A stretch of 64,000 nucleotides of DNA from Neisseria bacilliformis (GTDB lineage Bacteria; Pseudomonadota; Gammaproteobacteria; Burkholderiales; Neisseriaceae). Below are positions 1 through 64,000 of the stretch, piece by piece; the stretch's first letter is position 1; each line of letters starts with the position of its first letter. The position numbers were made by a program, and so were the translations under genes. The notes under the pieces were generated by a model. That model saw only the letters and a list, made by a program, of their open reading frames with translations, was not told the DNA's origin and did not search any database. The stretch lies in NCBI RefSeq assembly GCF_014055025.1, contig NZ_CP059571.1, positions 1,922,001 through 1,986,000 on the forward strand, given 5' to 3'.

Positions 1-143
1 TGCGAAACGGTTTTTTGAGGAAAAATCCGCGCCTGCAAGAAAAAAAGCGCAGCAAGGTTGGACACCTTGCCAGCATTTTTGACGCGGCAGGCGTGGATTT
101 TTACCAAAAACACCGCCGCAATACCAAATGCAAACAGCCCCTA
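1..143. mobile_element. MITE-like repeat, copy A (left end cut by window)
   Basis: The interior (a run around GCAGCAAGGTTGGACACCTT, then an ATTTTTGACGCGGCAGGCG segment and ACCAAAAACACCGCCGCAA) matches copies at 14784-14951 (same orientation) and 55462-55626 (reversed). The right end reads TGCAAACAGCCCC followed by TA at 142-143. The last three bases are also the TAG stop codon of the pseudouridine synthase on the minus strand. No transposase is encoded, so this is a non-autonomous element. Confidence 0.7.
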
Positions 144-1262
144 GTCGCGCACGTAAACGGTTTCCACGTCGTAGTCGTCTTCGTTCCAGCCGTCGTCTTC
201 TTCCGCCGCCGCATGCGCCTGCCATTGCGCTTCGCGGCTTAACGGCGAATCCATGCCGCTTTCGAGGCGCAGGACGGAGAGCAGGTGGTGTATGTCCGCC
301 GGCAGCGGGGCTTCAAACCGCATGGTTTCGCCGCTTTGCGGGTGGGCGAAGCTGAGGCGGTAGGCGTGCAGTGCCTGCCGGCCGAGGCCGCGGACGGCTG
401 TTTTCACGATGTCGGAGGCGGGGTGGCGCAGGTTGCCGTACACGGGATCGCCCGCGAGCGGGTGGCGGGCTTCGCGCATGTGGACGCGGATTTGGTGGGT
501 GCGGCCGGTTTCGAGGGCGCATTCGATGTAGCTGTGCGCAAGATAGCGTTCGAGCACTTTCACGTGGGTTACGGCTTCTTTGCCGCCGAAGCCGACCACG
601 GCCATTTTGGTGCGGTTGTGCGGGTCGCGGCCGATGAGGGTTTCGATTTTGCCGTCGAAGGGCACGATGCCGTCGGCCACGGCGCGGTAGATGCGTTTGA
701 CGCTGCGCGCCTGCATCTGCCGCACCAGATCGGTTTGCGCGGCCAGGGTTTTGGCCACCACCATCAGGCCGCTGGTGTCTTTGTCGAGGCGGTGGACGAT
801 GCCGGCGCGCGGCACGTTTTGCAGCGCGGGGCAGTAGGCCAGCAGGCCGTTGAGCAGCGTGCCCGACCAGTTGCCTGCGGCGGGGTGGACGACCAGTCCG
901 GCGGGCTTGTCCAGCACCATCACGCTGTCGTCTTCGTACACGATGTCCAAATCCATGGGCTCGGGCGTGAAGGCCAGCGTTTCGTTACGCTCCCTAACCC
1001 GCACGGCCAGCGTTTCGCCGCCGATGAGCTTGTCTTTCGGGCGGGCGGCTTTGCCGTCCACCGCCACCGCGCCCTCTTTTATCCAGCCGGCAAGGCGCGA
1101 GCGGGAATAGTCGGGCAGCAGCGCGGCCAGCGCGGCGTCGAGCCGCTGTCCGGCCATTTCCAGCGGCACGGTTAAATTGAGGCAAGTTTCGCCGGCGGGG
1201 GCTGCCCCAAAGTCAAAATCGTCGCTATAATCCGCGGCGTTTTCTAATGAAGAGTTCTGCAT
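141..1262 (-). CDS. rluD: 23S rRNA pseudouridine synthase RluD
   Basis: This 373-residue enzyme of the RluA/RluD family is expected to isomerise uridines in helix 69 of 23S rRNA. An S4 RNA-binding domain (about residues 30-95) precedes the catalytic domain. The family motif HRLDKDTSG lies at residues 157-165 with catalytic Asp160, and GRTHQIRVH follows. The tail is acidic, ending DYDVETVYVRD. I chose the ATG at 1262 because the N-terminus MQNSSLEN resembles Neisseria RluD as I recall it; upstream in-frame sequence is antisense to bamD. The start codon overlaps the bamD start codon on the other strand, and the stop codon abuts a MITE-like repeat. Confidence 0.93.
   Translation of the reverse strand: MQNSSLENAADYSDDFDFGAAPAGETCLNLTVPLEMAGQRLDAALAALLPDYSRSRLAGWIKEGAVAVDGKAARPKDKLIGGETLAVRVRERNETLAFTPEPMDLDIVYEDDSVMVLDKPAGLVVHPAAGNWSGTLLNGLLAYCPALQNVPRAGIVHRLDKDTSGLMVVAKTLAAQTDLVRQMQARSVKRIYRAVADGIVPFDGKIETLIGRDPHNRTKMAVVGFGGKEAVTHVKVLERYLAHSYIECALETGRTHQIRVHMREARHPLAGDPVYGNLRHPASDIVKTAVRGLGRQALHAYRLSFAHPQSGETMRFEAPLPADIHHLLSVLRLESGMDSPLSREAQWQAHAAAEEDDGWNEDDYDVETVYVRD
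1226..1231 (+). promoter_or_regulatory. -10 hexamer for bamD
   Basis: A perfect TATAAT lies 30 bases before the bamD ATG, inside the 5' coding part of the divergent rluD gene. GAAGAG at about 1250-1255 can serve as the ribosome site. No good -35 box is visible at the usual distance. Confidence 0.5.
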
Positions 1263-2064
1263 GAAAAAAATTCTTTTAATAGCGGCATTGGGCGCGGCCC
1301 TTGCCGGATGCGCCAGCAAAGGCACCAGCGACAAAGACGCGCAAATCACTCAGGATTGGTCGGTGGAAAAACTCTACGCCGAAGCGCAGGACGAGTTGAA
1401 CAGCAGCAATTATACCCGCGCTGTCAAGCTGTACGAACTTTTGGAATCGCGCTTCCCGCAAGGCCGCTACGCGCAGCAGGCGCAGCTCGATACGGCCTAT
1501 GCCTATTATAAGGACGAAGAACGCGAAAAAGCCCTGGCGGCGGTGGAACGCTTCCAGAAGCTGCACCCGCAGCACCCGAACATGGACTACGCCCTCTACC
1601 TCAAAGGGCTGATTTTGTTTAACGAAGACCCCTCCTTCCTCAACAAACTGGCCGCGCAGGACTGGTCCGACCGCGACCCGAAGGCCAACCGCGAAGCCTA
1701 TCAGGCGTTTTCCGAGCTGGTGCAGCGTTACCCGCAGAGCAAATACGTGGAAGACGCTTCCGCCCGCATGGCCAAACTGGTGGACGCGCTGGCAGGCAAC
1801 GAAATGGCCGTCGCCCGCTACTACGCCAAACGCGGCGCGTATCTGGCCGCCGCCAACCGCGCGCAAAACATCGTAACCGGCTTCCAAAACACCCGCTTTG
1901 TCGAAGAAGCCCTGGCGATTATGGAGCTGTCCTATCAGAAAATGGGGCGGCCGCAGCTGGCCGAAGACACCCGCCGCATCTTGCAGCAGAACTTCCCGCA
2001 AAGCCCCTACCTCACCCGCCCGTGGAAAGACAACGACGCCCCGTGGTGGCGTTACTGGAAATAG
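1261..2064 (+). CDS. bamD: Outer membrane assembly lipoprotein BamD (ComL)
   Basis: This 267-residue lipoprotein belongs to the BAM complex that inserts beta-barrel proteins into the outer membrane; in Neisseria it is known as ComL and is linked to transformation competence. A short signal peptide ends in a lipobox LAGC with the lipidated Cys at residue 17. The mature part consists of TPR-type helical repeats rich in Tyr and Ala, such as [16 protein letters not shown] and [14 protein letters not shown]. The length matches the family. It is transcribed away from rluD and ends in a DUS-pair terminator. The identification is firm. Confidence 0.95.
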
Positions 2065-2076
2065 CCGCCAAACCGG

Positions 2077-2112
2077 ACAGGCCGTCTGAAACCAAGTTTT
2101 CAGACGGCCTGT
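2077..2112 (+). terminator. DUS-pair terminator after bamD
   Basis: An inverted pair of AGGCCGTCTGAA uptake sequences forms a stem (ACAGGCCGTCTGAAA / TTTCAGACGGCCTGT) with a short loop. Confidence 0.75.
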
Positions 2113-2156
2113 TACAGTATTACAATAGCCGCACCCGAACACAGAAAGGCCGCACG

Positions 2157-2789
2157 GTGAACCTGCACGACATCCGCGAAGATTACAGCAAACGCCAGCT
2201 CTCCGAACAAGACTGCGCCGCCAGCCCCATCGCCCAATTCGAGCAATGGCTGAACGAAGCCGTAGCCGCGCAGGCCGCCGAGCCCACCGCCGTCAACGTC
2301 GCCACCGTCGGCGAAGACGGCCGCCCGCAAAGCCGCATGGTGCTGCTCAAAGAAGTGAACGCGCGGGGCTTTGTTTTCTTCACCAACTACCACAGCCGCA
2401 AAGGCCGCGCCCTCGCCGTCCGCCCCTTCGCCGCCCTCACCTTCTTCTGGCCGGAACTCGAACGGCAGGTGCGCGCCGAAGGCCGCGTCGAACGCCTCTC
2501 CGAAGCCGCCTCCGACGAATATTTCGCCTCCCGCCCCTACGCCAGCCGCCTCGGCGCGTGGGCGAGCGAGCAAAGCAGCGTCATCAGCGACAAAAACGTC
2601 CTTGTGCGCCGCGCCGCCGCCTTCGGCCTCAAACACCCCCTGCACGTTCCCCGCCCGCCGCACTGGGGCGGCTACCTCGTCATCCCCGAGCGCATCGAAT
2701 TCTGGCAGGGCCGCCCCAGCCGCCTGCACGACCGCATCCTCTACCGCCTCGCAGACGGCCGGTGGACAAAAGAACGCCTCGCCCCCTGA
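2157..2789 (+). CDS. pdxH: Pyridoxamine 5'-phosphate oxidase
   Basis: This 210-residue FMN enzyme oxidises pyridoxamine or pyridoxine 5'-phosphate to pyridoxal 5'-phosphate. Family motifs are clear: [29 protein letters not shown], and the C-terminal PRPPHWGGY and [12 protein letters not shown]. The start is a GTG at 2157 ([10 protein letters not shown]), with AGAAAGG eight bases upstream. An in-frame ATG at 2022 lies inside bamD and is rejected. DUS hairpins on both sides suggest a single-gene unit. Confidence 0.95.
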
Positions 2790-2793
2790 CACT

Positions 2794-2840
2794 GTTTTCA
2801 GACGGCCTGCATCCAAACATTACAGAGGCCGTCTGAAAAC
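2794..2840 (+). terminator. DUS-pair terminator after pdxH
   Basis: GTTTTCAGACGGCCT at 2794-2808 and its complement at 2826-2840 form a stem with a 17-base loop between pdxH and thiD. Confidence 0.65.
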
Positions 2841-2886
2841 CAAGCCCCCAACGAAATCAAACCGACCCGCAGCAAAGGAGCCACCC

Positions 2887-3708
2887 ATGCAGCCCAACGA
2901 AAAACCCTATCCCCGCGTCCTCACCATCGCCGGTTCCGACTCCGGCGGCGGCGCGGGCATCCAGGCCGACCTCAAAACCTTCGGCGCGCTCGGCGCATAC
3001 GGCGCGAGCGTCATCACCGCCGTAACCGCGCAAAACACCCAAGGCGTGCAGGCCGTGCACACCGTCCCCAGCGACATCATCCGCGCCCAATGCGAATCCG
3101 TCTTCACCGACATCCGCATCGACGCCGTCAAAATCGGCATGCTGCCCGACACCGAAACCATCTGCACCGTCGCCGCCGCCCTGCGCCGCCACCCCGCACC
3201 CTTCACCGTGCTCGACCCCGTCCTCGTCGCCACCTCCGGCGACAGCCTCGCCCTCGAAAACACCACCCAAGCCCTGCTTGGCGAACTCATGCCGCTCGCC
3301 GACCTGCTCACCCCCAACCTCAGCGAACTCGCCGCCCTCAGCGGCCGCTCCCTGCCGCGCGACGAAAACGAAATGCTCGAACAAGGCCGCCTCCTGCTCC
3401 AAAGCGGCGCAAAAGCCGTGCTGCTCAAAGGCGGCCATTGGAGCGGCGGCTTCGCCCGCGACTGGCTCGTGCGCCAAAACGCCGACCCGCAATGCTTCAT
3501 CGGCAGCCGCATTCCCACCCGCAATACGCACGGCACGGGTTGCACCCTCTCCTCCGCTATCGCCGCCCTCTACCCCCACAGCAAACAGCTCCATCTCGCC
3601 GTCGCCGCCGCCAAAAGCTACCTGCACGGCGCAATCGACGCCGGACAACACTGGCACCTCGGCCACGGCAACGGCCCCGTCGCCCACTTCTGGCGCACCG
3701 TGCGCTGA
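2887..3708 (+). CDS. thiD: Hydroxymethylpyrimidine/phosphomethylpyrimidine kinase
   Basis: This 273-residue ribokinase-fold enzyme phosphorylates HMP and HMP-P to HMP-PP for thiamine synthesis. Visible motifs are TIAGSDSGGGAGIQADLKTF at the N-terminus, GMLP, DPVLVATSG, and the anion-hole motif THGTGCTLSSA near the C-terminus. AAGGAG ends six bases before the ATG at 2887, so the 172-residue upstream extension of the open frame, which runs through pdxH, is not coding. No TPP riboswitch is recognisable upstream. A separate thiamine-salvage gene (tenA) lies at 41.2-41.9 kb. Confidence 0.94.
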   Translation: MQPNEKPYPRVLTIAGSDSGGGAGIQADLKTFGALGAYGASVITAVTAQNTQGVQAVHTVPSDIIRAQCESVFTDIRIDAVKIGMLPDTETICTVAAALRRHPAPFTVLDPVLVATSGDSLALENTTQALLGELMPLADLLTPNLSELAALSGRSLPRDENEMLEQGRLLLQSGAKAVLLKGGHWSGGFARDWLVRQNADPQCFIGSRIPTRNTHGTGCTLSSAIAALYPHSKQLHLAVAAAKSYLHGAIDAGQHWHLGHGNGPVAHFWRTVR

Positions 3709-3767
3709 ACCGCCACCGTCCGGCAAACACACAAAAAGGCCGTCTGAAAGCACAACCTCAACGCAGT

Positions 3768-3924
3768 TATAGTGGAATAAACATCGTAGGGTGTGTTGAC
3801 AATCAACATTTTGGCGGCTTTTACGCCCTAGGCCGGGCTTCAGCCCGGCTAACGCCCTTTCCCCGACATTTTGCCGAGCCGAAACCCGGCCTGCATCGGA
3901 CACTTTTTATTTGTGCCCGCTATA
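3768..3924. repeat. Correia-like double-hairpin repeat, copy 1
   Basis: The ends are TATAGTGGAATAAA on the left and GCCCGCTATAA on the right. The core has the palindrome GGCCGGGCTTCAGCCCGGC. Copies lie at 49011-49140 and 53098-53226. The TATAGTGG ends recall Neisseria Correia elements, but the interior differs. A 40-base insertion interrupts this copy. Confidence 0.65.
3787..3830. mobile_element. 40-bp insertion nested in the repeat, TA duplication
   Basis: The insert starts GGGTGTGTTGACAATC and ends TTTTACGCCC, with TA on both sides (3787-3788 and 3829-3830). Removing it and one TA restores the GTAGGCCGGGCTTCAGCC of the sister repeats. Its left end matches the MITE-like element at 14784. 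Confidence 0.6.
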
Positions 3925-4214
3925 AAACACAGCTTTACCGCACAGCCGAAACCTGTCCGACGTTTTTCAGACGGCCTCTCGGAAAGAAAACCCGCCCGCC
4001 CCGCAAACCACCTGCCGCACGGCAAACGAAGGCCGTCTGCATCCGCCGCCATAGAATCGCGCATTCCGTCCCACCAAAGCGCACCTTTCAGACGGCCTCA
4101 TCCCTTGTATAAAAAAGGCCGTCTGAAAATGCCGCGTCGGCGCAGCCGAAATCCACCTGCGGCAAAACCAAGCACCGCCGCTTTTCCAAACACCCCGCGC
4201 CCTCCAACCCCTCC

Positions 4215-4961
4215 ATGCTCACTGACACCCACACCCACCTTGCCTCCCCCCCGCTGGCCGGGCAACTGCCGCAAATCCTCGCCGCCGCCGCCGCCACAGG
4301 CGTAACCCGCTTCTTCGTCCCCGCCGCCCGCCGCGCCGACTGGACGGCAGTTGCCGCACTGGCCGCGCCGCACATCGTCCCCGCCTTCGGCATCCACCCC
4401 TGGTTTGCCGCCGAAGAAGGCGGCGCAGACGACATACAGGCTCTGCAAGATCTGCTGCGCCGCCACCCCCAGGCCATGCTCGGCGAAACCGGCCTGGACT
4501 ACCTGCACGCGGCAGACGAAACCCAACGGCGGCGGCAGCGCGACCGCCTGTCCGCCCAGCTCGACATCGCCGCCCAATACCGCCGTCCCGCCCTGCTGCA
4601 CAACGTCCGCGCCGGCGCAGACCTCCTGCGCCTGCTGCGCGCGCACAACATCCGGCGCGGCATCGTCCACGCCTTTTCCGGCAGCCTCGAAGAAGCCCGC
4701 GCCTTCGCCGCGCAGGGGCTGAAAATCGGCATCGGCGTCCTCGTGCTCAACCCCCGCGCCCAAAAAGCCCGCCGCACCGCCGCCGAGATGCCCCTCTCCT
4801 CGCTGGTGCTGGAAACCGACAGCCCCTTCATGCTCAAAAACACCCCCAACACTCCCGCCAACACCCGCGCCGTCGCCGAAACCGTCCGCACCCTGCGCGG
4901 CATCCCCCTCGAAGCACTCGCCGAGGCCACCGAACACAACGCAACCGAACTGCTCGGCTGA
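4215..4961 (+). CDS. TatD-family metal-dependent deoxyribonuclease
   Basis: This 248-residue TIM-barrel hydrolase of the TatD family most likely acts as a Mg-dependent 3'-5' exonuclease. The metal-site series is complete: TDTHTHL at the N-terminus, FGIHPW, GETGLDY, ALLHNVRA, VHAFSGS and LETDSPFM. The N-terminus is at the usual place, but no clear Shine-Dalgarno sequence precedes the ATG. It converges on rlmJ across a bidirectional DUS terminator. Family assignment is firm; which TatD paralogue it is cannot be told. Confidence 0.9.
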   Translation: MLTDTHTHLASPPLAGQLPQILAAAAATGVTRFFVPAARRADWTAVAALAAPHIVPAFGIHPWFAAEEGGADDIQALQDLLRRHPQAMLGETGLDYLHAADETQRRRQRDRLSAQLDIAAQYRRPALLHNVRAGADLLRLLRAHNIRRGIVHAFSGSLEEARAFAAQGLKIGIGVLVLNPRAQKARRTAAEMPLSSLVLETDSPFMLKNTPNTPANTRAVAETVRTLRGIPLEALAEATEHNATELLG

Positions 4962-4982
4962 ACCGCATATGCTTCAAATACG

Positions 4983-5031
4983 CTTTGAGGCCGTCTGAAA
5001 AACAGAATCTGCTTTTCAGACGGCCTCAAAG
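4983..5031. terminator. Bidirectional DUS terminator
   Basis: A 19-bp perfect stem (CTTTGAGGCCGTCTGAAAA and complement) with an 11-base loop lies between two convergent genes. Confidence 0.8.
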
Positions 5032-5055
5032 AATATCCAAACCAAACGCCCGTTT

Positions 5056-5907
5056 TCATCCCGCGCCGTCCAACACGAAACACGCACCCGCGTCCTGCGC
5101 CAGCAGGTTTGCCAGCGCGGGCAGGTTGCGGGCGAGCTGTTCGCGCAACAGGTAGGGCGGGTTGATGGCGAACATGCCGCTGCCGTGCATGCCGAAGCCG
5201 TCGGCGCGGGGGGCGGCGACGTGGAGTTCGGCAAGCAGGTATTTGTCGGGCGACAGTTTTTTCAGCTGTTCGGGCAGGCGGCGGCTTTCTTCGCGGCTGA
5301 GGCAGGGATACCAGACGAGGTAGCAGCCTTGGGCGAAGCGTTTTTTCGCGTCTTTCAGCGTCTGCACCACGCGGGCGTAGTCCTGTTTTTCCTCATACGG
5401 CGGATCGGTGAGGACGACGGCGCGGCGGGTGGGCGGCGGCAGCAGGGCGAGCAGCCCTTTGAAGCCGTCTTCGCGTTTGAGGATGCCGCGCCGTTTCAGC
5501 CCTGCTTCGCGCATGTTGTTGTCCAGCAATAAAAAATCGGCGGGGTGCAGCTCGAAAAGGCGCAGTTTGTCGCTCTCGCGCGTTTCGGCCTGCGCCAGCC
5601 AGGGCGAGCCGCAATAGAGGCCGGGGCGGGGCAGGATGGTTTTCAGACGGCCTGCAAACCGCGCCAGCTCCTCGGGCAGCGCGCCCTGTTCCGCCGCCGC
5701 AAACAAACGGGCGGCGCCGTGGCGGTATTCGCCGACTTTCTGCGCCTCGCTGCCGCCCAGGTCGTACAAACCCGCGCCGCTGTGGGTGTCGATATACCAA
5801 TAGGGCTTGTCTTTGCGCCCGAAATAGTCGAGCACCAGCCAGAGGACGAAGTGTTTGAGGATGTCGGCATGGTTGCCGGCGTGGAAGGCGTGGCGGTAGC
5901 TGAGCAT
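5056..5907 (-). CDS. rlmJ: 23S rRNA (adenine2030-N6)-methyltransferase RlmJ
   Basis: This 283-residue SAM-dependent methyltransferase is expected to modify A2030 of 23S rRNA. The family N-terminus MLSYRHAFHAGNHADILKH is present, as is the catalytic TDPPYE motif. GSGMFAINPPY near the C-terminus is also typical. The ATG at 5907 is chosen; the 18 residues upstream in frame are encoded by a DUS and leader sequence. The gene diverges from alaS. Confidence 0.93.
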   Translation of the reverse strand: MLSYRHAFHAGNHADILKHFVLWLVLDYFGRKDKPYWYIDTHSGAGLYDLGGSEAQKVGEYRHGAARLFAAAEQGALPEELARFAGRLKTILPRPGLYCGSPWLAQAETRESDKLRLFELHPADFLLLDNNMREAGLKRRGILKREDGFKGLLALLPPPTRRAVVLTDPPYEEKQDYARVVQTLKDAKKRFAQGCYLVWYPCLSREESRRLPEQLKKLSPDKYLLAELHVAAPRADGFGMHGSGMFAINPPYLLREQLARNLPALANLLAQDAGACFVLDGAG

Positions 5908-6019
5908 GGTGAGGCCGTCTGAAAAAGGGAAACGGCGGATTCTACGGCAAGGGCGGCGCAAAGATAAGGCGCGGCGCGGCTGTTTTCCGCCGCCGCAATA
6001 GGCTTGCCGCCGTTTCTGC

Positions 6020-6025
6020 TATAAA
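6020..6025 (+). promoter_or_regulatory. -10 candidate for alaS
   Basis: TATAAA within CTGCTATAAAATGCGCGG lies about 100 bases before the alaS ATG. A DUS pair (6061-6104) sits in the presumed leader. Confidence 0.4.
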
Positions 6026-6125
6026 ATGCGCGGCTTTGATTCATTTATTTCAAACTGTTGTTTTCAGACGGCCTCACCGCTTGCGCAGAGGCCGTCTGAA
6101 AACCGTTTTAACGGAACACACCACC

Positions 6126-9014
6126 ATGAAAACCTCCGAACTGCGCCAAAAATTCCTCGATTTTTTCCAATCCAAAGGCCACACCGCCGTGCGCTCGTCG
6201 TCATTAGTGCCCCACGACGACCCGACGCTGCTGTTTACCAACGCCGGTATGAACCAGTTTAAAGACGTGTTCCTCGGCTTCGACAAACGCCCCTACACCC
6301 GCGCCACCACCGCGCAAAAATGCGTGCGCGCAGGCGGCAAGCACAACGATTTGGAAAACGTGGGCTACACCGCCCGCCACCACACCTTCTTTGAAATGAT
6401 GGGCAATTTCTCGTTTGGCGACTACTTCAAAAAAGAAGTGATTCCGTTCGCGTGGGAATTTCTCACTTCGCCCGAGTGGCTCAACATTCCCAAAGAAAAA
6501 CTGCTGGTAACCGTGTATGCCGAAGACGATGAAGCCTACAACATTTGGCACGATGTCATCGGCGTGCCTGCCGAGCGCATTGTCCGCATTGGCGACAACA
6601 AAGGCAGCCGCTACGCTTCGGATAACTTCTGGCAGATGGGCGACACCGGCCCCTGCGGCCCCTGCACCGAGATTTTCTACGACCACGGCGAAGAAATCTG
6701 GGGCGGCATTCCGGGCAGCCCCGAAGAAGACGGCGACCGCTGGATTGAGATTTGGAACTGCGTGTTCATGCAGTTCAACCGCGACGAGCAAGGCAATATG
6801 AATCCGCTGCCCAAGCCCTCTGTCGATACCGGCATGGGTTTGGAGCGCATGGCCGCGGTGATGCAGGGCGTGCACAGCAACTATGAAATCGACCTGTTCC
6901 AAGACCTGCTCAAAGCCGTTGCCCGCGAAACTGGCACGGCGTTCAGCATGGAAGAGCCCAGCCTGAAAGTGATTGCCGACCATATCCGCTCGTGTTCCTT
7001 CCTGATTGCCGACGGCGTGATGCCCAGCAACGAAGGGCGCGGCTATGTGTTGCGCCGCATTATCCGCCGCGCCGTGCGCCACGGTTACAAACTCGGTCAG
7101 AAAAACGCCTTTTTCTACAAACTCGTGCCCGATTTGGTGAAAGAAATGGGCGGCGCGTATCCCGAGTTGAAAGAAAAACAAACGCATATTATGGAAGTGT
7201 TGCGCGGCGAAGAAATGCGCTTCGGCGAAACGCTGGAAAAAGGCATGGGCTTGTTCAACCAAGTGTGGGACGCGATGCAGTTCGCCAAATTGGAAAGCCT
7301 GTTGCCGATGGACGGCGTGGGCGAGCCGTTGCGATTGACCACCGCAGACGGTGTAGCGTTTACCGTGGTTTCGCGCAATGCGGGCAACGGCAAACAAATC
7401 GTGGTGCGCCCGCAGGTTTCAGGCAGCCTGAACGAAAGTTTCGCCTTTAATATGGAAGACGTGATCACCAAAGAAAAACCCGAAGCCCACCGCGCTTACG
7501 GCGAAGCCCTGCAAGGCTACCTGAAAAACAATATCGCCAACAGCAAGCTGATTATGTCGGGCGAACACATCTTCAAACTCTACGACACCTACGGCTTCCC
7601 CTATGACTTAACCGCCGACATGGCGCGCGAATTGGGCATCGAGTTGGACGAAGAAGGCTTTGAGCGCGAAATGGAAGCCCAACGCGCCCGCGCCCGCGCC
7701 GCGCAAAACTTCAAAGCCAACGCACAAGTGGCGTATGACGGCGCAGAAACCCAGTTCCACGGCTACGACAAACGCAGCCTTGACGCAACCGTGCTGGCAC
7801 TCTACCGCGATGGCGAAGCCGTAAACCAACTGAACGCAGGCGAAGCAGGCATTGTTGTGCTCGACCATACTCCGTTCTACGCCGAATCGGGCGGGCAAGT
7901 CGGCGACGTCGGCTTTATTTTCAGCGGCAAAAACCGCTTTGCAGTGGAAGACACGCAAAAAATCAAAGCCGCCGTGCACGGACATTTCGGCACGCTGGTT
8001 TCAGGCAGCCTGAAAGTCGGCGACAGCATTTGCGCCGAAGTGGATAACGCCGTGCGCGAAGCCATCATGCGCAACCACAGCGTGACCCACCTGATGCACA
8101 AAGCCCTGCGCGATGTTTTGGGCACACACGTCGAACAAAAAGGCAGCCTGCAAAACGCCGAGCTGACCCGCTTCGACATCTCCCATCCGCAAGGCATCAG
8201 CGCGGAAGAAATCGCCGAAGTCGAACGCCGCGTCAACGCCGCGATTATCGCCAACGTGCCCGTCAAAGTGGAAACCATGTCCATTGAAGACGCGCAAAAA
8301 TCAGGCGCAGTCATGCTCTTCGGCGAAAAATACGGCGACTTCGTCCGCGTCATCACCATGGGCGACTACTCCATCGAACTGTGCGGCGGTACCCACGTCA
8401 CCCGCACCGGTGACATCGGCTTCTTCAAAATCATCAGCGAAGGCGGCATCGCCGCAGGCATCCGCCGCGTAGAAGCCATCACAGGCCTTGCTGCGCTGGC
8501 ATGGGCGCAAAACCAAGAAAGCCTGATGAAAAACATCATCGCCGAAGTCAAAGCCCAAACCGAAAAAGACGTACTCGCCAAAATCCAAGCCAACGCCGCA
8601 AACACCAAAGCCTTGGAAAAAGAGTTGGCAAAAGCCAAAGCCGAACTCGCCGTCCACGCAGGCGCCAAACTCCTGGACAACGCCAAAGACTTGGGCACAG
8701 CCAAACTCGTCGCCGCCCAAATCGAAGCCGACGCAGCCGCCCTGCGCGAAATCGTTACCGATTTAACCGGCAAATCCGACAACGCCGTGATTCTTTTGGC
8801 AGCAGTGAACAACAGCAAAGTCTCCCTGTGCGCCGGCGTATCCAAGCCGCTGACAAACAAAGTAAAAGCCGGCGACTTGGTCAAATTCGCAGCCGAACAA
8901 GTCGGCGGCAAAGGTGGCGGCAGACCGGATTTGGCGCAGGCGGGGGGTACGGATGCTTCCCAAGTCGGCACGATGCTGGATTCGGCAGAAGGCTGGGTTA
9001 GAGAGAAGCTGTAG
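6126..9014 (+). CDS. alaS: Alanyl-tRNA synthetase (with an extra internal segment)
   Basis: This 962-residue enzyme charges tRNA-Ala. In order it has the class II catalytic core ([29 protein letters not shown]), the editing domain with HSVTHLMH and the LCGGTHV zinc site, a coiled coil, and the C-Ala domain ([17 protein letters not shown]). It is about 85-90 residues longer than the usual 875. The excess lies between [13 protein letters not shown] and [14 protein letters not shown], at about residues 380-476, in the linker before the tRNA-recognition helices. Uptake sequences inside the gene are AGGCAGCCTGAA (7421-7432 and 8003-8014), not the AG-DUS of the rest of the window, and the terminator carries AGGCTGCCTGAA. 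This suggests import from a relative such as Kingella or Simonsiella. Confidence 0.95.
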
Positions 9015-9024
9015 TTAGAAAAGT

Positions 9025-9061
9025 GCAGGCTGCCTGAAAGTAGGTTTTCAGGCAGCCTGTA
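9025..9061 (+). terminator. Terminator built from a foreign uptake-sequence dialect
   Basis: AGGCTGCCTGAA (9027-9038) and its exact complement (9048-9059) form the stem. This is the simDUS form, not AG-DUS. Confidence 0.75.
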
Positions 9062-9094
9062 ATCATATTTGGAAAGTTATATTAAGGGATGAAA

Positions 9095-10897
9095 ATGGCT
9101 AAATATTCAGTAAACCAATATCCAGTTGAAACGTTACTCTCTTGGATAAAATCGGGAGAAATTGCTATTCCCGAAATTCAGCGTCCTTTTGTTTGGAATA
9201 ACAGCAAAGTGCGTGATTTACTCGATTCACTTTATAAAGGCTATCCTGTCGGATATATTATTACTTGGCGTAACCCTGATGTCCGCCTAAAAGATGGCAC
9301 ATTATCCAAAGGGAAACGGGTGTTAATAGACGGGCAGCAGCGGATTACCGCATTGACAGCAGCCATTGTTGGACAAGAAATTCTCAATAAGGACTATAAA
9401 CATACCAAAATCCGTATTGCCTATAATCCTCTGGCAGAAGCTGGGCAGCCCGTATTTGAAGTAGCCAATTCCGCCATTGAACGTAATCCTATATGGATTA
9501 CTGATGTTTCCCCTATCCTTAACGGGGCAATCTCTCTTCGCGATGCCAGACGAAACTATATGGCAACCAATCCCCAAGTTGATGAAGACGAAGTGGAAGA
9601 GAAAATCAACGCCTTGCAGTCAATTAAAAATCGGCAGATCGGTATTATCGAATTGAACGATGATTTAGATATTGACACCGTAACCGAGATATTTATCCGT
9701 ATCAATCAAAAAGGTGTAGTTCTCAGTAATGCAGATTTTGTGATGTCCAAGATTGCCGCAGATCAAAAGTACGGGGGCAATATATTGCGGAAAATGATTG
9801 ATTATTTCTGCCACCTTTTGAACGATAAGGAATTTCTCAATAGTATTGAAACAAATGATGTTGAATTTTCCCAATCCTCAAATTATCGACTTATGAAATG
9901 GATTGCCAACAAACCAGACAATCTCTACTGTCCAGACTACATTGATGTATTAAGGACAGCTTATACTTACGCATTCAAGCGTGGGAAATTCAGTGATTTG
10001 GTTGCCCTACTTTCCGGTCGTGATTTTGAAAAGCGGACAAATACAGAAGAAATTGCCGAGAAAAGCTACCGAATGCTGCATGATGGTTTACAGGCATTTT
10101 TCAATCAAACCCATTACCAACGTTTCTTGATGGTGGTTAAGTCGGCTGGGTTTATTCATAAAAAACTGCTCAATTCACAAAACAGCCTGAATATGACTTA
10201 TGCCATATATCTCCATTTGAGCGGACTAAAAATAAGCGAGCATCAAATACAACAATGGGTTAAAAAATGGCTGGTCATGTCCATATTGACTGGGCGTTAT
10301 TCCGGTTCGGCAGAAACCGCTTTTGAACGCGATATCCGCCAAATTTCGGAAAAAGGCATTGAAGCCTGTCTAGAACAAATCGAGTTGGCAGAACTTAATG
10401 AAGGATTTTGGGAACACGGATTGGTCAGTCAGCTTGACTCGTCAAGCAGCACAAACAACGCTTATTTATGTTATCTTGCCGCGCAATGCAAAAACCAAGA
10501 ATGTGCGTTTTTATCGGACAGCGTTAAAATTTCCCATCTATTGGAACATCGTGGCGACGAACACCACTTATTCCCTAAAGCTTACCTGAGTGCAGCTGGT
10601 TATAAAAAAAGCGAATATAATCAGGTTGCCAATTATGTATTTACCGAACAGCAGAGTAATGTCCGCCTTTCCGATAAAGCTCCTGACGAATATTTCAAAT
10701 TAATTAAAGAAGATATAGAAACGGGTAATAAACACTATACTTCACTGGCTTCCCTTGATGCCTTGCAAAAAAATCTGACAGAAAATTGCATTCCTGAAAA
10801 TTATCAGGATTTCAATAGTGATTCATACCCAAAATTTTTATCGGATCGGCGTAAACTTATGGCGGAGAAAATCCATTCTTTTTATGACAGCTTGTAA
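9095..10897 (+). CDS. DUF262/DUF1524 protein, GmrSD-like candidate defence nuclease
   Basis: This is a roughly 600-residue protein. The N-terminal DUF262 domain shows IPEIQRPFVW, YPVGYIITW and the ParB/Srx-like NTP motif LIDGQQRITAL near residue 80. The C-terminal part carries DEHHLFPKAY at about residue 488 with NVRLSD downstream, a His-Me-finger pattern as in DUF1524. This domain pair defines GmrSD-type modification-dependent (type IV) restriction enzymes, and many relatives are antiphage genes. The ATG at 9095 is preferred over 9089 because AAGGG at 9084-9088 is correctly spaced for it. The gene is clearly AT-richer than its neighbours and stands alone, between a simDUS terminator and repeats. 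No partner methylase or helicase is adjacent, so the defence role is an inference. Confidence 0.82.
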   Translation: MAKYSVNQYPVETLLSWIKSGEIAIPEIQRPFVWNNSKVRDLLDSLYKGYPVGYIITWRNPDVRLKDGTLSKGKRVLIDGQQRITALTAAIVGQEILNKDYKHTKIRIAYNPLAEAGQPVFEVANSAIERNPIWITDVSPILNGAISLRDARRNYMATNPQVDEDEVEEKINALQSIKNRQIGIIELNDDLDIDTVTEIFIRINQKGVVLSNADFVMSKIAADQKYGGNILRKMIDYFCHLLNDKEFLNSIETNDVEFSQSSNYRLMKWIANKPDNLYCPDYIDVLRTAYTYAFKRGKFSDLVALLSGRDFEKRTNTEEIAEKSYRMLHDGLQAFFNQTHYQRFLMVVKSAGFIHKKLLNSQNSLNMTYAIYLHLSGLKISEHQIQQWVKKWLVMSILTGRYSGSAETAFERDIRQISEKGIEACLEQIELAELNEGFWEHGLVSQLDSSSSTNNAYLCYLAAQCKNQECAFLSDSVKISHLLEHRGDEHHLFPKAYLSAAGYKKSEYNQVANYVFTEQQSNVRLSDKAPDEYFKLIKEDIETGNKHYTSLASLDALQKNLTENCIPENYQDFNSDSYPKFLSDRRKLMAEKIHSFYDSL

Positions 10898-11317
10898 TAG
10901 CAAGCCGTAGCCCGCACCCCTGCCAACCGCGTGCGTGGCTACGCCCCACACCCTACCTGCGGGCGACGCAAACCTTAAGATTGAGGTGTAGGATGTGTGC
11001 AGTACGCACGCACACGTTTTTTGTTGCTACCGAATGATTTCAAACCATGCCGTAATTCAGTCGGCAGCAACGCAGCTTGATCCATGACCCAACGAAATCC
11101 TCATATCACTTGTAATATTAAAGCTGCCTGAAAAATAATTTTCAGACGACCTCTCTCTATCAAAAGCAGCCTGCACTTTCAAAAATCGAAGTGCAGGCTG
11201 TTTTTTATAATAATTATAAAAATTAGAAAAAAACGCGCAATATTTTTATACTGTACATCATGTAGCAGGCCATACCTGCTCTCCTGCCAACTTATTTACT
11301 GAACGAACAGGAATAAC
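10898..11317. other. Intergenic region with mixed-dialect uptake sequences
   Basis: No gene is seen. The left part (about 10904-11016) has a divergent pair of GTAGGGTGTGT-family repeat units. Then come AAGCTGCCTGAA (11121-11132) facing the complement of AGGTCGTCTGAA (11141-11152), a mixed-dialect hairpin, and AAGCAGCCTGCA at 11164-11175 inside a terminator. The rest is AT-rich leader for the next gene. Confidence 0.65.
11167..11206. terminator. Hairpin with T6 tail
   Basis: CAGCCTGCACTT pairs with AAGTGCAGGCTG, followed by TTTTTT. The left arm includes the king3-type uptake sequence AAGCAGCCTGCA. Confidence 0.7.
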
Positions 11318-12139
11318 ATGCAGAACCTCTCTTCAAAAAAACCGACAGCCGGTTATTCGCATCCGTGGCAATACTTTCTGCTGGTGTACGCTATGAGTGC
11401 GCCGTTTTGGTTGCTGTCTTTGTTTCTCAAACACAGTCCTCTGCCTGATAATCTGCCGCTGACCGACATCGGCGCGGCGCTCACCCCGACGGTTACCGCC
11501 GCATTGTTGCGTTACCGCGAGGGAGGAATGGCGGCGGTGCGCGGACTGTTTGGACGTGTGTTTGATTACGGGCGGATCAAGCATTCTGCCTATTTTTGGA
11601 CGGCAATACTGATTTTCCCCCTGCTTTATCTGCTGACTTATGTTGTGATACGCCAAACAGGACAAACCATACCTGCCTTCTCCGTATCGTTTGCGCCGCT
11701 CGCTGGGGCATTCGTCATGTTCTTTATCGCGGCAGTTGCCGAGGAATTGGGCTATGCCGCCTACGCCACGGAAAGTCTGCAACGGTGTTTTACCCCGCTC
11801 ATTACGGCGCTGATTATCGGGGTGCCGTGGGCATTGTGGCATTTGCCGTCCATGATTGCCGTGGGGCAATCTGCCGAACTGATCGCATGGGGGCTGGCAG
11901 GGACGGTTGCCGTGAGGATTATCTATGTATGGCTGTATAACGGCAGTGGCGGCTCGGTATTTGTATTGATCGCGTGTCACACGGTTGCCAATACCGCGCG
12001 CACAGGCTTCCCGGGCGGACGGGCAGCATATGAAAACGGAGATGGGATGATTCCATATGGAATTATCATCATCGCGGCGGCAATTGTGATGGGTTTTTGG
12101 CGTAAGGCGATGTGTTCATCTGATAGCAAGCAGGCGTAG
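11318..12139 (+). CDS. CPBP-family intramembrane metalloprotease
   Basis: This 273-residue polytopic membrane protein (about seven or eight segments) belongs to the CPBP/Abi (Rce1-like) family. The putative metal site is EELGYAAY (about residue 141), the second motif is ALWHLPSM, and a final histidine lies in IACHTVANTA. The usual EExxxR motif has Tyr/Ala where Arg is common, so activity is uncertain. AGGA precedes the ATG at 11318 by six bases. The substrate is unknown; relatives process prenylated proteins or act in bacteriocin self-immunity. The gene stands alone. Confidence 0.82.
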   Translation: MQNLSSKKPTAGYSHPWQYFLLVYAMSAPFWLLSLFLKHSPLPDNLPLTDIGAALTPTVTAALLRYREGGMAAVRGLFGRVFDYGRIKHSAYFWTAILIFPLLYLLTYVVIRQTGQTIPAFSVSFAPLAGAFVMFFIAAVAEELGYAAYATESLQRCFTPLITALIIGVPWALWHLPSMIAVGQSAELIAWGLAGTVAVRIIYVWLYNGSGGSVFVLIACHTVANTARTGFPGGRAAYENGDGMIPYGIIIIAAAIVMGFWRKAMCSSDSKQA

Positions 12140-12264
12140 GCCGAGCCATATTCCAACAAAACCTTCAATCCTGCCAAGATATTGGGATTTATCAATCCAA
12201 CCTATGACGGCACGCCTTGGGTTAGAATAGGATTGTTTCGTTTGTAACCGGACAGGAGAAAACC

Positions 12265-12761
12265 ATGAGAGTAACGAGTGCGGCCATTGTTAATGGTGAG
12301 TTTGAAGATAAATACGGCAAGCGGGGCGGGCAGTTTAGTCCGAACGGGATGCCGACTTATTCGGTGCCGTTTGAGATCAGCGGTGCGCCGGAGGGGACGA
12401 AATCGTTTGCGGTGGTGTTGGAGGACAAGGATGCGATTACGGCGAGCGGTTTTGTGTGGATACATTGGCTGATAGCGGATTTGGAGCGTACTTCGGTGGC
12501 GGAAAACGACAGTATTTCGGCCACAGATTATGTGCAGGGCGCGAACAGCTGGGCAAGCGTGCTGGGCAAACTCAGCATCGAAGAAGCCTCCCGCTACGGC
12601 GGCATGGCACCGCCCAACTGCCGCCCCGCTACGAACTCATCGTCTACGCGCTCGATACCAAACTCAATCTACCAAAGGGCTTCCGCTTCAACGACCTCCA
12701 CTTCGCCATGCAGGGCCACATCCTCGCCAGCGCGTCGGTGATGGGGACGTATGACGCGTAA
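12265..12761 (+). pseudogene. YbhB/YbcL-type PEBP protein, frameshifted
   Basis: The first frame encodes a phosphatidylethanolamine-binding-protein-like chain: FSPNGMPTYSVPFEISG, VVLEDKDA, SGFVWIHWLIADL, QGANSWASVLG and SRYGGMAPPN. At 12619-12630 the frame is lost. The family continuation (RYELIVYALDTKLNLPKGF, then ASASVMGTYDA) is in the next frame, ending at 12761. One missing base near CTGCCGCCCCGCTAC explains it; restored, the protein has about 165 residues. AGGAG precedes the ATG. Either a recent pseudogene or a sequencing error. The family's ligand and role in bacteria are unclear. Confidence 0.8.
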
Positions 12762-12771
12762 CACATGATGC

Positions 12772-12811
12772 AAAGAGGCCGTCTGAAAACAGGTTTTCAG
12801 ACGGCCTCTTT
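12772..12811. terminator. DUS-pair terminator
   Basis: AAAGAGGCCGTCTGAAAAC and its complement form a long stem between two convergent genes. Confidence 0.75.
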
Positions 12812-12846
12812 ATTCCACACTATGCCACTATGCCGCAACAGCGGAA

Positions 12847-13248
12847 TCACAGCCCCCTATCGCGGCGGGCGGTTTTGAACATCCATGCGTAGCCTGCCGC
12901 CGCCGGAATCAGCGCGAGGATGGTTTTGAACGTCCACGACGCATACCACGGCTTGGCGATGACGATCATCTCGCCCGCCGTTTCCGGCGGCACGATGCCG
13001 CGCACCGCGTACCAGTCGAGCATCGGCCACCAGCAGGCCACCAGCAGGCCGAGGAACAGCGGCCACAGCAGGCGCGTGCGTTCGCGCTGCCACAGCAGGA
13101 AAAACACAATCACCCACAGCAGCGTCAGCACGGCGATCAGCAGCGCGGTGTGCGCCGGCGCGCCGAACCAGGCGGCGGCGAAATAGCTGGCGGCCACCCA
13201 CAAAGCGGCCAGCACGGCCACGATAAATTCCTCAGGACGTTTGAACAT
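12847..13248 (-). CDS. Small inner-membrane protein of unknown function
   Basis: This 133-residue protein has about four hydrophobic segments (around residues 8-27, 34-52, 60-75 and 108-125) and a basic C-terminus KTARRDRGL. The ATG at 13248 has GGAG seven bases upstream; an in-frame ATG at 13305 lacks a ribosome site. I recognise no family motif. It diverges from the DUF815 ATPase gene. Confidence 0.7.
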   Translation of the reverse strand: MFKRPEEFIVAVLAALWVAASYFAAAWFGAPAHTALLIAVLTLLWVIVFFLLWQRERTRLLWPLFLGLLVACWWPMLDWYAVRGIVPPETAGEMIVIAKPWYASWTFKTILALIPAAAGYAWMFKTARRDRGL

Positions 13249-13363
13249 CTTCGCTCCACAATTCAGAAAAAACCGGCGCGGAATATACCGCAAAACCGCC
13301 TTCATGGATACGGCGCACCCGTTGGGTTAAAATGCCGCCTTTACCGTTTGCAAGGACAACGCC

Positions 13364-14230
13364 GTGAAACTCAAAACCTTTCTGCACCAAGCCGCTTCCG
13401 TGTTAAACCGCCTCGACGCATGGCTGCCGCCCGAGCCGCGCGAGCCCGACTGGAACGCCAAAGCCTTCCGCTGGCGCAAAACCGTCGGCGGCGGCGTGCT
13501 GGAAAGCCTGCCCGAGCCGCACACCTTCCCGCTCTCACGCCTGGCCGCCGTTGACACGCAGGCCGCCAAACTGGTGCGCAACACCCGCCAGTTCCTCGCC
13601 GGCCGCCCCGCCAACAACGTTTTGCTCACCGGCGCGCGCGGCACGGGCAAATCCTCGCTCGTCAAAGCCCTGCTGCACGAATACGCCGACGACGGCCTGC
13701 GCCTGATCGAAGTGGACAAGGGCGACCTTGCCGCCCTGCCCCCGCTGCTCGCCCTCTTGGCGGCGCGTCCGGAAAAATTCATCGTTTTCTGCGACGATTT
13801 GTCCTTCGATGAAGGCGAAGGCGGCTACAAAGCCCTGAAAACCGCGCTCGACGGCGGGCTGTCGCAGCGTTGCGCCAACGTGCTGGTTTACGCCACCTCC
13901 AACCGCCGCCACCTGATGCCCGAATACATGGCCGACAACGCAGGGCACACCGGCACGCGCGGCGAAGTGCACCAAAGCGAAGCGGTGGAAGAAAAAGTGT
14001 CGCTGTCCGACCGCTTCGGCCTGTGGCTCAGCTTCTACCCCTTCGACCAGGACGACTACCTCGCCGCCGCCGCCAACTGGCTCGGCCACTACGGCCTGCC
14101 CTTCGACGACACCGCCCGCCGCGCCGCGCTGAACTGGGCGCAGATGCGCGGCAGCCGCTCCGGCCGCACCGCTTGGCAGTTTGCCTGCGACTGGGCGGGC
14201 AGACTGCCGCAGGAGCGGACGGCCGACTGA
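13364..14230 (+). CDS. DUF815 family AAA+ ATPase
   Basis: This 288-residue ATP-binding protein of the DUF815 family has Walker A GARGTGKSS (about residues 90-98) and Walker B-like IVFCDDLSF (about 140-148). A sensor-type VYATSNRRHL follows, and SDRFGLWLSFYPF is characteristic. The start is GTG at 13364 after AAGGA. The cellular role of the family is not established. It is followed by a long repeat-filled spacer. Confidence 0.88.
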   Translation: MKLKTFLHQAASVLNRLDAWLPPEPREPDWNAKAFRWRKTVGGGVLESLPEPHTFPLSRLAAVDTQAAKLVRNTRQFLAGRPANNVLLTGARGTGKSSLVKALLHEYADDGLRLIEVDKGDLAALPPLLALLAARPEKFIVFCDDLSFDEGEGGYKALKTALDGGLSQRCANVLVYATSNRRHLMPEYMADNAGHTGTRGEVHQSEAVEEKVSLSDRFGLWLSFYPFDQDDYLAAAANWLGHYGLPFDDTARRAALNWAQMRGSRSGRTAWQFACDWAGRLPQERTAD

Positions 14231-14994
14231 ACGGCGCGTCTGCACCCGCGCCGCTATCCGGCAGCAGAGGCCGTCTGAAAATCGCGTTTTACAGTTTTGG
14301 CAGCGCCGAAGCTGTGCTTTCAGACGGCCTCTGCCCACAGGTAAGGTGTGTGGCGCAAGCCACGCACGCGGTTTCGGCTTTTGGAAACCGCGCGGATCGG
14401 CTGTGCGGCAGAGAACGCGTGCGTTGCCTTTGGGCGACACACCCTACCTTAGATTCGGCATGGGCTGGATGGGAAACAGGCCGTCTGAAAGCGCAGCTTC
14501 GGCGCAGCCAAAAAAACAAAATCCGATTTTCAGACGGCCTCTGCCCTTAGGTAGGGTGTGTCGCTCCGCGACGCACGCGGTTTGGATTGGCGTAGCAACA
14601 CGCGGATTGGCTGTACAGCATAGACCGCGTGTGCACCCTGCTTCAACGGCAGAGGCCGTCTGAAAACAGCTTTCAGACGGCCTCTGCCGTTTCCCCGCAG
14701 GAAACGCCGCTTTTCCCGCCCGCGTTTTGCCCCTCCGCCGCTTTGCGCTACACTGCGCCGCTTTCTTGTGCGGTTTCAAGCCTTAGGGTCTGTTGACAAT
14801 CAGCTTGCGAGACAGTTTTTTGAGGAAAAAAATGCCCGAATGCAAGGAAAAAAGCGCAGCAAGGTTGGACACCTTGCGAGCATTTTTGACGCGGCAGGCG
14901 GGTGTTTTTTACCAAAAACACCGCCGCAAGGCTGATTGTCAGCAGACCCTAGAAACCGTTTTCACCATAAAAAACAAACAAAAGGAACACAATC
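14231..14994. other. Repeat-filled intergenic region
   Basis: No gene is visible in about 760 bases. Three DUS hairpins occur (about 14270-14335, 14478-14540 and 14650-14686). GTAGGGTGTGT...CACGCGG repeat units lie at about 14340-14380, 14410-14456 (inverted) and 14550-14590. A complete MITE-like element lies at 14784-14951. AAAAGGAAC before 14995 is the ribosome site of the next gene. Confidence 0.75.
14784..14951. mobile_element. MITE-like repeat, copy B (complete)
   Basis: Inverted ends GGGTCTGTTGACAATCAGC and GCTGATTGTCAGCAGACCC are bounded by TA on both sides. The 164-bp interior matches copies at 1-143 and 55462-55626. It encodes no transposase. Confidence 0.75.
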
Positions 14995-15522
14995 ATGACC
15001 CCCGATACCCCCCTGCGCTACGGCACCGTTACCCGCCTGCTGCACTGGCTGATGGCCGCCTGTTTCGCCGTGATGCTGGCCACCGCCGTGATTTGGAACC
15101 TCACCGACGCCGACTGGGTCGGCGGCCTCTACGGCGTGCACAAATCCTTCGGCTTCATCCTGATGGTGCTGATTGTGCTGCGTATTTTGTGGGCACTGGC
15201 CAACGCCGCCAAACGCCCGCCCTCCGACAGCGCGGCGGCCAAACTCGGCCACATCGCGCTGTATGTCCTGATGTTCGCCGTGCCGCTGATCGGCATGATC
15301 CGCCAATACGGCGGCGGGCGCGGCTCTTTGAAAGTGTTCGGCATCCAAGTGATGCAGGGCGCGCCGGAAAAAATCGAATGGATGGCCAATCTGGGCAACC
15401 AGTGGCACGGCAGCGCGGCCTGGCTGCTCTATGCGCTGGTGTTCGGCCACATTGTGATGGTGGCGGTGCACAAAATGCGCGGCCACGACGTACTGCCGCG
15501 CATGATCGGCACGCAGAAATAA
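14995..15522 (+). CDS. Cytochrome b561-type membrane protein
   Basis: This 175-residue protein has four transmembrane segments, as in bacterial b561/YceJ-type di-haem cytochromes that pass electrons from quinol in the inner membrane. Likely haem-ligand histidines are in [25 protein letters not shown] and [13 protein letters not shown]. It begins [10 protein letters not shown] after AAAGGAAC. The length and histidine pattern fit the family well; its electron partner is unknown. Confidence 0.87.
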
Positions 15523-15534
15523 GGCCGCAGCGCA

Positions 15535-15569
15535 CAGGCCGTCTGAAAACACTATTTCAGACGGCCTTT
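15535..15569 (+). terminator. DUS-pair terminator
   Basis: The AG-DUS inverted pair ACAGGCCGTCTGAAA / TTTCAGACGGCCT follows the cytochrome gene. Confidence 0.7.
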
Positions 15570-15594
15570 CCTATGCGCCGCCACCCCGAACCGC

Positions 15595-15600
15595 TATAAT
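15595..15600 (+). promoter_or_regulatory. -10 hexamer for luxS-mtnN
   Basis: A perfect TATAAT lies 32 bases before the luxS GTG. Confidence 0.5.
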
Positions 15601-15631
15601 CCGCGCCTTTGAAAACACAAGGAAAGCCGCC

Positions 15632-16111
15632 GTGAACACCATCACCGCCGAAAAAAAAATGAACGTCGAGAGCTTCAACCTCGACCACACCAAAGTCAAA
15701 GCCCCCTATGTTCGCCTCGCCTGCATCACCGACGGCGACCACGGCGACATCATCTACAAATACGACCTGCGCGTGTGCCAGCCCAACCAAGACCACATGG
15801 ACATGCCCGCGCTGCACTCGCTCGAACACCTGATGGCCGAACTCTCGCGCAACCATTCCGACAAGATTGTGGACATCAGCCCGATGGGCTGCCAAACCGG
15901 CTTTTACGTTACCCTGCTCAACCTGCCCGAATACCGCGACGCGCTGGATTTGATCGAAAAAACCCTGCACGACGTAACCGCCGCCACCGAAGTGCCCGCC
16001 TGCAACGTCGTCCAATGCGGCTGGGCGGCCAGCCACAGCCTCGAAGGCGCACAGAAAATCGCCCGCTACCTGCTGGAAAAACGCGGCGAATGGGAAGAGG
16101 TGTTCGCATGA
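15632..16111 (+). CDS. luxS: S-ribosylhomocysteine lyase LuxS
   Basis: This 159-residue iron enzyme cleaves S-ribosylhomocysteine to homocysteine and DPD, the precursor of autoinducer 2. The metal motif HSLEH lies near residues 62-66 and the downstream Cys ligand in [19 protein letters not shown] holds the catalytic Cys. The start is GTG at 15632 with AAGGA nine bases upstream. The stop codon overlaps the mtnN start (ATGA), so the two enzymes that act in sequence on S-adenosylhomocysteine are translationally coupled. Confidence 0.95.
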
Positions 16112-16812
16112 AACCTGTGCGCACCATCGCCGTCATCGGTGCGATGCCGCCCGAAATCGAGCGGCTCAAAGGCCGTCTGAACGGCCTGCAAACCCACCGC
16201 TTCGGCGCGTTTGAAATCCACACCGGCCAGCTGCACGGCAAACAAATCGTCCTCACATTGAGCGGCATCGGCAAAGCCAACGCCGCCGCCGCCACCGCCG
16301 CCGCCATCCTCCAATTCGCCCCCGACTGCGTCATCAACACCGGCAGCGCGGGCGGCCTCGGCAGCGGCCTGAAAGTGGGCGACGTCGTCATCGGCAGCGA
16401 AACCGTCCACCACGACGCCGACGCCACCGCCTTCGGCTACGCCCCCGGCCAAATCCCGCAGCTCCCCCCGACCTTCCCCGCTGACCCCGCCCTAATGTCC
16501 GCCGCCGAAACCGCCGCCCAAGCCTTCCCGCACGCCGCCGTAACGCGCGGCCTGATTGCCAGCGGCGACCAGTTTGTCCACAGCGAAGAAGCCGCCGCCG
16601 CCATCCGCGCCACCTTCCCCGCCGTGCAGGCCGTGGAAATGGAAGCCGCCGCCATCGCGCAAACCTGCTTCCAGTTCGGCATTCCCTTCGTCGTCATCCG
16701 CGCCCTGTCCGACACCGCCGACGAAAAAGCCGACACCAGCTTCGAGCAGTTCCTGCAAACCGCCGCCGCCCACTCGGCCGAAATGGTCGAACGCATCATT
16801 GCCGCGCTGTAA
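16108..16812 (+). CDS. mtnN: 5'-methylthioadenosine/S-adenosylhomocysteine nucleosidase
   Basis: This 234-residue nucleosidase (Pfs) removes adenine from methylthioadenosine and S-adenosylhomocysteine, giving the substrate of LuxS. Motifs include [50 protein letters not shown] (catalytic Glu) and [13 protein letters not shown]. The ATG at 16108 overlaps the luxS stop by four bases. A DUS hairpin follows at 16818-16875. Confidence 0.95.
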
Positions 16813-16817
16813 ACCCC

Positions 16818-16875
16818 AAAGGCCGTCTGAAAGCGCAGCTTCGGCGCAGCCAAAACGTTTTTCAGACGGCCTCAA
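16818..16875 (+). terminator. DUS-pair hairpin after mtnN
   Basis: Two inverted AG-DUS with a 26-base loop that itself holds the palindrome GCGCAGCTTCGGCGC. Confidence 0.6.
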
Positions 16876-16892
16876 ACCCAAAAGGAAACCCC

Positions 16893-17609
16893 ATGCAGCC
16901 CGCCGTAAACCACGTCCAAGCCGCCGCCTTCGACCTCGACGGCACCCTCTGCGACTCCATCCCCGACCTCGCCGCCGCCGCCAACGCCGTGCGCCGCGCC
17001 CTCGGCCTGGCCGAACTGCCGCAGCACACCGTGGAAAGCTACGTCGGCGACGGCCTCGCCGCCCTCGTCCACCGTACCCTCACCGCCGATTTCGACGGCC
17101 AAGCCGAAGAAAAACAATGGGAACAAGGCTACACCCTCTTCGTGCGCCACTACGCCGAACACATCGCCGACGCCACCCGCCCCTACCCCGGCGTTGCCGC
17201 CGGCCTCGAACTGCTCAAATCCCTCGGCATCCCGCTGGCCGTCGTTACCAACAAAAGCGAAACCCTCGCCGTCAAACTGCTGCGCGCCCTCGGCCTGGCC
17301 GACCATTTCAGCCTCATCGTCGGCGGCGACACCCTGAGCGAGAAGAAACCCGCGCCCGCCCCGCTGCTCTATGCCGCCGAAACCCTCGGCGTGCCGCCGC
17401 AAAACATGCTCATGGTCGGCGACTCGCGCAACGACATCCTCGCCGCCCGCGCCGCCGGCTGCCCTGCCGTCGGCGTCTCCTACGGCTACGGCGACATGGC
17501 CGCCCTCTCCCGCGACCCCGCCACCCGCCCCGACCTCGTCGTTTCCTCACTGCCCGAAATCTACGAACACCTGCGCCCGCAGCGCGAACAGGACGCAGAG
17601 GCCGTCTGA
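16893..17609 (+). CDS. gph: Phosphoglycolate phosphatase
   Basis: This 238-residue HAD-superfamily phosphatase is expected to hydrolyse 2-phosphoglycolate. Motif I is FDLDGTLCDS, motif II VVTNKS, motif III Lys in SEKKPAP, and motif IV MVGDSRNDI. SYGYG after motif IV is typical of Gph. The C-terminus ends ...DAEAV, and its stop codon TGA is part of an AG-DUS (GAGGCCGTCTGA). Confidence 0.92.
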   Translation: MQPAVNHVQAAAFDLDGTLCDSIPDLAAAANAVRRALGLAELPQHTVESYVGDGLAALVHRTLTADFDGQAEEKQWEQGYTLFVRHYAEHIADATRPYPGVAAGLELLKSLGIPLAVVTNKSETLAVKLLRALGLADHFSLIVGGDTLSEKKPAPAPLLYAAETLGVPPQNMLMVGDSRNDILAARAAGCPAVGVSYGYGDMAALSRDPATRPDLVVSSLPEIYEHLRPQREQDAEAV

Positions 17610-17822
17610 AAACGCAGCTTCAACGCAGTTAAACCCCCGCTTCGGCATGGCCGAAACCGGATTTGCCGATTTTCAGACGGCCTTCCCCGACACACGCGGT
17701 TTTCAAGGCAGGCAGAGCGGCTTATTAAAAAGGCCGTCTGAAAATACATCTGCACCAAAACGGAAAACCGTTTTTTCAGAAACGCCCTCCCCGGGCGAAC
17801 GGAAACCGCCCCGAACCCGCCC

Positions 17823-18302
17823 ATGACCCAGCAAAAATCCCTCCGCGCCCGCGCCCTCGACATCCTCGCCCGCAGCGAAACCGGCCGCGCCGCCCTCAAA
17901 CGCAAACTCGCCCCCCACGCCGCCAGCGAAGACGAACTCGAAGCCGTGCTCGACGAAATGGCCGCGCGCGGCTGGCAGTCCGACACCCGCTACGCCGAAG
18001 CCTACATCCACAGCAAAGGCCGCAAACACGGCAGCCTGCGCCTGCGCCACGACCTCGCACGGCAGGGCGTGGACGAAGAAACCGTCCGCGCCCTACTGCC
18101 CGACGCCGACACCGAACTGGCCGCCGCCGTGTCCGTCGTGCGCAAAAAATTCAAAACCCCACCCGCCGACTACGCCGCCGCACAAAAACAAATGCGCTTT
18201 CTCGCCTATCGCGGCTTCGACGGCGACACCGTCCGCCGCGCCCTCAAACAAGCCTGGACAGACGGATACACCGAATACGACGGCACAGACGACCGGACAT
18301 AA
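17823..18302 (+). CDS. recX: Regulatory protein RecX
   Basis: This 159-residue all-helical protein modulates RecA filaments. It shows the RecX pattern of three-helix repeats: RALDILARSETGRAALKRKL, MAARGWQSDTRYAEAYIHSKG, and FLAYRGFDGDTVRRALKQAW. It lies 4.6 kb from recA with other genes between, so the two are not co-transcribed. No good ribosome site precedes the ATG at 17823. The preceding 200 bases are DUS-rich spacer. Confidence 0.9.
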   Translation: MTQQKSLRARALDILARSETGRAALKRKLAPHAASEDELEAVLDEMAARGWQSDTRYAEAYIHSKGRKHGSLRLRHDLARQGVDEETVRALLPDADTELAAAVSVVRKKFKTPPADYAAAQKQMRFLAYRGFDGDTVRRALKQAWTDGYTEYDGTDDRT

Positions 18303-18340
18303 CAGGCCGTCTGAAAACCCGTTTTTCAGACGGCCTCAAA
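18303..18340 (+). terminator. DUS-pair terminator after recX
   Basis: AGGCCGTCTGAAAAC and its complement form a tight hairpin immediately after the stop codon. Confidence 0.7.
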
Positions 18341-18364
18341 CCCCAAAAAACAAGGCATCAGCAC

Positions 18365-19186
18365 ATGGCACACTACGCAATCGGCGACATCCAGGGCTGC
18401 TTCGACGAACTCCAAGCCCTGCTGCACAAAACCGGCTTCACCCACGGCCGCGACACCCTCTGGCTCACCGGCGACATCGTCAACCGCGGCCCCAAATCCC
18501 TCGAAACCCTCAAATTCTGCATGAAGCACGAAAGCAGCGTCCACACCGTGCTCGGCAACCACGACCTCCACCTGCTCGCCGTCCTCTACGGCCAAAGCCG
18601 CAGCAAACGCAGCGACACCCTCGATGCCATTATCCGCCACAAACACGCCGCCAAAATGCGCGACTGGCTGCGCAGCCGCCCCCTGCTGCTGCAAACCGAC
18701 AGCCACCTCATGACCCACGCCGGCCTGCTGCCGCAATGGACGATACCCCAAGCCGCCGCCTACGCCGCCGAAGTCGAACACCGCCTGCGCGGCGCAGACC
18801 CCGCCGCCTTCTTTGCCGCCATGTACGGCAACCGCCCCGCCGCCTGGCGCGACAGCCTCGAAGGCAGCGACCGCCTGCGCTTCATCACCAACGCCTTCAC
18901 CCGCATGCGCGCCCTCAACGCCGACGGCAGCCTCGACTTCGACTTCAAAAGCACCCTCGCCGACCTCCCCCCCGGCCTCTGCGCCTGGTTCGACGCACCG
19001 CATCGCCCCCGCCCCGAAAAAACCGTCGTCTTCGGCCACTGGTCGGCACTCGGCCTCATCGACGACTCCGAAAAAAACATCCTCTCCCTCGATACCGGCG
19101 CACTCTGGGGCGGCAGCCTCACCGCCGCCGACCTCGCCACCCACACCGTTACCCAAGAAGCCGCCCACCGGCGCAAAGAAAAATAA
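18365..19186 (+). CDS. apaH: Bis(5'-nucleosyl)-tetraphosphatase (symmetrical)
   Basis: This 273-residue calcineurin-type metallophosphatase splits Ap4A to two ADP and also acts on capped RNAs in other bacteria. The metal-site blocks are AIGDIQGCFDEL, TGDIVNRGPKS, LGNHDLHLLA, MTHAGLLPQW and VFGHWSALG. The length is standard. A DUS hairpin (19199-19241) follows. Confidence 0.95.
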   Translation: MAHYAIGDIQGCFDELQALLHKTGFTHGRDTLWLTGDIVNRGPKSLETLKFCMKHESSVHTVLGNHDLHLLAVLYGQSRSKRSDTLDAIIRHKHAAKMRDWLRSRPLLLQTDSHLMTHAGLLPQWTIPQAAAYAAEVEHRLRGADPAAFFAAMYGNRPAAWRDSLEGSDRLRFITNAFTRMRALNADGSLDFDFKSTLADLPPGLCAWFDAPHRPRPEKTVVFGHWSALGLIDDSEKNILSLDTGALWGGSLTAADLATHTVTQEAAHRRKEK

Positions 19187-19596
19187 GGTACAAAGGCAAA
19201 AGGCCGTCTGAAAATCGTATTTGTGTTTTTCAGACGGCCTCTGCCGTTATGTAGGGTGTGTGGCGCAGCCACGCACGCGGTTGGATTGTTGGAAACACGC
19301 GGATTCGTTGAAGCGGCACAGACCGCGTGCGTCGCCTCGGGGCGACACACCCTACGTCGGGTTCAACATGGGCGTGTCGGAGAACAGGCCGTCTGAAAAT
19401 CGTATTTGCGTTTTTCAGACGGCCTCCGCCGCTAACGTAGGGTGTGTGGCGCACGTGGTTTTCGGGTTGCAGGGTTGCTTGGATGCCGAAAAACAAAAGG
19501 CCGTCTGAAAATCATGTTGGAGATTTTCAGACGGCCTTCGTGTAGGAGAACCTTTTGACTGTCCGCATATCCCTAGTCCATCAGAGAACCGGATTT
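19187..19596. other. Repeat-filled region downstream of apaH and the MFS gene
   Basis: The region holds three DUS hairpins (19199-19241, 19387-19426, 19496-19538) and GTAGGGTGTGT repeat units (about 19250-19285, inverted 19320-19355, and 19436-19455). The segment at about 19308-19430 recurs in pieces at about 20991-21170 on the other side of the MFS gene. The hairpin at 19496-19538 is the likely MFS terminator. No gene is seen. Confidence 0.75.
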
Positions 19597-20919
19597 TCAG
19601 GAACTGATTTCTTCCAAATCGCGTCCTTTGGTTTCCTCGCCCAGCCACGCAATCAGTGCGGCGGCAGACATCATCACGGCGGCAAACATAAAGAATATCA
19701 GGCCGAAACCGCCGCCCGCGTCCATCAGCGAAGCCACCACGGCAGGCGCGGCGATGCCGCCGATACGCCCTGCCGACCCCGCCCATCCCGAAGCAAAAGC
19801 ACGGAAACGCAGCGGGTAAAGCTCCGGCGTATAGGTGTACAGAACGCCCCACGCGCCCAAATTGAAAAACGACATCAGCCCGCCCCACACCACCAGTTCC
19901 GCAGGCGAAGCGCTTCGTCCGAACAGCCACGCGCACACGGCGCAGGCCGCCAAAAAGCCCGCGAGCGTGGCCTTGCGGCCAATTTTTTCCACCAGCGCGG
20001 CCGCCGCCAGATAGCCCGGAAGCTGGGCGACAATCATCCACAGCACATACTCGAACGTTTTGACCACGGTATGTCCCTGTGCTACCAGAAGTTTCGGCAG
20101 CCAGGTAAAAATGCCGTAATAAGAAAACATGATGCCGAACCACACCGCCCACAGCATCAGCGTGCGGCGGGCAAACGGCGGCTGCCACAGCATACCGAAA
20201 CGCGGCCGCTCGGGCACGGGTGCAGGCGCGGCCTCTGCCGCCGCAGCCGGTTCGCGCCCCGCTTCTCGCTCCAGACGGCACACCAGCCGGTGCGCCTCTT
20301 CGATTTTTCCGCGCGACACCAGATAAGGCACGGATTCGGGAATGTATTTCCACACCAGCGGCACATACAAAACAGGCAGTGTGCCGACGGCAAAGGCCGC
20401 CTGCCAGCCCAGTTTCGGAATCAGAAAATACGCCGCCAGCGCGGCGACCAGCCAGCCCAGTCCCCAAAAGCTCTCCAGCAGTACGATAAACCGCCCGCGC
20501 ACTTTCGGCGGCGCATACTCGCCCACCAGCGCAACGGCAGCGGGAAGCTGCGCCCCCAGCCCGACACCGACCCAAAAGCGGTAAAACAGCAGCGTTTCCA
20601 TATTGTGCGCCAGTGCGCACAGCCCTGTGGCCGTGCCGTAAACCAGCATCGCGGCGGCAAACACGGTTTTGCGGCCGAAACGGTCGGCCAGCCAGCCGCC
20701 CGCCACCGCCCCCGCCGCCATGCCCGCAAACGCGATGCTGACGATATAGCCCAACTGCGCGGGCGGAAGATTCCAGTCCTGCGCCAGCACGGGCAGCACA
20801 AACGACACCATGCCGGTGTCCATCGCATCAAACATCCAGCCGATACCGGCCAGCACCAGCAGCCTGTAGTGGACCCTGCCCGCATCCAGCGTGCGCAGCC
20901 GTGTCAGAATATCTGTCAT
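19597..20919 (-). CDS. MFS transporter (NiaP/SP-like)
   Basis: This 440-residue secondary transporter has 12 predicted membrane helices. The family loops are DRFGRKTV (helices 2-3) and EKIGRKATL (helices 8-9), with RGRFIVLLESFWGLGW and PESVPYLVSRGK near the middle. The start LLVLAGIGWMFDAMDTGMVSF resembles NiaP-type niacin or aromatic-acid symporters, but the substrate cannot be named with confidence. The ATG at 20919 is chosen because upstream in-frame sequence is repeat-derived. The gene is bracketed by long direct repeats, suggesting a cassette. Confidence 0.85.
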   Translation of the reverse strand: MTDILTRLRTLDAGRVHYRLLVLAGIGWMFDAMDTGMVSFVLPVLAQDWNLPPAQLGYIVSIAFAGMAAGAVAGGWLADRFGRKTVFAAAMLVYGTATGLCALAHNMETLLFYRFWVGVGLGAQLPAAVALVGEYAPPKVRGRFIVLLESFWGLGWLVAALAAYFLIPKLGWQAAFAVGTLPVLYVPLVWKYIPESVPYLVSRGKIEEAHRLVCRLEREAGREPAAAAEAAPAPVPERPRFGMLWQPPFARRTLMLWAVWFGIMFSYYGIFTWLPKLLVAQGHTVVKTFEYVLWMIVAQLPGYLAAAALVEKIGRKATLAGFLAACAVCAWLFGRSASPAELVVWGGLMSFFNLGAWGVLYTYTPELYPLRFRAFASGWAGSAGRIGGIAAPAVVASLMDAGGGFGLIFFMFAAVMMSAAALIAWLGEETKGRDLEEISS

Positions 20920-21243
20920 ATCGTTCCTCTTTCCCGCGACGCACGCGGTTTGGATTGGCGGGGAAACGCGCGGATTGGCTGTGCCGCACGGACCGCGTGC
21001 GCCGCCTTGGGGCGGCACACCCTACGTCGGGTTCAACATGGGCGTGTCGGAGAACAGGCCGTCTGAAAATCGTATTTGCGTTTTTCAGACGGCCTCTGCC
21101 GTTATGTATGGTGTGTGGCTTGGTTGAAGCGGCACAGACCGCGTGCGTCGCCTCGGGGCGACACACCCTGCAAAGCCGCCACAACCCGCCGTCATCCCCC
21201 CGTTTATGCTCTGAAAGCGTACTGGCGGGAACGGCCTGCCGTG
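20920..21243. other. Repeat-filled region between MFS and SPFH genes
   Basis: The region contains GTAGGGTGTGT-family units at about 20936-21033 and 21103-21172 and a DUS hairpin at 21057-21097. The block around 21011-21097 is nearly identical to 19341-19427. No gene is seen. Confidence 0.7.
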
Positions 21244-22209
21244 TTATTCCGCTTTCGCGCCAATCCGGCTGCCTTCGGCGATTTTCAGGCCGGCGGCGAC
21301 GAGGCCGCCGATGTCGGCGACGTTGGCGGGCAGGATGAGTGTGTTGTTTTCTTTGGCGAGTTTGGCGAAGGCTTCGACGTATTGTTCGGCCACTTTCAGT
21401 TTGACCGCTTCGTTGCCGCCTTCGGTGCGGATGGCTTCGGCCACGGTGCGGATGGCGTCCGCGCTGGCCTGGGCGACGAGGCGGATGGCTTCGGCTTCGC
21501 CTTGGGCGAGGTTGATTTTGGCGGTTTTTTCGCCGTTGGAGGCGTTGACGGCGGCCTGTGCTTCGCCTTCGGACTGCTGGATTTCGGCTTCGCGGCGGCC
21601 GACGGCGAGGTTGATTTGTTCGATTTTGCGGCCTTCGGATTCGGCGATGCGGGCGCGTTTTTCGCGTTCGGCGGTAATCTGTGCCTGCATGGAGCGCAGG
21701 ATTTCCTGCGGGGGGATGAGGTCTTTGATTTCGTAGCGCAGCACTTTCACGCCCCAGGAGACGGCGGCTTCGTCGAGGGCGGCGACGACGATGCGGTTGA
21801 TTTCGTCGCGCTCTTCAAAGGTTTTGTCCAATTCCATGCGGCCGATCACGGAACGCAGGGTGGTTTGCGCGAGCTGGGTGATGGCCATGATGTAGTTGCT
21901 CGATCCGTAGGAGGCGAGCTTGGGGTCGGTTACTTGGAAGTAGATGATGCCGTCGACGGTGAGCTGGGTGTTGTCGCGGGTGATGCAGACCTGGCTGGGC
22001 ACGTCCAGCGGGATTTCTTTTTGGGTGTGCTTGTAGGCGACGCGGTCGAAAAAGGGAATGAGGAAGTTGAGGCCGGGTTCGAGGATGGCGCGGAATTTGC
22101 CGAGGCGTTCGACGACGTAGGCTTCCTGCTGGGGGACGATGCAGATGGCTTTGAATCCGAAGACGATGACGGCGATGAGGATGATCAGTGGCAGGCTTAA
22201 AAGTCCCAT
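21244..22209 (-). CDS. SPFH-domain (paraslipin/QmcA-like) membrane protein
   Basis: This 321-residue protein has one N-terminal membrane segment followed by an SPFH/band-7 domain (VPQQEAYVVERLGKF, LNFLIPFFDRVAYKH, EIPLDVPSQVCITRDN). A long Glu/Ala-rich coiled coil with AEREKRARIAESEGRK spans about residues 190-270, and the conserved tail is NTLILPANVADIGGLV. Such proteins form oligomeric rings in membranes. It starts ten bases after the NfeD gene, the classic partner in an SPFH-NfeD operon. Confidence 0.9.
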   Translation of the reverse strand: MGLLSLPLIILIAVIVFGFKAICIVPQQEAYVVERLGKFRAILEPGLNFLIPFFDRVAYKHTQKEIPLDVPSQVCITRDNTQLTVDGIIYFQVTDPKLASYGSSNYIMAITQLAQTTLRSVIGRMELDKTFEERDEINRIVVAALDEAAVSWGVKVLRYEIKDLIPPQEILRSMQAQITAEREKRARIAESEGRKIEQINLAVGRREAEIQQSEGEAQAAVNASNGEKTAKINLAQGEAEAIRLVAQASADAIRTVAEAIRTEGGNEAVKLKVAEQYVEAFAKLAKENNTLILPANVADIGGLVAAGLKIAEGSRIGAKAE

Positions 22210-22218
22210 GGCGGCTCC

Positions 22219-22623
22219 TTAGGGTTGGCGGGGTTGGATAATCAGGGTGTTGCCGTCTTTGCCGGTGATGCGGGCAAAGCCGGATTCGGGTTCGCCGCCG
22301 TCGCTGCGGGCGTGCCAGACGGTGCCCCGGTAGGAAACTTGGTATTCCGCGCCGTACAGGCGGCGCAGGATTTTCACGGTTTGGCCGATGTCGAGGTCGT
22401 TGGCGGCGGTGTCTGCGGGGCGGCGGGCTTGCAGTTTTTTGTGCAGCCAGAAGAGGCCGGCGGCAGCAAGCAGGGCGGCGGTGAGGATGGGGGCGACCTG
22501 TCCTTCAAACAGGTAGGAGGCAACGCCCGCGCCGGCCAGTGCCGCGCCGACGATCAGCAGATAGAGTGTGCCGACAAACATTTCCAAGACGAATACGGCC
22601 ACGGCGGCGACAAACCAGTACAC
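22219..22623 (-). CDS. NfeD-family membrane protein
   Basis: This 134-residue protein has two or three N-terminal membrane helices and a C-terminal OB-fold (GQTVKILRRLYGAEYQVSYRGTVW, FARITGKDGNTLIIQP). The start is GTG at 22623 with AAAGGAG upstream; the longer in-frame extension covers a DUS hairpin. It precedes and is surely co-transcribed with the SPFH gene. NfeD-SPFH pairs are thought to act in membrane-domain organisation or proteolysis. Confidence 0.87.
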   Translation of the reverse strand: MYWFVAAVAVFVLEMFVGTLYLLIVGAALAGAGVASYLFEGQVAPILTAALLAAAGLFWLHKKLQARRPADTAANDLDIGQTVKILRRLYGAEYQVSYRGTVWHARSDGGEPESGFARITGKDGNTLIIQPRQP

Positions 22624-22662
22624 GGCTGCTCCTTTCTGCCCAAGCGGCAATCGGGTGGGAAA

Positions 22663-22706
22663 AAAGGCCGCCTGAAAAACGGGGAATGCGTTTTTCAGAC
22701 GGCCTG
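22663..22706 (-). terminator. DUS-type hairpin with a variant arm
   Basis: AGGCCGCCTGAA (one base off AG-DUS) pairs with TTCAGACGGCCT. It lies just downstream of the 42-residue gene. Confidence 0.6.
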
Positions 22707-22709
22707 TGT

Positions 22710-22838
22710 TCAATTTTTGCTGCGGCTGCGTTCGCGTTCTTCGCGGCCTTCTTTAATCGCGCCGACCAGGAAATGGATGCCGGCGGCGATGAAGGCGCAG
22801 ACGGTAACGGCGGTAAAGATGAAGAGGAAGTTCTGCAT
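22710..22838 (-). CDS. 42-residue single-pass membrane protein
   Basis: A short gene encodes MQNFLFIFTAVTVC... with one hydrophobic segment (about residues 4-27) and a charged tail (KEGREERERSRSKN). GGAAAG lies upstream of the ATG at 22838. It sits between the recA terminator and the NfeD gene and has its own hairpin. Function unknown. Coding potential is supported by the clean signal-anchor layout and ribosome site, not by homology. Confidence 0.6.
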   Translation of the reverse strand: MQNFLFIFTAVTVCAFIAAGIHFLVGAIKEGREERERSRSKN

Positions 22839-22858
22839 GGTGCTTTCCGTGTGTTGCG

Positions 22859-22925
22859 GCAGGCCGTCTGAAAAAAGGGCGGGATGGCTTTAACTTTGTT
22901 GCCACGCCGTTTTCAGACGGCCTTT
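22859..22925 (-). terminator. DUS-pair terminator downstream of recA
   Basis: AG-DUS copies at about 22861-22872 and 22912-22923 are inverted around a 39-base loop. Confidence 0.6.
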
Positions 22926-22930
22926 GCGCC

Positions 22931-24013
22931 TTATTCTTCCGGCTCTTCGCCGTCGGTTTCGTCGCGTGTGCCTTCGGTGATTTTGAGGTCGGTGCCGGCT
23001 TCGGCGCGGATTTTTTTGTCGATTTCGGCGGCGACTTCGGGGTTTTCTTTCAGCCAGATGCGGACGTTGTCTTTGCCCTGCCCGATTTTCGCGCCGTTGT
23101 AGCTATACCACGCGCCGGATTTTTCGATGATTTTCAGCTTGACGCCGATTTCGATGAGTTCGCCTTCCCAGCTGATGCCCTCGCCGTAGAGGATGTCGAA
23201 CTCGGCGGTGCGGAACGGCGGGGCGACTTTGTTTTTGATGACTTTGACTTTGGTTTCTTTGCCGATGGGGCTTTCGTCGCCTTTTTTAATCTGCTGCGTG
23301 CCGCGTATGTCGATGCGCACGGAGGAATAGAATTTGAGCGCGTTGCCGCCGGTAGTGGTTTCGGGATTGCCGAACATCACGCCGATTTTCATGCGCAACT
23401 GGTTGATGAAGACGACGAGGGTGTTGGTTTTTTTGATATGGCCGGTGAGTTTGCGCAGAGCCTGGCTCATCAGGCGGGCTTGCAGGCCGACGTGGCTGTC
23501 GCCCATGTCGCCTTCGATTTCGGCTTTGGGCACGAGGGCGGCCACGGAATCGACCACCACCATGTCCACGCCGCCGGAGCGCACCAGCATGTCGCAGATT
23601 TCCAGTGCCTGCTCGCCGGTGTCTGGCTGGGACACCAAAAGCTCTTCCACTTTCACGCCGAGGGCGCGGGCATAGACGGGGTCGAAGGCGTTTTCCGCGT
23701 CGATGAAGGCGCACACGCCGCCGCCTTTTTGGCATTGGGCGATGGTTTCCAGGCAGAGGGTGGTTTTGCCGGATGATTCGGGGCCGAAGATTTCGACGAT
23801 ACGCCCGCGCGGCAGGCCGCCCACGCCGAGGGCGAGGTCGAGGCCGATCGAGCCGGTGGAGATGACTTGCAGGTCTTCGGTTTCGCTGCTGCCGTCCATT
23901 TTCATGACGGAGCCTTTGCCGAACTGTTTTTCGATTTGCGCCAGCGCGGCGGCAAGGGCTTTGCCTTTGTCTTCCGGTTTGCTGCTTTTGTCTTTGCTTT
24001 TTTCTTCTGCCAT
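22931..24013 (-). CDS. recA: Recombinase RecA
   Basis: This 360-residue ATPase forms filaments on single-stranded DNA for homologous recombination, including integration of DNA taken up by transformation, and triggers LexA-type cleavage where present. Walker A is GPESSGKTT, Walker [12 protein letters not shown], and [16 protein letters not shown] is the DNA-binding loop 2 region. The acidic tail ends [10 protein letters not shown], as in Neisseria RecA. The stretch [11 protein letters not shown] differs from the usual DAEHALDP. Length is normal. Confidence 0.97.
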
Positions 24014-24075
24014 GTCGTCGGTACTTTCGTTGTTTGTTGCGGGTAAAAAATCGGGCGCATTATCGCATAAGCGGC

Positions 24076-24112
24076 GGCCGTCTGAAAACGGGAAACGGGT
24101 TTCAGACGGCCT
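24076..24112 (-). terminator. DUS-pair terminator after the COG0523 gene
   Basis: GGCCGTCTGAAAAC... pairs with ...GTTTCAGACGGCC between recA and the COG0523 GTPase gene. Confidence 0.65.
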
Positions 24113-24121
24113 GTGCGCGGC

Positions 24122-25054
24122 TTATTTTTCTAGGGCATCGTTGAGCGTTTTTTCAATCAAATCCGCGTCAAACGATTTGGCGATGAGTTCAAAACGGCTG
24201 TCGCGCCGCCATGAGACCTGGTTTGCGCCCCATTGGCCGTCCACCCAGTTGAGCCACACCCATGTGCCGAGCACTTGGAACACGCCTTTGGCGCGCACCA
24301 GCCCTTCGGTCATTTGCGGCAGCTTGTTGAAAAAATCGGTGAGTTTTTCGCCGTCGAAATCGCGTCCGGCGGGGAAGGTGTAGCCTTCGGATTGGAAACC
24401 CATTGTATTGTCGGGCAGCGATTCGGTTTTTAGACGGTAGCGTGGTTTTTCGATCACGGGAATGTCGAGCCACCGAATATCGAGCTGCGCGTTTTGCACT
24501 TCGGCCACTTTGGCTTTGGGCGGGAACAGCTTGGCGGCTTTGGCGTGAAATTCGGCAAGCTGCTCGGGCGTGCACAAATCGGTTTTGCTCGCCACCAGCA
24601 CATCACACACGCCGATTTGGTCTTTATACAGAGCCTGATTGGCATAATCGGGGTTGATAAACTGGCGCGGATCGACCACGGTAAACACGGCGGCGATTTC
24701 GAGCAGGTCGCCCAGCGGCTTGGCTTTGAGCTCGTCAATCACGCTGGCGGCGTGGGCGAGGCCGCTGGCTTCGATCATCAGGCGGTCGGGCTGTGCGTCG
24801 CGCAGCATTTTCTGCACGGTTGCGCCCATTTGCGCGCCGGCGGTGCAGCAGAGGCAGCCGCCCGCAAGTTCGGCCACGGGAATGCCGTTGTCGCTCAAAA
24901 CCGCGCCGTCGATGCCGATTTCGCCGAACTCGTTGACGATAATCACCCATTTTTCATCGGGATTTTTCTGCGTCATCAGGCTTTTGAGCGCGGTGGTTTT
25001 GCCGGTGCCCAAAAAGCCGGAAATCAGGTGGACTTTGGTTTTCTTTAATGGCAT
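24122..25054 (-). CDS. COG0523 (CobW/ZigA-like) GTP-binding metallochaperone
   Basis: This 310-residue G3E-family GTPase has Walker A SGFLGTGKTT at residues about 11-20, the metal motif GGCLCCT (CxCC), and the guanine-specificity motif ASKTDLC. The C-terminal CobW_C domain includes KGVFQVLGTW. It overlaps the zur gene by about ten bases, which strongly suggests a zinc-homeostasis role such as delivering zinc to client enzymes under starvation. The ATG at 25054 is the family start; upstream in-frame sequence is a shadow of zur. Confidence 0.88.
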   Translation of the reverse strand: MPLKKTKVHLISGFLGTGKTTALKSLMTQKNPDEKWVIIVNEFGEIGIDGAVLSDNGIPVAELAGGCLCCTAGAQMGATVQKMLRDAQPDRLMIEASGLAHAASVIDELKAKPLGDLLEIAAVFTVVDPRQFINPDYANQALYKDQIGVCDVLVASKTDLCTPEQLAEFHAKAAKLFPPKAKVAEVQNAQLDIRWLDIPVIEKPRYRLKTESLPDNTMGFQSEGYTFPAGRDFDGEKLTDFFNKLPQMTEGLVRAKGVFQVLGTWVWLNWVDGQWGANQVSWRRDSRFELIAKSFDADLIEKTLNDALEK

Positions 25055-25503
25055 TTGGCGCACACTCCGGTCAGTACCAGATGTTCTTCGGTCATCTCGA
25101 AGCCCGTGTCGCCCAGAGCCCGCTGCAACTCTTCCCATTGTTTGCTCAGCGACTGTTCGTCCACTGCGCCGCATTTGGTGCAGACGAGGATGAACGCGCT
25201 GTGGCTGTGGCCGGCGTGGTCTTCGTGGCCGTGTTCGCGGCAGTTGTGCCGCGCGTGGCTGCACAAAACGTAGCCGTTCACCGCCGCGATTTTGTGCAAA
25301 ACACCCTGATCCACCCAGAAATCGAGGGCGCGGTAGGCGGTGGGCGGGGCGACGGGCGTGGCACTTTGCTGCTGCATCAGCGAGAGCACGTTGTAGGCTT
25401 TGATCACGCCTTCCTGCTGCAACACGATGTCTAAAACGTGTTCGCGCAGGGCGGTTACCTGTGCGCCGTTGGCGCGGGTCTGATCGATGATTTTCTGTTT
25501 CAT
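25045..25503 (-). CDS. zur: Zinc uptake regulator Zur (Fur family)
   Basis: This 152-residue repressor has an N-terminal winged-helix domain (ALREHVLDIVLQQ, PPTAYRALDFWVDQGVLHKI). The C-terminal metal and dimer domain is rich in ligands: CSHARHNCREHGHEDHAGHSH, CTKCG and CAKCH. The two CxxC motifs form the structural zinc site. The Zur-type PPTAYRALDFW pattern separates it from Fur. It heads a two-gene unit with the COG0523 GTPase. Confidence 0.9.
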   Translation of the reverse strand: MKQKIIDQTRANGAQVTALREHVLDIVLQQEGVIKAYNVLSLMQQQSATPVAPPTAYRALDFWVDQGVLHKIAAVNGYVLCSHARHNCREHGHEDHAGHSHSAFILVCTKCGAVDEQSLSKQWEELQRALGDTGFEMTEEHLVLTGVCAKCH

Positions 25504-25597
25504 ATGGGTGTCCGTTTTGTTTTCAGACGGCCTTTGCGGCCGCAGCGGGAATTATAACCGAAAGGCCGTCTGAAAACGGCGGCGGCGCGAAAAAGGC

Positions 25598-25603
25598 TAT
25601 AAT
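25598..25603 (+). promoter_or_regulatory. -10 hexamer for folA
   Basis: A perfect TATAAT lies 36 bases before the folA ATG, directly followed by a DUS in the leader. Confidence 0.5.
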
Positions 25604-25638
25604 GAGGCCGTCTGAAAAACCAGTCTGCAAGGAATGTT

Positions 25639-26127
25639 ATGCGCCAAACCACCCTCATCGCCGCCCGCGCCGAAAACGGCGTGATCGGCATCGGCAACAA
25701 AATGCCCTGGCACCTGCCCGAGGATTTCGCCTTTTTCAAAGCCTATACTTTGGGCAAACCGGTGGTGATGGGGCGCAAAACCTGGGAGTCGCTGCCGAAA
25801 AAACCGCTGCCCGGCCGGCGCAATATTGTGGTTACGCGGCAGGCGGACTATGCCGCAGACGGCGCGCAAACCGCCCCTTCGCTCGCCGCCGCGCTGGCTT
25901 TGTGCGCGGATGCGGACGAAATCGTGGTGATGGGCGGCGGCGAGATTTACCGCGAGGCCATGCCGCAGGCCACCGATTTGCGCATCACGGAAATCGCGCT
26001 GCGGCCGGAGGGCGACGCGTTTTTCCCTGCAATCGATGCCGCGCTGTGGCGGGAATGCAGCCGCGAGGCGCACACGACAGCAGACGGCGTGCGCTATGCC
26101 TTCGTGCATTATGTGCGCAGAGGGTGA
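25639..26127 (+). CDS. folA: Dihydrofolate reductase
   Basis: This 162-residue NADPH enzyme makes tetrahydrofolate and is the trimethoprim target. Conserved blocks are IGIGNKMPWHLPEDF with the catalytic acid after LPE, VVMGRKTWESL, RRNIVVTRQ and VVMGGGEIY. The length fits chromosomal DHFR. AAGGA precedes the ATG. DUS hairpins follow. Confidence 0.95.
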   Translation: MRQTTLIAARAENGVIGIGNKMPWHLPEDFAFFKAYTLGKPVVMGRKTWESLPKKPLPGRRNIVVTRQADYAADGAQTAPSLAAALALCADADEIVVMGGGEIYREAMPQATDLRITEIALRPEGDAFFPAIDAALWRECSREAHTTADGVRYAFVHYVRRG

Positions 26128-26263
26128 AATACGCTTTGAGGCCGTCTGAAAAGCATATAAAGGCCGTCTGAAAAACCGTTTTGGCTTTGCCGGAACGCTG
26201 TTTCAGACGGCCTCCGTGCGTTTTCCCGCCGCTCCCGCCGTCAAGCCGCGCAAGGGAAAGTGC

Positions 26264-26269
26264 TACAAT
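26264..26269 (+). promoter_or_regulatory. -10 candidate for uvrA
   Basis: TACAAT lies 38 bases before the chosen uvrA ATG and overlaps an upstream in-frame ATG, arguing against that earlier start. Confidence 0.4.
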
Positions 26270-26306
26270 GCGCGGTTTCTTTTTATTCGAGTTTTCCGGC
26301 TTCATC

Positions 26307-29156
26307 ATGTGCAACCACAACCACCCACACCCCACCCGCGACCACGACACCATCCGCATCCGCGGCGCGCGCACGCATAATTTGAAAAACGTCGATTTGG
26401 ACATTCCGCGCCACAGGCTGGTGGTGGTAACGGGTTTATCGGGCAGCGGCAAGTCGTCGCTGGCGTTTGACACGCTGTATGCCGAGGGGCAGCGGCGTTA
26501 TGTAGAGAGCTTGTCCGCCTATGCGCGGCAGTTTTTGCAGATGATGGACAAGCCCGATGTGGACTTGATTGAGGGCTTGTCGCCGGCGATTTCCATTGAG
26601 CAGAAATCCACCAGCCACAACCCGCGCTCCACCGTGGGCACGGTTACGGAAATCCATGATTATCTGCGCCTTTTATACGCCCGCATCGGCACGCCGTATT
26701 GCCCAGAGCATGATTTGCCGTTGGCGAGCCAAACCGTGTCGCAGATGGTGGATGCCGTCTTAAAGCTGCCTGAAGACACGCGCGTGATGATACTGGCCCC
26801 CGCTGTGCGCGAGCGCAAGGGCGAGTTTGTGGATTTTTTTGCCGACTTGCAGGCGCAGGGCTTTGCCCGCGTGCGCGTGGACGGCGCGGTGTACAGTTTG
26901 GACGAAGTGCCGAAGCTGGAAAAAAACATCAAGCACAATATTGATGTGGTTATCGACCGCGTAAAAGTGAAAGCCGATATTCAACAACGGCTTGCCGAAA
27001 GTTTTGAAACCGCGCTGCGCCACGGCAACGAGCGTGCGCTGGCAATGGAAATGGACAGCGGCGAAGAGCATTGGTTTTCCGCCCGCTTCGCCTGCCCCGT
27101 CTGCTCATACAGCCTGCCTGAGCTTGAACCGCGCCTGTTTTCTTTCAACAACCCCGTCGGCGCGTGCTCGAGCTGCGATGGCTTGGGTAGCATGAATTTT
27201 TTTGACGACAGCAAAGTTGTCGCCCACCCCGAATTGTCGCTGGCGGCGGGCGCGATTAAGGGCTGGGACAAGCGCAACCAGTTCTATTTCCAAATGATTC
27301 AGTCGCTGGCGCGGCATTATGATTTTGACGTGAACACGCCGTTTGAAAAGCTGCCTGAAAAAATCCGCAAAATCGTGTTGCACGGCTCGGGCAAAGAAAG
27401 CATTGATTTCACTTACCTTTCCGAGCGCGGCACCACATTCAACCGCAGCCACGCCTTTGAAGGCATCATCCCCAATCTGGAACGCCGCTACCGCGAAACC
27501 GACTCGCCCACCGTGCGCGAGCAGCTTGCCGAATACCAAAGCCACCGCGCCTGCCCGTCGTGCGCCGGTGCGCGTTTGCGCCGCGAAGCCCGTTATGTGT
27601 ATGTCGGCAAACAGCCGCTGCACGAAATCTCCGCATGGCCGCTTACGCAAACCCACCAGTTCTTTGAAACCCTTGATTTGGACGGCAACAAAAAACAAAT
27701 CGCCGAAAAAATCCTCAAAGAAATCACCGAGCGGCTCGGCTTCCTGATTAACGTCGGGCTGGATTACCTGAATCTCTCCCGTTCCGCCGAAACCCTCTCC
27801 GGCGGCGAAGCCCAGCGCATCCGCCTCGCCAGCCAAATCGGCAGCGGCCTGACCGGCGTAATGTATGTATTGGACGAACCCTCCATCGGCCTGCACCAGC
27901 GCGACAACGACCGCCTGCTCGCCACCCTCAAACGCCTGCGCGATTTGGGCAATAGCGTGATTGTGGTCGAACACGACGAAGACGCCATCCGCGAAGCCGA
28001 TTTCGTCGTCGATATGGGCCCGGGCGCGGGCGAACACGGCGGCAACGTATTGATTGCCGATACGCCCGAAAACGTCGCCAAATGCGAAAAATCCGTTACC
28101 GGACAATACCTCAGCGGCAAAAAATCCATTGCCGTACCGTCTGAACGCACGCCCGTCAACCCCAACCGAATGCTCGTCCTCAAAGGCGCGCGCGGCAACA
28201 ACCTTAAAAACGTTACCCTCGAACTGCCGCTCGGTTTGATTACCTGCATCACCGGCGTATCCGGCAGCGGCAAATCCACCCTGATTAACGACACCCTCGC
28301 CAAAATCACTGCCCGCGAACTCAACCGCGCCCAAGAAGAACCCGCCCCATACGACGACATCCACGGCCTCGAACACCTCGACAAAGTCATCAACGTCGAC
28401 CAATCCCCCATCGGCCGCACCCCGCGCTCCAATCCCGCCACCTACACCGGCCTGTTCACCCCCATCCGCGAACTCTTCGCTGGCGTACCCCTCTCGCGCG
28501 AACGCGGCTACAACGTCGGCCGATTCTCCTTCAACGTCAAAGGCGGCCGCTGCGAAGCCTGCCAAGGCGACGGCGTCATCAAAGTCGAAATGCACTTCCT
28601 CCCCGACGTGTACGTCCCCTGCGAAGTCTGCCACGGCAAACGCTACAACCGCGAAACCCTCGAAATCCAATACAAAGGCAAAAACATCAGCCAAGTCCTC
28701 GACATGACCGTCGAAGAAGCCCGCGAATTTTTCGACGCCGTCCCCACCGTATCGCGCAAACTGCAAACCCTGATGGACGTAGGCCTGGGCTACATCCGCC
28801 TCGGCCAGTCTGCCACCACCCTCTCCGGCGGCGAAGCCCAGCGCGTCAAACTCGCCTTGGAACTCTCCAAACGCGACACCGGCAGAACACTCTACATCCT
28901 CGACGAACCCACCACCGGCCTGCACTTCGCCGACATCGCCCTGCTGCTGGAAGTCATAGGTCGTCTGAAAGGCAAAGGCAACTCGATTGTGATTATTGAG
29001 CATAATCTTGACGTTATAAAAACAGCTGATTATATTGTGGATTTAGGACCGGAAGGCGGCGATGGAGGGGGAAGAATTATTGCTTCAGGTAGCCCTGAAC
29101 AGGTGGCAAAGGTTAAGGGGAGTTATACTGGGAAGTATTTGAAAGTGGTTTTATAA
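26307..29156 (+). CDS. uvrA: Excinuclease ABC subunit A
   Basis: This 949-residue damage-recognition ATPase starts nucleotide excision repair. It has two ABC modules: Walker [10 protein letters not shown] and GVSGSGKST, signature LSGGEAQRI and LSGGEAQRV. Zinc modules are CPVCSYS...CSSCDGLG and CEACQGDG...CEVCHGKRY. Uptake sequences inside are AAGCTGCCTGAA (26763-26774, 27348-27359) and AGGTCGTCTGAA (28958-28969), not AG-DUS. The last 180 bases are AT-rich with different codon use, although the protein sequence stays family-typical. The gene is a mosaic joined to the foreign block downstream. Confidence 0.96.
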
Positions 29157-29181
29157 TTTCAATATTGATAAGGAAACATAA

Positions 29182-30605
29182 ATGGAATTTAAGGATATCG
29201 AATTTGGCAAAGCATCAGGAGAAACAGAGGGATCTCGTTATCCAGAATTGCTAAAAAAAGCCTATTTAGATTATAAAAACATATACCAAGAAATTGAATC
29301 TGGTAACAATTTCCTTGTATTAGGTCATAAAGGATGCGGCAAATCAGCCATTGCAGAAAAACTACGTTTAGAAGCAAAAGAAAAACGAGTTTCTGTCATT
29401 AGATTGCAAGAATTCCCTTTTAAATCTTTTGGAAAGATTTTTTCAGGTCAAGCTGAACCAGAAGCCAAATACCCAACATCTTGGTCTTGGCTACTTCTAT
29501 TGGCAATAATTGATGAACTAAGACATGATCATGGGGCAAGAGATGCAGTAAATATTGAGTACAATAAAGCTATTGATAAACTTGATGAGTTTGGACTTCT
29601 TTCATCATCAGATTTAAAAAGTGTTGCGGTAAAATCTAGTAAAAAAGAATTTAAAATTCAAATCCCTAAAATTTTAGAGTATTCTACCGCTGGTTCAACT
29701 CAAAGCAACTCATATGAAACAATTTTTACGGATTTAGTTTCTTTTTTAAAAGAATTAGTTATCAGTTATTCTACTGAGGGTGGTCTAATTCTAATAATTG
29801 ATGGTTTAGATGATATTCTAACTTCTAGAGAAGTACAATATCAAGCTCTATCAGCACTAATTTTTGAAGCTGAGAAGCTTAATTTATTATTTTTTTCTAA
29901 CAAAAAAAAATTCATATCGTTATCCTTTGTCGAACTGAACTATATGAAAAACTACCAAACCCAAATAAAAATAAATTAAGAAAAGACTTTGGATTTGAAT
30001 TAAACTGGTATCAAGATACTGATTATGCCGAAGGGTCTAACTTAGTAAAACTAGTAAACTTAAGAGCAAAATTATCTTTTAATAAAGAAATTGATATTTT
30101 TAAGAATTTTTTTCCTGATACTATTAAAGGAAAGCCATCTCTGCAATATTTACTAGAGATGACAAGACATACACCTCGAGACTTTATTAGCATGATGAAC
30201 TGCTTAAAAGAAATTGAGACAAATGGAAAATTCACAGAAAACCTTATCATGCAAGGACTAAAAAGATATTCAATAGACTATTTTGAACCTGAGATACGTG
30301 ATGAAATTGTTGGTTACATCGATATTCATGATTATGAAAGGTTCTATGAAATAATAAGCAAAATTAAACAAAGAGAATTTCCCTATAGTAAATTAAAAGA
30401 AATAAGTGAAGTTTCCAAATTAACTGAAGATAATCTGAAAAAGTTGATGAATGTTTTATACGATTGTGGGGCAATCGGAAATAAGTGGAGCAATGGAACA
30501 TCTAATAGATATGAATTTAAATTTAGAAATAAAAATTCACACTTTAATTCTACTTATACAGTTGTTTTACACAAAGGATTATGGAAGGCATTAAATTTAA
30601 TATAA
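29182..30605 (+). pseudogene. P-loop ATPase (Sll1717-like), frame broken at an A9 tract
   Basis: The first frame (29182-29979, 265 codons) has Walker A LGHKGCGKSA at about residues 47-56 and Walker B LILIIDGLDD at about 203-212. At A9 (29902-29910) the frame is lost. The -1 frame continues without a stop from IHIVILCRTELYEKLPNPNKNKLRKDFG to HKGLWKALNLI at 30605. Restored, the protein has about 474 residues, with a C-terminal winged-helix-like stretch (FPYSKLKEISEVSKLTEDNLKKLM). Overall it resembles Sll1717-type P-loop ATPases, some of which occur in defence loci; that assignment is from memory. One base in the A tract decides the state, so phase variation, slippage, recent decay or an assembly error are all possible. 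Composition is very AT-rich. Confidence 0.75.
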
Positions 30606-30621
30606 CTCCTTAGCAGCAAGC

Positions 30622-30690
30622 GTAGGTTGGGTCAAGACCCAATAAGACCGTAAAACTTATCTGTTTTGTTGGGTTTGCAACCCAACCTAC
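30622..30690. repeat. Double-hairpin repeat, GGGTC core
   Basis: Ends GTAGGTTGGGTC and GACCC.../GTTGGGTTTGCAACCCAACCTAC enclose two small hairpins. Near-identical copies lie at 33744-33812 and 33874-33945. Confidence 0.7.
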
Positions 30691-30782
30691 AACCCTTTCA
30701 GACGGCCTCAAACGCCGTCTGAAAATCCACACCGCCCACCGAGAAACCCCATGCCCCAAAACATCGACCACCAAAGCAAGCC

Positions 30783-30960
30783 GTAGCCCGCATACCCAGC
30801 CGACCGCGTGCGTGGCTACGCCACACACCCTACCGATGAATCACTCGGAACTAAAAACCAACGCGTAGGGTGTGTGCGGTACGCACGCACGCGGTTGCTT
30901 GATTGACGGTTTGCCGTTTCAACTTTTAACTTCGTTGAAGCTAGCGCTTTCAGACGGCCT
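30783..30960. repeat. Direct repeat left of the RAYT gene
   Basis: The segment includes inverted GTAGGGTGTGT units, CCAACGCGTAGGG, TTGACGGTTTGCCGTTT and a GTTGAAGCT...DUS tail. It matches about 31597-31761 in the same order and orientation, with scattered differences. Confidence 0.7.
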
Positions 30961-31054
30961 CCAATGCCGTCTGAAAACATCAACTTCAACAAAGTTAAAA
31001 CCTTAAGCAACAAACCGTTCCTTCTCCAACACCCAAACCACAAACAAAAATCCT

Positions 31055-31583
31055 ATGGCGCGTTATCGCAGAAACTTCATTGCCGGCGGCACATTCTTTT
31101 TCACCGTCAAACTCGCCGACCCAAAATCGCGCCTGCTTGTCGAACATATCGACTTCGCGTGCGGCTTATATGGATGTGCAAAAACAATATCCCTTTGAAA
31201 CCGTCGCCATATGCGTGCTGCCGAACCATATTCACACCATTTGGACGCTGCCGCCCGATGATGCGGATTATTCCCTGCGCTGGCGGCTGATTAAAACCAA
31301 ATTCTCCGCCCATTTCCCTCGTGCCGAAAACCTGTCTGCAAGCAAACAGCGGCGGAACGAACGCGGTATTTGGCAACGGCGTTTTTATGAACACACCGTG
31401 CGTGACGAAACGGATTTGCAGCGTTGCGCGGACTATATCCATTTCAATCCCGTCAAACATGGATTGTGCGGCAATGTCCGCGATTAGGCGTTTTCGTCGT
31501 TTCACCGTTATGTACGGGATGGATGGCTGCCGTTGGATTGGGGCGGCACAAAAGAAACGGCGGTAATGAGTTTTGGGGAGTAA
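31055..31583 (+). pseudogene. REP-associated tyrosine transposase (RAYT), inactivated
   Basis: Read with corrections, this is a Y1-type single-strand transposase of the IS200/RAYT class. It starts MARYRRNFIAGGTFFFTVKL at 31055. The frame is lost near 31155-31160, after VEHIDF, and resumes as RAAYMDVQKQYPFETVAI. The HUH motif is in VLPNHIHTIW; the catalytic-Tyr segment is WQRRFYEHTVRDETD...YIHFNPVKHGL. A TAG at 31485-31487 replaces the conserved Trp (VRD-W-AFSSFHRY), and the remaining frame reads to TAA at 31581-31583. With a frameshift and a nonsense change the gene is dead. It lies between direct copies of the palindromic GTAGGGTGTGT repeat, the expected RAYT-REP arrangement. Confidence 0.85.
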
Positions 31584-31596
31584 ATGCTATAAAAAA

Positions 31597-31761
31597 CTAC
31601 CCACTGCGTGCGTGGCTGCGCCACACACCCTACCTGTAAATCACGCGGAACTTCAAAACCAACGCGTAGGGGTGCGGTACGCACGCACGCGGTTACTTAA
31701 TTGACGTTTTGCCGTTTTCAAATTTACTTTCGTTGAAGCTGCCACTTTTCAGACGGCCTCA
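31597..31761. repeat. Direct repeat right of the RAYT gene
   Basis: This copy matches 30783-30960 (GCGTGCGTGGCTGCGCCACA, CCAACGCGTAGGG, TTGACGTTTTGCCGTTT, GTTGAAGCT, DUS), offset by roughly 810 bases. Confidence 0.7.
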
Positions 31762-31898
31762 AATACCCATACAGCCTATCCGTCAATCCCCAAACCACCC
31801 ACCCAAAACAAACCAATGTGCAGGCTGCTTTTCAACTTCGTTGAAGCTTCGCAGAAACTCCGTTTTCGGCAAGCTGCCATTCAAAGATCCTATCAATA

Positions 31899-31955
31899 AA
31901 GGCTACCTAAAAAATATCCGACTCAACAAAGCCGAATATTTTTCAGGTAGCCTTT
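31899..31955 (-). terminator. Terminator with Eikenella-type uptake sequence
   Basis: The minus strand reads AGGCTACCTGAA exactly (31942-31953). The opposite arm, AGGCTACCTAAA at 31900-31911, makes a stem of about 20 bp with flanking T runs, just 3' of the acyltransferase gene. Confidence 0.75.
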
Positions 31956-31999
31956 TCTTACTTGGCGGCAGCCACAGTTTCAAAAATCAGAAGCCGCCG

Positions 32000-33034
32000 T
32001 TATCCGCCAAACAACGCCGCCTTGCCTTCCGCGCCGGAAACATCCAGCACTTCAATTCCTTCCCCGTCCAGCACCGCCTGCGTCAACATGGCCACGCCGC
32101 CGGAGGGGCCGATTTCCAAAATCCGCCGCACGCCCAGCGCGGCCATGCTGCGGCATTCGGCCACCCAGTCCACGGGATTGACCAACACATTTTGCGCGAT
32201 GCTGCGCGCCTGTTCCGCATCCAAACCGCAGGCGGCCGCCCATTCGGCCACTTGCGCCACGGCGGGCAGCATGGCAGGGTGGTGGAAACCGACTTCCACG
32301 TCCAGCCGCCACAGCAAGTTTTCGGGCGTTTGGCCATTTTCGTCTTTCACCGTGTCCGACAACACGCCGCACACGCGCGCCACCGATTCGGGCTTGCCGC
32401 TGACGACAAAGCCGTCCGCGCTGTTCTGCAAGCCGATACACGGGCGGTCGGCCGAATCGGCGGGGAACAGTTCGTCAATCACGGCGGCAAGCTGCCCGCG
32501 GCTCACGCCCTGCACCATCACCATCGGATGATTGCCGTCGTGCAGATACATGCCCGTTGCGCGCCCTTGCAGCGTGGCCGCCGCGCCAATCAATTCGGCC
32601 AAGGCCAGCAGTTCGGCGGCATGCTGCGGCTCGCGTATCAGATAACGCCCGAGTATGCCCTGCGAATGCCCGATAACGCCCGCCGCCTTGCCGCTGTCCA
32701 AGCCGCGCGTTTCCAGCGTGTGCAGATTGGCGATTTGCGAGAGAAAAATGCCAGGCGCGCTCACGGCGGCACGCACCAAATCAATGCCGTCCGCGCCGTT
32801 TTCCGCCCATTTGATCGGCTCGAAACCCTGCGGGCGGGCGGTGGCAAGCTGCTCCGCGACTGGTGCCAAAATTCGGGCGGCAGCGGCGGCCACTTCGTTT
32901 GCCCTGTCCCGCGCCCCGTCAGCCAAAGCCTCGCGCAGGCTGCTTATCCAATCAAAGCCCTGTCCGGAAAAGCAGAGGGCAAACTGTTCGTCATAAAAAT
33001 GTTCCGGCAGGCGGTTTTGTTGCAGTTGGCTCAT
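32000..33034 (-). CDS. Stand-alone acyltransferase domain protein (FAS-I-like)
   Basis: This 344-residue protein is an acyl/malonyl transferase fold resembling the AT domain of type I fatty acid synthases more than FabD. FSGQG at residues 22-26 and the nucleophile motif GHSQG at 122-126 (Ser124) are clear. The partner His is probably in GFHHPAM (about 250-254). LEIGPSGGVAMLT near the C-terminus fits the fold. GGAGG lies upstream of the ATG at 33034. No ketosynthase or ACP gene is nearby, so the acceptor is unknown. The terminator carries an Eikenella-type uptake sequence, pointing to import. Confidence 0.8.
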   Translation of the reverse strand: MSQLQQNRLPEHFYDEQFALCFSGQGFDWISSLREALADGARDRANEVAAAAARILAPVAEQLATARPQGFEPIKWAENGADGIDLVRAAVSAPGIFLSQIANLHTLETRGLDSGKAAGVIGHSQGILGRYLIREPQHAAELLALAELIGAAATLQGRATGMYLHDGNHPMVMVQGVSRGQLAAVIDELFPADSADRPCIGLQNSADGFVVSGKPESVARVCGVLSDTVKDENGQTPENLLWRLDVEVGFHHPAMLPAVAQVAEWAAACGLDAEQARSIAQNVLVNPVDWVAECRSMAALGVRRILEIGPSGGVAMLTQAVLDGEGIEVLDVSGAEGKAALFGG

Positions 33035-33283
33035 GGTTTCACTCCCTCCGTAATCGGTGTTGAACGGTTTGCAAAACTTAATGTGATGATTGTATGACGA
33101 ATAACGCGCTTGTGCCACGCACTCAAATCAAACATGGTTTTCAGACGGCCTTATTGATTTCGCGTTACCCTTCCGTTGGATGGTTGAAGGGAAACCCCAT
33201 GCCCGCCGTTATCACCGCCCCCGAAAAATTTGCCGCCGCACAAACCCTGCTGGCCGTAACCCTGCTGGCCGCGCTGCCACAAA

Positions 33284-33324
33284 AAGCAGCCTGCACTTGG
33301 GATATTCAAACGTGCAGGCTGCTT
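33284..33324. terminator. Hairpin of two king3-type uptake sequences
   Basis: Exact AAGCAGCCTGCA and its exact complement enclose a 17-base loop, followed by TTTTC. Confidence 0.7.
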
Positions 33325-33499
33325 TTCTTATCGCCGCGTTCAGATTTTTCAATTGCATAAATCCGTCAATCCGCTTGATTTTTTCTTCCACTTTACAGTA
33401 TTTTACGGTTCATTAACAATTCGCTGTCTGAAAACCAGTTCATCCACCTCACAAGCTGCTTTTTTATCTACTCAATGTTAAATTTTGTTATTGCCTGTA

Positions 33500-33529
33500 T
33501 TGACATAAATCAACAAACAATGCTAATTT
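33500..33529 (+). promoter_or_regulatory. Promoter with FNR-like box
   Basis: TTGACATAAATCAA (33500-33513) fits the FNR consensus TTGAT-N4-ATCAA with one mismatch. Its first six bases are also a consensus -35 (TTGACA), with TGCTAATTT (33521-33529) as an extended -10 candidate 18 bases on. AAGGAG (33538-33543) precedes the ATG at 33552. Confidence 0.5.
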
Positions 33530-33551
33530 TTCGCCAACAAGGAGCTTAAAA

Positions 33552-33758
33552 ATGACGACTTATCCCATTGTTCAAGCGACCAAACCACTCAACTGGCAAG
33601 CCATTGCTCAAATTGCGGTACACGACAATGGCGAACCTTTGCTTGCCTTGCCCTTGTGTTCTCGTATTCAACTTATCCCCACTTATTTTAATCAACACAT
33701 TAGCGGTGCGATTAACGCGCTGGTGCTGCGCCAAACAGCAAGCGTAGGTTGGGTCTAG
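33552..33758 (+). pseudogene. Truncated ORF of unknown family, cut by a repeat
   Basis: The 68-codon frame begins MTTYPIVQATKPLNWQAIAQ and has good promoter and ribosome-site signals. Its last eight codons are already part of the double-hairpin repeat that starts at 33744 (TASVGWV). It is therefore most likely the 5' piece of a larger gene cut by repeat insertion or deletion. I do not recognise the family with confidence. Base composition is AT-richer than most of the window. Confidence 0.55.
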
Positions 33759-33812
33759 ACCCAACAAAACTGTAAAATCCATCTGTTTTGTTGGGTTTAC
33801 AACCCAACCTAC
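33744..33812. repeat. Double-hairpin repeat, GGGTC core
   Basis: GTAGGTTGGGTCTAGACCCAAC...GTTGGGTTTACAACCCAACCTAC; sister of 30622-30690. Confidence 0.7.
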
Positions 33813-34066
33813 AAATTTTTAGACGGCCTCAAACGCCGTCTGAAACCCCAATCTCTCCACCGAGCAAGCAAGCGTAGGTTGGGTCGCGACCCAACAAAAC
33901 CGTAAAATCCCCCCCCGTTTTGTTGGATTTGGCAACCCAACCTACCGCTGAAACCCGCTTTTCAGACGATCTCAAACGTCGTCTGAAACCCCGACAACCC
34001 AAAAGCAGCCTGAAAACCCAATCCTCCGTTTTCAGGCTGCCCAACCATCACCAACCCCAAAAAACC
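33759..34066. other. Repeat spacer upstream of sbcB
   Basis: The region has two double-hairpin repeats (33744-33812 and 33874-33945), GACGGCCTC...GCCGTCTGAAA at 33823-33845, a TCAGACGATCTC...GTCGTCTGAAA pair at 33962-33988, and an AAGCAGCCTGAA / TTCAGGCTGCCC hairpin (34003-34042) just before sbcB. No gene is seen. Confidence 0.65.
33874..33945. repeat. Double-hairpin repeat, GGGTC core
   Basis: GTAGGTTGGGTCGCGACCCAAC...GTTGGATTTGGCAACCCAACCTAC; third copy of this subtype, 130 bases after the second. Confidence 0.7.
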
Positions 34067-35485
34067 ATGCCCCAACCCACCTTCTTCATCTACGACTACG
34101 AAACATTCGGCATCCACCCCGCCCGCGACCGCCCCGCCCAATTTGCCGGTATCCGCACCGACCCCGATTTCAACCCCGTCGCCGACCCAATCACACTCTA
34201 TTGCAAACAAACCAACGACTACCTGCCCTCGCCCGAATCCGTGCTGATTACCAGCATCACCCCGCAAGAGTGCAACCAAAAAGGCGTGCCCGAGCCCGAA
34301 TTTGCCGCGCGGATTTGCGCCGAATTTTCCCAGCCCAACACCTGCATCATGGGCTACAACAACATCCGTTACGACGACGAAATCACCCGCCACACCTTCT
34401 ACCGCAACTTCCTCGACCCCTACGAATACAGCTACCAAAACGGCAACTCCCGCTGGGACTTGCTCGACGTCGTCCGCGCCTGCCACGCCCTGCGCCCCGA
34501 GGGCATAGAATGGCCGCGCGATGAAAACGGCCTGCCCGTGTTCCGCTTGGAACAACTCACCGCCGCCAACGGTATAGAACACGCCCACGCCCACGACGCG
34601 CTCTCCGACGTGTACGCCACCATCGCGCTGGCGAAACTCATCAAACAAAAACAGCCGCGCCTGTTCCGCTTCTTCTTTGAAAACCGAGGCAAAGCCCCAC
34701 TCGCCGCCATGATAGACATCCGCCGCCACACCCCGCTGGTGCACATCTCTGGCATGTTCGGCAATGCCCGTCGCAACACCGCGCTCATCGCCCCGCTCTC
34801 ATGGCACCCGAGCAACAAAAACGCCGTCATCGCCTGCGACCTGTCCGCCGATTTGCGCGATTTGTTAAACCTGAATGCCGACACCCTGCGCGAACGCCTC
34901 TACACCCCTAAAGAAACCCTGCTCGCACAAGGCGCGCTGCCCGTGCCGCTCAAACTCGTCCACATCAACAAATGCCCTATCCTCACCCCGCGCAATGTTT
35001 TGCGAGACGAAGATGCCGAACGTTTAGGCATAGACAACACGATTTGCCAAAATAACCTAGCCGCCCTGCAAAACGCGCCCGAAATCCGCCAAAAAGTACA
35101 ACAAATCTTCCGCGAAACCCGCCAATTTGCGCCTAGCGACAACGTAGAAACCGAACTGTACAACGGCTTTTTCAGCCCCGCCGACAAACAAAACCTCGCC
35201 ACCCTGCGCACCCTGCCGCCCGAACAACTCGCCAACCACGGCTTGCCATTCCAAGACCCGCGCATCCCCCAACTGCTGTTCCACTACCGCGCCCGCCATT
35301 TCTACCCAACCCTCACCCGCGCCGAACAAATTCAATGGCAAAAATACCGCCGCAAAAAACTGGAAGCCGCGCTCCCCGATTTCAGCCAAAGCCTGCAAAA
35401 TCTGGCGGAACAAAACGCCGATAATCCCGACAAACTGCTGCTGTTGCAGGCGGTTTATCAGTATGCGGAGCGGTTGTTGGGTTGA
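34067..35485 (+). CDS. sbcB: Exodeoxyribonuclease I
   Basis: This 472-residue DEDDh 3'-5' single-strand exonuclease trims DNA ends in recombination and repair. The exonuclease core opens with FFIYDYETFGIHPARDRPAQF (acidic residues 10 and 12), then MGYNNIRYDDEI, RWDLLDVVRAC and AHDALSDVYA. The C-terminal extension ends QLLFHYRARHFYPTLT...QAVYQYAERLLG, as in E. coli SbcB. The ATG at 34067 is the family start. Kingella-like uptake sequences flank it on both sides (34003, 35634), so the gene may be imported. Confidence 0.93.
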   Translation: MPQPTFFIYDYETFGIHPARDRPAQFAGIRTDPDFNPVADPITLYCKQTNDYLPSPESVLITSITPQECNQKGVPEPEFAARICAEFSQPNTCIMGYNNIRYDDEITRHTFYRNFLDPYEYSYQNGNSRWDLLDVVRACHALRPEGIEWPRDENGLPVFRLEQLTAANGIEHAHAHDALSDVYATIALAKLIKQKQPRLFRFFFENRGKAPLAAMIDIRRHTPLVHISGMFGNARRNTALIAPLSWHPSNKNAVIACDLSADLRDLLNLNADTLRERLYTPKETLLAQGALPVPLKLVHINKCPILTPRNVLRDEDAERLGIDNTICQNNLAALQNAPEIRQKVQQIFRETRQFAPSDNVETELYNGFFSPADKQNLATLRTLPPEQLANHGLPFQDPRIPQLLFHYRARHFYPTLTRAEQIQWQKYRRKKLEAALPDFSQSLQNLAEQNADNPDKLLLLQAVYQYAERLLG

Positions 35486-35501
35486 GTTGCTTGAAAAGCC
35501 C

Positions 35502-35549
35502 AAAAAGGCCGTCTGAAAACGTAATTATCCTTTTCAGACGGCCTTTTTA
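35502..35549 (+). terminator. DUS-pair terminator after sbcB
   Basis: AAAAAGGCCGTCTGAAAA and its complement with flanking A and T runs. Confidence 0.75.
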
Positions 35550-35703
35550 TAGTGAAATCAAAACAAAACAACAAATAGAGTGTTCGGATCTGCAACATAC
35601 GTGGTTTTACCAAACACTCCGCACATTCCAATTTTCAGGCTGCCTTTCAATCCCCGAGCATGGCAGCCTGAAAAACCAAAACAGGCATTATCCCCATCCG
35701 CCG

Positions 35704-36069
35704 CTACTCTTCATCATTTCCCTCTTTCTTCAAAGTCGCCCTTATCCTATCGCACCTTTCCCACCATTGGGCAAAATCGGCTTGGATCTGCTCAGAGAAC
35801 ACAGCAAAATCCTCGTCTGCAAGATAGCCGTAATTGCGATGTCGGCTCAATTTCTCATCCATATCGCTGAACCTAGATGTATACCACCAATCAAGATCTT
35901 TACAGATTTCCTTGGCTGATTTGGATAAAGCCCACACATCGTCCATGTTTTCCAAGGCTTCAACCTGTTCGGCTAGACGGCGTTTGGCTGCGGCAAATTC
36001 ACGCCCCGCGGCTTTTTCCAACAGCGCATGCGCCGCTTTTCGGTCTGCCTTATTTTTCCAAGAGAACAT
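35704..36069 (-). CDS. Small charged cytosolic protein, unknown function
   Basis: This 121-residue protein starts MFSWKNKADRKAAHALLEKA and is rich in Lys, Glu, Asp and Trp. It has no signal peptide, is likely all-helical, and contains a predicted coiled-coil stretch (about residues 15-45) and a tail ERCDRIRATLKKEGNDEE. I recognise no family. It converges on sbcB; kingDUS-type sequences (35634-35645; 36165-36176) lie on both sides, so it may belong to the same imported block. Confidence 0.65.
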   Translation of the reverse strand: MFSWKNKADRKAAHALLEKAAGREFAAAKRRLAEQVEALENMDDVWALSKSAKEICKDLDWWYTSRFSDMDEKLSRHRNYGYLADEDFAVFSEQIQADFAQWWERCDRIRATLKKEGNDEE

Positions 36070-36510
36070 TTTGATTTCCTTGTTGTAAAAGGGTTTGGTA
36101 TTGGCAAGATTTTAGCAGAGGCTTGGGCATTTACATTCAACTTGATGTTGCCGTATCTCTCTTTTTCAGGCTGCTTCTCCCCACCGATTTAATGTACCGC
36201 CCAAAGCGTTTTAGCATCCGCCACTCCAAAGCAGCCAGACTGTACGTCTCGAGTCCGGCTGTTTCTCTTTTTCCTTTATTTTAAAAATCTTGCCATATGA
36301 ACAATCGTACCAACGGAAATCAAACCGGCAAACCGCGCAGGCTGCATCCGGCACATGCAGTATCATCTTTTGAGGCCGTCTGAAAAACAATAAAAGGCCG
36401 TCTGAAAACCGGTACAACCCGTTTTTAGACGGCCTTTGTTCTAGGGCGCGTTGACATTCCACTTTTACAGCGGATTTTGCGCCTTAATGCAATAAAACCA
36501 GTGTGCCGCT
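36070..36510. other. Spacer between metF and the small charged ORF
   Basis: The region contains the complement of AAGCAGCCTGAA at 36165-36176, a GC hairpin around 36232-36267, two DUS (about 36374, 36394) and the metF-side terminator. A MITE-like end (CTAGGGCGCGTTGACATTCC at 36441-36460) is followed by a short remnant up to the metF stop codon. No gene is seen. Confidence 0.6.
36391..36437 (-). terminator. DUS-type terminator downstream of metF
   Basis: AAAGGCCGTCTGAAAAC pairs with GTTTTTAGACGGCCTTT; the right arm has a one-base DUS variant. Confidence 0.65.
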
Positions 36511-37356
36511 CTACGCGCCAAACCCCAGCCGGCGGCAGATTTCCTCCGGCAGGGCGGACTGGTTCATGGTGTAGAAGTGCAGGCCGGGCGCGCCCTGTTC
36601 GAGCAGGCGGGCGCACATGTCGGTTACCACGTCGAGGGCGAAGGCCTGCACGGATTCGGTGTCGTCGGCGTAGGATTGCAGTTTCAGGCGCAGCCAGCGG
36701 GGGATTTCCGCGCCGCAGGTGTCGGAGAAGCGCATGAGTTTGGCGAAGCCGGTAACGGGCATGATGCCGGGCACGACGGGGATGGTGCAGCCGAGGGTGC
36801 GCACGTCGTCAACGAAGCGGAAGTAGGCGTCGGCGTTGTAGAAATACTGGGTGATGGCCGAGTCTGCGCCGGCGCGGGCTTTGGCGGCGAAGTGGGCGGT
36901 GTCTTCGGCCGCGCTGCGCGCTTGCGGGTGGTATTCGGGGTAGGCGGCGATTTCGATGCGGAACAGGTCGCCGTAGCGATGGCGGATGAGTTCGACCAGC
37001 TCGGCGGCGTAGCGCAGGCCGCTGCCGGACGCGCCCATGCCGGAGGGCATGTCGCCGCGCAGGGCGACGATGCGGCGCACGCCCATGTCGCGGTAGGTGT
37101 CGAGCAGGGTGTGGATTTCTGCTTCGTTCATGCCGATGCAGGGCAGGTGCGGCGCGGCGGGGGTGTTTTCGGCGAGGATATCGGCGATGGTTTGCAGCGT
37201 GCCTTCGCGGGTGGAGCCGCCCGCGCCGGAGGTGCAAGAGAAAAAGGCGGGGTTGAAGCGGCGCAGTTTTTCGCGCACGGCGGTTTGTTTGTCGCGGCCT
37301 TCGGGGGTGCGGGTGGGGAAAAATTCAAAGCTGAGGGTTTTGTTGGCGGTGTTCAT
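36511..37356 (-). CDS. metF: 5,10-methylenetetrahydrofolate reductase
   Basis: This 281-residue flavoprotein reduces methylene-THF to methyl-THF, the methyl donor for methionine synthesis. Motifs are LSFEFFPTRTPEG, TSGAGGSTREGT, RRIVALRGDMP, AAYPEYHPQA and SAITQYFYNADAYFRF. The C-terminus HFYTMNQSALPEEICRRLGF is typical. The ATG at 37356 follows AGGAA; a 71-residue in-frame extension upstream is leader and DUS sequence. The stop lies 70 bases from a MITE-like end. Confidence 0.94.
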   Translation of the reverse strand: MNTANKTLSFEFFPTRTPEGRDKQTAVREKLRRFNPAFFSCTSGAGGSTREGTLQTIADILAENTPAAPHLPCIGMNEAEIHTLLDTYRDMGVRRIVALRGDMPSGMGASGSGLRYAAELVELIRHRYGDLFRIEIAAYPEYHPQARSAAEDTAHFAAKARAGADSAITQYFYNADAYFRFVDDVRTLGCTIPVVPGIMPVTGFAKLMRFSDTCGAEIPRWLRLKLQSYADDTESVQAFALDVVTDMCARLLEQGAPGLHFYTMNQSALPEEICRRLGFGA

Positions 37357-37588
37357 GGCGTGTTCCTGCGCGCCGTATTTTTTCAGACGGCCTGTTTGGT
37401 TTTCAAATGTTTGATAATAATCCGAAAAAGTGCACCGTGTTATGAAAAATACCCCGCCGGTGCATGAGCGGGATTTGTGCCGTTTGATTTGTTTGGGGAT
37501 TTTGCAAACGGCTTGTGCAAACCCGCCGCGCTTTTCAGACGGCCTGTAAAGTATTAAGATGTGCCGCAATTACATTTTCTTAACATAA

Positions 37589-38245
<657 letters not shown>

Positions 38246-38314
38246 GCGGCAATAAGGCCGTCTGAAAACCCGGCCCGTTTTACCCCTCCACCTCAACCTA
38301 AAGAAAGCACCGCT

Positions 38315-38779
38315 ATGAAACTCTTAAAAACCGTCCCCCTGCTGTTAAGCCTGGCCATTGCCACCGCGCAAGCCGCCGACGTCAATCCGCATCCGCAAAG
38401 CTTCGGCACCTGGCACGATGCGGACGGCGGAAACTTCGTCATTAACAAAAACGGCTTTAAAGAATTTGCCCATGTATCCGCCGAATGCGGCCAAAAAAGC
38501 AAAGGTTATGTGCATGAAAGCTCTTGGATAAGCGGCAAAGAACTGGCCAAAAGCATCCGCGAAAGCATCGAAATCGAAGACTCGGACAATAAAGCATACG
38601 GCAGCGAAATGCATGCAGTGCTGAAAACCATCCGCCCCAATAAAAAATACCTGCGCATCGACGTGGCACTCAGTTGCAGCGACGGCATGGAATCCTTCAT
38701 CCAGCTCGACAAAAACAACGCCCTACGCAGTACCACCGCGCCCGACGAATTTTTCCGCCGCGCCAAACGGGTGAAATAA
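38315..38779 (+). CDS. Exported protein of unknown function
   Basis: This 154-residue protein has an N-terminal signal peptide (MKLLKTVPLLLSLAIATAQA, cleavage after AQA at about residue 20). The mature part holds two cysteines (in AECGQKS and LSCSDG) that could form a periplasmic disulfide. GTWHDADGGNFVINKNG is near its start. AAGAAAG precedes the ATG. No known domain is recognised. A strong nested hairpin follows. Confidence 0.75.
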   Translation: MKLLKTVPLLLSLAIATAQAADVNPHPQSFGTWHDADGGNFVINKNGFKEFAHVSAECGQKSKGYVHESSWISGKELAKSIRESIEIEDSDNKAYGSEMHAVLKTIRPNKKYLRIDVALSCSDGMESFIQLDKNNALRSTTAPDEFFRRAKRVK

Positions 38780-38782
38780 ACC

Positions 38783-38871
38783 AAAAGGCCGTCTGAAAAG
38801 ATTGAGAAAACATCCGGGCAGCCCGCCGTTCATTCCGACGGCGGCTGCCCAGATGTTTTCAGACGGCCAAC
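38783..38871. terminator. Nested long hairpin enclosed by a DUS pair
   Basis: Outer AG-DUS arms enclose a second stem GAAAACATC-GGGCAGCC-GCCGT / ACGGC-GGCTGCCC-GATGTTTTC with a short loop. Its right arm overlaps the end of the 59-residue membrane ORF. Confidence 0.65.
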
Positions 38872-39038
38872 CAATAGCGCAACGCCGCCAACAGCAGCGA
38901 CACCGAAACGCAAACCCAGGCCGCGGTTTTCGCCGCCCTGTGCACCGCCTGCCGGTAACCGTCCGGCAACAGCCGCACAACCGCCAAAGCGGCCAAAGCG
39001 GCAAATAAAAAGAACTTCAATAAAAAAGAAACATGCAT
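38859..39038 (-). CDS. 59-residue membrane protein, unknown
   Basis: This small protein, MHVSFLLKFFLFAALAALAV..., has two hydrophobic segments (about residues 4-22 and 38-56) joined by a basic loop (PDGYRQAVHRAAKT). It lies between two convergent or divergent genes and overlaps the nested hairpin. No strong ribosome site is seen before the ATG at 39038. Coding is supported by the clean two-helix layout only. Confidence 0.55.
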   Translation of the reverse strand: MHVSFLLKFFLFAALAALAVVRLLPDGYRQAVHRAAKTAAWVCVSVSLLLAALRYWLAV

Positions 39039-39089
39039 CCGGCAAGAAAGGCCGTCTGAAACGGCCATGCACAAACAAAATCGAGCCGT

Positions 39090-39095
39090 TATAAT
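39090..39095 (+). promoter_or_regulatory. -10 hexamer for metXW
   Basis: A perfect TATAAT lies 34 bases before the metX ATG. Confidence 0.5.
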
Positions 39096-39128
39096 ACGGC
39101 CTTTTTTCCACCGCCGCAGCCCCTCCCC

Positions 39129-40265
39129 ATGACCGCCACCGACAGCATCGGGCTGGTAACGCCCGAAAAAATCCCGTTCGAACAGCCGCTTGTCCTGCAA
39201 AACGGCCAAACCCTGCCGCGCTTCGATTTGATGGTGGAAACCTACGGCACGCTCAACGCCGACAAATCCAACGCCGTATTGGTCTGCCACGCCCTCTCCG
39301 GCGACCACCACGTTGCCGGCCGCCACCACCCCGACGACAAACACCCCGGCTGGTGGGACAGCATGGTCGGCCCCGGCAAACCCATAGACACCAACCGCTT
39401 CTTCGTCATCGGCCTCAACAACCTCGGCGGCTGCGCCGGCAGCACCGGCCCGTTAAGCACCAACCCCGAAAACGGCCAAGAATACGGCGCGGACTTCCCC
39501 GTCGTAACCGTCAAAGACTGGGTAAACAGCCAGGCTCTGCTGGCCGACCATTTCGGCATCGCCCGCTGGGCGGCCGTTGTCGGCGGCAGCCTCGGCGGCA
39601 TGCAGGCACTGCAATGGGCCATCGACTACCCCCAACGCGTGCGCCACGCCCTCGTCATCGCCTCCGCCACCCGCCTGTCGGCGCAAAACATCGCCTTCAA
39701 CGACGTCGCCCGCCAAGCCATCATCACCGACCCCGACTTCCACGGCGGCCACTACCGCCGCTTCGACACCATCCCACGGCGCGGCCTGCGCATCGCCCGC
39801 ATGATGGGGCACATCACCTACCTCGCCGAAGAAGGACTGGGCAGAAAATTCGGCCGCAGCCTGCACGACGGCATACAGTACGGCTACGGCGTCGAATTCG
39901 AAATCGAATCCTACCTGCGCTACCAGGGCGACAAATTCGCCGAACGCTTCGACGCCAACACCTACCTGCGCATGACCAAAGCCCTCGACTACTTCAGCCC
40001 CGCCGCCGCCTTCAGCAACGACCTCACCGCCGCCCTGCGCCAGACACAGGCCGGCTTCTTCGTCGCCAGCTTCACCACCGACTGGCGTTTCGCCCCCGCC
40101 CGCTCCCGCGCCCTCGTCAAACACCTCGTCCGCGCCCGCCGCCCCGTCCAATACATCGAAGTCGAATCCCACCACGGCCACGACGCCTTCCTCATGGCCG
40201 ATCCCCCCTACACCGCCGCCGTTGCCGCCTACATGGACAACGTTTACAAGGAATTGCAGCCATGA
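39129..40265 (+). CDS. metX: Homoserine O-acyltransferase MetX
   Basis: This 378-residue alpha/beta-hydrolase enzyme acylates homoserine in methionine synthesis. The nucleophile elbow [12 protein letters not shown] holds the catalytic Ser; [13 protein letters not shown] and the C-terminal HHGHDAFL (catalytic His) are present. MetX enzymes may use acetyl- or succinyl-CoA, and the sequence alone does not decide which. The stop overlaps the metW start (ATGA). Confidence 0.94.
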
Positions 40266-40846
40266 ACACCCTGCGCGACGACCTGCGCCTCATCTACGAC
40301 TGGATCCCCCAAGGCAGCCGCGTCCTCGACCTCGGCTGCGGGCGCGGCGAACTCCTCTCCGCCCTCGTGCGCGACAAACAATGCAGCGGCTGCGGCGTGG
40401 AAATCGACACCGAAGGCGTACTCGCCTCCATCGCCGCCGGCATCAGCGTCATCCAGGCCGACCTCGAACAAGGCTTGCAGGACTTCGACAGCGACAGCTT
40501 CGACATCATCGTACTGAGCCAAACCATCCAGTCCATGCAAAACACCGAAACCATCCTGCGCGACCTCACCCGCGTCGCCCGCGAAGCCGTCGTCTCCTTC
40601 CCCAACTTCGGCTACTGGCGCAACCGCCTGCAAATCGCCCTCGGCGGCAGAATGCCCGTATCCGAACGCATGCCCTACCAGTGGTACAACACCCCCAACA
40701 TCCACTGGTGCACCCTCACCGACTTCGACGCCCTCTGCGCCAAAAACAACATCCGCATCCTCGAACGCGCCGTCATGACCGGCGGCAAACGCATCCGCAC
40801 CCTGCCCAACCTCCTCGGCAGCCTCGCGTTTTACCGCGTCGGCTGA
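40262..40846 (+). CDS. metW: Methionine biosynthesis protein MetW
   Basis: This 194-residue class I SAM-methyltransferase-like protein has the binding motif [14 protein letters not shown], the acidic GVEIDTEG and a conserved [24 protein letters not shown]. The MetW tail [19 protein letters not shown] is present. The ATG overlaps the metX stop by four bases. MetW pairs with MetX in many proteobacteria and is thought to support or control it. Confidence 0.93.
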
Positions 40847-41231
40847 ACCGCAGACAGCGCGGAAATACAGAAAGGCCGTCTGAAAACCCGTTTTACCGGT
40901 TTTCAGACGGCCTCTTTCTATCATTGCATAACCGTGCCAAAAGCTGCGCTTTCAGACGGCCTCCGCCATTAGGTAGGGTGTGTCGCCCCAAGGCGACGCA
41001 CGCTTTCTCTGCCGCATCGCAAAATCCGTGCCGCCCACAAACCCCCAAACCGCGTGCGTGGCTGCGCCACACACCCTACGGATGGTTTGACATAGCGCAG
41101 CAGGCAGCGGATTTCGGCCACCGAGGTAGGGTGTGTGGCGCAAGCCACGCACGCGGTTTCGGCCGTTCGGAGGCCGTCTGAAAACCCGTTTTACGCATTT
41201 TCAGACAGCCTCTACTGTTTTTCAGACGGCC
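40847..41231. other. Repeat-filled region between metW and tenA
   Basis: The metW terminator (40869-40918) is followed by GTAGGGTGTGT units at about 40973-41010, 41045-41080 (inverted) and 41127-41160. DUS hairpins at 41170-41233 include one variant arm (TTCAGACAGCCT). No gene is seen. Confidence 0.7.
40869..40918 (+). terminator. DUS-pair terminator after metXW
   Basis: GAAAGGCCGTCTGAAAACC pairs with GGTTTTCAGACGGCCTCTTTC. Confidence 0.7.
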
Positions 41232-41897
41232 TCAATCTTCGTAAACCGCATCGAAAAATGCGCGTTCCAGCGCGACGGCGCGGCGGAAGAAGGCGCGCGC
41301 CTGTTCGCGCTCGACTGCGGAGGCGGCCGCGCCGGTGCGGGCGAGTTCCGCGCGCAGCCAGCCGACGAAGTCGCGGAAATAATCGTTGGCGTGCAGGGTA
41401 ATCCACTCGGCGTGGTGGAAACCGCTCTGCGGCAGCTCCCGTCCGGCTTGGTTGGCCCAGTCGAGGTACAGCCCCTCGGCCACGCACAGCACGGCAAGGG
41501 CGCAGAGGTAGCGGCGGCTGTCGGCGGCTTCCTGCATCAGCTCCTGAAACTGCCGCGTTACCGGCAGCAGCGCGGGGGCGGCGCGTTCGGCTGCGGGCAC
41601 GCCCAAGTAGTCGAAGCAGCGTTGGAAATAGGTGTTTTCGTCGCCGGTGATCATCGCGGCGAACTGGCACAGGCGCACGCGGGCGGGGTAGCGGTCGGCG
41701 GCGGCAATAGCCGCGCCCAGCAGGGCGGTGAAGCGGTCGATAAACTGGTAGTCCTGCACGAGATAGCGGCGCAGGTGCGCGTCGGACAAAGTGCCGGCGA
41801 AGATTTCGTCGACAAAGCGGTGCCGCGTGGCGGCCTGCCAGTCGGCGGCGGCTTCGTGGTGCAGGGTGTCGCAAAAGTTTTGGTTTATTTGGGTCAT
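41232..41897 (-). CDS. tenA: TenA family aminopyrimidine aminohydrolase (thiaminase II)
   Basis: This 221-residue all-helical protein of the TenA/PqqC fold probably hydrolyses amino-HMP for thiamine salvage, feeding ThiD. Visible features are HRFVDEIFAGTL, RRYLVQDYQFIDRF, a central Cys region RRYLCALAVLCVAEGLYLDW, and the C-terminal FFRRAVALERAFFDAVYED with the catalytic Glu. AAAGGAG lies before the ATG at 41897. It is not linked to other thi genes here. Confidence 0.87.
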   Translation of the reverse strand: MTQINQNFCDTLHHEAAADWQAATRHRFVDEIFAGTLSDAHLRRYLVQDYQFIDRFTALLGAAIAAADRYPARVRLCQFAAMITGDENTYFQRCFDYLGVPAAERAAPALLPVTRQFQELMQEAADSRRYLCALAVLCVAEGLYLDWANQAGRELPQSGFHHAEWITLHANDYFRDFVGWLRAELARTGAAASAVEREQARAFFRRAVALERAFFDAVYED

Positions 41898-42350
41898 GGG
41901 AACTCCTTTGGGTTGGGGAACTGGCGGCGGAGGCCGTCTGAAAACAGCGGGTAGCTTGGGTTGCAAACCCGACATTGGCGGCTTGCTTGCGCGGGTGTCG
42001 GGGCTTGACCCAAGCCGGCTTGGCTGCCGTTATGCGGCAGGGAACGCGTGCGTCGCCTTGGGGCAACACACCCTGCCTTAACGGCGCAGACCGCGTGCGT
42101 GGCTGCGTCGCACACCCTACGTGAACAGCGGAGGCCGTCTGAAAGTATGGCTTCGGCGCAGTTGCAGGCCGGATTCTTGAATCCGACGTTTTCCCGCAGC
42201 GTCCTCCCTCCGTGCGGGGTGTCGGATACAAGTATCCGACACCTACGGCTGCTGCCTAACAGAGGAGGCCATCTGAAAGTTGCGTTTCGGCTGCGCCGAA
42301 ACTGCGTTTTCAGAAACGTCATCTCTGCGTAGGCGGGGACGGCCTGTGGT
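41898..42350. other. Repeat-filled region between tenA and the Cof phosphatase
   Basis: Contents: DUS at 41932, a double-hairpin relative at about 41951-42016 (GGGTTGCAAACCC), inverted GTAGGGTGTGT units (42047-42120), DUS at 42132, a double-hairpin with GGATTCTTGAATCC and GGATACAAGTATCC cores (about 42165-42246), and a one-base DUS variant at 42268. No gene is seen. Confidence 0.7.
42165..42246. repeat. Double-hairpin repeat, GGAT core
   Basis: CCGGATTCTTGAATCCGAC and GTCGGATACAAGTATCCGAC end in CCTAC. It has the same layout as the GGGC and GGGTC types with different stem bases. Confidence 0.6.
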
Positions 42351-43139
42351 TCACGATAACACGCCCAGTTCGGTCAGGCCGCGCAGGATGCCGTCTTCTG
42401 CGGCACTCGGGCAGGTGTGGTGTGCGGCGGCTTTGAGTTCGGGGCAGGCGTTGCCCATGGCGACGCCGCAGCCGACGGCGCGCAGCATTTCGATGTCGTT
42501 GGGGCCGTCGCCGAAGGCCATAGCGTCGGCGGGGGTGAGGCCGAGGCTGTCGAGCACGGCCTGTATGCCGCGCGCTTTGGAGCCTTCGGCGGCGAGAATG
42601 TCCACGCCGTATTCGTGCCAGCGGGTAACGCGCAGGCCGTGCGGCAGGCCGGCTTCGGCTTCGGCGGCCTGCTCTTGGCCGTAGAAGGCGAGGAGCTGGC
42701 AGACGGTGTCGGGGGCGGGGTCGCCGGCGCGGTAGGGGATGGCCAGTGCGCCGAGGGCGGCGCGGATGCGGGGGTCGTCGCGCGGGACGGCGACGCGGTG
42801 CGGGGCGACGAAGGCGCAGGCGATGCCGAGGCGGTCGAGGTGGGCGGCGGCTGTGGCGGTGTCGGCGGCGGGGAGGGTGTGTTCGGCCAGCACTTTGCCG
42901 CCGCGTTCGGCGTATTGGCCGTTGATGGCGACGAGGATGTCGCTGCCGGTGGCGGCCATCAGTTCGCGCACGGGTGCGGGGATGAGGCAGGGCGGGCGGC
43001 CGGTGGCAACGGCGGCGGCGATGCCCTGCTGTTTCAGACGGGCTAAGGCTTGGCGGGTGCTGTCGGGGATGCGGCCGCTGCGTTTGGGCAGCAGGGTGTC
43101 GTCGATGTCGAAGAAGATGATTTTGGGCGGGCGGGTCAT
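42351..43139 (-). CDS. Cof-type HAD-IIB phosphatase
   Basis: This 262-residue HAD-superfamily hydrolase has motif I FFDIDDTLLPK, motif II AVATGRP, a Cof-type C2 cap, the motif III Lys region and motif IV AFGDGPNDIEML followed by GVAMGNACPELK. The family dephosphorylates sugar phosphates or cofactors; the substrate cannot be told. It is flanked by repeats and likely a single-gene unit. Confidence 0.87.
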   Translation of the reverse strand: MTRPPKIIFFDIDDTLLPKRSGRIPDSTRQALARLKQQGIAAAVATGRPPCLIPAPVRELMAATGSDILVAINGQYAERGGKVLAEHTLPAADTATAAAHLDRLGIACAFVAPHRVAVPRDDPRIRAALGALAIPYRAGDPAPDTVCQLLAFYGQEQAAEAEAGLPHGLRVTRWHEYGVDILAAEGSKARGIQAVLDSLGLTPADAMAFGDGPNDIEMLRAVGCGVAMGNACPELKAAAHHTCPSAAEDGILRGLTELGVLS

Positions 43140-43323
43140 GGTTTTTTCCGGGTTGGCGGCCGTCCCCGCCTACGCGGGGATGACGTTTCTGAAAACGGCG
43201 TATGCGGGATATGCGGTTTTTGTTTGGCGCAAAGTCGCGGATTCGCTGTGCGGCAGAAAACGCGTGCGTCGCCTTGGGACGGCACACCCTGCCTGAATAT
43301 CGGAGGCCGTCCCTGCCTGTGTG

Positions 43324-43896
43324 TCAGGGCAGGATGTCGATGGGGGCGTTTGGTTCTACCAGGGCGTAGAGTTCGTCGATTTCGCGGTCGGTTACGGCGA
43401 TGCAGCCGTCGGTCCAGTCGCGGCGCAGGTGTTGCGCGCCGATGGCACCGAGGCCGTTTTTGAGGCCGTGGATTTTGATGTCGCCGCCGGGGCTTCGGCC
43501 TTGCGCGGCGGCGCGGGCGCGGTCGGCGCGGTTCGGGTAGGAGACGCCGAGGTTTTTGTGGTAGCCGCTGTGCGGGTTGCGGCCGGATATGGTGTAGCGG
43601 CCTTCGGGGGTTTTGCCGTCGCCCTCGAATTGTTTGTGTCCGACGGGCGCGCGGCCGAGGGCGACGGGGTAGGTTTTGAGCAGGCGGCCGGAGTGGTCGT
43701 AGGCGTCCATTTCGCGCGCGCTTTTGCGTACGACGAGTTTGGCGATTTCGGTATCGGGCGGCAGGGCGGGCTGTTGCAGCAGGGTTTGCCGGCGGGGGCT
43801 CAGGCCGTTGTCGTTGGCGATGCGGGTGAGGTAGAGCCAGACGGCGGCGGGAACGGCGATCAGGGCGAGAAACAGGGCGGCAAGGGCTTTTTTCAT
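43324..43896 (-). CDS. L,D-transpeptidase (YkuD) family protein
   Basis: This 190-residue protein has an N-terminal signal anchor (residues 4-23) followed by a YkuD domain: KLVVRKSAREMDAYDHSGRL, VALGRAPVGHKQFEGDGKTPEG, IKIHGLKNGLG, and the active-site TDGCIAVTDREIDEL with the catalytic Cys. Such enzymes cross-link peptidoglycan or attach lipoproteins in the periplasm. The HG...GC spacing is standard. The ATG at 43896 is chosen over repeat-coded upstream sequence. Confidence 0.88.
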   Translation of the reverse strand: MKKALAALFLALIAVPAAVWLYLTRIANDNGLSPRRQTLLQQPALPPDTEIAKLVVRKSAREMDAYDHSGRLLKTYPVALGRAPVGHKQFEGDGKTPEGRYTISGRNPHSGYHKNLGVSYPNRADRARAAAQGRSPGGDIKIHGLKNGLGAIGAQHLRRDWTDGCIAVTDREIDELYALVEPNAPIDILP

Positions 43897-44068
43897 GGGA
43901 CGCTCGGGAAGGTGCGGGAGGCGCGGATTATAGCGTGAGGCCGTCTGAAAAGCGGCAAAACGGTTTTCGGCTGCGTTTTCAGACGGCCTGTATGCGGCGG
44001 GGAACGCGTGCGTTGCCTCGGGACGGCACACCCTACAACAGGTTCGGCACGACGTAATAACGCTTTCC

Positions 44069-44137
44069 GTAGGTCGGGCATTTATGCCCGACGTTTTTCT
44101 GTTGCCGGTGTTTGTCGGGCATAAATGCCCGACCTAC
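44069..44137. repeat. Double-hairpin repeat, GGGCA core
   Basis: GTAGGTCGGGCATTTATGCCCGAC...GTCGGGCATAAATGCCCGACCTAC; 69 bp, the same length as the copies at 30622 and 33744. Confidence 0.7.
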
Positions 44138-44221
44138 GGCTGCTACGGCTGCGTTTTCAGACGGCCTGCAAACGGCGCAAACCGCGTGCGTGGCCTGCGC
44201 CACACACCCTACGTGAACGGC

Positions 44222-44266
44222 AAAAGGCCGTCTGAAAAACGGGTTTTGTTTTTCAGACGGCCTGTT
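44222..44266 (-). terminator. DUS-pair terminator of the TonB receptor
   Basis: AAAAGGCCGTCTGAAAAAC pairs with GTTTTTCAGACGGCCTGTTT. Confidence 0.7.
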
Positions 44267-44272
44267 TGCGGT

Positions 44273-47200
44273 TTAGAACTTCCAATCCAGTTTCAGGCTG
44301 AGGGTGCGGGGTTCGCCGTAGAAGTTGTTTTGGCCGCGCGTGCGGTTGTAGTTGTTTTCAAAGTAGGTGCGGTCGGTGAGGTTGGTGCCGATCAGGCTGA
44401 GTTTGGCGTGGTCGTTGATTTCGTATTGGACGTGGCCGTCGACCAGCGCGTAGCCGCCCTGTTTGATGTTGTAGAGGCTGGACACTTTGCTTTGCGCCGA
44501 CACGCCGCCGCCGAGGGTGAGGCGGGTGTTGGGGATGCGGTAGCTCGCGCTCAGGCGGAACATGTGCACGGGGGTGAAGTTGCTGAAGTTGTAGGGGTCG
44601 GCGCTGGTGTTTTTCTGCAGACGCTCAGCGTTCACTTCGGCAGCGTTTTTGTATTTGCTCTTGTTGTAGGTGTAGCCCGCGCTGATTTTCAGGTTTTCGC
44701 TCACTTCGCCCGCCAGTTCGATTTCCGCACCGCGGCTGACGACGCGGCCGATGGGGCGGGCGATGGTTTGGAAGTAGCCCTGACGGCCGTTGTCGCCGGG
44801 AACGTAGCCGAAGTCGGTGACGGTGCGGTTTTTCTGTTCGAGGTTGAACAGGGCGACGGCGGCGTTCAGACGGCCTCGGAAGAAGGCGGCTTTCCAGCCG
44901 ATTTCGTAATTCGTGCCGATCAGCGGCGGCAGGGCGGTTTTGTGGGTGACGTCGACATTGTCCTGCTGCTTGAAGATGCGGGTGTAGCTGGCGTAGACGC
45001 TTTGGTTGGGGGTAAGGTCGTAGGTAATGCCGGCGTAGGGGGTGAATTTGTGGCTGGCGAGTTTGGTGGTGTAGTGGTCTTTGTCGGCCTTTCTGTTGCT
45101 TTCGGTGGAGAATTGCGATTCGGGCTCGCCGTAGAAGACGGGCATTTCTTTGCTCTGGCCGGTTTCGTAGCGGGTGTAGTGCAGGCCGCCCAGGAGGTGC
45201 AGGCGTGATGTGGCGTTGAAACGGGTGCTGGCGGTGAGGGAGTGGGTTTTGTTGGTGTTGAGGTATTTGGCGTAGTTGTATTTCGCCGAGACGTGGTCGT
45301 CGGGGATTTTTTCAGTTTCCCACACGGGAACGTCGCCGTTCCAGCCCGTCCACAGCAACTCGCCGGTATTGGGGTCGCGCGCTTGGATGAGGTTGCCGTT
45401 GGCGTCGCGTTTGAGGACGTCTTCGACGACGGGAACGCGGCGGCCGGTGTCGGGGTCTACGCGGAAGATAGGCTTGCCGTTGGCGTCGAGTTTGGGCACG
45501 GTTTTGGTGATGACGGCGTCTTTGCAGCCGGGTTCGTAGATTTTGACGTTGCCTTTTTCGCTGTATTTGTCCCAGTCGGGTTGGCGCTGGTCGGTGTCGA
45601 AGGGCGAGAGTTCGCTGCCTTCGGGAGCGGGGATGCAGGTGCGGTAGTAGGCGTAGTGGGTGCCGCCGGTAAAGGGTTTGGGGTAGTACTTGTTTTGGTA
45701 GATTTCCAGATAGGTGGAGTGTACCCGCTCTTTTTTGTAGGAATAGCCGACATAGAAGTCGTGGCTGCGGCCGAGGAGGCCGTATTGGCCGGTGAGGTCG
45801 AGCTTGAAGCCGTATTGCGCGTCGTCTTTGGTGTAGCGCATGGGCATGTAGTTGTATTTGCGGTTGAAGGTGCTTCTGCGGTTGAAAGCGAAGTCGTACA
45901 GGCCGTTGCGGAAACGTTGTGAGGCGTTGTTGTACAGGCCGAGTTTTTTCAGTTCGATTTCGACGTATTCGCCTTTGTCGAAGGCTTCGCCGGGGTCGTT
46001 GCGGAAGCAGAAGAAGCCGCCGTCGCGTATGCACTGCTGGTATTCCTCTTCGCGTTGGACGAGGCGGCCGGCGCGGAATTTGCCGAAGGCGGCGTTGTCG
46101 AATTTGTTTTTGAGGTAGTCGTCTTTGGCGGTGTCGTATTCGCGTTGCGCCTGTTCGCGGTATTCCTTGAGTTTTTCCAGGGCTTTGTCTTTGGGCTCGA
46201 AGGGGATTTCTTCGCCTTTTTCGGTGCGGAAGCTGTCGGCATCGGCTCCTGACAGCCCCGCCGCGTGTTCGTTGCGCAGGAAAAACTGGCCGACTTTGGC
46301 GTCGGTTTTGCTGCGGGTGTAGGCGGCTTCGGCCTTCAATTCCCAGCCGTTGTCGAAAATGTGTTTGAAGCTGCTGAAAATATTGTATTTGTCGGCTTTC
46401 ATGCGCGACCAGTCGGCGCCCAGCCAGGTGTTGCGCGGCAGGGTGACGGGGTCTTTGCAGGCGGGGTCGGCGACAAACATTGCCACTTTCTGGTTTTGGC
46501 AGGGCAGAATAACGCCCGCAAAGTCGGGCACTTCCTTGCTTTGCTGGTAGAGGCCGCCGAGGGTGAAGACGCTGTTTTCGCCGATGTTGCTGTCGATAAC
46601 GCCGTAGAGCATGTGTTTTTTGCCCCACACGCGGTCTTTGAAGGAGTTTTTGCGCTCGCCCACGCCGACCAGGCGGCCGCGCAGGGTTTTTTCCGCGTTC
46701 AGGCTGCCGGAAACGTCGAGGCCGAGGCGCACGCTGCCGCGCTGGTCGGCGGTGAGTTCGCCGGAGTGTTGGAAATTGGCGGTCGGTTTTTTGCGGATGA
46801 GGTTGATGGTGCCGCCCGGCTCGGAGTTGGACTGGGTCAGCCCCGTCGCGCCGCGCACCACTTCGATGTGGTCGTACACGGCCAGGTCGGTGGAGGGGGA
46901 GGTGTCGATTTTGGCGGTGTAGCCGGAGCGGCCTGCCACGTTGTTGGTGATGCCGTCTTCGCCGATTTGGTCGACGTAAAAGCCGCGCGACAAAAAGCGC
47001 GTCTGCAAACCGGAATCGCGCACGACGTTGACGCCGGTGGTGTTTTTCATCGCGCTTTCGAGGGTGGAAATGGCTTTGTCGTCGAGCTGGCGGCGGGTGA
47101 TGACGCTCACCGACTGCGGCGTGTCTTTGGCGGAAATCTTCATGCCGGTGGCGGTGGACATGCTGCCGGTGGTGTAGCTGCCGGTGTTTTCGGTTCTGCC

Positions 47201-47353
47201 GCTTTTGGATTTGCCTTTCACATGCACGGTTTCCAGCGCGTTTTCGGCCGAACCGGGTTCGGCGGGCGCGTTTTCGGCATGGGCGGCGGCAAGGCAGGCC
47301 AGCGATACGGTAAGGGCGGCGGTGTTCAGTTTGAAATCAAAACGGTTTTTCAT
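44273..47353 (-). CDS. Large TonB-dependent siderophore-type receptor
   Basis: This 1026-residue outer-membrane receptor begins with a signal peptide (cleavage near AAHAEN, residue 26). A TonB-box-like ETVHVKGK precedes the plug domain (KDTPQSVSVITRRQLDDK, VVRGATGLTQSNSEPGGTINLIRKKP, typical of FhuA/FpvA types), then a beta-barrel ending SLKLDWKF with terminal Phe. It is 250-300 residues longer than usual. Two barrel loops carry the excess: about residues 345-490, with a highly charged helix (KALEKLKEYREQAQREYD) and four Cys, and about 604-690, with DANGKP, DPDTGRR, DANGNL and DPNTGE. The ligand is unknown. GAGGAT is the ribosome site. Confidence 0.9.
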   Translation of the reverse strand: MKNRFDFKLNTAALTVSLACLAAAHAENAPAEPGSAENALETVHVKGKSKSGRTENTGSYTTGSMSTATGMKISAKDTPQSVSVITRRQLDDKAISTLESAMKNTTGVNVVRDSGLQTRFLSRGFYVDQIGEDGITNNVAGRSGYTAKIDTSPSTDLAVYDHIEVVRGATGLTQSNSEPGGTINLIRKKPTANFQHSGELTADQRGSVRLGLDVSGSLNAEKTLRGRLVGVGERKNSFKDRVWGKKHMLYGVIDSNIGENSVFTLGGLYQQSKEVPDFAGVILPCQNQKVAMFVADPACKDPVTLPRNTWLGADWSRMKADKYNIFSSFKHIFDNGWELKAEAAYTRSKTDAKVGQFFLRNEHAAGLSGADADSFRTEKGEEIPFEPKDKALEKLKEYREQAQREYDTAKDDYLKNKFDNAAFGKFRAGRLVQREEEYQQCIRDGGFFCFRNDPGEAFDKGEYVEIELKKLGLYNNASQRFRNGLYDFAFNRRSTFNRKYNYMPMRYTKDDAQYGFKLDLTGQYGLLGRSHDFYVGYSYKKERVHSTYLEIYQNKYYPKPFTGGTHYAYYRTCIPAPEGSELSPFDTDQRQPDWDKYSEKGNVKIYEPGCKDAVITKTVPKLDANGKPIFRVDPDTGRRVPVVEDVLKRDANGNLIQARDPNTGELLWTGWNGDVPVWETEKIPDDHVSAKYNYAKYLNTNKTHSLTASTRFNATSRLHLLGGLHYTRYETGQSKEMPVFYGEPESQFSTESNRKADKDHYTTKLASHKFTPYAGITYDLTPNQSVYASYTRIFKQQDNVDVTHKTALPPLIGTNYEIGWKAAFFRGRLNAAVALFNLEQKNRTVTDFGYVPGDNGRQGYFQTIARPIGRVVSRGAEIELAGEVSENLKISAGYTYNKSKYKNAAEVNAERLQKNTSADPYNFSNFTPVHMFRLSASYRIPNTRLTLGGGVSAQSKVSSLYNIKQGGYALVDGHVQYEINDHAKLSLIGTNLTDRTYFENNYNRTRGQNNFYGEPRTLSLKLDWKF

Positions 47354-47748
47354 GGAATCCTCGGATGGGGTAAAGCGGCAAAAGGCCGTCTGAAAACCTT
47401 AAAACGGCGCAGGCGCAGCGAAAATCAATGCGCTTGTACTATTTCGCATTAAATTGTGCAAACGGTTTGCCTGATAAACGGATAATATTCTAAAAATCGT
47501 TAATTTTAGTACGCTGCGCGTGAAAAGAAAAGCGGCAAAACCATTTCCATTCGTTCGGCACGCAAACGCAGCCGAAAATATGCCGAAGCAGCATTCGCGG
47601 GGCAGAAAGGCCGTCTGAAAAGCCGTTTCGCGCAGCAATCGTACCGCCGCGCCGCGCAAAACCGTTTTTCAGACGGCCTCAACCTTTACGCAGCCTTTAC
47701 ACAGGCGGATAATGTGCCCTTCCCTACCCGTTTCCCCCAAGGAGTCCC
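47354..47748. other. Divergent spacer between the receptor gene and pgk
   Basis: The receptor side has one DUS (about 47384) and an AT-rich stretch (47425-47520) that may hold its promoter; I could not match a convincing Fur box. A DUS pair (about 47609 and 47670) and the pgk promoter lie to the right. No gene is seen. Confidence 0.6.
47685..47713 (+). promoter_or_regulatory. pgk promoter candidate
   Basis: TTTACG (47685-47690), a 17-base spacer and GATAAT (47708-47713) lie 36 bases before the ATG. CAAGGAG is the ribosome site. Confidence 0.45.
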
Positions 47749-48927
47749 ATGAGCTTTCTGAAACTCACCGAACAAAACGTCTCCGGCAAAACCGTGCTGA
47801 TCCGCGCCGACATGAACGTGCCTTTCAAAGACGGCAAAATCAGCAACGACACCCGCATCCGCGCCTCGCTCGCCTCGATTCAATACTGCTTGGACAAGGG
47901 CGCGGCCGTGATCGTGATGACCCACCTCGGCCGCCCCACCGAGGGCGAGTTCCACCCCGAAGACGACGTTGCCCCCGTGGCCGCGCATTTGGGCGGCCTG
48001 CTGGGCAAAGAAGTGAAAGTATCGAACGACTGGCGTAAGAACAAACCCGTTTTGCAGGCGGGCGAAGTGGTCATGCTGCAAAACGTGCGCATCAACAAAG
48101 GCGAAAAGAAAAACGATGCCGAGCTGGGCAAAGCCTACGCCGCTTTGTGCGATGTGTTTGTCAACGACGCATTCGGCACGGCGCACCGCGCCCAAGCCTC
48201 CACCGAAGCCGTGGCGATGGCCGCGCCGGTGGCCTGCGCGGGCGTATTGATGGCGGGCGAACTCGACGCGCTGGGCAAAGCCCTGAAAAACCCCGCCCGC
48301 CCGATGGCGGCGGTGGTGGCGGGCAGCAAAGTCTCCACCAAGCTCACTATTCTCGAATCGCTGGCCGACAAGGTGGACCAGCTTATTGTCGGCGGCGGCA
48401 TCGCCAACACTTTCCTCTTGGCCTCGGGCAAACCCATCGGCAAATCGCTGGCCGAACACGATCTGGTGGAAGAATCGAAAAAAATCATGGCGAAAATGGC
48501 GGCCAAAGGCGGCAGCGTGCCCCTGCCCGTTGATGTGGTGGCGGCCAAAGAATTTGCCGAAAACGCCGAAGCCACGGTTAAAAACATCGACGACGTAGCC
48601 GCCGACGACATGATTCTCGACATCGGCCCCAAATCCGCCGCCGAGCTGGCCGCGCTGTTGAAACAGGCCGGCACCATCGTGTGGAACGGCCCGGTGGGCG
48701 TGTTTGAGTTCGACCAGTTTGCAAACGGCACGAAAGAACTCGCCCAAGCCATCGCCCAAAGCAGCGGCTTCTCCATCGCAGGCGGCGGCGACACGCTGGC
48801 TGCGGTGGCCAAATTCGGCGTTACCGAGCAAATCGGCTACATCTCCACCGGCGGCGGCGCGTTTCTCGAGTTTCTCGAAGGCAAAGAACTGCCCGCCGTG
48901 GCCGCGCTGGAAAAACGCGGGGCGTGA
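47749..48927 (+). CDS. pgk: Phosphoglycerate kinase
   Basis: This 392-residue glycolytic kinase transfers phosphate between 1,3-bisphosphoglycerate and ADP. Signature segments are [69 protein letters not shown] and [16 protein letters not shown] precedes the ATG. A strong DUS terminator with A/T flanks (48955-48993) follows. Confidence 0.97.
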
Positions 48928-48954
48928 TACCCTGTCCGAAGGGCGACAAGCAGA

Positions 48955-48993
48955 AAAAAGGCCGTCTGAAAAACGTTTTTCAGACGGCCTTTT
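48955..48993 (+). terminator. DUS-pair terminator of pgk
   Basis: AAAAAGGCCGTCTGAAAAACG pairs with CGTTTTTCAGACGGCCTTTTT. Confidence 0.8.
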
Positions 48994-49010
48994 TGCTTTC
49001 TTTGCGGCAA

Positions 49011-49140
49011 TATAGTGAGACAAAATAGAAACTACCTATCGTAGGCTGGGCTTCAGCCCAGCTAAATCACTATTTTCCTAATATTTTGCTGGGCTGAAGC
49101 CCAGCCTACATCGGATACTTTTGATCTGTACCGACTATAT
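49011..49140. repeat. Correia-like double-hairpin repeat, copy 2
   Basis: TATAGTGAGAC...CGTAGGCTGGGCTTCAGCCCAGC...GCTGGGCTGAAGCCCAGCCTAC...GACTATAT. It has A-T pairs where copies 1 and 3 have G-C in the stem. Confidence 0.7.
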
Positions 49141-49241
49141 GCCGTGCGTGGGAAACCGTATGCACCGTTGTGCGGCAGGCCGTGCGGGGGTTCGACCGGC
49201 AAAGCGGACAGCTTCGGGGCGGATGATCGGGCTGCAAACAC

Positions 49242-49285
49242 ACAAAAAGGCCGTCTGAAAAACGTTTTTCAGACGGCTTTTTTGT
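49242..49285 (-). terminator. DUS-pair terminator of the spoT operon
   Basis: CAAAAAGGCCGTCTGAAAAACG pairs with CGTTTTTCAGACGGCTTTTTTG. Confidence 0.75.
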
Positions 49286-49299
49286 GTTTTACGCGCTGT

Positions 49300-51456
49300 T
49301 CAAACCCTGGTTACGCGCTGTACCTGCGGGATGTCTTTGAGGGCTTGAATGATGTTGTTGAGCTGGGCGAGGTCTTTGGTTTTGATGCGGAATTTGAATT
49401 CGATGAAGCCTTCTGTGCCCGACTGGCTTTGCGAGGGGGTTTCGACGGCTTCGATGTCCGCGCCCTGTTCGGACATGGCCAGTGCCATGGCGGCCAGCAG
49501 GCCGTGGCTGTCTTGCGAGGCGACGAGCAGGGAGGTGTGGTAGGTTTGGCCGGCGATGGCTTCCCAGTCGGCATCAAGCTGCTGGTCGGGGTCGGTTTTG
49601 AGCAGGTTGGGGCAGTTTTCGCGGTGGATGATGAGGCCCTGGTCTTTGATGAGGACGGCGCGGACGGTGTCGCCGGGGATGGGGTTGCAGCAGGGGCCGA
49701 GTTGGACGCGGCCGGTTTCGTTGCCGCTGATTTTGAGGGGACTCAGGCGGATTTCGCCGCCGAGGTGTTCGCCCGCGAGGGCGGCGATGTGCATGGCGAC
49801 GGACACGGGCAGGATGTGCCCCATGCCGACGCTGTATAAAACGTCTTCAAAGCTGGTTTGTTTTTCGGTGAGGTCGGCGAGGTAGGCTTCTTTGAGTTCT
49901 TCCGAGAGGAGCACGTCGCGCGGCAGCAGGCCGGAGAGGGCTTTTTGCAGCAGGTTTTCGCCGAGACGGACGGCGTCCTGGCGGTTCAGGTTTTTGATGT
50001 AGCTGCGGATGGCGCTGCGGGCGCGGCCGGAAACGGCGAAGTTGAGCCAGGCGGCGTTGGGGCGGGCGGCGGGAGAGGTGATGATTTCGACGGTGTCGCC
50101 GGTTTTGAGCGGGGTGCGCAGGGGGACGGCGGCGTTGTTGATGCGGGCGGCGACGGCACGGTTGCCGACGTCGGTGTGCACGGCGTAGGCGAAATCTATG
50201 GGGGTGGCGCCTTCGGGCAGGACTAGGATGCGGCCTTTGGGGGTGAAAATGTAAACCTCACTGGGAAAGAGGTCGATTTTGACGTGTTCGAGAAATTCGA
50301 CGGCGTTGGCCGAACGCGCCTGCAAGTCGAGGATGTTTTGCAGCCATTTGTTGGCGTTGAGGGTGGCCTGGTCGGGGCTGTCGTCGCCGGATTTGTATGC
50401 CCAGTGGCTGGCGATGCCGTTTTCGGCAACGGCGTTCATTTCGCGGGTGCGGATCTGCACTTCTATGGGCAGGCCGTGCGGGCCGGTGAGGGTAGTGTGC
50501 AGGCTTTGGTAGCCGTTGCTTTTGGGGATGGCGATGTAGTCTTTGAATTTGCCGGGCTTGGGCTGGTAGAGGTTGTGCAGTGCGCCGAGGGCGGCGTAGC
50601 AGGCGGGGATGCTGTCGGTGATGACGCGGAAGCCGTAGATGTCGGTTACTTCTTCAAAGCGCAGGTGTTTGTTGCGCATTTTCTGGTGGATGCTGTACAG
50701 TTTTTTTTCGCGGCCTTTGATTTGCGCTTCGATGTTCGCGCCGACCAGCCGCTGCGCGAAGGCGGCCAGCACTCTGCCGACGATGTCGCGCCTGTTGCGG
50801 CGGAAGTTGTGCATGGCTTTTTGCAGGGTGCGGTAGCGGGCGGGGTGGATGTTTTGGAAGGCCAGGTCCTGCAATTCGCGGTAGACGGGGTTCAGGCCGA
50901 TGCGGTTGGCGATGGGGGCGTAGATTTCCAGGGTTTCCTGCGAGATGCGGCGGCGTTTGTCGGGACGCATGGAGCCGAGGGTGCGCATGTTGTGCAGGCG
51001 GTCGGACAGTTTGACGATGATGACGCGCATGTCTTTGGTCATCGCGAGGATGAGTTTGCGGAAACTTTCGGCCTGGTGTTCGGTTTGGTCGTCGTATTTG
51101 AGTTTTTCCAACTTGGAGAGGCCGTCGACCATGTCGGCGATGGTGTCGCCGAACTCGGCCGCCATTTCCGCTTTGGTGGTGCCGGTGTCTTCCAGCACGT
51201 CGTGCATCAGCCCCGCGCTGAGGGTTTGGATGTCCATGTGCCATTTGGCCAGCTCGGTGGCGACGGCGATGGGGTGGGTGATGTAGGGTTCACCACTTTT
51301 GCGCGTTTGGCCGTCGTGGGCGGCGAAGGCGTAGGCGCAGGCTTGTTCGAGACGCTGCAAGTCGTCGTCGGGCAGGTAGGAGACCGTCTGAAACAGGCGG
51401 GTGCGGGCTTCGGCGGTGAGCGGGTCGTAGGCGGCGGCGGGGGCTGGGGCGGACAT
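49300..51456 (-). CDS. spoT: Bifunctional (p)ppGpp synthetase/hydrolase SpoT
   Basis: This 718-residue RSH enzyme sets the stringent-response alarmone level. The HD hydrolase domain is intact (GEPYITHPIAVA, LMHDVLEDT, KLSDRLHNMRTL), indicating hydrolase activity. The synthetase domain has KMRNKHLRFEEVTDIYGFRVI and FKDYIAIPKSNGYQSLHTT. TGS (FPSEVYIFTPKGRILVLPEGATPIDFAY), zinc-finger-like and ACT domains follow. It lies 22 bases after rpoZ in the conserved gmk-rpoZ-spoT order. Confidence 0.95.
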   Translation of the reverse strand: MSAPAPAAAYDPLTAEARTRLFQTVSYLPDDDLQRLEQACAYAFAAHDGQTRKSGEPYITHPIAVATELAKWHMDIQTLSAGLMHDVLEDTGTTKAEMAAEFGDTIADMVDGLSKLEKLKYDDQTEHQAESFRKLILAMTKDMRVIIVKLSDRLHNMRTLGSMRPDKRRRISQETLEIYAPIANRIGLNPVYRELQDLAFQNIHPARYRTLQKAMHNFRRNRRDIVGRVLAAFAQRLVGANIEAQIKGREKKLYSIHQKMRNKHLRFEEVTDIYGFRVITDSIPACYAALGALHNLYQPKPGKFKDYIAIPKSNGYQSLHTTLTGPHGLPIEVQIRTREMNAVAENGIASHWAYKSGDDSPDQATLNANKWLQNILDLQARSANAVEFLEHVKIDLFPSEVYIFTPKGRILVLPEGATPIDFAYAVHTDVGNRAVAARINNAAVPLRTPLKTGDTVEIITSPAARPNAAWLNFAVSGRARSAIRSYIKNLNRQDAVRLGENLLQKALSGLLPRDVLLSEELKEAYLADLTEKQTSFEDVLYSVGMGHILPVSVAMHIAALAGEHLGGEIRLSPLKISGNETGRVQLGPCCNPIPGDTVRAVLIKDQGLIIHRENCPNLLKTDPDQQLDADWEAIAGQTYHTSLLVASQDSHGLLAAMALAMSEQGADIEAVETPSQSQSGTEGFIEFKFRIKTKDLAQLNNIIQALKDIPQVQRVTRV

Positions 51457-51478
51457 TTTCAGACGGCCTACGGCGGGT

Positions 51479-51685
51479 TTATTTGCTGCGGTTGAGGATT
51501 TCCGCCGTTACTTCGCCGGCGGCGATTTCGCGCAGGGCGGTAACGGTGGGTTTGTCGTGGCGCACGTCGTCCACCAGCGGGGCGGTGCCGTTTTCGAGCT
51601 GGCGGGCGCGGCGGGCGGCGGCGAGGGTCAGGTCGAAGTGGTTGGGGATTTTGTCGGCGCAGTCTTCTACGGTGATGCGTGCCAT
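51479..51685 (-). CDS. rpoZ: RNA polymerase omega subunit
   Basis: This 68-residue subunit helps assemble RNA polymerase and is part of a ppGpp site in E. coli. [20 protein letters not shown] and [10 protein letters not shown] are characteristic. It lies between gmk and spoT in the usual order, with short spacers (44 and 22 bases). Confidence 0.95.
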
Positions 51686-51729
51686 GGGTTTGTTCCTTTT
51701 TGAAAGTTAAAACAACAGATCGGATGGGT

Positions 51730-52350
51730 TCAGAATTTTTCGGACAACAATGCTTCGATAAAGTTTTTCTGCCGCGCCTGGGTTTGCCGCTGCGCGCGGA
51801 TGATGGCGGAGAGTTCGGCTTCTGCGGCGGGCAGGTCGCGGTTGACGACGATGTAGTCGAACAGCAGCGACTGTTCGATTTCGCCGCGCGCCTGGCGCAG
51901 GCGGGTTTCGATGACTTCGGCCGTGTCGGTGCCGCGCCCGCGCAGGCGTTCGGCCAACACGGCGAAGCTGGGCGGAAGGATGAAGATGCTGACGGCTTCG
52001 GGCAGGGCGCGGCGCACTTGGGCGGCTCCCTGCACGTCGATTTCCAATATCACGTCGAAGCCTTGGTGTTGCAGGGCTTTGAGGCCGCTCATGCTGGTGC
52101 CGTAATAGTTGCCGAACACATTGGCGTGTTCGAGAAAACCGCCGCCGTCTATCATGTCTTCAAATTCGGCCGTGCCGACGAAATAATAGTGTTCGCCGTG
52201 CCGCTCGCCTTCGCGCGGGGCGCGGGTGGTGTGCGAGACGGAGACGCGCACGTCGGCATGGGCGGACAGCAGGCGGGAAACCAGCGTGGTTTTGCCTGTG
52301 CCGGAGGCGGCGGAGATGATGAAGACGTTGCCGGGGGTTTTTGCGGTCAT
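51730..52350 (-). CDS. gmk: Guanylate kinase
   Basis: This 206-residue kinase makes GDP from GMP. The P-loop is ISAASGTGKTTLV; GMP-binding segments SVSHTTRAPREGERHGEHYYF and ILEIDVQGAAQVR follow. The ATG at 52350 gives the family N-terminus. The complement of TATAAT at 52383-52388 is a likely promoter -10 for the gmk-rpoZ-spoT unit. Confidence 0.95.
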   Translation of the reverse strand: MTAKTPGNVFIISAASGTGKTTLVSRLLSAHADVRVSVSHTTRAPREGERHGEHYYFVGTAEFEDMIDGGGFLEHANVFGNYYGTSMSGLKALQHQGFDVILEIDVQGAAQVRRALPEAVSIFILPPSFAVLAERLRGRGTDTAEVIETRLRQARGEIEQSLLFDYIVVNRDLPAAEAELSAIIRAQRQTQARQKNFIEALLSEKF

Positions 52351-52382
52351 GATGCGGAAAACGCGGAGAATCAAGGCTTCGG

Positions 52383-52388
52383 ATTATA
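52383..52388 (-). promoter_or_regulatory. -10 hexamer for gmk-rpoZ-spoT
   Basis: The minus strand reads TATAAT 33 bases before the gmk ATG. A TTAAAAT in the opposite direction (52417-52423) may serve apt. Confidence 0.45.
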
Positions 52389-52456
52389 GCGCAACCACTG
52401 TGGAATAGAAAATTTGTTAAAATGCGTGTTTTGCTTTTTACAGTGAGGACGCGGCG

Positions 52457-53023
52457 ATGCTGGTTCATCCCGAAGTGATGGGCGTGGAAGCCCTGTTTGA
52501 AAAAATGCGCAAGATACCCGACTGGCCGGAAAAAGGGATTTTGTTTCACGACATTACGCCGATTCTGCAAAGCCCGCAGTATTTCCGCCTGCTGGTCGAT
52601 CTTTTGGTTTACCGCTACATGGGGCAGAAAATCGACGCGGTGGCGGGCTTGGACGCGCGCGGCTTCATCATCGGCGCGGCTCTGGCCTACCAGCTCAATG
52701 TGGGCTTCGTGCCCATCCGCAAGAAAGGCAAGCTGCCGTTTACCACCGTGTCGCAGAAATACGCGCTGGAATACGGCGAGGCGGTGGTGGAAATCCACAC
52801 CGACGCGCTCGAACCGGGGGCGCAGGTACTGCTGGTGGACGATTTGGTGGCCACAGGCGGCACGATGCTGGCGGGCGCGGAACTGATCCGCCGGCTCGGC
52901 GGGAAGGTGGTGGAAGCGGCGGCGATTTTGGAATTCACCGACCTGCCCGGCGGCCAACGCATCCGCGACGCGGGCGTGCCGCTGTTTACGCTCTACCAAA
53001 ACGAAGGCTGCCTGCCGCGATAA
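52457..53023 (+). CDS. apt: Adenine phosphoribosyltransferase
   Basis: This 188-residue type I PRTase salvages adenine to AMP. Motifs are [45 protein letters not shown] and the PRPP loop [22 protein letters not shown] precedes the ATG. It diverges from gmk, grouping purine-nucleotide genes. Confidence 0.95.
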
Positions 53024-53041
53024 GGCGGCGGCAAAGCGCAG

Positions 53042-53086
53042 AAGGCCGTCTGAAAACCGGATTTTCGGTTTTCAGACGGCCTTTTT
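53042..53086 (+). terminator. DUS-pair terminator of apt
   Basis: GAAGGCCGTCTGAAAACCGG pairs with CCGGTTTTCAGACGGCCTTT with an imperfect loop. Confidence 0.7.
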
Positions 53087-53097
53087 GTGCAGCAGGG

Positions 53098-53226
53098 TAT
53101 GGTAGAACAAAATAAAGGACACCCATCGTAAGCCGGGCTTCAGCCCGGCTAAATCGATATTGATCCGATATTTTGCCGGGCTGAAGCCCGGCCTACACAG
53201 AATACTTTTTATCTGTATCCACTATA
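53098..53226. repeat. Correia-like double-hairpin repeat, copy 3
   Basis: TCGTAAGCCGGGCTTCAGCCCGGC...GCCGGGCTGAAGCCCGGCCTAC...ATCCACTATAAC; same layout as copies at 3768 and 49011. Confidence 0.7.
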
Positions 53227-53606
53227 ACGGAAACATCCGTTCCGCTGTTTGCATGGCAGGCGGTACGCGTTCTTTGCCATTCAGGCCGTCTGAAACCGCG
53301 TGCGCTATTTCGGGCGGCACACCCTGCTTTATCAGCCGCATTTGTGTTGTCGGTGCAAAAGGCCGTCTGAAAACCGGATTTCCGGTTTTCAGACGGCCTG
53401 TTCACGGCAGCCCCAAACGCCCGCCGTGCAGCCGAAACCGCGTGCGTCGCGGAGCGACATACCCTACATCGGGTTCGGCATGGGCGGACTCGGGTAGGCG
53501 TGCGGCGTAGTCCCGGCTATTGTGCGCAGCCTGCCGAAACCATGTTTTCAGACGGCCTGTACCGGTGCGGCAGGAATGCGTGCGCCGCTTAATGGGGCGA
53601 TACGCC

Positions 53607-54983
53607 CTACTGCGGCCAGACGAGTTCGGGTTTGGCGGACAGGGCGGCGCGGAATTGGGCGCGGATGCGTTCGAGAGCGGCGGGGGTGTCGCCCTCGAAG
53701 CGCAGGACGAGGACGGGGGTGGTGTTGGAGGCGCGGATAAGGCCGAAGCCGTCGGGGAATTCAACGCGCAGGCCGTCGATGGTGATGGTTTGCTCCGCGC
53801 CGTCGAAGCGGGCGGCGGCGGCCAGTTCGGCAACGGTTTGGCTGCCGTTTGCGCCTTCGGGCAGGGGGATGTTGATTTCGGGGGTGGCGGCGGCCTGGGG
53901 CAGGCCGTCGAGTTCGGCGGTGGGGTTGGCACTGCGGGAGAGGATTTCGAGCAGGCGCGCGCCGGCGTACATGCCGTCGTCGAAGCCGTACCAGCGTTCT
54001 TTAAAGAAGGTGTGGCCGCTCATTTCGCCGGCCAGCAGCGCGCCGCTGCGCTTCATGGCGGCTTTGATGAAGCTGTGGCCGGTTTTTTCCATAACGGGTT
54101 CGCCGCCGTGCCGCCGTATCCAGGGGGCGAGCAGGCGGGTGGATTTGACGTCGTAGATGACTTTGGCCTGCGGCCTGCGGCTGAGGACGTCGCGGGCGAA
54201 CAGCATGAGCTGGCGGTCGGGGTAGATGATGCTGCCGCTTTTGCTGACGACGCCGAGGCGGTCGCCGTCGCCGTCGAAGGCAAGACCGACTTCGGCGGGG
54301 CCGTTTTGCACGGCGGCAATCAGCTCGCCCAGGTTTTCGGGTTTGGCGGGATCGGGGTGGTGGTTGGGGAAGCGTCCGTCCACGTCGCAGAAGAGTTCCT
54401 GCACTTCACAGCCGAGTGCGCGGTAGAGGCTGCCGGCATAGGCTCCGGCCACGCCGTTACCGGCATCGATGGCGATTTTCATCGGGCGGGCAAGGGTGAT
54501 GTGCGAGGTGATGGCGGTTTGGTAGGCGGCGGCGATGTCGAGGTGCCGAATGCTGCCGCTGCCGTCGGTGAAGGCTTCGTTTTCGATCAGGTCGCGCAGC
54601 TGCCGGATGTCTTCGCCGGCGAGGGTGTCGCCGCCGAGCATGATTTTAAAGCCGTTGTATTCGGGCGGGTTGTGGCTGCCGGTAATCATGATGCCGCTGC
54701 CGCCGCATTCGGTCAGGGCGGCGAAATAGAGCATGGGGGTGGCGACGGTGCCGGTGTCGGTTACGGCGATGCCGCTGTCAGTAAGCCCTTGGCCGAGGGC
54801 GGCGGAGAGTGCCGCGCCGCTGAGGCGGCCGTCGCGGCCGACGGCGATGCTGCCGATGCCCTGTGCTGCAGCGCGTGCGGCAACGGCGCGGCCGATGAGG
54901 TAGGCGGTGTCTTCCGTGAGGGTTCGGCCGACGATGCCGCGTATGTCGTAGGCTTTGAAGATTTCGGGGGCGGCGTGTGCCAT
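53607..54983 (-). CDS. pgm: Phosphoglucomutase/phosphomannomutase
   Basis: This 458-residue alpha-D-phosphohexomutase interconverts hexose 1- and 6-phosphates, needed for lipooligosaccharide and other surface sugars in Neisseria. The start AYDIRGIVG, the phospho-Ser motif MITGSHNPPEYNGFK, metal site AFDGDGDRLG, sugar loop GEMSGHTFF and phosphate loop RASNTTPVL are all present. The ATG at 54983 follows GGAG. Whether glucose or mannose is preferred cannot be read from the sequence. Confidence 0.92.
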   Translation of the reverse strand: MAHAAPEIFKAYDIRGIVGRTLTEDTAYLIGRAVAARAAAQGIGSIAVGRDGRLSGAALSAALGQGLTDSGIAVTDTGTVATPMLYFAALTECGGSGIMITGSHNPPEYNGFKIMLGGDTLAGEDIRQLRDLIENEAFTDGSGSIRHLDIAAAYQTAITSHITLARPMKIAIDAGNGVAGAYAGSLYRALGCEVQELFCDVDGRFPNHHPDPAKPENLGELIAAVQNGPAEVGLAFDGDGDRLGVVSKSGSIIYPDRQLMLFARDVLSRRPQAKVIYDVKSTRLLAPWIRRHGGEPVMEKTGHSFIKAAMKRSGALLAGEMSGHTFFKERWYGFDDGMYAGARLLEILSRSANPTAELDGLPQAAATPEINIPLPEGANGSQTVAELAAAARFDGAEQTITIDGLRVEFPDGFGLIRASNTTPVLVLRFEGDTPAALERIRAQFRAALSAKPELVWPQ

Positions 54984-55021
54984 GCGGAGGCTCCTTTGCG
55001 GGGTAATGGGCAAATCTGAAA

Positions 55022-55378
55022 TCAATCCTGCCAGCGGCAATCCGGTTTTTCCGTGCCGTTGGAGGCGATCAGCAGGGTTTTTCCTGCCGGTGCGGGCGCA
55101 GGTGCGCATTGCGCGGTGATGTATCGGTTGCGGTACAGCAGTTCCAAGGACACGCTTCTGACCGGCCTGTTTTCGGGCGCGATATTTAGCCGGACGGCCT
55201 GCGCGGCGGACAGCGGCTCGGCAGTTTCATAGACGGCAAGCACATCATTGTTGATTGATACGGAATAAAGCGCGGCGGGTTCGGCGGTGTGGCCGGTAAT
55301 GGCAAGCATGGGCATATCGGGCTGTGCCGCGAGGCGGCAGGCGGCAATGAGCATGATCAAAAACAGGGGACGTTTCAT
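55022..55378 (-). CDS. Exported protein of unknown function
   Basis: This 118-residue protein has a signal peptide (about residues 1-18, MKRPLFLIMLIAACRLAA). The mature chain has two cysteines (TAQCAPAP and PDCRWQD), perhaps a disulfide. It lies 38 bases upstream of pgm on the same strand, so could be co-transcribed with it. No family is recognised. Confidence 0.7.
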   Translation of the reverse strand: MKRPLFLIMLIAACRLAAQPDMPMLAITGHTAEPAALYSVSINNDVLAVYETAEPLSAAQAVRLNIAPENRPVRSVSLELLYRNRYITAQCAPAPAPAGKTLLIASNGTEKPDCRWQD

Positions 55379-55405
55379 TATATGCGCTTATCGGGTTGGC
55401 GAAAT

Positions 55406-55446
55406 GTTTTCAGACGGCCTGTTGGCGGTACAGGCCGTCTGAAAAA
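55406..55446. repeat. DUS inverted pair
   Basis: TTTTCAGACGGCCTGT and ACAGGCCGTCTGAAAA with an eight-base loop, upstream of the exported-protein gene and next to the MITE-like element. Confidence 0.6.
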
Positions 55447-55461
55447 CGGGGGAAGGCGGCT

Positions 55462-55626
55462 TAGGGTCTGTTTGCATTTGGTATTACGGCGGTTTTTGCG
55501 CCATAAAACGGCATCTGCCGCGTTGCAAATCCTCGCAAGGTGTCCAAACCTTGCTGCGGTTTGCGCCTCGCATCTGCCGGTGTCAAAGCAAAACCCGCTG
55601 CGCAAACCAATTGCAAACAGACACTA
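55462..55626. mobile_element. MITE-like repeat, copy C (inverted)
   Basis: Ends GGGTCTGTTTGCATTTGG and CCAATTGCAAACAGACAC are bounded by TA. The interior is the reverse complement of copies A and B with several differences. The TA at 55625-55626 is part of the stop codon of the lytic transglycosylase gene. Confidence 0.7.
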
Positions 55627-57807
55627 GCTGCCTTGCAGTTTGATGCTTTGGCCGGGTTTGAGGACGGTGCTGTTGTTGTTCCAGCGGCGCACGTCTTTGA
55701 CATCGACGTTGAAGCGGCGGGCGATGCCGGCCAGGGTGTCGCCTTGGCGGACGGTGTAGGAAACCTGGCGGATGTTGTTCTGCCCGGTTTTGCCTTTGGC
55801 CGTTTGGGCGGCGGCCACTTTCAATATCTGGCCTTCGTGGATGGTGTTGCCTTTGATGCCGTTGTTTGCCACGAGGTCGGCCACGTTCATGTCGTAGCGT
55901 TTGGCGATATTGAACAGGGTGTCGCCGTGGGCGACTTTGTGGGTGGCGGGCGGCGCGGCGGGTTTGGCGGCGGCCAGCGCGCGGGCTTCGGCTTTCTGCT
56001 GTTTGGCGCGTTCGGCGGCGAGTTTGGCCTGGCGGCTGCGCTCGGCGGCTTCGCGGGCGGTGGCTTCGGCCAATGCCAGAACTTCGACCTGTGTCGGGAT
56101 GCGTTCGGAAGACGCGGCGGCTTCGGGCGGCGCGGACTGTTCGGCGGAGGCGGTTTGGCGGACGAAATCCATCAGCGGGTCGCCGTTGCCGTCGTTTTCC
56201 GCTGCGGCAGTTTGCACGCCCGGCTGCGTTTGCGCGGCGGCTTGCGGCGGTGTTGCGGCTTGCTGCGCGGCGACAGTTTGCGCCTGCGCGGGCATGGAGA
56301 CGGGGGCGGATGCCGTTTGTGCGGCGGCGGTCTGTACCGGCGCGGGTTGTGCGGCGGTGTCTTTGACGGCGGCAGCTTGGGCGGCAAAGGCCGCAGGGGC
56401 GGGGGTGGCGGGTTTGTCCAGCGGCAGGGTGGTTTGGACGGAGGCCGTCTGAACAATGTCGGTTCTGGCCGCAGGCTGCGCGGCGGCAAAGGCCGACTGC
56501 GGCGGCAGGGCGGGCGCGTTGGCCGGCTGCGGTGGCGCGGTGAAACTCGGCTGCGCGCTGGCGATGGCGGTGGCGACGCCCATTTCGGGCACGCTTTGCA
56601 GCTTGTTGTCGTTCGGGTTGAGGTCTTTGTCAAGGGCGATGAAGTTGGTGAGCGCGTCGCCGCCTTTTCCGCCGAAGCTGTTTTTCGCCACCAAAATGCT
56701 GCGCCCTGCGGCGATGCTGTCTTTGCTCAGGCCGTTGAGGCGTTTGAGTTCGGCGGTGTTCATGCCGGTTTCGGCAGCGATGGCGGAGAGGGTGGTGTTG
56801 GCGTAGGGGGTGTACACGTCCCAGGAAAGCAGGGTGGCGCGGTCGGCTTTTTTGTAGTTGCGCTCGAAATTGGCGGCGGCGGCAACGGGCAGCAGCAGTT
56901 TGCGGCCGAGCTTGGGCATGTAGACGGGCGATTTGAAAGCAGGATTGAGCGCGTCGAACTCGCTGCGGCTGATGCCGGCCAGGCGCACGGCGGCGTTCAG
57001 GTCGATGGGCTGGTCGATGTCTACGGCTTTGAAGAAGGGCTTGTTGTCGAGGTCGGAGAAGCTGATGCCGAAATATTCGGGGTTGTTGACGATGTTGCGC
57101 ACGGCCAGGAGCTTGGGGACATAGTTGCGCGTTTCGGCGGGCATTTTGAGGTTTTCGTACACCGGCTCCAAGCCTTGCGCGCGGGCGCGGTTGACGGCGC
57201 GGCCGACGTTGCCTTCGCCCCAGTTGTAGGCGGCCAGCGCGAGCGACCAGTCGCCGAAGAGGCCGTGCAGGTATTCGAGGTAGTTCAGAGCCGCGTCGGT
57301 GGCGGCGTAAACGTCGTGGCGGCCGTCGTAGAGCGGGGTTTGTTCGAGGCCGTAGTGGCGGCCGGTGGCGGGCATGAACTGCCACAGGCCGGACGCGCCG
57401 ACGCCGGATTTGGCTTTGGTAACGAACGCGCTTTCGATAAAGGGCAGCAGGGCGATTTCGGCCGGCATGTTGCGTTTGGCCACTTCGCGGCTGATGTGGT
57501 ACATATAGGGGCGGCTGCGCTCGATGGTGCGGTTGAAGTAGGCGGCCGAGGAGGCGTATTTGCTTTCGTGGCGGCGCACGAGTTCGGGATTGACTTCGGC
57601 CATGCGGAAATCGCTGCGCAGGTATGCCCAGACGCTGTTGTGGCCGTGTTTGATTTTGCCGTGGTCGAGGGAGACGGTGTTGGCGCGCATCAGTGCCATG
57701 CCGATCTGGCTTTTGCTGTAATGGTTGTTCTGATAGCTCTGGCCGTGCGCGGCGGAGAAGACAGACAGCCCCGTAATGGCTACTGCAAGGGTTTTTATCG
57801 AAGACAT
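55624..57807 (-). CDS. mltD: LysM lytic transglycosylase (MltD-like)
   Basis: This 727-residue periplasmic murein hydrolase has a signal peptide (cleavage near HGQS, residue 23) and a goose-lysozyme-type SLT domain (FIESAFVTKAKSGVGASGLW with catalytic Glu, QFMPATGRHYGL, AAYNWGEGNVGRA). A LysM-like segment (about residues 310-400), a long Ala/Pro/Gln-rich linker (about 430-600) and two C-terminal LysM domains (HKVAHGDTLFNIAKRYDMNV and VRQGDTLAGIARRFNV) follow. It lacks the Cys lipobox of E. coli MltD. It ends exactly at a MITE-like element, which leaves the family C-terminus (KPGQSIKLQGS) intact. Confidence 0.9.
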   Translation of the reverse strand: MSSIKTLAVAITGLSVFSAAHGQSYQNNHYSKSQIGMALMRANTVSLDHGKIKHGHNSVWAYLRSDFRMAEVNPELVRRHESKYASSAAYFNRTIERSRPYMYHISREVAKRNMPAEIALLPFIESAFVTKAKSGVGASGLWQFMPATGRHYGLEQTPLYDGRHDVYAATDAALNYLEYLHGLFGDWSLALAAYNWGEGNVGRAVNRARAQGLEPVYENLKMPAETRNYVPKLLAVRNIVNNPEYFGISFSDLDNKPFFKAVDIDQPIDLNAAVRLAGISRSEFDALNPAFKSPVYMPKLGRKLLLPVAAAANFERNYKKADRATLLSWDVYTPYANTTLSAIAAETGMNTAELKRLNGLSKDSIAAGRSILVAKNSFGGKGGDALTNFIALDKDLNPNDNKLQSVPEMGVATAIASAQPSFTAPPQPANAPALPPQSAFAAAQPAARTDIVQTASVQTTLPLDKPATPAPAAFAAQAAAVKDTAAQPAPVQTAAAQTASAPVSMPAQAQTVAAQQAATPPQAAAQTQPGVQTAAAENDGNGDPLMDFVRQTASAEQSAPPEAAASSERIPTQVEVLALAEATAREAAERSRQAKLAAERAKQQKAEARALAAAKPAAPPATHKVAHGDTLFNIAKRYDMNVADLVANNGIKGNTIHEGQILKVAAAQTAKGKTGQNNIRQVSYTVRQGDTLAGIARRFNVDVKDVRRWNNNSTVLKPGQSIKLQGS

Positions 57808-57993
57808 GTTTTTGGTTTTCGGCTGGTAACAACGGCGCATACTAACTTGATACCCGCAGACGCGTCAAGGTTATCCAAGTGTAAAAATTTTCAACATGTT
57901 AAACCGCTTGTCCGTTTGACGCGCCGCTGTTTGCGGGCGGCAGACAATGGCAAAATAAGCATTTGTCGTTTTTTTTGAACGGGAGGAAAGGCT

Positions 57994-58632
57994 ATGGACA
58001 CGCAACCGTCCGGCCGTTTCGAGTGCAGCACCGTCGGGCTGCGCGCCGCCGCGTGCGAGCAGGATTTTTTCCGCCGCGCCGCCGCCGATTTGCCTTTTCA
58101 GACGGCCTTACAGCTCGGCAGGCCGCAATGGGATTTGACGCACGGCGCGGCGGTGCGTGCGGGCAGGGACTGTATGCTGGCCGCCGACGCCCTGCCCTTC
58201 GCGGCCGACAGCATGGATTTGCTGCTGCTGCCGCACGGCCTGGAAACCCCCTGCCGCGCGGGCGTTTTGCACGAAGCCTACCGCGTTTTGGCGGCAGAAG
58301 GCCGGCTGGTGCTGAGCGGCTTCAACCCGCATTCGGTGTGGCGGCTGCTCTACCGCGCCGAGCGCAAACCCTTTCCCGACGGGGGAAACAGCATCCCGAT
58401 AGGCCGTCTGAAAACCCTGTGGCAGGACGCGGGCTTTGAGGCGGAGCGCACCGAATGGCTGGTGTGCTGGCCGCCGGCGGACGAAACGGCCGACGCCGCA
58501 AAACACGGCTGGCCGGCCGCCGCGCTGGTTTACGCTGTGGTGCTGGCCAAACGGCAGGCGGGCGTGCACCCGCTGGGCGGCCTGATTGCGCCCGTACCGC
58601 CCGAACCCGCATGGGACTTGCAGGGCGCGTAA
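57994..58632 (+). CDS. SAM-dependent methyltransferase-like protein
   Basis: This 212-residue protein has a reduced class I methyltransferase fold: LPFAADSMDLLLLPHGLE (motif IV/post II region) and HEAYRVLAAEGRLVLSGFNPHSVW (post motif). The glycine-rich SAM loop is degenerate. It resembles small proteobacterial methyltransferases next to gloB or rnhA, and gloB lies 1.3 kb away here. GGGAGGAAAGG is the ribosome site. The substrate is unknown. A DUS inside the gene codes for PFQTALQ. Confidence 0.8.
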   Translation: MDTQPSGRFECSTVGLRAAACEQDFFRRAAADLPFQTALQLGRPQWDLTHGAAVRAGRDCMLAADALPFAADSMDLLLLPHGLETPCRAGVLHEAYRVLAAEGRLVLSGFNPHSVWRLLYRAERKPFPDGGNSIPIGRLKTLWQDAGFEAERTEWLVCWPPADETADAAKHGWPAAALVYAVVLAKRQAGVHPLGGLIAPVPPEPAWDLQGA

Positions 58633-58637
58633 ACCGC

Positions 58638-58937
58638 CTAAGCGAAAAACTGCCCCAGCAGCCCCGCCGTGCCCACCGCCAGCAGCACGGTCGGCAGCAT
58701 CGGCAGGCGGCTGGCGGCCAGCACCGCCACCACGGCGGCAATCAGCTCGTGCGGCTTGTCCGAAACAAAATACGGCGCAATCACCGCCACCAGCACGCAG
58801 CCGGGCGCGGCATCCATCACCTTCGCTGCGCGTTTGCCCAGCGTGCGGTTGCGCAGCGCGAAAAACCCCGTCAGCCGCGTGGCGTAAGTAACCGTCAGCA
58901 TCCCCAGCACTACCAGCAGTGCGTCCCACGAAATCAC
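58638..58937 (-). CDS. azlD: AzlD-family branched-chain amino acid export subunit
   Basis: This 99-residue protein has three or four hydrophobic helices and the AzlD pattern MLTVTYATRLTGFFALRN, VMDAAPGCVLVAVIAP and LIAAVVAVLAA. Its start overlaps the azlC stop by four bases. AzlCD-type pairs export branched-chain amino acids or analogues. Confidence 0.88.
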   Translation of the reverse strand: MISWDALLVVLGMLTVTYATRLTGFFALRNRTLGKRAAKVMDAAPGCVLVAVIAPYFVSDKPHELIAAVVAVLAASRLPMLPTVLLAVGTAGLLGQFFA

Positions 58938-59656
58938 GATTCATCCTCCGAAGCGGTAAAAAACGCCGTCAGCAGCCCCGCCGCCGCCCCCGCCGGCACA
59001 TACCACGCCCCGCCCGCCGCGCGGTACGCCACCGCAGCCGCCGCCAAACTGGCAAACCACGGCAGCGCGGGCTTCCAACCCTTCCACATCCCGCGCAGCA
59101 GCACCAGAAACACGGCGGGAAACGCCATGCCGAAGCCCCACGCCGACACGTCCCCCAGCACCGGCCCGACGGCCGCCCCCGCCGCCGACGCGGCCACCCA
59201 CACCACATACAGCGTCAGACTCACGCCCATATAGTAGTGCAGGCTGAACGCCGGCAGCCCCGCCTCTTTGCGCCGGCGGATGTCCGCCATCGCCATCGCC
59301 CAGCTCTCGTCGGTCATCAGAAACAGCGCGGGAAACAGCCTGCGCGGCAGCAGATGGCGGATATAGGGCGCGAAGGCCGCCCCCATCAGAATGTGGCGCG
59401 TATTGATCATAAAGGTAACGCCGACAATCAGCAGCACCGGCAGCGGCTTTTGCCACAACCCGACAGCGGCAAACTCCGAACCGCCGGCAAAATTCAGCCC
59501 CGTCATCAGCGGCATCTCCAACACACTCATCCCCTTCTGCGCCCCCTGGACGCCCAAAATCAGCGCGAAGGGCAGGAGGCCGATGATGATGGGGAGGCAG
59601 TCTTTCATCCCGCGCCGGAACTCCCGCGCGGGCGTGGCAGCGTGCAAAGCGTCCAT
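58934..59656 (-). CDS. azlC: AzlC-family amino acid exporter
   Basis: This 240-residue membrane protein has AzlC features: CLPIIIGLLPFALILGVQ, GGSEFAAVGLW, INTRHILMGAAFAPYI and MTDESWAM. About five or six helices are seen. It overlaps azlD (ATGA-type). The complement of TATAAT at 59701-59706 is a likely promoter -10. In-frame Met residues near the start leave the exact N-terminus open (59656 or 59611). Confidence 0.9.
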   Translation of the reverse strand: MDALHAATPAREFRRGMKDCLPIIIGLLPFALILGVQGAQKGMSVLEMPLMTGLNFAGGSEFAAVGLWQKPLPVLLIVGVTFMINTRHILMGAAFAPYIRHLLPRRLFPALFLMTDESWAMAMADIRRRKEAGLPAFSLHYYMGVSLTLYVVWVAASAAGAAVGPVLGDVSAWGFGMAFPAVFLVLLRGMWKGWKPALPWFASLAAAAVAYRAAGGAWYVPAGAAAGLLTAFFTASEDES

Positions 59657-59813
59657 ATCGTCATTGTCCTTATTTGAAACGGCACTCGGAAAAGGGGCGG
59701 ATTATAGCGGACGGCGGCGGCGGAATAGAGAGAGGCCGTCTGAAAAGCGGGTTTTGCTTTTCGGCGGCGCCGAAACTGCGTTTTCAGACGGCCTCTGCGG
59801 TTAAGCAGGGCGG

Positions 59814-59871
59814 GTCTCGACCCGCCGTTTGCCGAACATTCGATATTTTGGCGGGTCAAGACCCACCCTGC
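59814..59871. repeat. Double-hairpin repeat, GGGTC/CCCGCC core
   Basis: GCAGGGCGGGTCTCGACCCGCC...GGCGGGTCAAGACCCACCCTGC; same layout as the GTAGG-ended repeats, but with GCAGG ends. Confidence 0.6.
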
Positions 59872-59886
59872 GGTTTTCAGACGGCC

Positions 59887-60648
59887 TCAAAACCTGTTTT
59901 TCCATTCGCGCAGGGCGGCGAAGACGGCGGTTTCGTCGGGCAGGGGGCGGCCTGCGGCTTCGGCGGCGCGGCAGGCAACAGCGGGGTGGGCGGTGCGCAG
60001 GAAGGGGTTGATGCGTTTTTCGTGGACGAGGGTAACGGGCAGGGTGGGCGGGTGCGCGGCCTGTTGCCGCGCGGCGCGGATGTCGGGGTTGCCGGGTTCG
60101 ACGCACTCGGCGAAGGCGAGGTTGGCGGCGGTGTATTCGTGGGCGGGGTACAGCAGGGTGTCGTCGGGCAGCGCGGCAAGGCGGCGGCAGGAGGCGGCGA
60201 GCTGTTCCATCGTGCCGGTGAAGACGCGGCCGCAGCCGGCGGAAAACAGGGTGTCGCCGCAGAAAACGTGCGTTCTGCCGCCGTCTTCGAGCAGGTAGGC
60301 GAGGTGGCCGGCGGTGTGGCCGGGGATGTGCCAGACGCGGGCGGTGCGTCCGGCGAAGCGGATTATCCCGCCCTCCCCTGCCGCCATGTCGGCTGCGGGG
60401 ACGTCGCCGCCGCCATAGACGGCGCATTTGGGGAAGCGGCGTTTGAGTTCGGCGACTCCGCCGGTGTGGTCGCCGTGGTGGTGGGTGATCCAAATTTGCG
60501 CGAGGGCGAGGCCGTGTGCGTTGAGGAAATCGAGCACGGGCGCGGCTTCGCCCGGATCGACGCAGGCGGCGGTTCGGCCGTCTGAAAGCAGCCAGATGTA
60601 GTTATCGGACAGGGCGGGGATTGGGACGACGGCAAGCGGTTTATTCAT
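59887..60648 (-). CDS. gloB: Hydroxyacylglutathione hydrolase (glyoxalase II)
   Basis: This 253-residue metallo-beta-lactamase-fold enzyme hydrolyses S-lactoylglutathione in methylglyoxal detoxification. The binuclear metal motif is WITHHHGDHTGG; other ligands are in IPGHTAGHL, FCGDTLFSAGCGR and YPAHEYT. The C-terminal HAGH domain with INPFLRT is present. The start overlaps the end of the DUF2339 gene by eight bases, so the two are probably coupled. Confidence 0.94.
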   Translation of the reverse strand: MNKPLAVVPIPALSDNYIWLLSDGRTAACVDPGEAAPVLDFLNAHGLALAQIWITHHHGDHTGGVAELKRRFPKCAVYGGGDVPAADMAAGEGGIIRFAGRTARVWHIPGHTAGHLAYLLEDGGRTHVFCGDTLFSAGCGRVFTGTMEQLAASCRRLAALPDDTLLYPAHEYTAANLAFAECVEPGNPDIRAARQQAAHPPTLPVTLVHEKRINPFLRTAHPAVACRAAEAAGRPLPDETAVFAALREWKNRF

Positions 60649-63600
60649 CGCCGCCTCCTTCGCCTTCGCGCGGCGGTACGGGGGCGAACCAGCCGACCAG
60701 AAGCAGCAGCAGGCCGACGATGATGAACGAGGCGATGCGTTCGATGCCGCCACTGTTGCCCAGCTCGACCAAAAAGAGTTTGACCACCACCACGCCCATC
60801 AGCACCGCGCCGGCCATCCAGCGCGCGCGGCGGCCGCTGCGGTTGCCCGACACCATCAGCACGATGGCGGCCAGCGCCCACACCACCGACAAGCCGGCCT
60901 GCAAGCCCACCGAGCGCAGCAGCGCGTCGGCGCGCCATGCGGTGCCGCCGTAGAAATGCCACAGGCGCATCACGCCCGCGCTGATGGTGAGGAAGGCGGC
61001 GGCGCAGAGGGCGTAAAACCCCGCCCGCCGCGCGTTTTCGTTCCGGCCGAGGCGCGGCAGGGCGGCGAAGCCGAACCACAGCAGCGCGGCGGCGGCCAGT
61101 TCCAGCGGGTTGAACACGGGCAGATAGGGCAGCGGCGAAGGCGCGTGGGGCGCGGAGAAGTTCGCCCACAGCAGCCACGCGGCGGCGGCCAGCGCGCAGG
61201 CCGCGCCGCCGAAGGCGCGGTAGGCCGACGGATGGCGTGCAAACAGCGCGGGGCGGGCTTTGGCCGACAGCAGCAGATAAGCCGCAGGCACGGCCAGCCA
61301 GGTCAGTTGCAGCCACACGCCGCCCAGCCATAAAGAGGCCGTCTGAAAAACCAGTTTCTGCCACAGCAGGCCGAACAGCAGCAGCGCGGCGGCGTGCACG
61401 GCGGCGGTGAAACCACCATCCGCGTCCTCTGTGTCTGCGCCTTCGTCCGACAGCAGCCACGCCGCCAGCGCGGTGTGCGCCGCAAGGATGCCCCACGCGG
61501 CAAACGGCGCGGCGCGGAAGTTTTCCGGCAGCAGCAGCGCGGCGTAAAACAGCGCGGCGGCCAGCAGCAGATACTGCGCCCCGCGCCGGCGCAGGTAGCG
61601 GGCGGCAAACACGAAAGGCGCGAGCAGCAGCACGGGATGCAGCCAGCGGGCGGCGTTTTCAGACGGCCACAACACCCCGCGCCAGGCCGCGTCGGCCAGA
61701 GCCAGCGCAATGGCGAGCACCACCGCGCCCGCCGCCTGCCCCGCCCCGCCCCGCTGCGGGCGCGACAACAGCCACGCGGCGGCGGCCAGCGCGGCGGACA
61801 GCAGCAGATAATGCGCCGCGTCAAAAAGCGGCAGCGCGTGTCTCGCGCCCAGCGGCAGAAAGGCGAAACAGCAGAACGGGTCGGCCAGATACGCCAGCGG
61901 CAGCACCAGCGCGCACAAGAGCGCAAACACGGCGAACACGGCCTGCCCCTGCCGGTAGCGGCAGGCCGCCCACGCCAGGGCAAGCAGCGCGTAGGCCGTC
62001 ATCAGCGGCTTGGCCGAGGCAAACAGCAACAGCGGCAGCAGCGAGGCGTAAAACAGAGCGGCGGCGGCAGCGGCCGTCTGAAAACCGCGTTCCCACGCTG
62101 CCGAACCCTCGCGGCGGTATTGCGCCCATGAAAAATACAGCAGCCCGCCGCCGGCCGCCGCCAGCAGCGCGGCGGTGGGCGAACCCTGTATCAGGCCGCC
62201 GGAAACACCCGCGCCGACGCGGAACGCGGCAAGCTGCGCCAGAGCCGCGAGCAGATACACCGCCAGCGCACTCAGGCGCAGATGCGGCAGCCTTTGGCGC
62301 AGGCCGAACCAATACACCAGCGCGGCTTCCAGCGTCCACAGCGAAGCCGTATCCGCGCCGTTGAAAAACAGCGGCACCGCCAGCGTCGCCCACACCAGAG
62401 CCAGCGCGGCAAACGCCTGCCGCAGCGGCCGCAGCCCGCCTTCGCCGCGCAGCAGCAGCGCGAAGAGCGCGTAGGCGGCGGCAAAGCCCAGCGCAGACCA
62501 GCCCGCCCCGTGCGGCCAGTGTTTCACCATCGCCCATTGCAGGCCGAAGGCGGCAAAGGCCGTGCCGAACAGCAGCGTGTGGTCGGGCAGCGGCACACGC
62601 ATCCCGTGCGCCGCGATGCGCGTGAAGATTTCGTCCAGCGTCGCATTGTCGGCCAGCGGCGGCGCGTCGTCCGCCTCCGCATCCAGCAGGCGGCGGCGGG
62701 CGAAAAACAAGGCCACCAGCGTGTACAACAGCCAGTGGTACAGCAAAAACGGTTCGACAGAAGCAAACAGCGGCGGCGCGTAATCGCGCAGCCCCCACGC
62801 CGCCCCAATCAGAAACGTGCCCGCGAAACCGGTCAGATTCAGCGGCCGCCACGCCTTAAACCACGCCACCGCCGCCACGCCCGCGTTCAACAGCGCGAGA
62901 TAGGAAAACAGCACCACATACTGCCCGCTGCCGTCCGACACCAGCAGCGGCGCGGCCAAACCGCCGACCAGCGCGGCCTGCGCCATCGGCTGCGCATCCT
63001 GTTTCACCGCCATCGCCGCCGCAGCCGCCACCAAAGCCGCCATCGCCGCAAACACCACCGGCGCAGGCAACAGCGGATGCAGCTTCAAAGCCGCCAGCGC
63101 GGTGAGGTACATCACCGCCATGCCGAAGCCTTCGAGCACCAAGCCGTACTCGCGGCGGCGGCCTTGCAGCTTCCAGCCCGCAAGCGCGGCGGCCAAACCC
63201 GCCCCCGCCACTGTCAGATAACGCAGCCCCACCGGAATCTGCACCCGCTCCGAAGCGTAGCGCAGCAGAAAGGCCAGGCCGAGAAACAGCACCACCACGC
63301 CCGTTTTCAACAGCGGATTGCCGCGCACAAACCACGCCCAAAGCGTGTTTCCGGCATCCTGCGGCGCGGTGGGCACGTTTTCAGACGGCCTGCGCGGGGC
63401 AGAGGCCGTCTGAAAACCGCGTTGCCAATCCTGCTGCGCGGCAGCATCCGCTCCGCGCGCTTGCGGCTCGGAGGCCGTCTGAAAACCTTGCGGAACAGCG
63501 GCTTCGGCGGCTGCGGCAAAATCCGCGCCGTCAGACAGCGCAGCCGTTTCACGCGCAGGCGCAGAGGCCGTCTGAAAATCCTGTTGCAAACCTTGCTGCG

Positions 63601-64000
63601 CGGCAGCATCCGCCCCGCGTGTTTGCGGCTCGGAGGCCGTCTGAAAACCCTGTTGCGCCGGTGCGGCAAAGGTTTCGGAAACGTCATCCCCGCGTGCCTG
63701 CGGCAAAGCCGTGTTTTCTCGCGCCGCCCGCAGCCGCGCCAATGCCGACTGCGGCGCGGATTGCGGCGCGTCCGCCCTGGCGGCGGCGGGCTCGGGCGGA
63801 TTGCCCGCAGGCACGGCGGCGGGCGCGTCCAACGTCTGCGGCGGCGCGGCATCCGCCTGCGGCGCGGCCCGTAAACCTTCCAGCCGCGCCACCCGCCGCC
63901 GCAAATCGTCCACCTCGCGGCGCAGCGCGTCCGCCTCATCCCGCCCGCGCCCCCGCTCCGCTTCAAACAGCCAGGCCGCCGCCCACAAAGCCGCGCCGGT
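60641..64000 (-). CDS. DUF2339 multi-pass membrane protein (5' end beyond window)
   Basis: At least 1115 residues are present, and the frame stays open past the right edge, so the true start lies outside. An N-terminal coiled coil (EADALRREVDDLRRRVARLE) precedes a low-complexity region (about 250 residues) and then roughly 28 hydrophobic helices, the DUF2339 layout. GNPLLKTGVVVLFLGLAFLLRYA is a typical family opening of the membrane part. The low-complexity region contains five AG-DUS in 266 bases and a duplicated GFQTASEPQ-RGADAAAQQ unit. Function is unknown. It overlaps gloB by eight bases. Confidence 0.87.
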   Translation of the reverse strand, partial: TGAALWAAAWLFEAERGRGRDEADALRREVDDLRRRVARLEGLRAAPQADAAPPQTLDAPAAVPAGNPPEPAAARADAPQSAPQSALARLRAARENTALPQARGDDVSETFAAPAQQGFQTASEPQTRGADAAAQQGLQQDFQTASAPARETAALSDGADFAAAAEAAVPQGFQTASEPQARGADAAAQQDWQRGFQTASAPRRPSENVPTAPQDAGNTLWAWFVRGNPLLKTGVVVLFLGLAFLLRYASERVQIPVGLRYLTVAGAGLAAALAGWKLQGRRREYGLVLEGFGMAVMYLTALAALKLHPLLPAPVVFAAMAALVAAAAAMAVKQDAQPMAQAALVGGLAAPLLVSDGSGQYVVLFSYLALLNAGVAAVAWFKAWRPLNLTGFAGTFLIGAAWGLRDYAPPLFASVEPFLLYHWLLYTLVALFFARRRLLDAEADDAPPLADNATLDEIFTRIAAHGMRVPLPDHTLLFGTAFAAFGLQWAMVKHWPHGAGWSALGFAAAYALFALLLRGEGGLRPLRQAFAALALVWATLAVPLFFNGADTASLWTLEAALVYWFGLRQRLPHLRLSALAVYLLAALAQLAAFRVGAGVSGGLIQGSPTAALLAAAGGGLLYFSWAQYRREGSAAWERGFQTAAAAAALFYASLLPLLLFASAKPLMTAYALLALAWAACRYRQGQAVFAVFALLCALVLPLAYLADPFCCFAFLPLGARHALPLFDAAHYLLLSAALAAAAWLLSRPQRGGAGQAAGAVVLAIALALADAAWRGVLWPSENAARWLHPVLLLAPFVFAARYLRRRGAQYLLLAAALFYAALLLPENFRAAPFAAWGILAAHTALAAWLLSDEGADTEDADGGFTAAVHAAALLLFGLLWQKLVFQTASLWLGGVWLQLTWLAVPAAYLLLSAKARPALFARHPSAYRAFGGAACALAAAAWLLWANFSAPHAPSPLPYLPVFNPLELAAAALLWFGFAALPRLGRNENARRAGFYALCAAAFLTISAGVMRLWHFYGGTAWRADALLRSVGLQAGLSVVWALAAIVLMVSGNRSGRRARWMAGAVLMGVVVVKLFLVELGNSGGIERIASFIIVGLLLLLVGWFAPVPPREGEGGGDE

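Follow-up and report, generated by a model that had tools for sequence, protein, structure and literature searches.

A probable cassette-exchange slot at the 3′ side of alaS in Neisseria bacilliformis

The 3′ side of the alaS gene of Neisseria bacilliformis is probably a cassette-exchange slot of the minimal-mobile-element kind, with mucDUS-type arms and swapped cargo that is borne by transformation. Within the window, which is the whole 64-kb stretch of DNA that was analyzed, a block from about position 8063 to 12139 carries two arms that are near those of mucDUS Neisseria, and the cargo between them is different. The slot would be bounded on the left by the alaS tail with its terminator and, in ten genomes, on the right by a 214-bp element. 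Donor DNA would have come from a mucDUS Neisseria, or from a species already holding the same allele, and may have been taken up by natural transformation and integrated through recombination in both arms, carrying a DUF262 gene in. The mixed dialects of uptake sequences (DUS) in this region could then be passengers of present and earlier exchanges, or relics, rather than the mark of one Kingella donor.

The two arms of the block

The alaS gene (6126 to 9014, plus strand; 962 codons with Pfam matches to tRNA-synt_2c, tRNA_SAD, and DHHA1) is a mosaic by the identities of its segments. alaS regions were retrieved from 60 of the family's 82 other genomes, and the alignment contains 60 rows including N. 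bacilliformis (locus L151 of G027, which has a broken frame, was left out). The 3′ part of the gene, spanning 8063 to 8955, is 94.7 to 96.3% identical to the alaS of seven genomes, and the next among the 59 others aligned reaches 83.3%. By the commonest dialect near alaS, these seven comprise four mucDUS genomes (G014, G026, G031, and G034), two AG-DUS genomes (G029 and G020), and one eikDUS genome (G003). The left edge of this tract is sharp and falls at about 8063, with 13 to 15 differences in 8026 to 8075 and 0 to 2 in 8076 to 8125. Left of the edge, the best match among the 59 genomes does not exceed 77.5% over 7526 to 8062 or 87.8% over 6126 to 7259. The alignment also places an insert of about 85 residues at about 7260 to 7525, which some Neisseria and genera g2, g5, and g12 have and others lack. 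The insert sequence is highly variable between carriers, and its tree (six far rows left out, as in the mid-gene tree discussed below) did not resolve.

Over the last 60 codons of alaS (8831 to 9011), identity is 96.7% to G003, 77 to 83% to the six other tract genomes, and 77 to 82% to the mucDUS group. The match to G003 runs from 8055 to 9069 at 95.5% and so takes in the alaS tail and terminator (8956 to 9069, plus strand; type A), where 12-mers are located at 9024(−), 9027(+), and 9047(−). Look-alikes of the type A tail were recognized by eye in G021, G043, and G030. Because the end of alaS matches G003 and not the mucDUS group, a single direct transfer does not suffice. Either there were several events or the DNA passed through an intermediate, possibly G020 or G003.

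The right arm is 91.6% identical to G026 over 10896 to 12139 and 91.4% identical to G031 over 10961 to 12139. It includes the 214-bp right boundary element (10897 to 11110, plus strand), recognized by alignment and by its matches downstream of alaS. Some match to this element occurs in 34 of 83 genomes, but a full copy is missing from most of the genomes examined; the 11 matches of at least 190 bases lie in 10 of the 83, all downstream of alaS, and the shorter ones are parts, mostly of the first 130 bp. By a mechanical ORF call, the start of the element ranges from 11 bp ahead of the last cargo stop to 62 bp past it in eight of the ten genomes, and the element lies 0.15 to 0.35 kb further from that stop in G014 and G026. 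Two DUS-type hairpins follow (11121 to 11200), composed of the 11121/11141 pair and a king3-type repeat from 11164. The last part of the arm is a gene for a CPBP (Rce1-like) membrane protease assigned by Pfam (11318 to 12139, plus strand), whose product shares 95, 93, and 91% amino acid identity with those of G034, G031, and G026, respectively, each encoded downstream of alaS. The CPBP protein of G037 (94%) is encoded on a different contig from its alaS.

RelA/SpoT served as a control. The nearest genome by this locus is G020 (88% amino acid and 79.7% nucleotide identity), and identity to the mucDUS group is 74% at the amino acid and 76 to 77% at the nucleotide level. Trees of the tract and of RelA/SpoT were built from the 29 genomes for which alaS was available together with a RelA/SpoT locus among the 30 best, a set that does not include G003. 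The RelA/SpoT tree joins N. bacilliformis and G020 with a support of 100, and placement of N. bacilliformis with the four mucDUS genomes is rejected (p-AU 4e-71). In the tract tree, N. bacilliformis, the four mucDUS genomes, G029, and G020 form one clade (support 100) whose internal order does not resolve; neither a grouping with the four mucDUS genomes (p = 0.68) nor one with G020 alone (p = 0.60) is rejected.

Within the mucDUS group, the tract is 96.8 to 97.7% identical over 8106 to 8830, which is about the RelA/SpoT level of that group (96.3 to 97.6%), whereas the tract identity of N. bacilliformis or G020 to the group far exceeds the RelA/SpoT level. For this reason, we read the mucDUS group as the source. 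Because the RelA/SpoT sister G020 shares the tract and its grouping alone with N. bacilliformis is not rejected on the tract, we infer, rather than observe, the direct donor and the direction of transfer. Import of this part of alaS is supported, with a mucDUS Neisseria as the best candidate donor rather than Kingella or Simonsiella. An earlier note on this DNA had proposed an imported alaS-DUF262 block. Identity and the conflict with the control tree support an imported origin of the spacer, the CPBP gene, and, within alaS, the 3′ part. The alaS gene tree that had been suggested as a check favors import of the 3′ part and not of the remainder.

Uptake-sequence dialects in the block and the genome

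Lineages of Neisseriaceae are regarded as isolated from each other by their DUS dialects. Every 12-mer quoted in the earlier note was verified in place. Within alaS, AGGCAGCCTGAA (+) sits at 7421 and 8003 and AGGCAGCCTGCA (+) at 8141. The terminator pair of alaS is AGGCTGCCTGAA at 9027(+) and 9047(−), overlapped by AGGCAGCCTGCA at 9024(−), and the spacer after the DUF262 gene carries AAGCTGCCTGAA at 11121(+), AGGTCGTCTGAA at 11141(−), and AAGCAGCCTGCA at 11164(+). The 7421 and 8003 sites form 15-bp palindromes whose opposite strand reads AGGCTGCCTGAA (7418 and 8000), and an additional 12-mer that had gone unlisted, AGGCTACCTGAA, is located at 7514.

The 2.49-Mb genome has 492 copies of the king-type sequence ARGCWRCCTGMA versus one match to a backwards-pattern control, and these 12-mers are therefore not due to chance. 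The 45 other genomes of the genus carry 11 to 237 king-type sites each (median 50), which makes N. bacilliformis the richest of the genus in this set. AG-DUS totals 3951 in the genome and 103 in the window. The AG-DUS-free gap from 6089 to 12776 (6687 bp) holds 11 king-type sites and one muc-type site. In a sample of 41 stretches (864 kb, about a third of the genome), it is the 4th longest of 1275 AG-DUS gaps, and its king-type count is the highest among the 25 longest gaps listed. King-type sites form 60 king-king neighbors, compared with a mean of 22.5 (sd 4.0, maximum 37) in 2000 shuffles, and this clustering rules out an even spread of mixed dialects.

The alaS-DUF262 block is not alone in mixing dialects, and king-type islands are found across the genome. 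The statement that the window elsewhere uses AG-DUS almost exclusively is not confirmed, given a second mixed patch at 26.7 to 36.2 kb and many further islands genome-wide. The earlier note had also held that mixed dialects spread evenly over the genome would speak against an import; they do occur genome-wide, but in islands rather than evenly. One king-rich island (L182, genome positions 71000 to 81000) is, in its first part, 97% identical to G026 over 4.7 kb and 99% identical to G014 and G032 (2.9 kb), indicating that king-type DNA is a pool common to several Neisseria. The longest AG-DUS gap in the 864-kb sample (L187, genome positions 372045 to 386194) spans 14 kb at a GC content of 0.42 and has neither AG-DUS nor king-type sites. 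The ComP (PF16732) gene was located in the N. bacilliformis genome.

The two king/sim DUS dyads of alaS, a 15-bp palindrome at 7418 to 7432 in the insert region and another at 8000 to 8014, both lie outside the imported tract. The same 15 bases are found at 7418 in G032 and G082, and eight genomes have an AG-DUS at that position. The 8000 to 8014 segment is a DUS slot, filled by a DUS 10-mer of some dialect in 53 of the 60 aligned genomes: 34 have GCCGTCTGAA (AG-type), 7 have GTCGTCTGAA, and 12 have GCAGCCTGAA, the king form, which is carried by ten genomes of other genera, by G037 (wad dialect), and by N. bacilliformis. The breakpoint (~8063) is to the right of both alaS king 12-mers, which occupy positions where relatives too carry DUS, for the most part of other dialects. 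The dyads may have been imported from a king/sim user outside the sample, or they may have been retained from an older dialect.

If retention were the case, the dyads would be relics of an older dialect standing beside an import that covers only 8063 to 12139. We consider this account possible but less likely than not; it fits the widespread filling of the 8000 slot and the king form found there in other genera, G037, and N. bacilliformis. AG-type sites nevertheless occupy this slot in 34 genomes, and other king-type sites lie in islands, one of which is 97 to 99% identical to other Neisseria, a finding that favors imports in general.

The reading of the earlier note is that one transfer from a Kingella/Simonsiella-like donor of king dialect carried both alaS and the DUF262 gene past the dialect barrier. 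The dyads at 7418 and 8000 resemble those of king/sim genera, and the mid-gene alaS tree places N. bacilliformis with G037 and G002 (92/76, not starred), both of which have king dyads at 8000. In this tree, the test does not reject uniting it with the king/sim genera (p = 0.26), and the 60 alaS regions include no genome with king3DUS as its main dialect. However, the tract and the right arm both match mucDUS genomes, the segment from 7526 to 8062 is without any match above 77.5%, and the 8141 and 11164 sites are resident at the same places in mucDUS genomes. The 15 bases at 8141 are present in nine of the 60 aligned genomes, namely the seven tract genomes, N. bacilliformis, and G082. Thus, AGGCAGCCTGCA at 8141 is ruled out as an independent foreign DUS, and its presence in all seven tract genomes indicates that it arrived with the tract. 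Likewise, the king3-type repeat from 11164 recurs unchanged in G034 and G026, which indicates arrival with the right arm. The 11121/11141 hairpin is sim-type on its left and muc-type on its right, and its counterparts are AG-type in G034 and muc-type in G026. With arms of mucDUS type and king dyads that fall outside them, transfer of the whole block from one king-dialect donor is improbable. More generally, foreign DUS are weak evidence for a donor, because in this block some sites were already resident in an intermediate species and others occupy widely used slots.

Cargo at the alaS border and its relation to known systems

The exchange-slot reading that we prefer is also consistent with the turnover of genes at this border. 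The first ORF downstream of alaS belongs to 34 families in 42 genus loci, compared with 10 families in 45 loci (26 of them in one family) for the first ORF on the upstream side, the one core-gene border used as a control. Judged from names, the first downstream ORF is of restriction or defense type in 12 of the 41 genus loci scanned with Pfam (the 42nd, G051, was scanned only within alignment A1): GmrSD in N. bacilliformis, G034, and G021; AAA_15/AAA_21 in G043, G045, and G048; EcoRI methylase in G030 and G019; MmeI in G012; DndB in G026; and PIN_8 in G016 and G053. The other 29 are metabolic, of other kinds, or without a Pfam hit. At 1e-5, PADLOC families number 299 over the 58 downstream first ORFs and 11 over the 61 upstream ones, figures that count overlapping models and not loci. 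In the exchange-slot reading, different genes, often of restriction type, would be swapped at this border, probably by transformation.

As had been proposed, the block contains a defense-like gene: a low-GC (0.40) gene between the imported arms (9089 to 10897, plus strand) encoding a DUF262 protein of 602 amino acids that matches Pfam GmrSD_N (E 1e-31). Its sole ortholog is encoded at the same place in G034 (66% amino acid identity); in 150-bp steps, the two cargoes are 57 to 74% identical, and the cargoes of G026 and G031 are unrelated. Matches to the protein occur in 10 of the 83 family genomes, itself counted, and in 50 of 399 genomes order-wide, where the best outside the family reach 47 to 49%. 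IMG/VR holds three relatives (65, 49, and 48%), and none of these three loci has alaS. There are 5 matches in phage records and 175 in plasmid records; among the ten of the 175 that were listed the best reaches 51%, and one other match lies in the 60 to 80% band. Together, the IMG/VR, phage, plasmid, and 399 order-genome matches leave the origin of the gene undecided.

Type IV restriction systems of the GmrSD/BrxU kind combine a DUF262 NTPase bearing (I/V)DGQQR with an HNH-like (DUF1524) nuclease and cut modified DNA (PMC10952713). The cargo protein likewise has IDGQQR, as well as a C-terminal HHxxP with accompanying Asn residues that resembles an HNH-type site; both motifs (D81-R85 in the first) and the Asn residues are invariant in 11 DUF262 homologues. 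Unlike those systems, it has no GmrSD_C (DUF1524) match by Pfam, and its match to PDB 7p9k spans 49 residues only (E 1e-7). The AlphaFold model is weak (mean pLDDT 63). The protein is predicted to act on its own as an NTP- and modification-dependent nuclease of the GmrSD or BrxU kind, since several cargoes of the alaS slot are of restriction type.

Both the minimal mobile element principle and the use of foreign DUS as traces of exchange are already in print. Minimal mobile elements (Saunders and Snyder 2002) are regions flanked by two conserved genes that hold different whole-gene cassettes from strain to strain, incorporated solely via homologous recombination (PMC3898611). The alaS slot resembles them in its differing whole-gene cassettes, its conserved flanks, its common restriction genes, and its lack of a recognized integrase. 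Here, alaS is the constant left neighbor, the comparison is among species and not strains, and the long near-identical arms, with no integrase named by Pfam in the first ORFs, would be in line with homologous recombination. In contrast to the published elements, the right-hand gene varies by group, ten genomes share the 214-bp right edge, and the left arm is common to several genera and dialects. The searched literature yielded no account of an alaS slot; the 2007 minimal-mobile-element inventory of Snyder et al. (cited in PMC3898611), which lay beyond that search, may list it.

Non-native "peregrine" DUS have been described as traces of exchange (PMC3630211), and islands of DUS dialect have been used for finding ICEs (PMC7371117). 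The alaS block is similar in that exchange is indicated by a non-native dialect where native DUS are scarce. It differs from the island ICEs in being about 4 kb long and in carrying dialects that do not name the donor, and Pfam recognizes neither integrase nor conjugation genes in the alaS 3′, DUF262, and CPBP segments.

Insertion of the cargo as a mobile element that targets the alaS tail and carries its own copy, with no long-arm recombination, is doubtful: by eye, tail and terminator types are common to several lineages and dialects, and G014 (L125) has a second, fragmentary alaS tail 2.15 kb downstream, after its cargo (87% over 147 bp), but such a fragment occurs in 1 of 61 loci, Pfam names no integrase in any of the 42 first downstream ORFs that were scanned one by one (those of 41 genus loci and of G003), and the common left arm of 0.9 kb is longer than an attachment site requires.

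Under the exchange-slot reading, a border with near-identical arms and swapped cargo across dialects makes testable which loci escape isolation and whether immunity genes are what lineages trade. A bolder version, which we put forward tentatively, is that the alaS 3′ border serves as a port for restriction and defense cassettes in Neisseria. Cassettes bearing an alaS tail and terminator of their own, together with a dedicated 214-bp right edge, would circulate between species regardless of dialect (AG, AT, and muc), with the left arm reaching into an eik-dialect genus, and the tail of an essential gene would be co-inherited with immunity genes. If so, dialect barriers would leak at defined ports and not evenly.

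Elsewhere in the window, the stretch from 26181 to 30896 includes uvrA with two copies of AAGCTGCCTGAA and one mucDUS, followed by low-GC ORFs at 29182 to 29976 (AAA/STAND-like) and 30159 to 30602 (no Pfam hit) and by a partial copy of the right boundary element (78% over 122 bp). This stretch may be another slot built in the same way.
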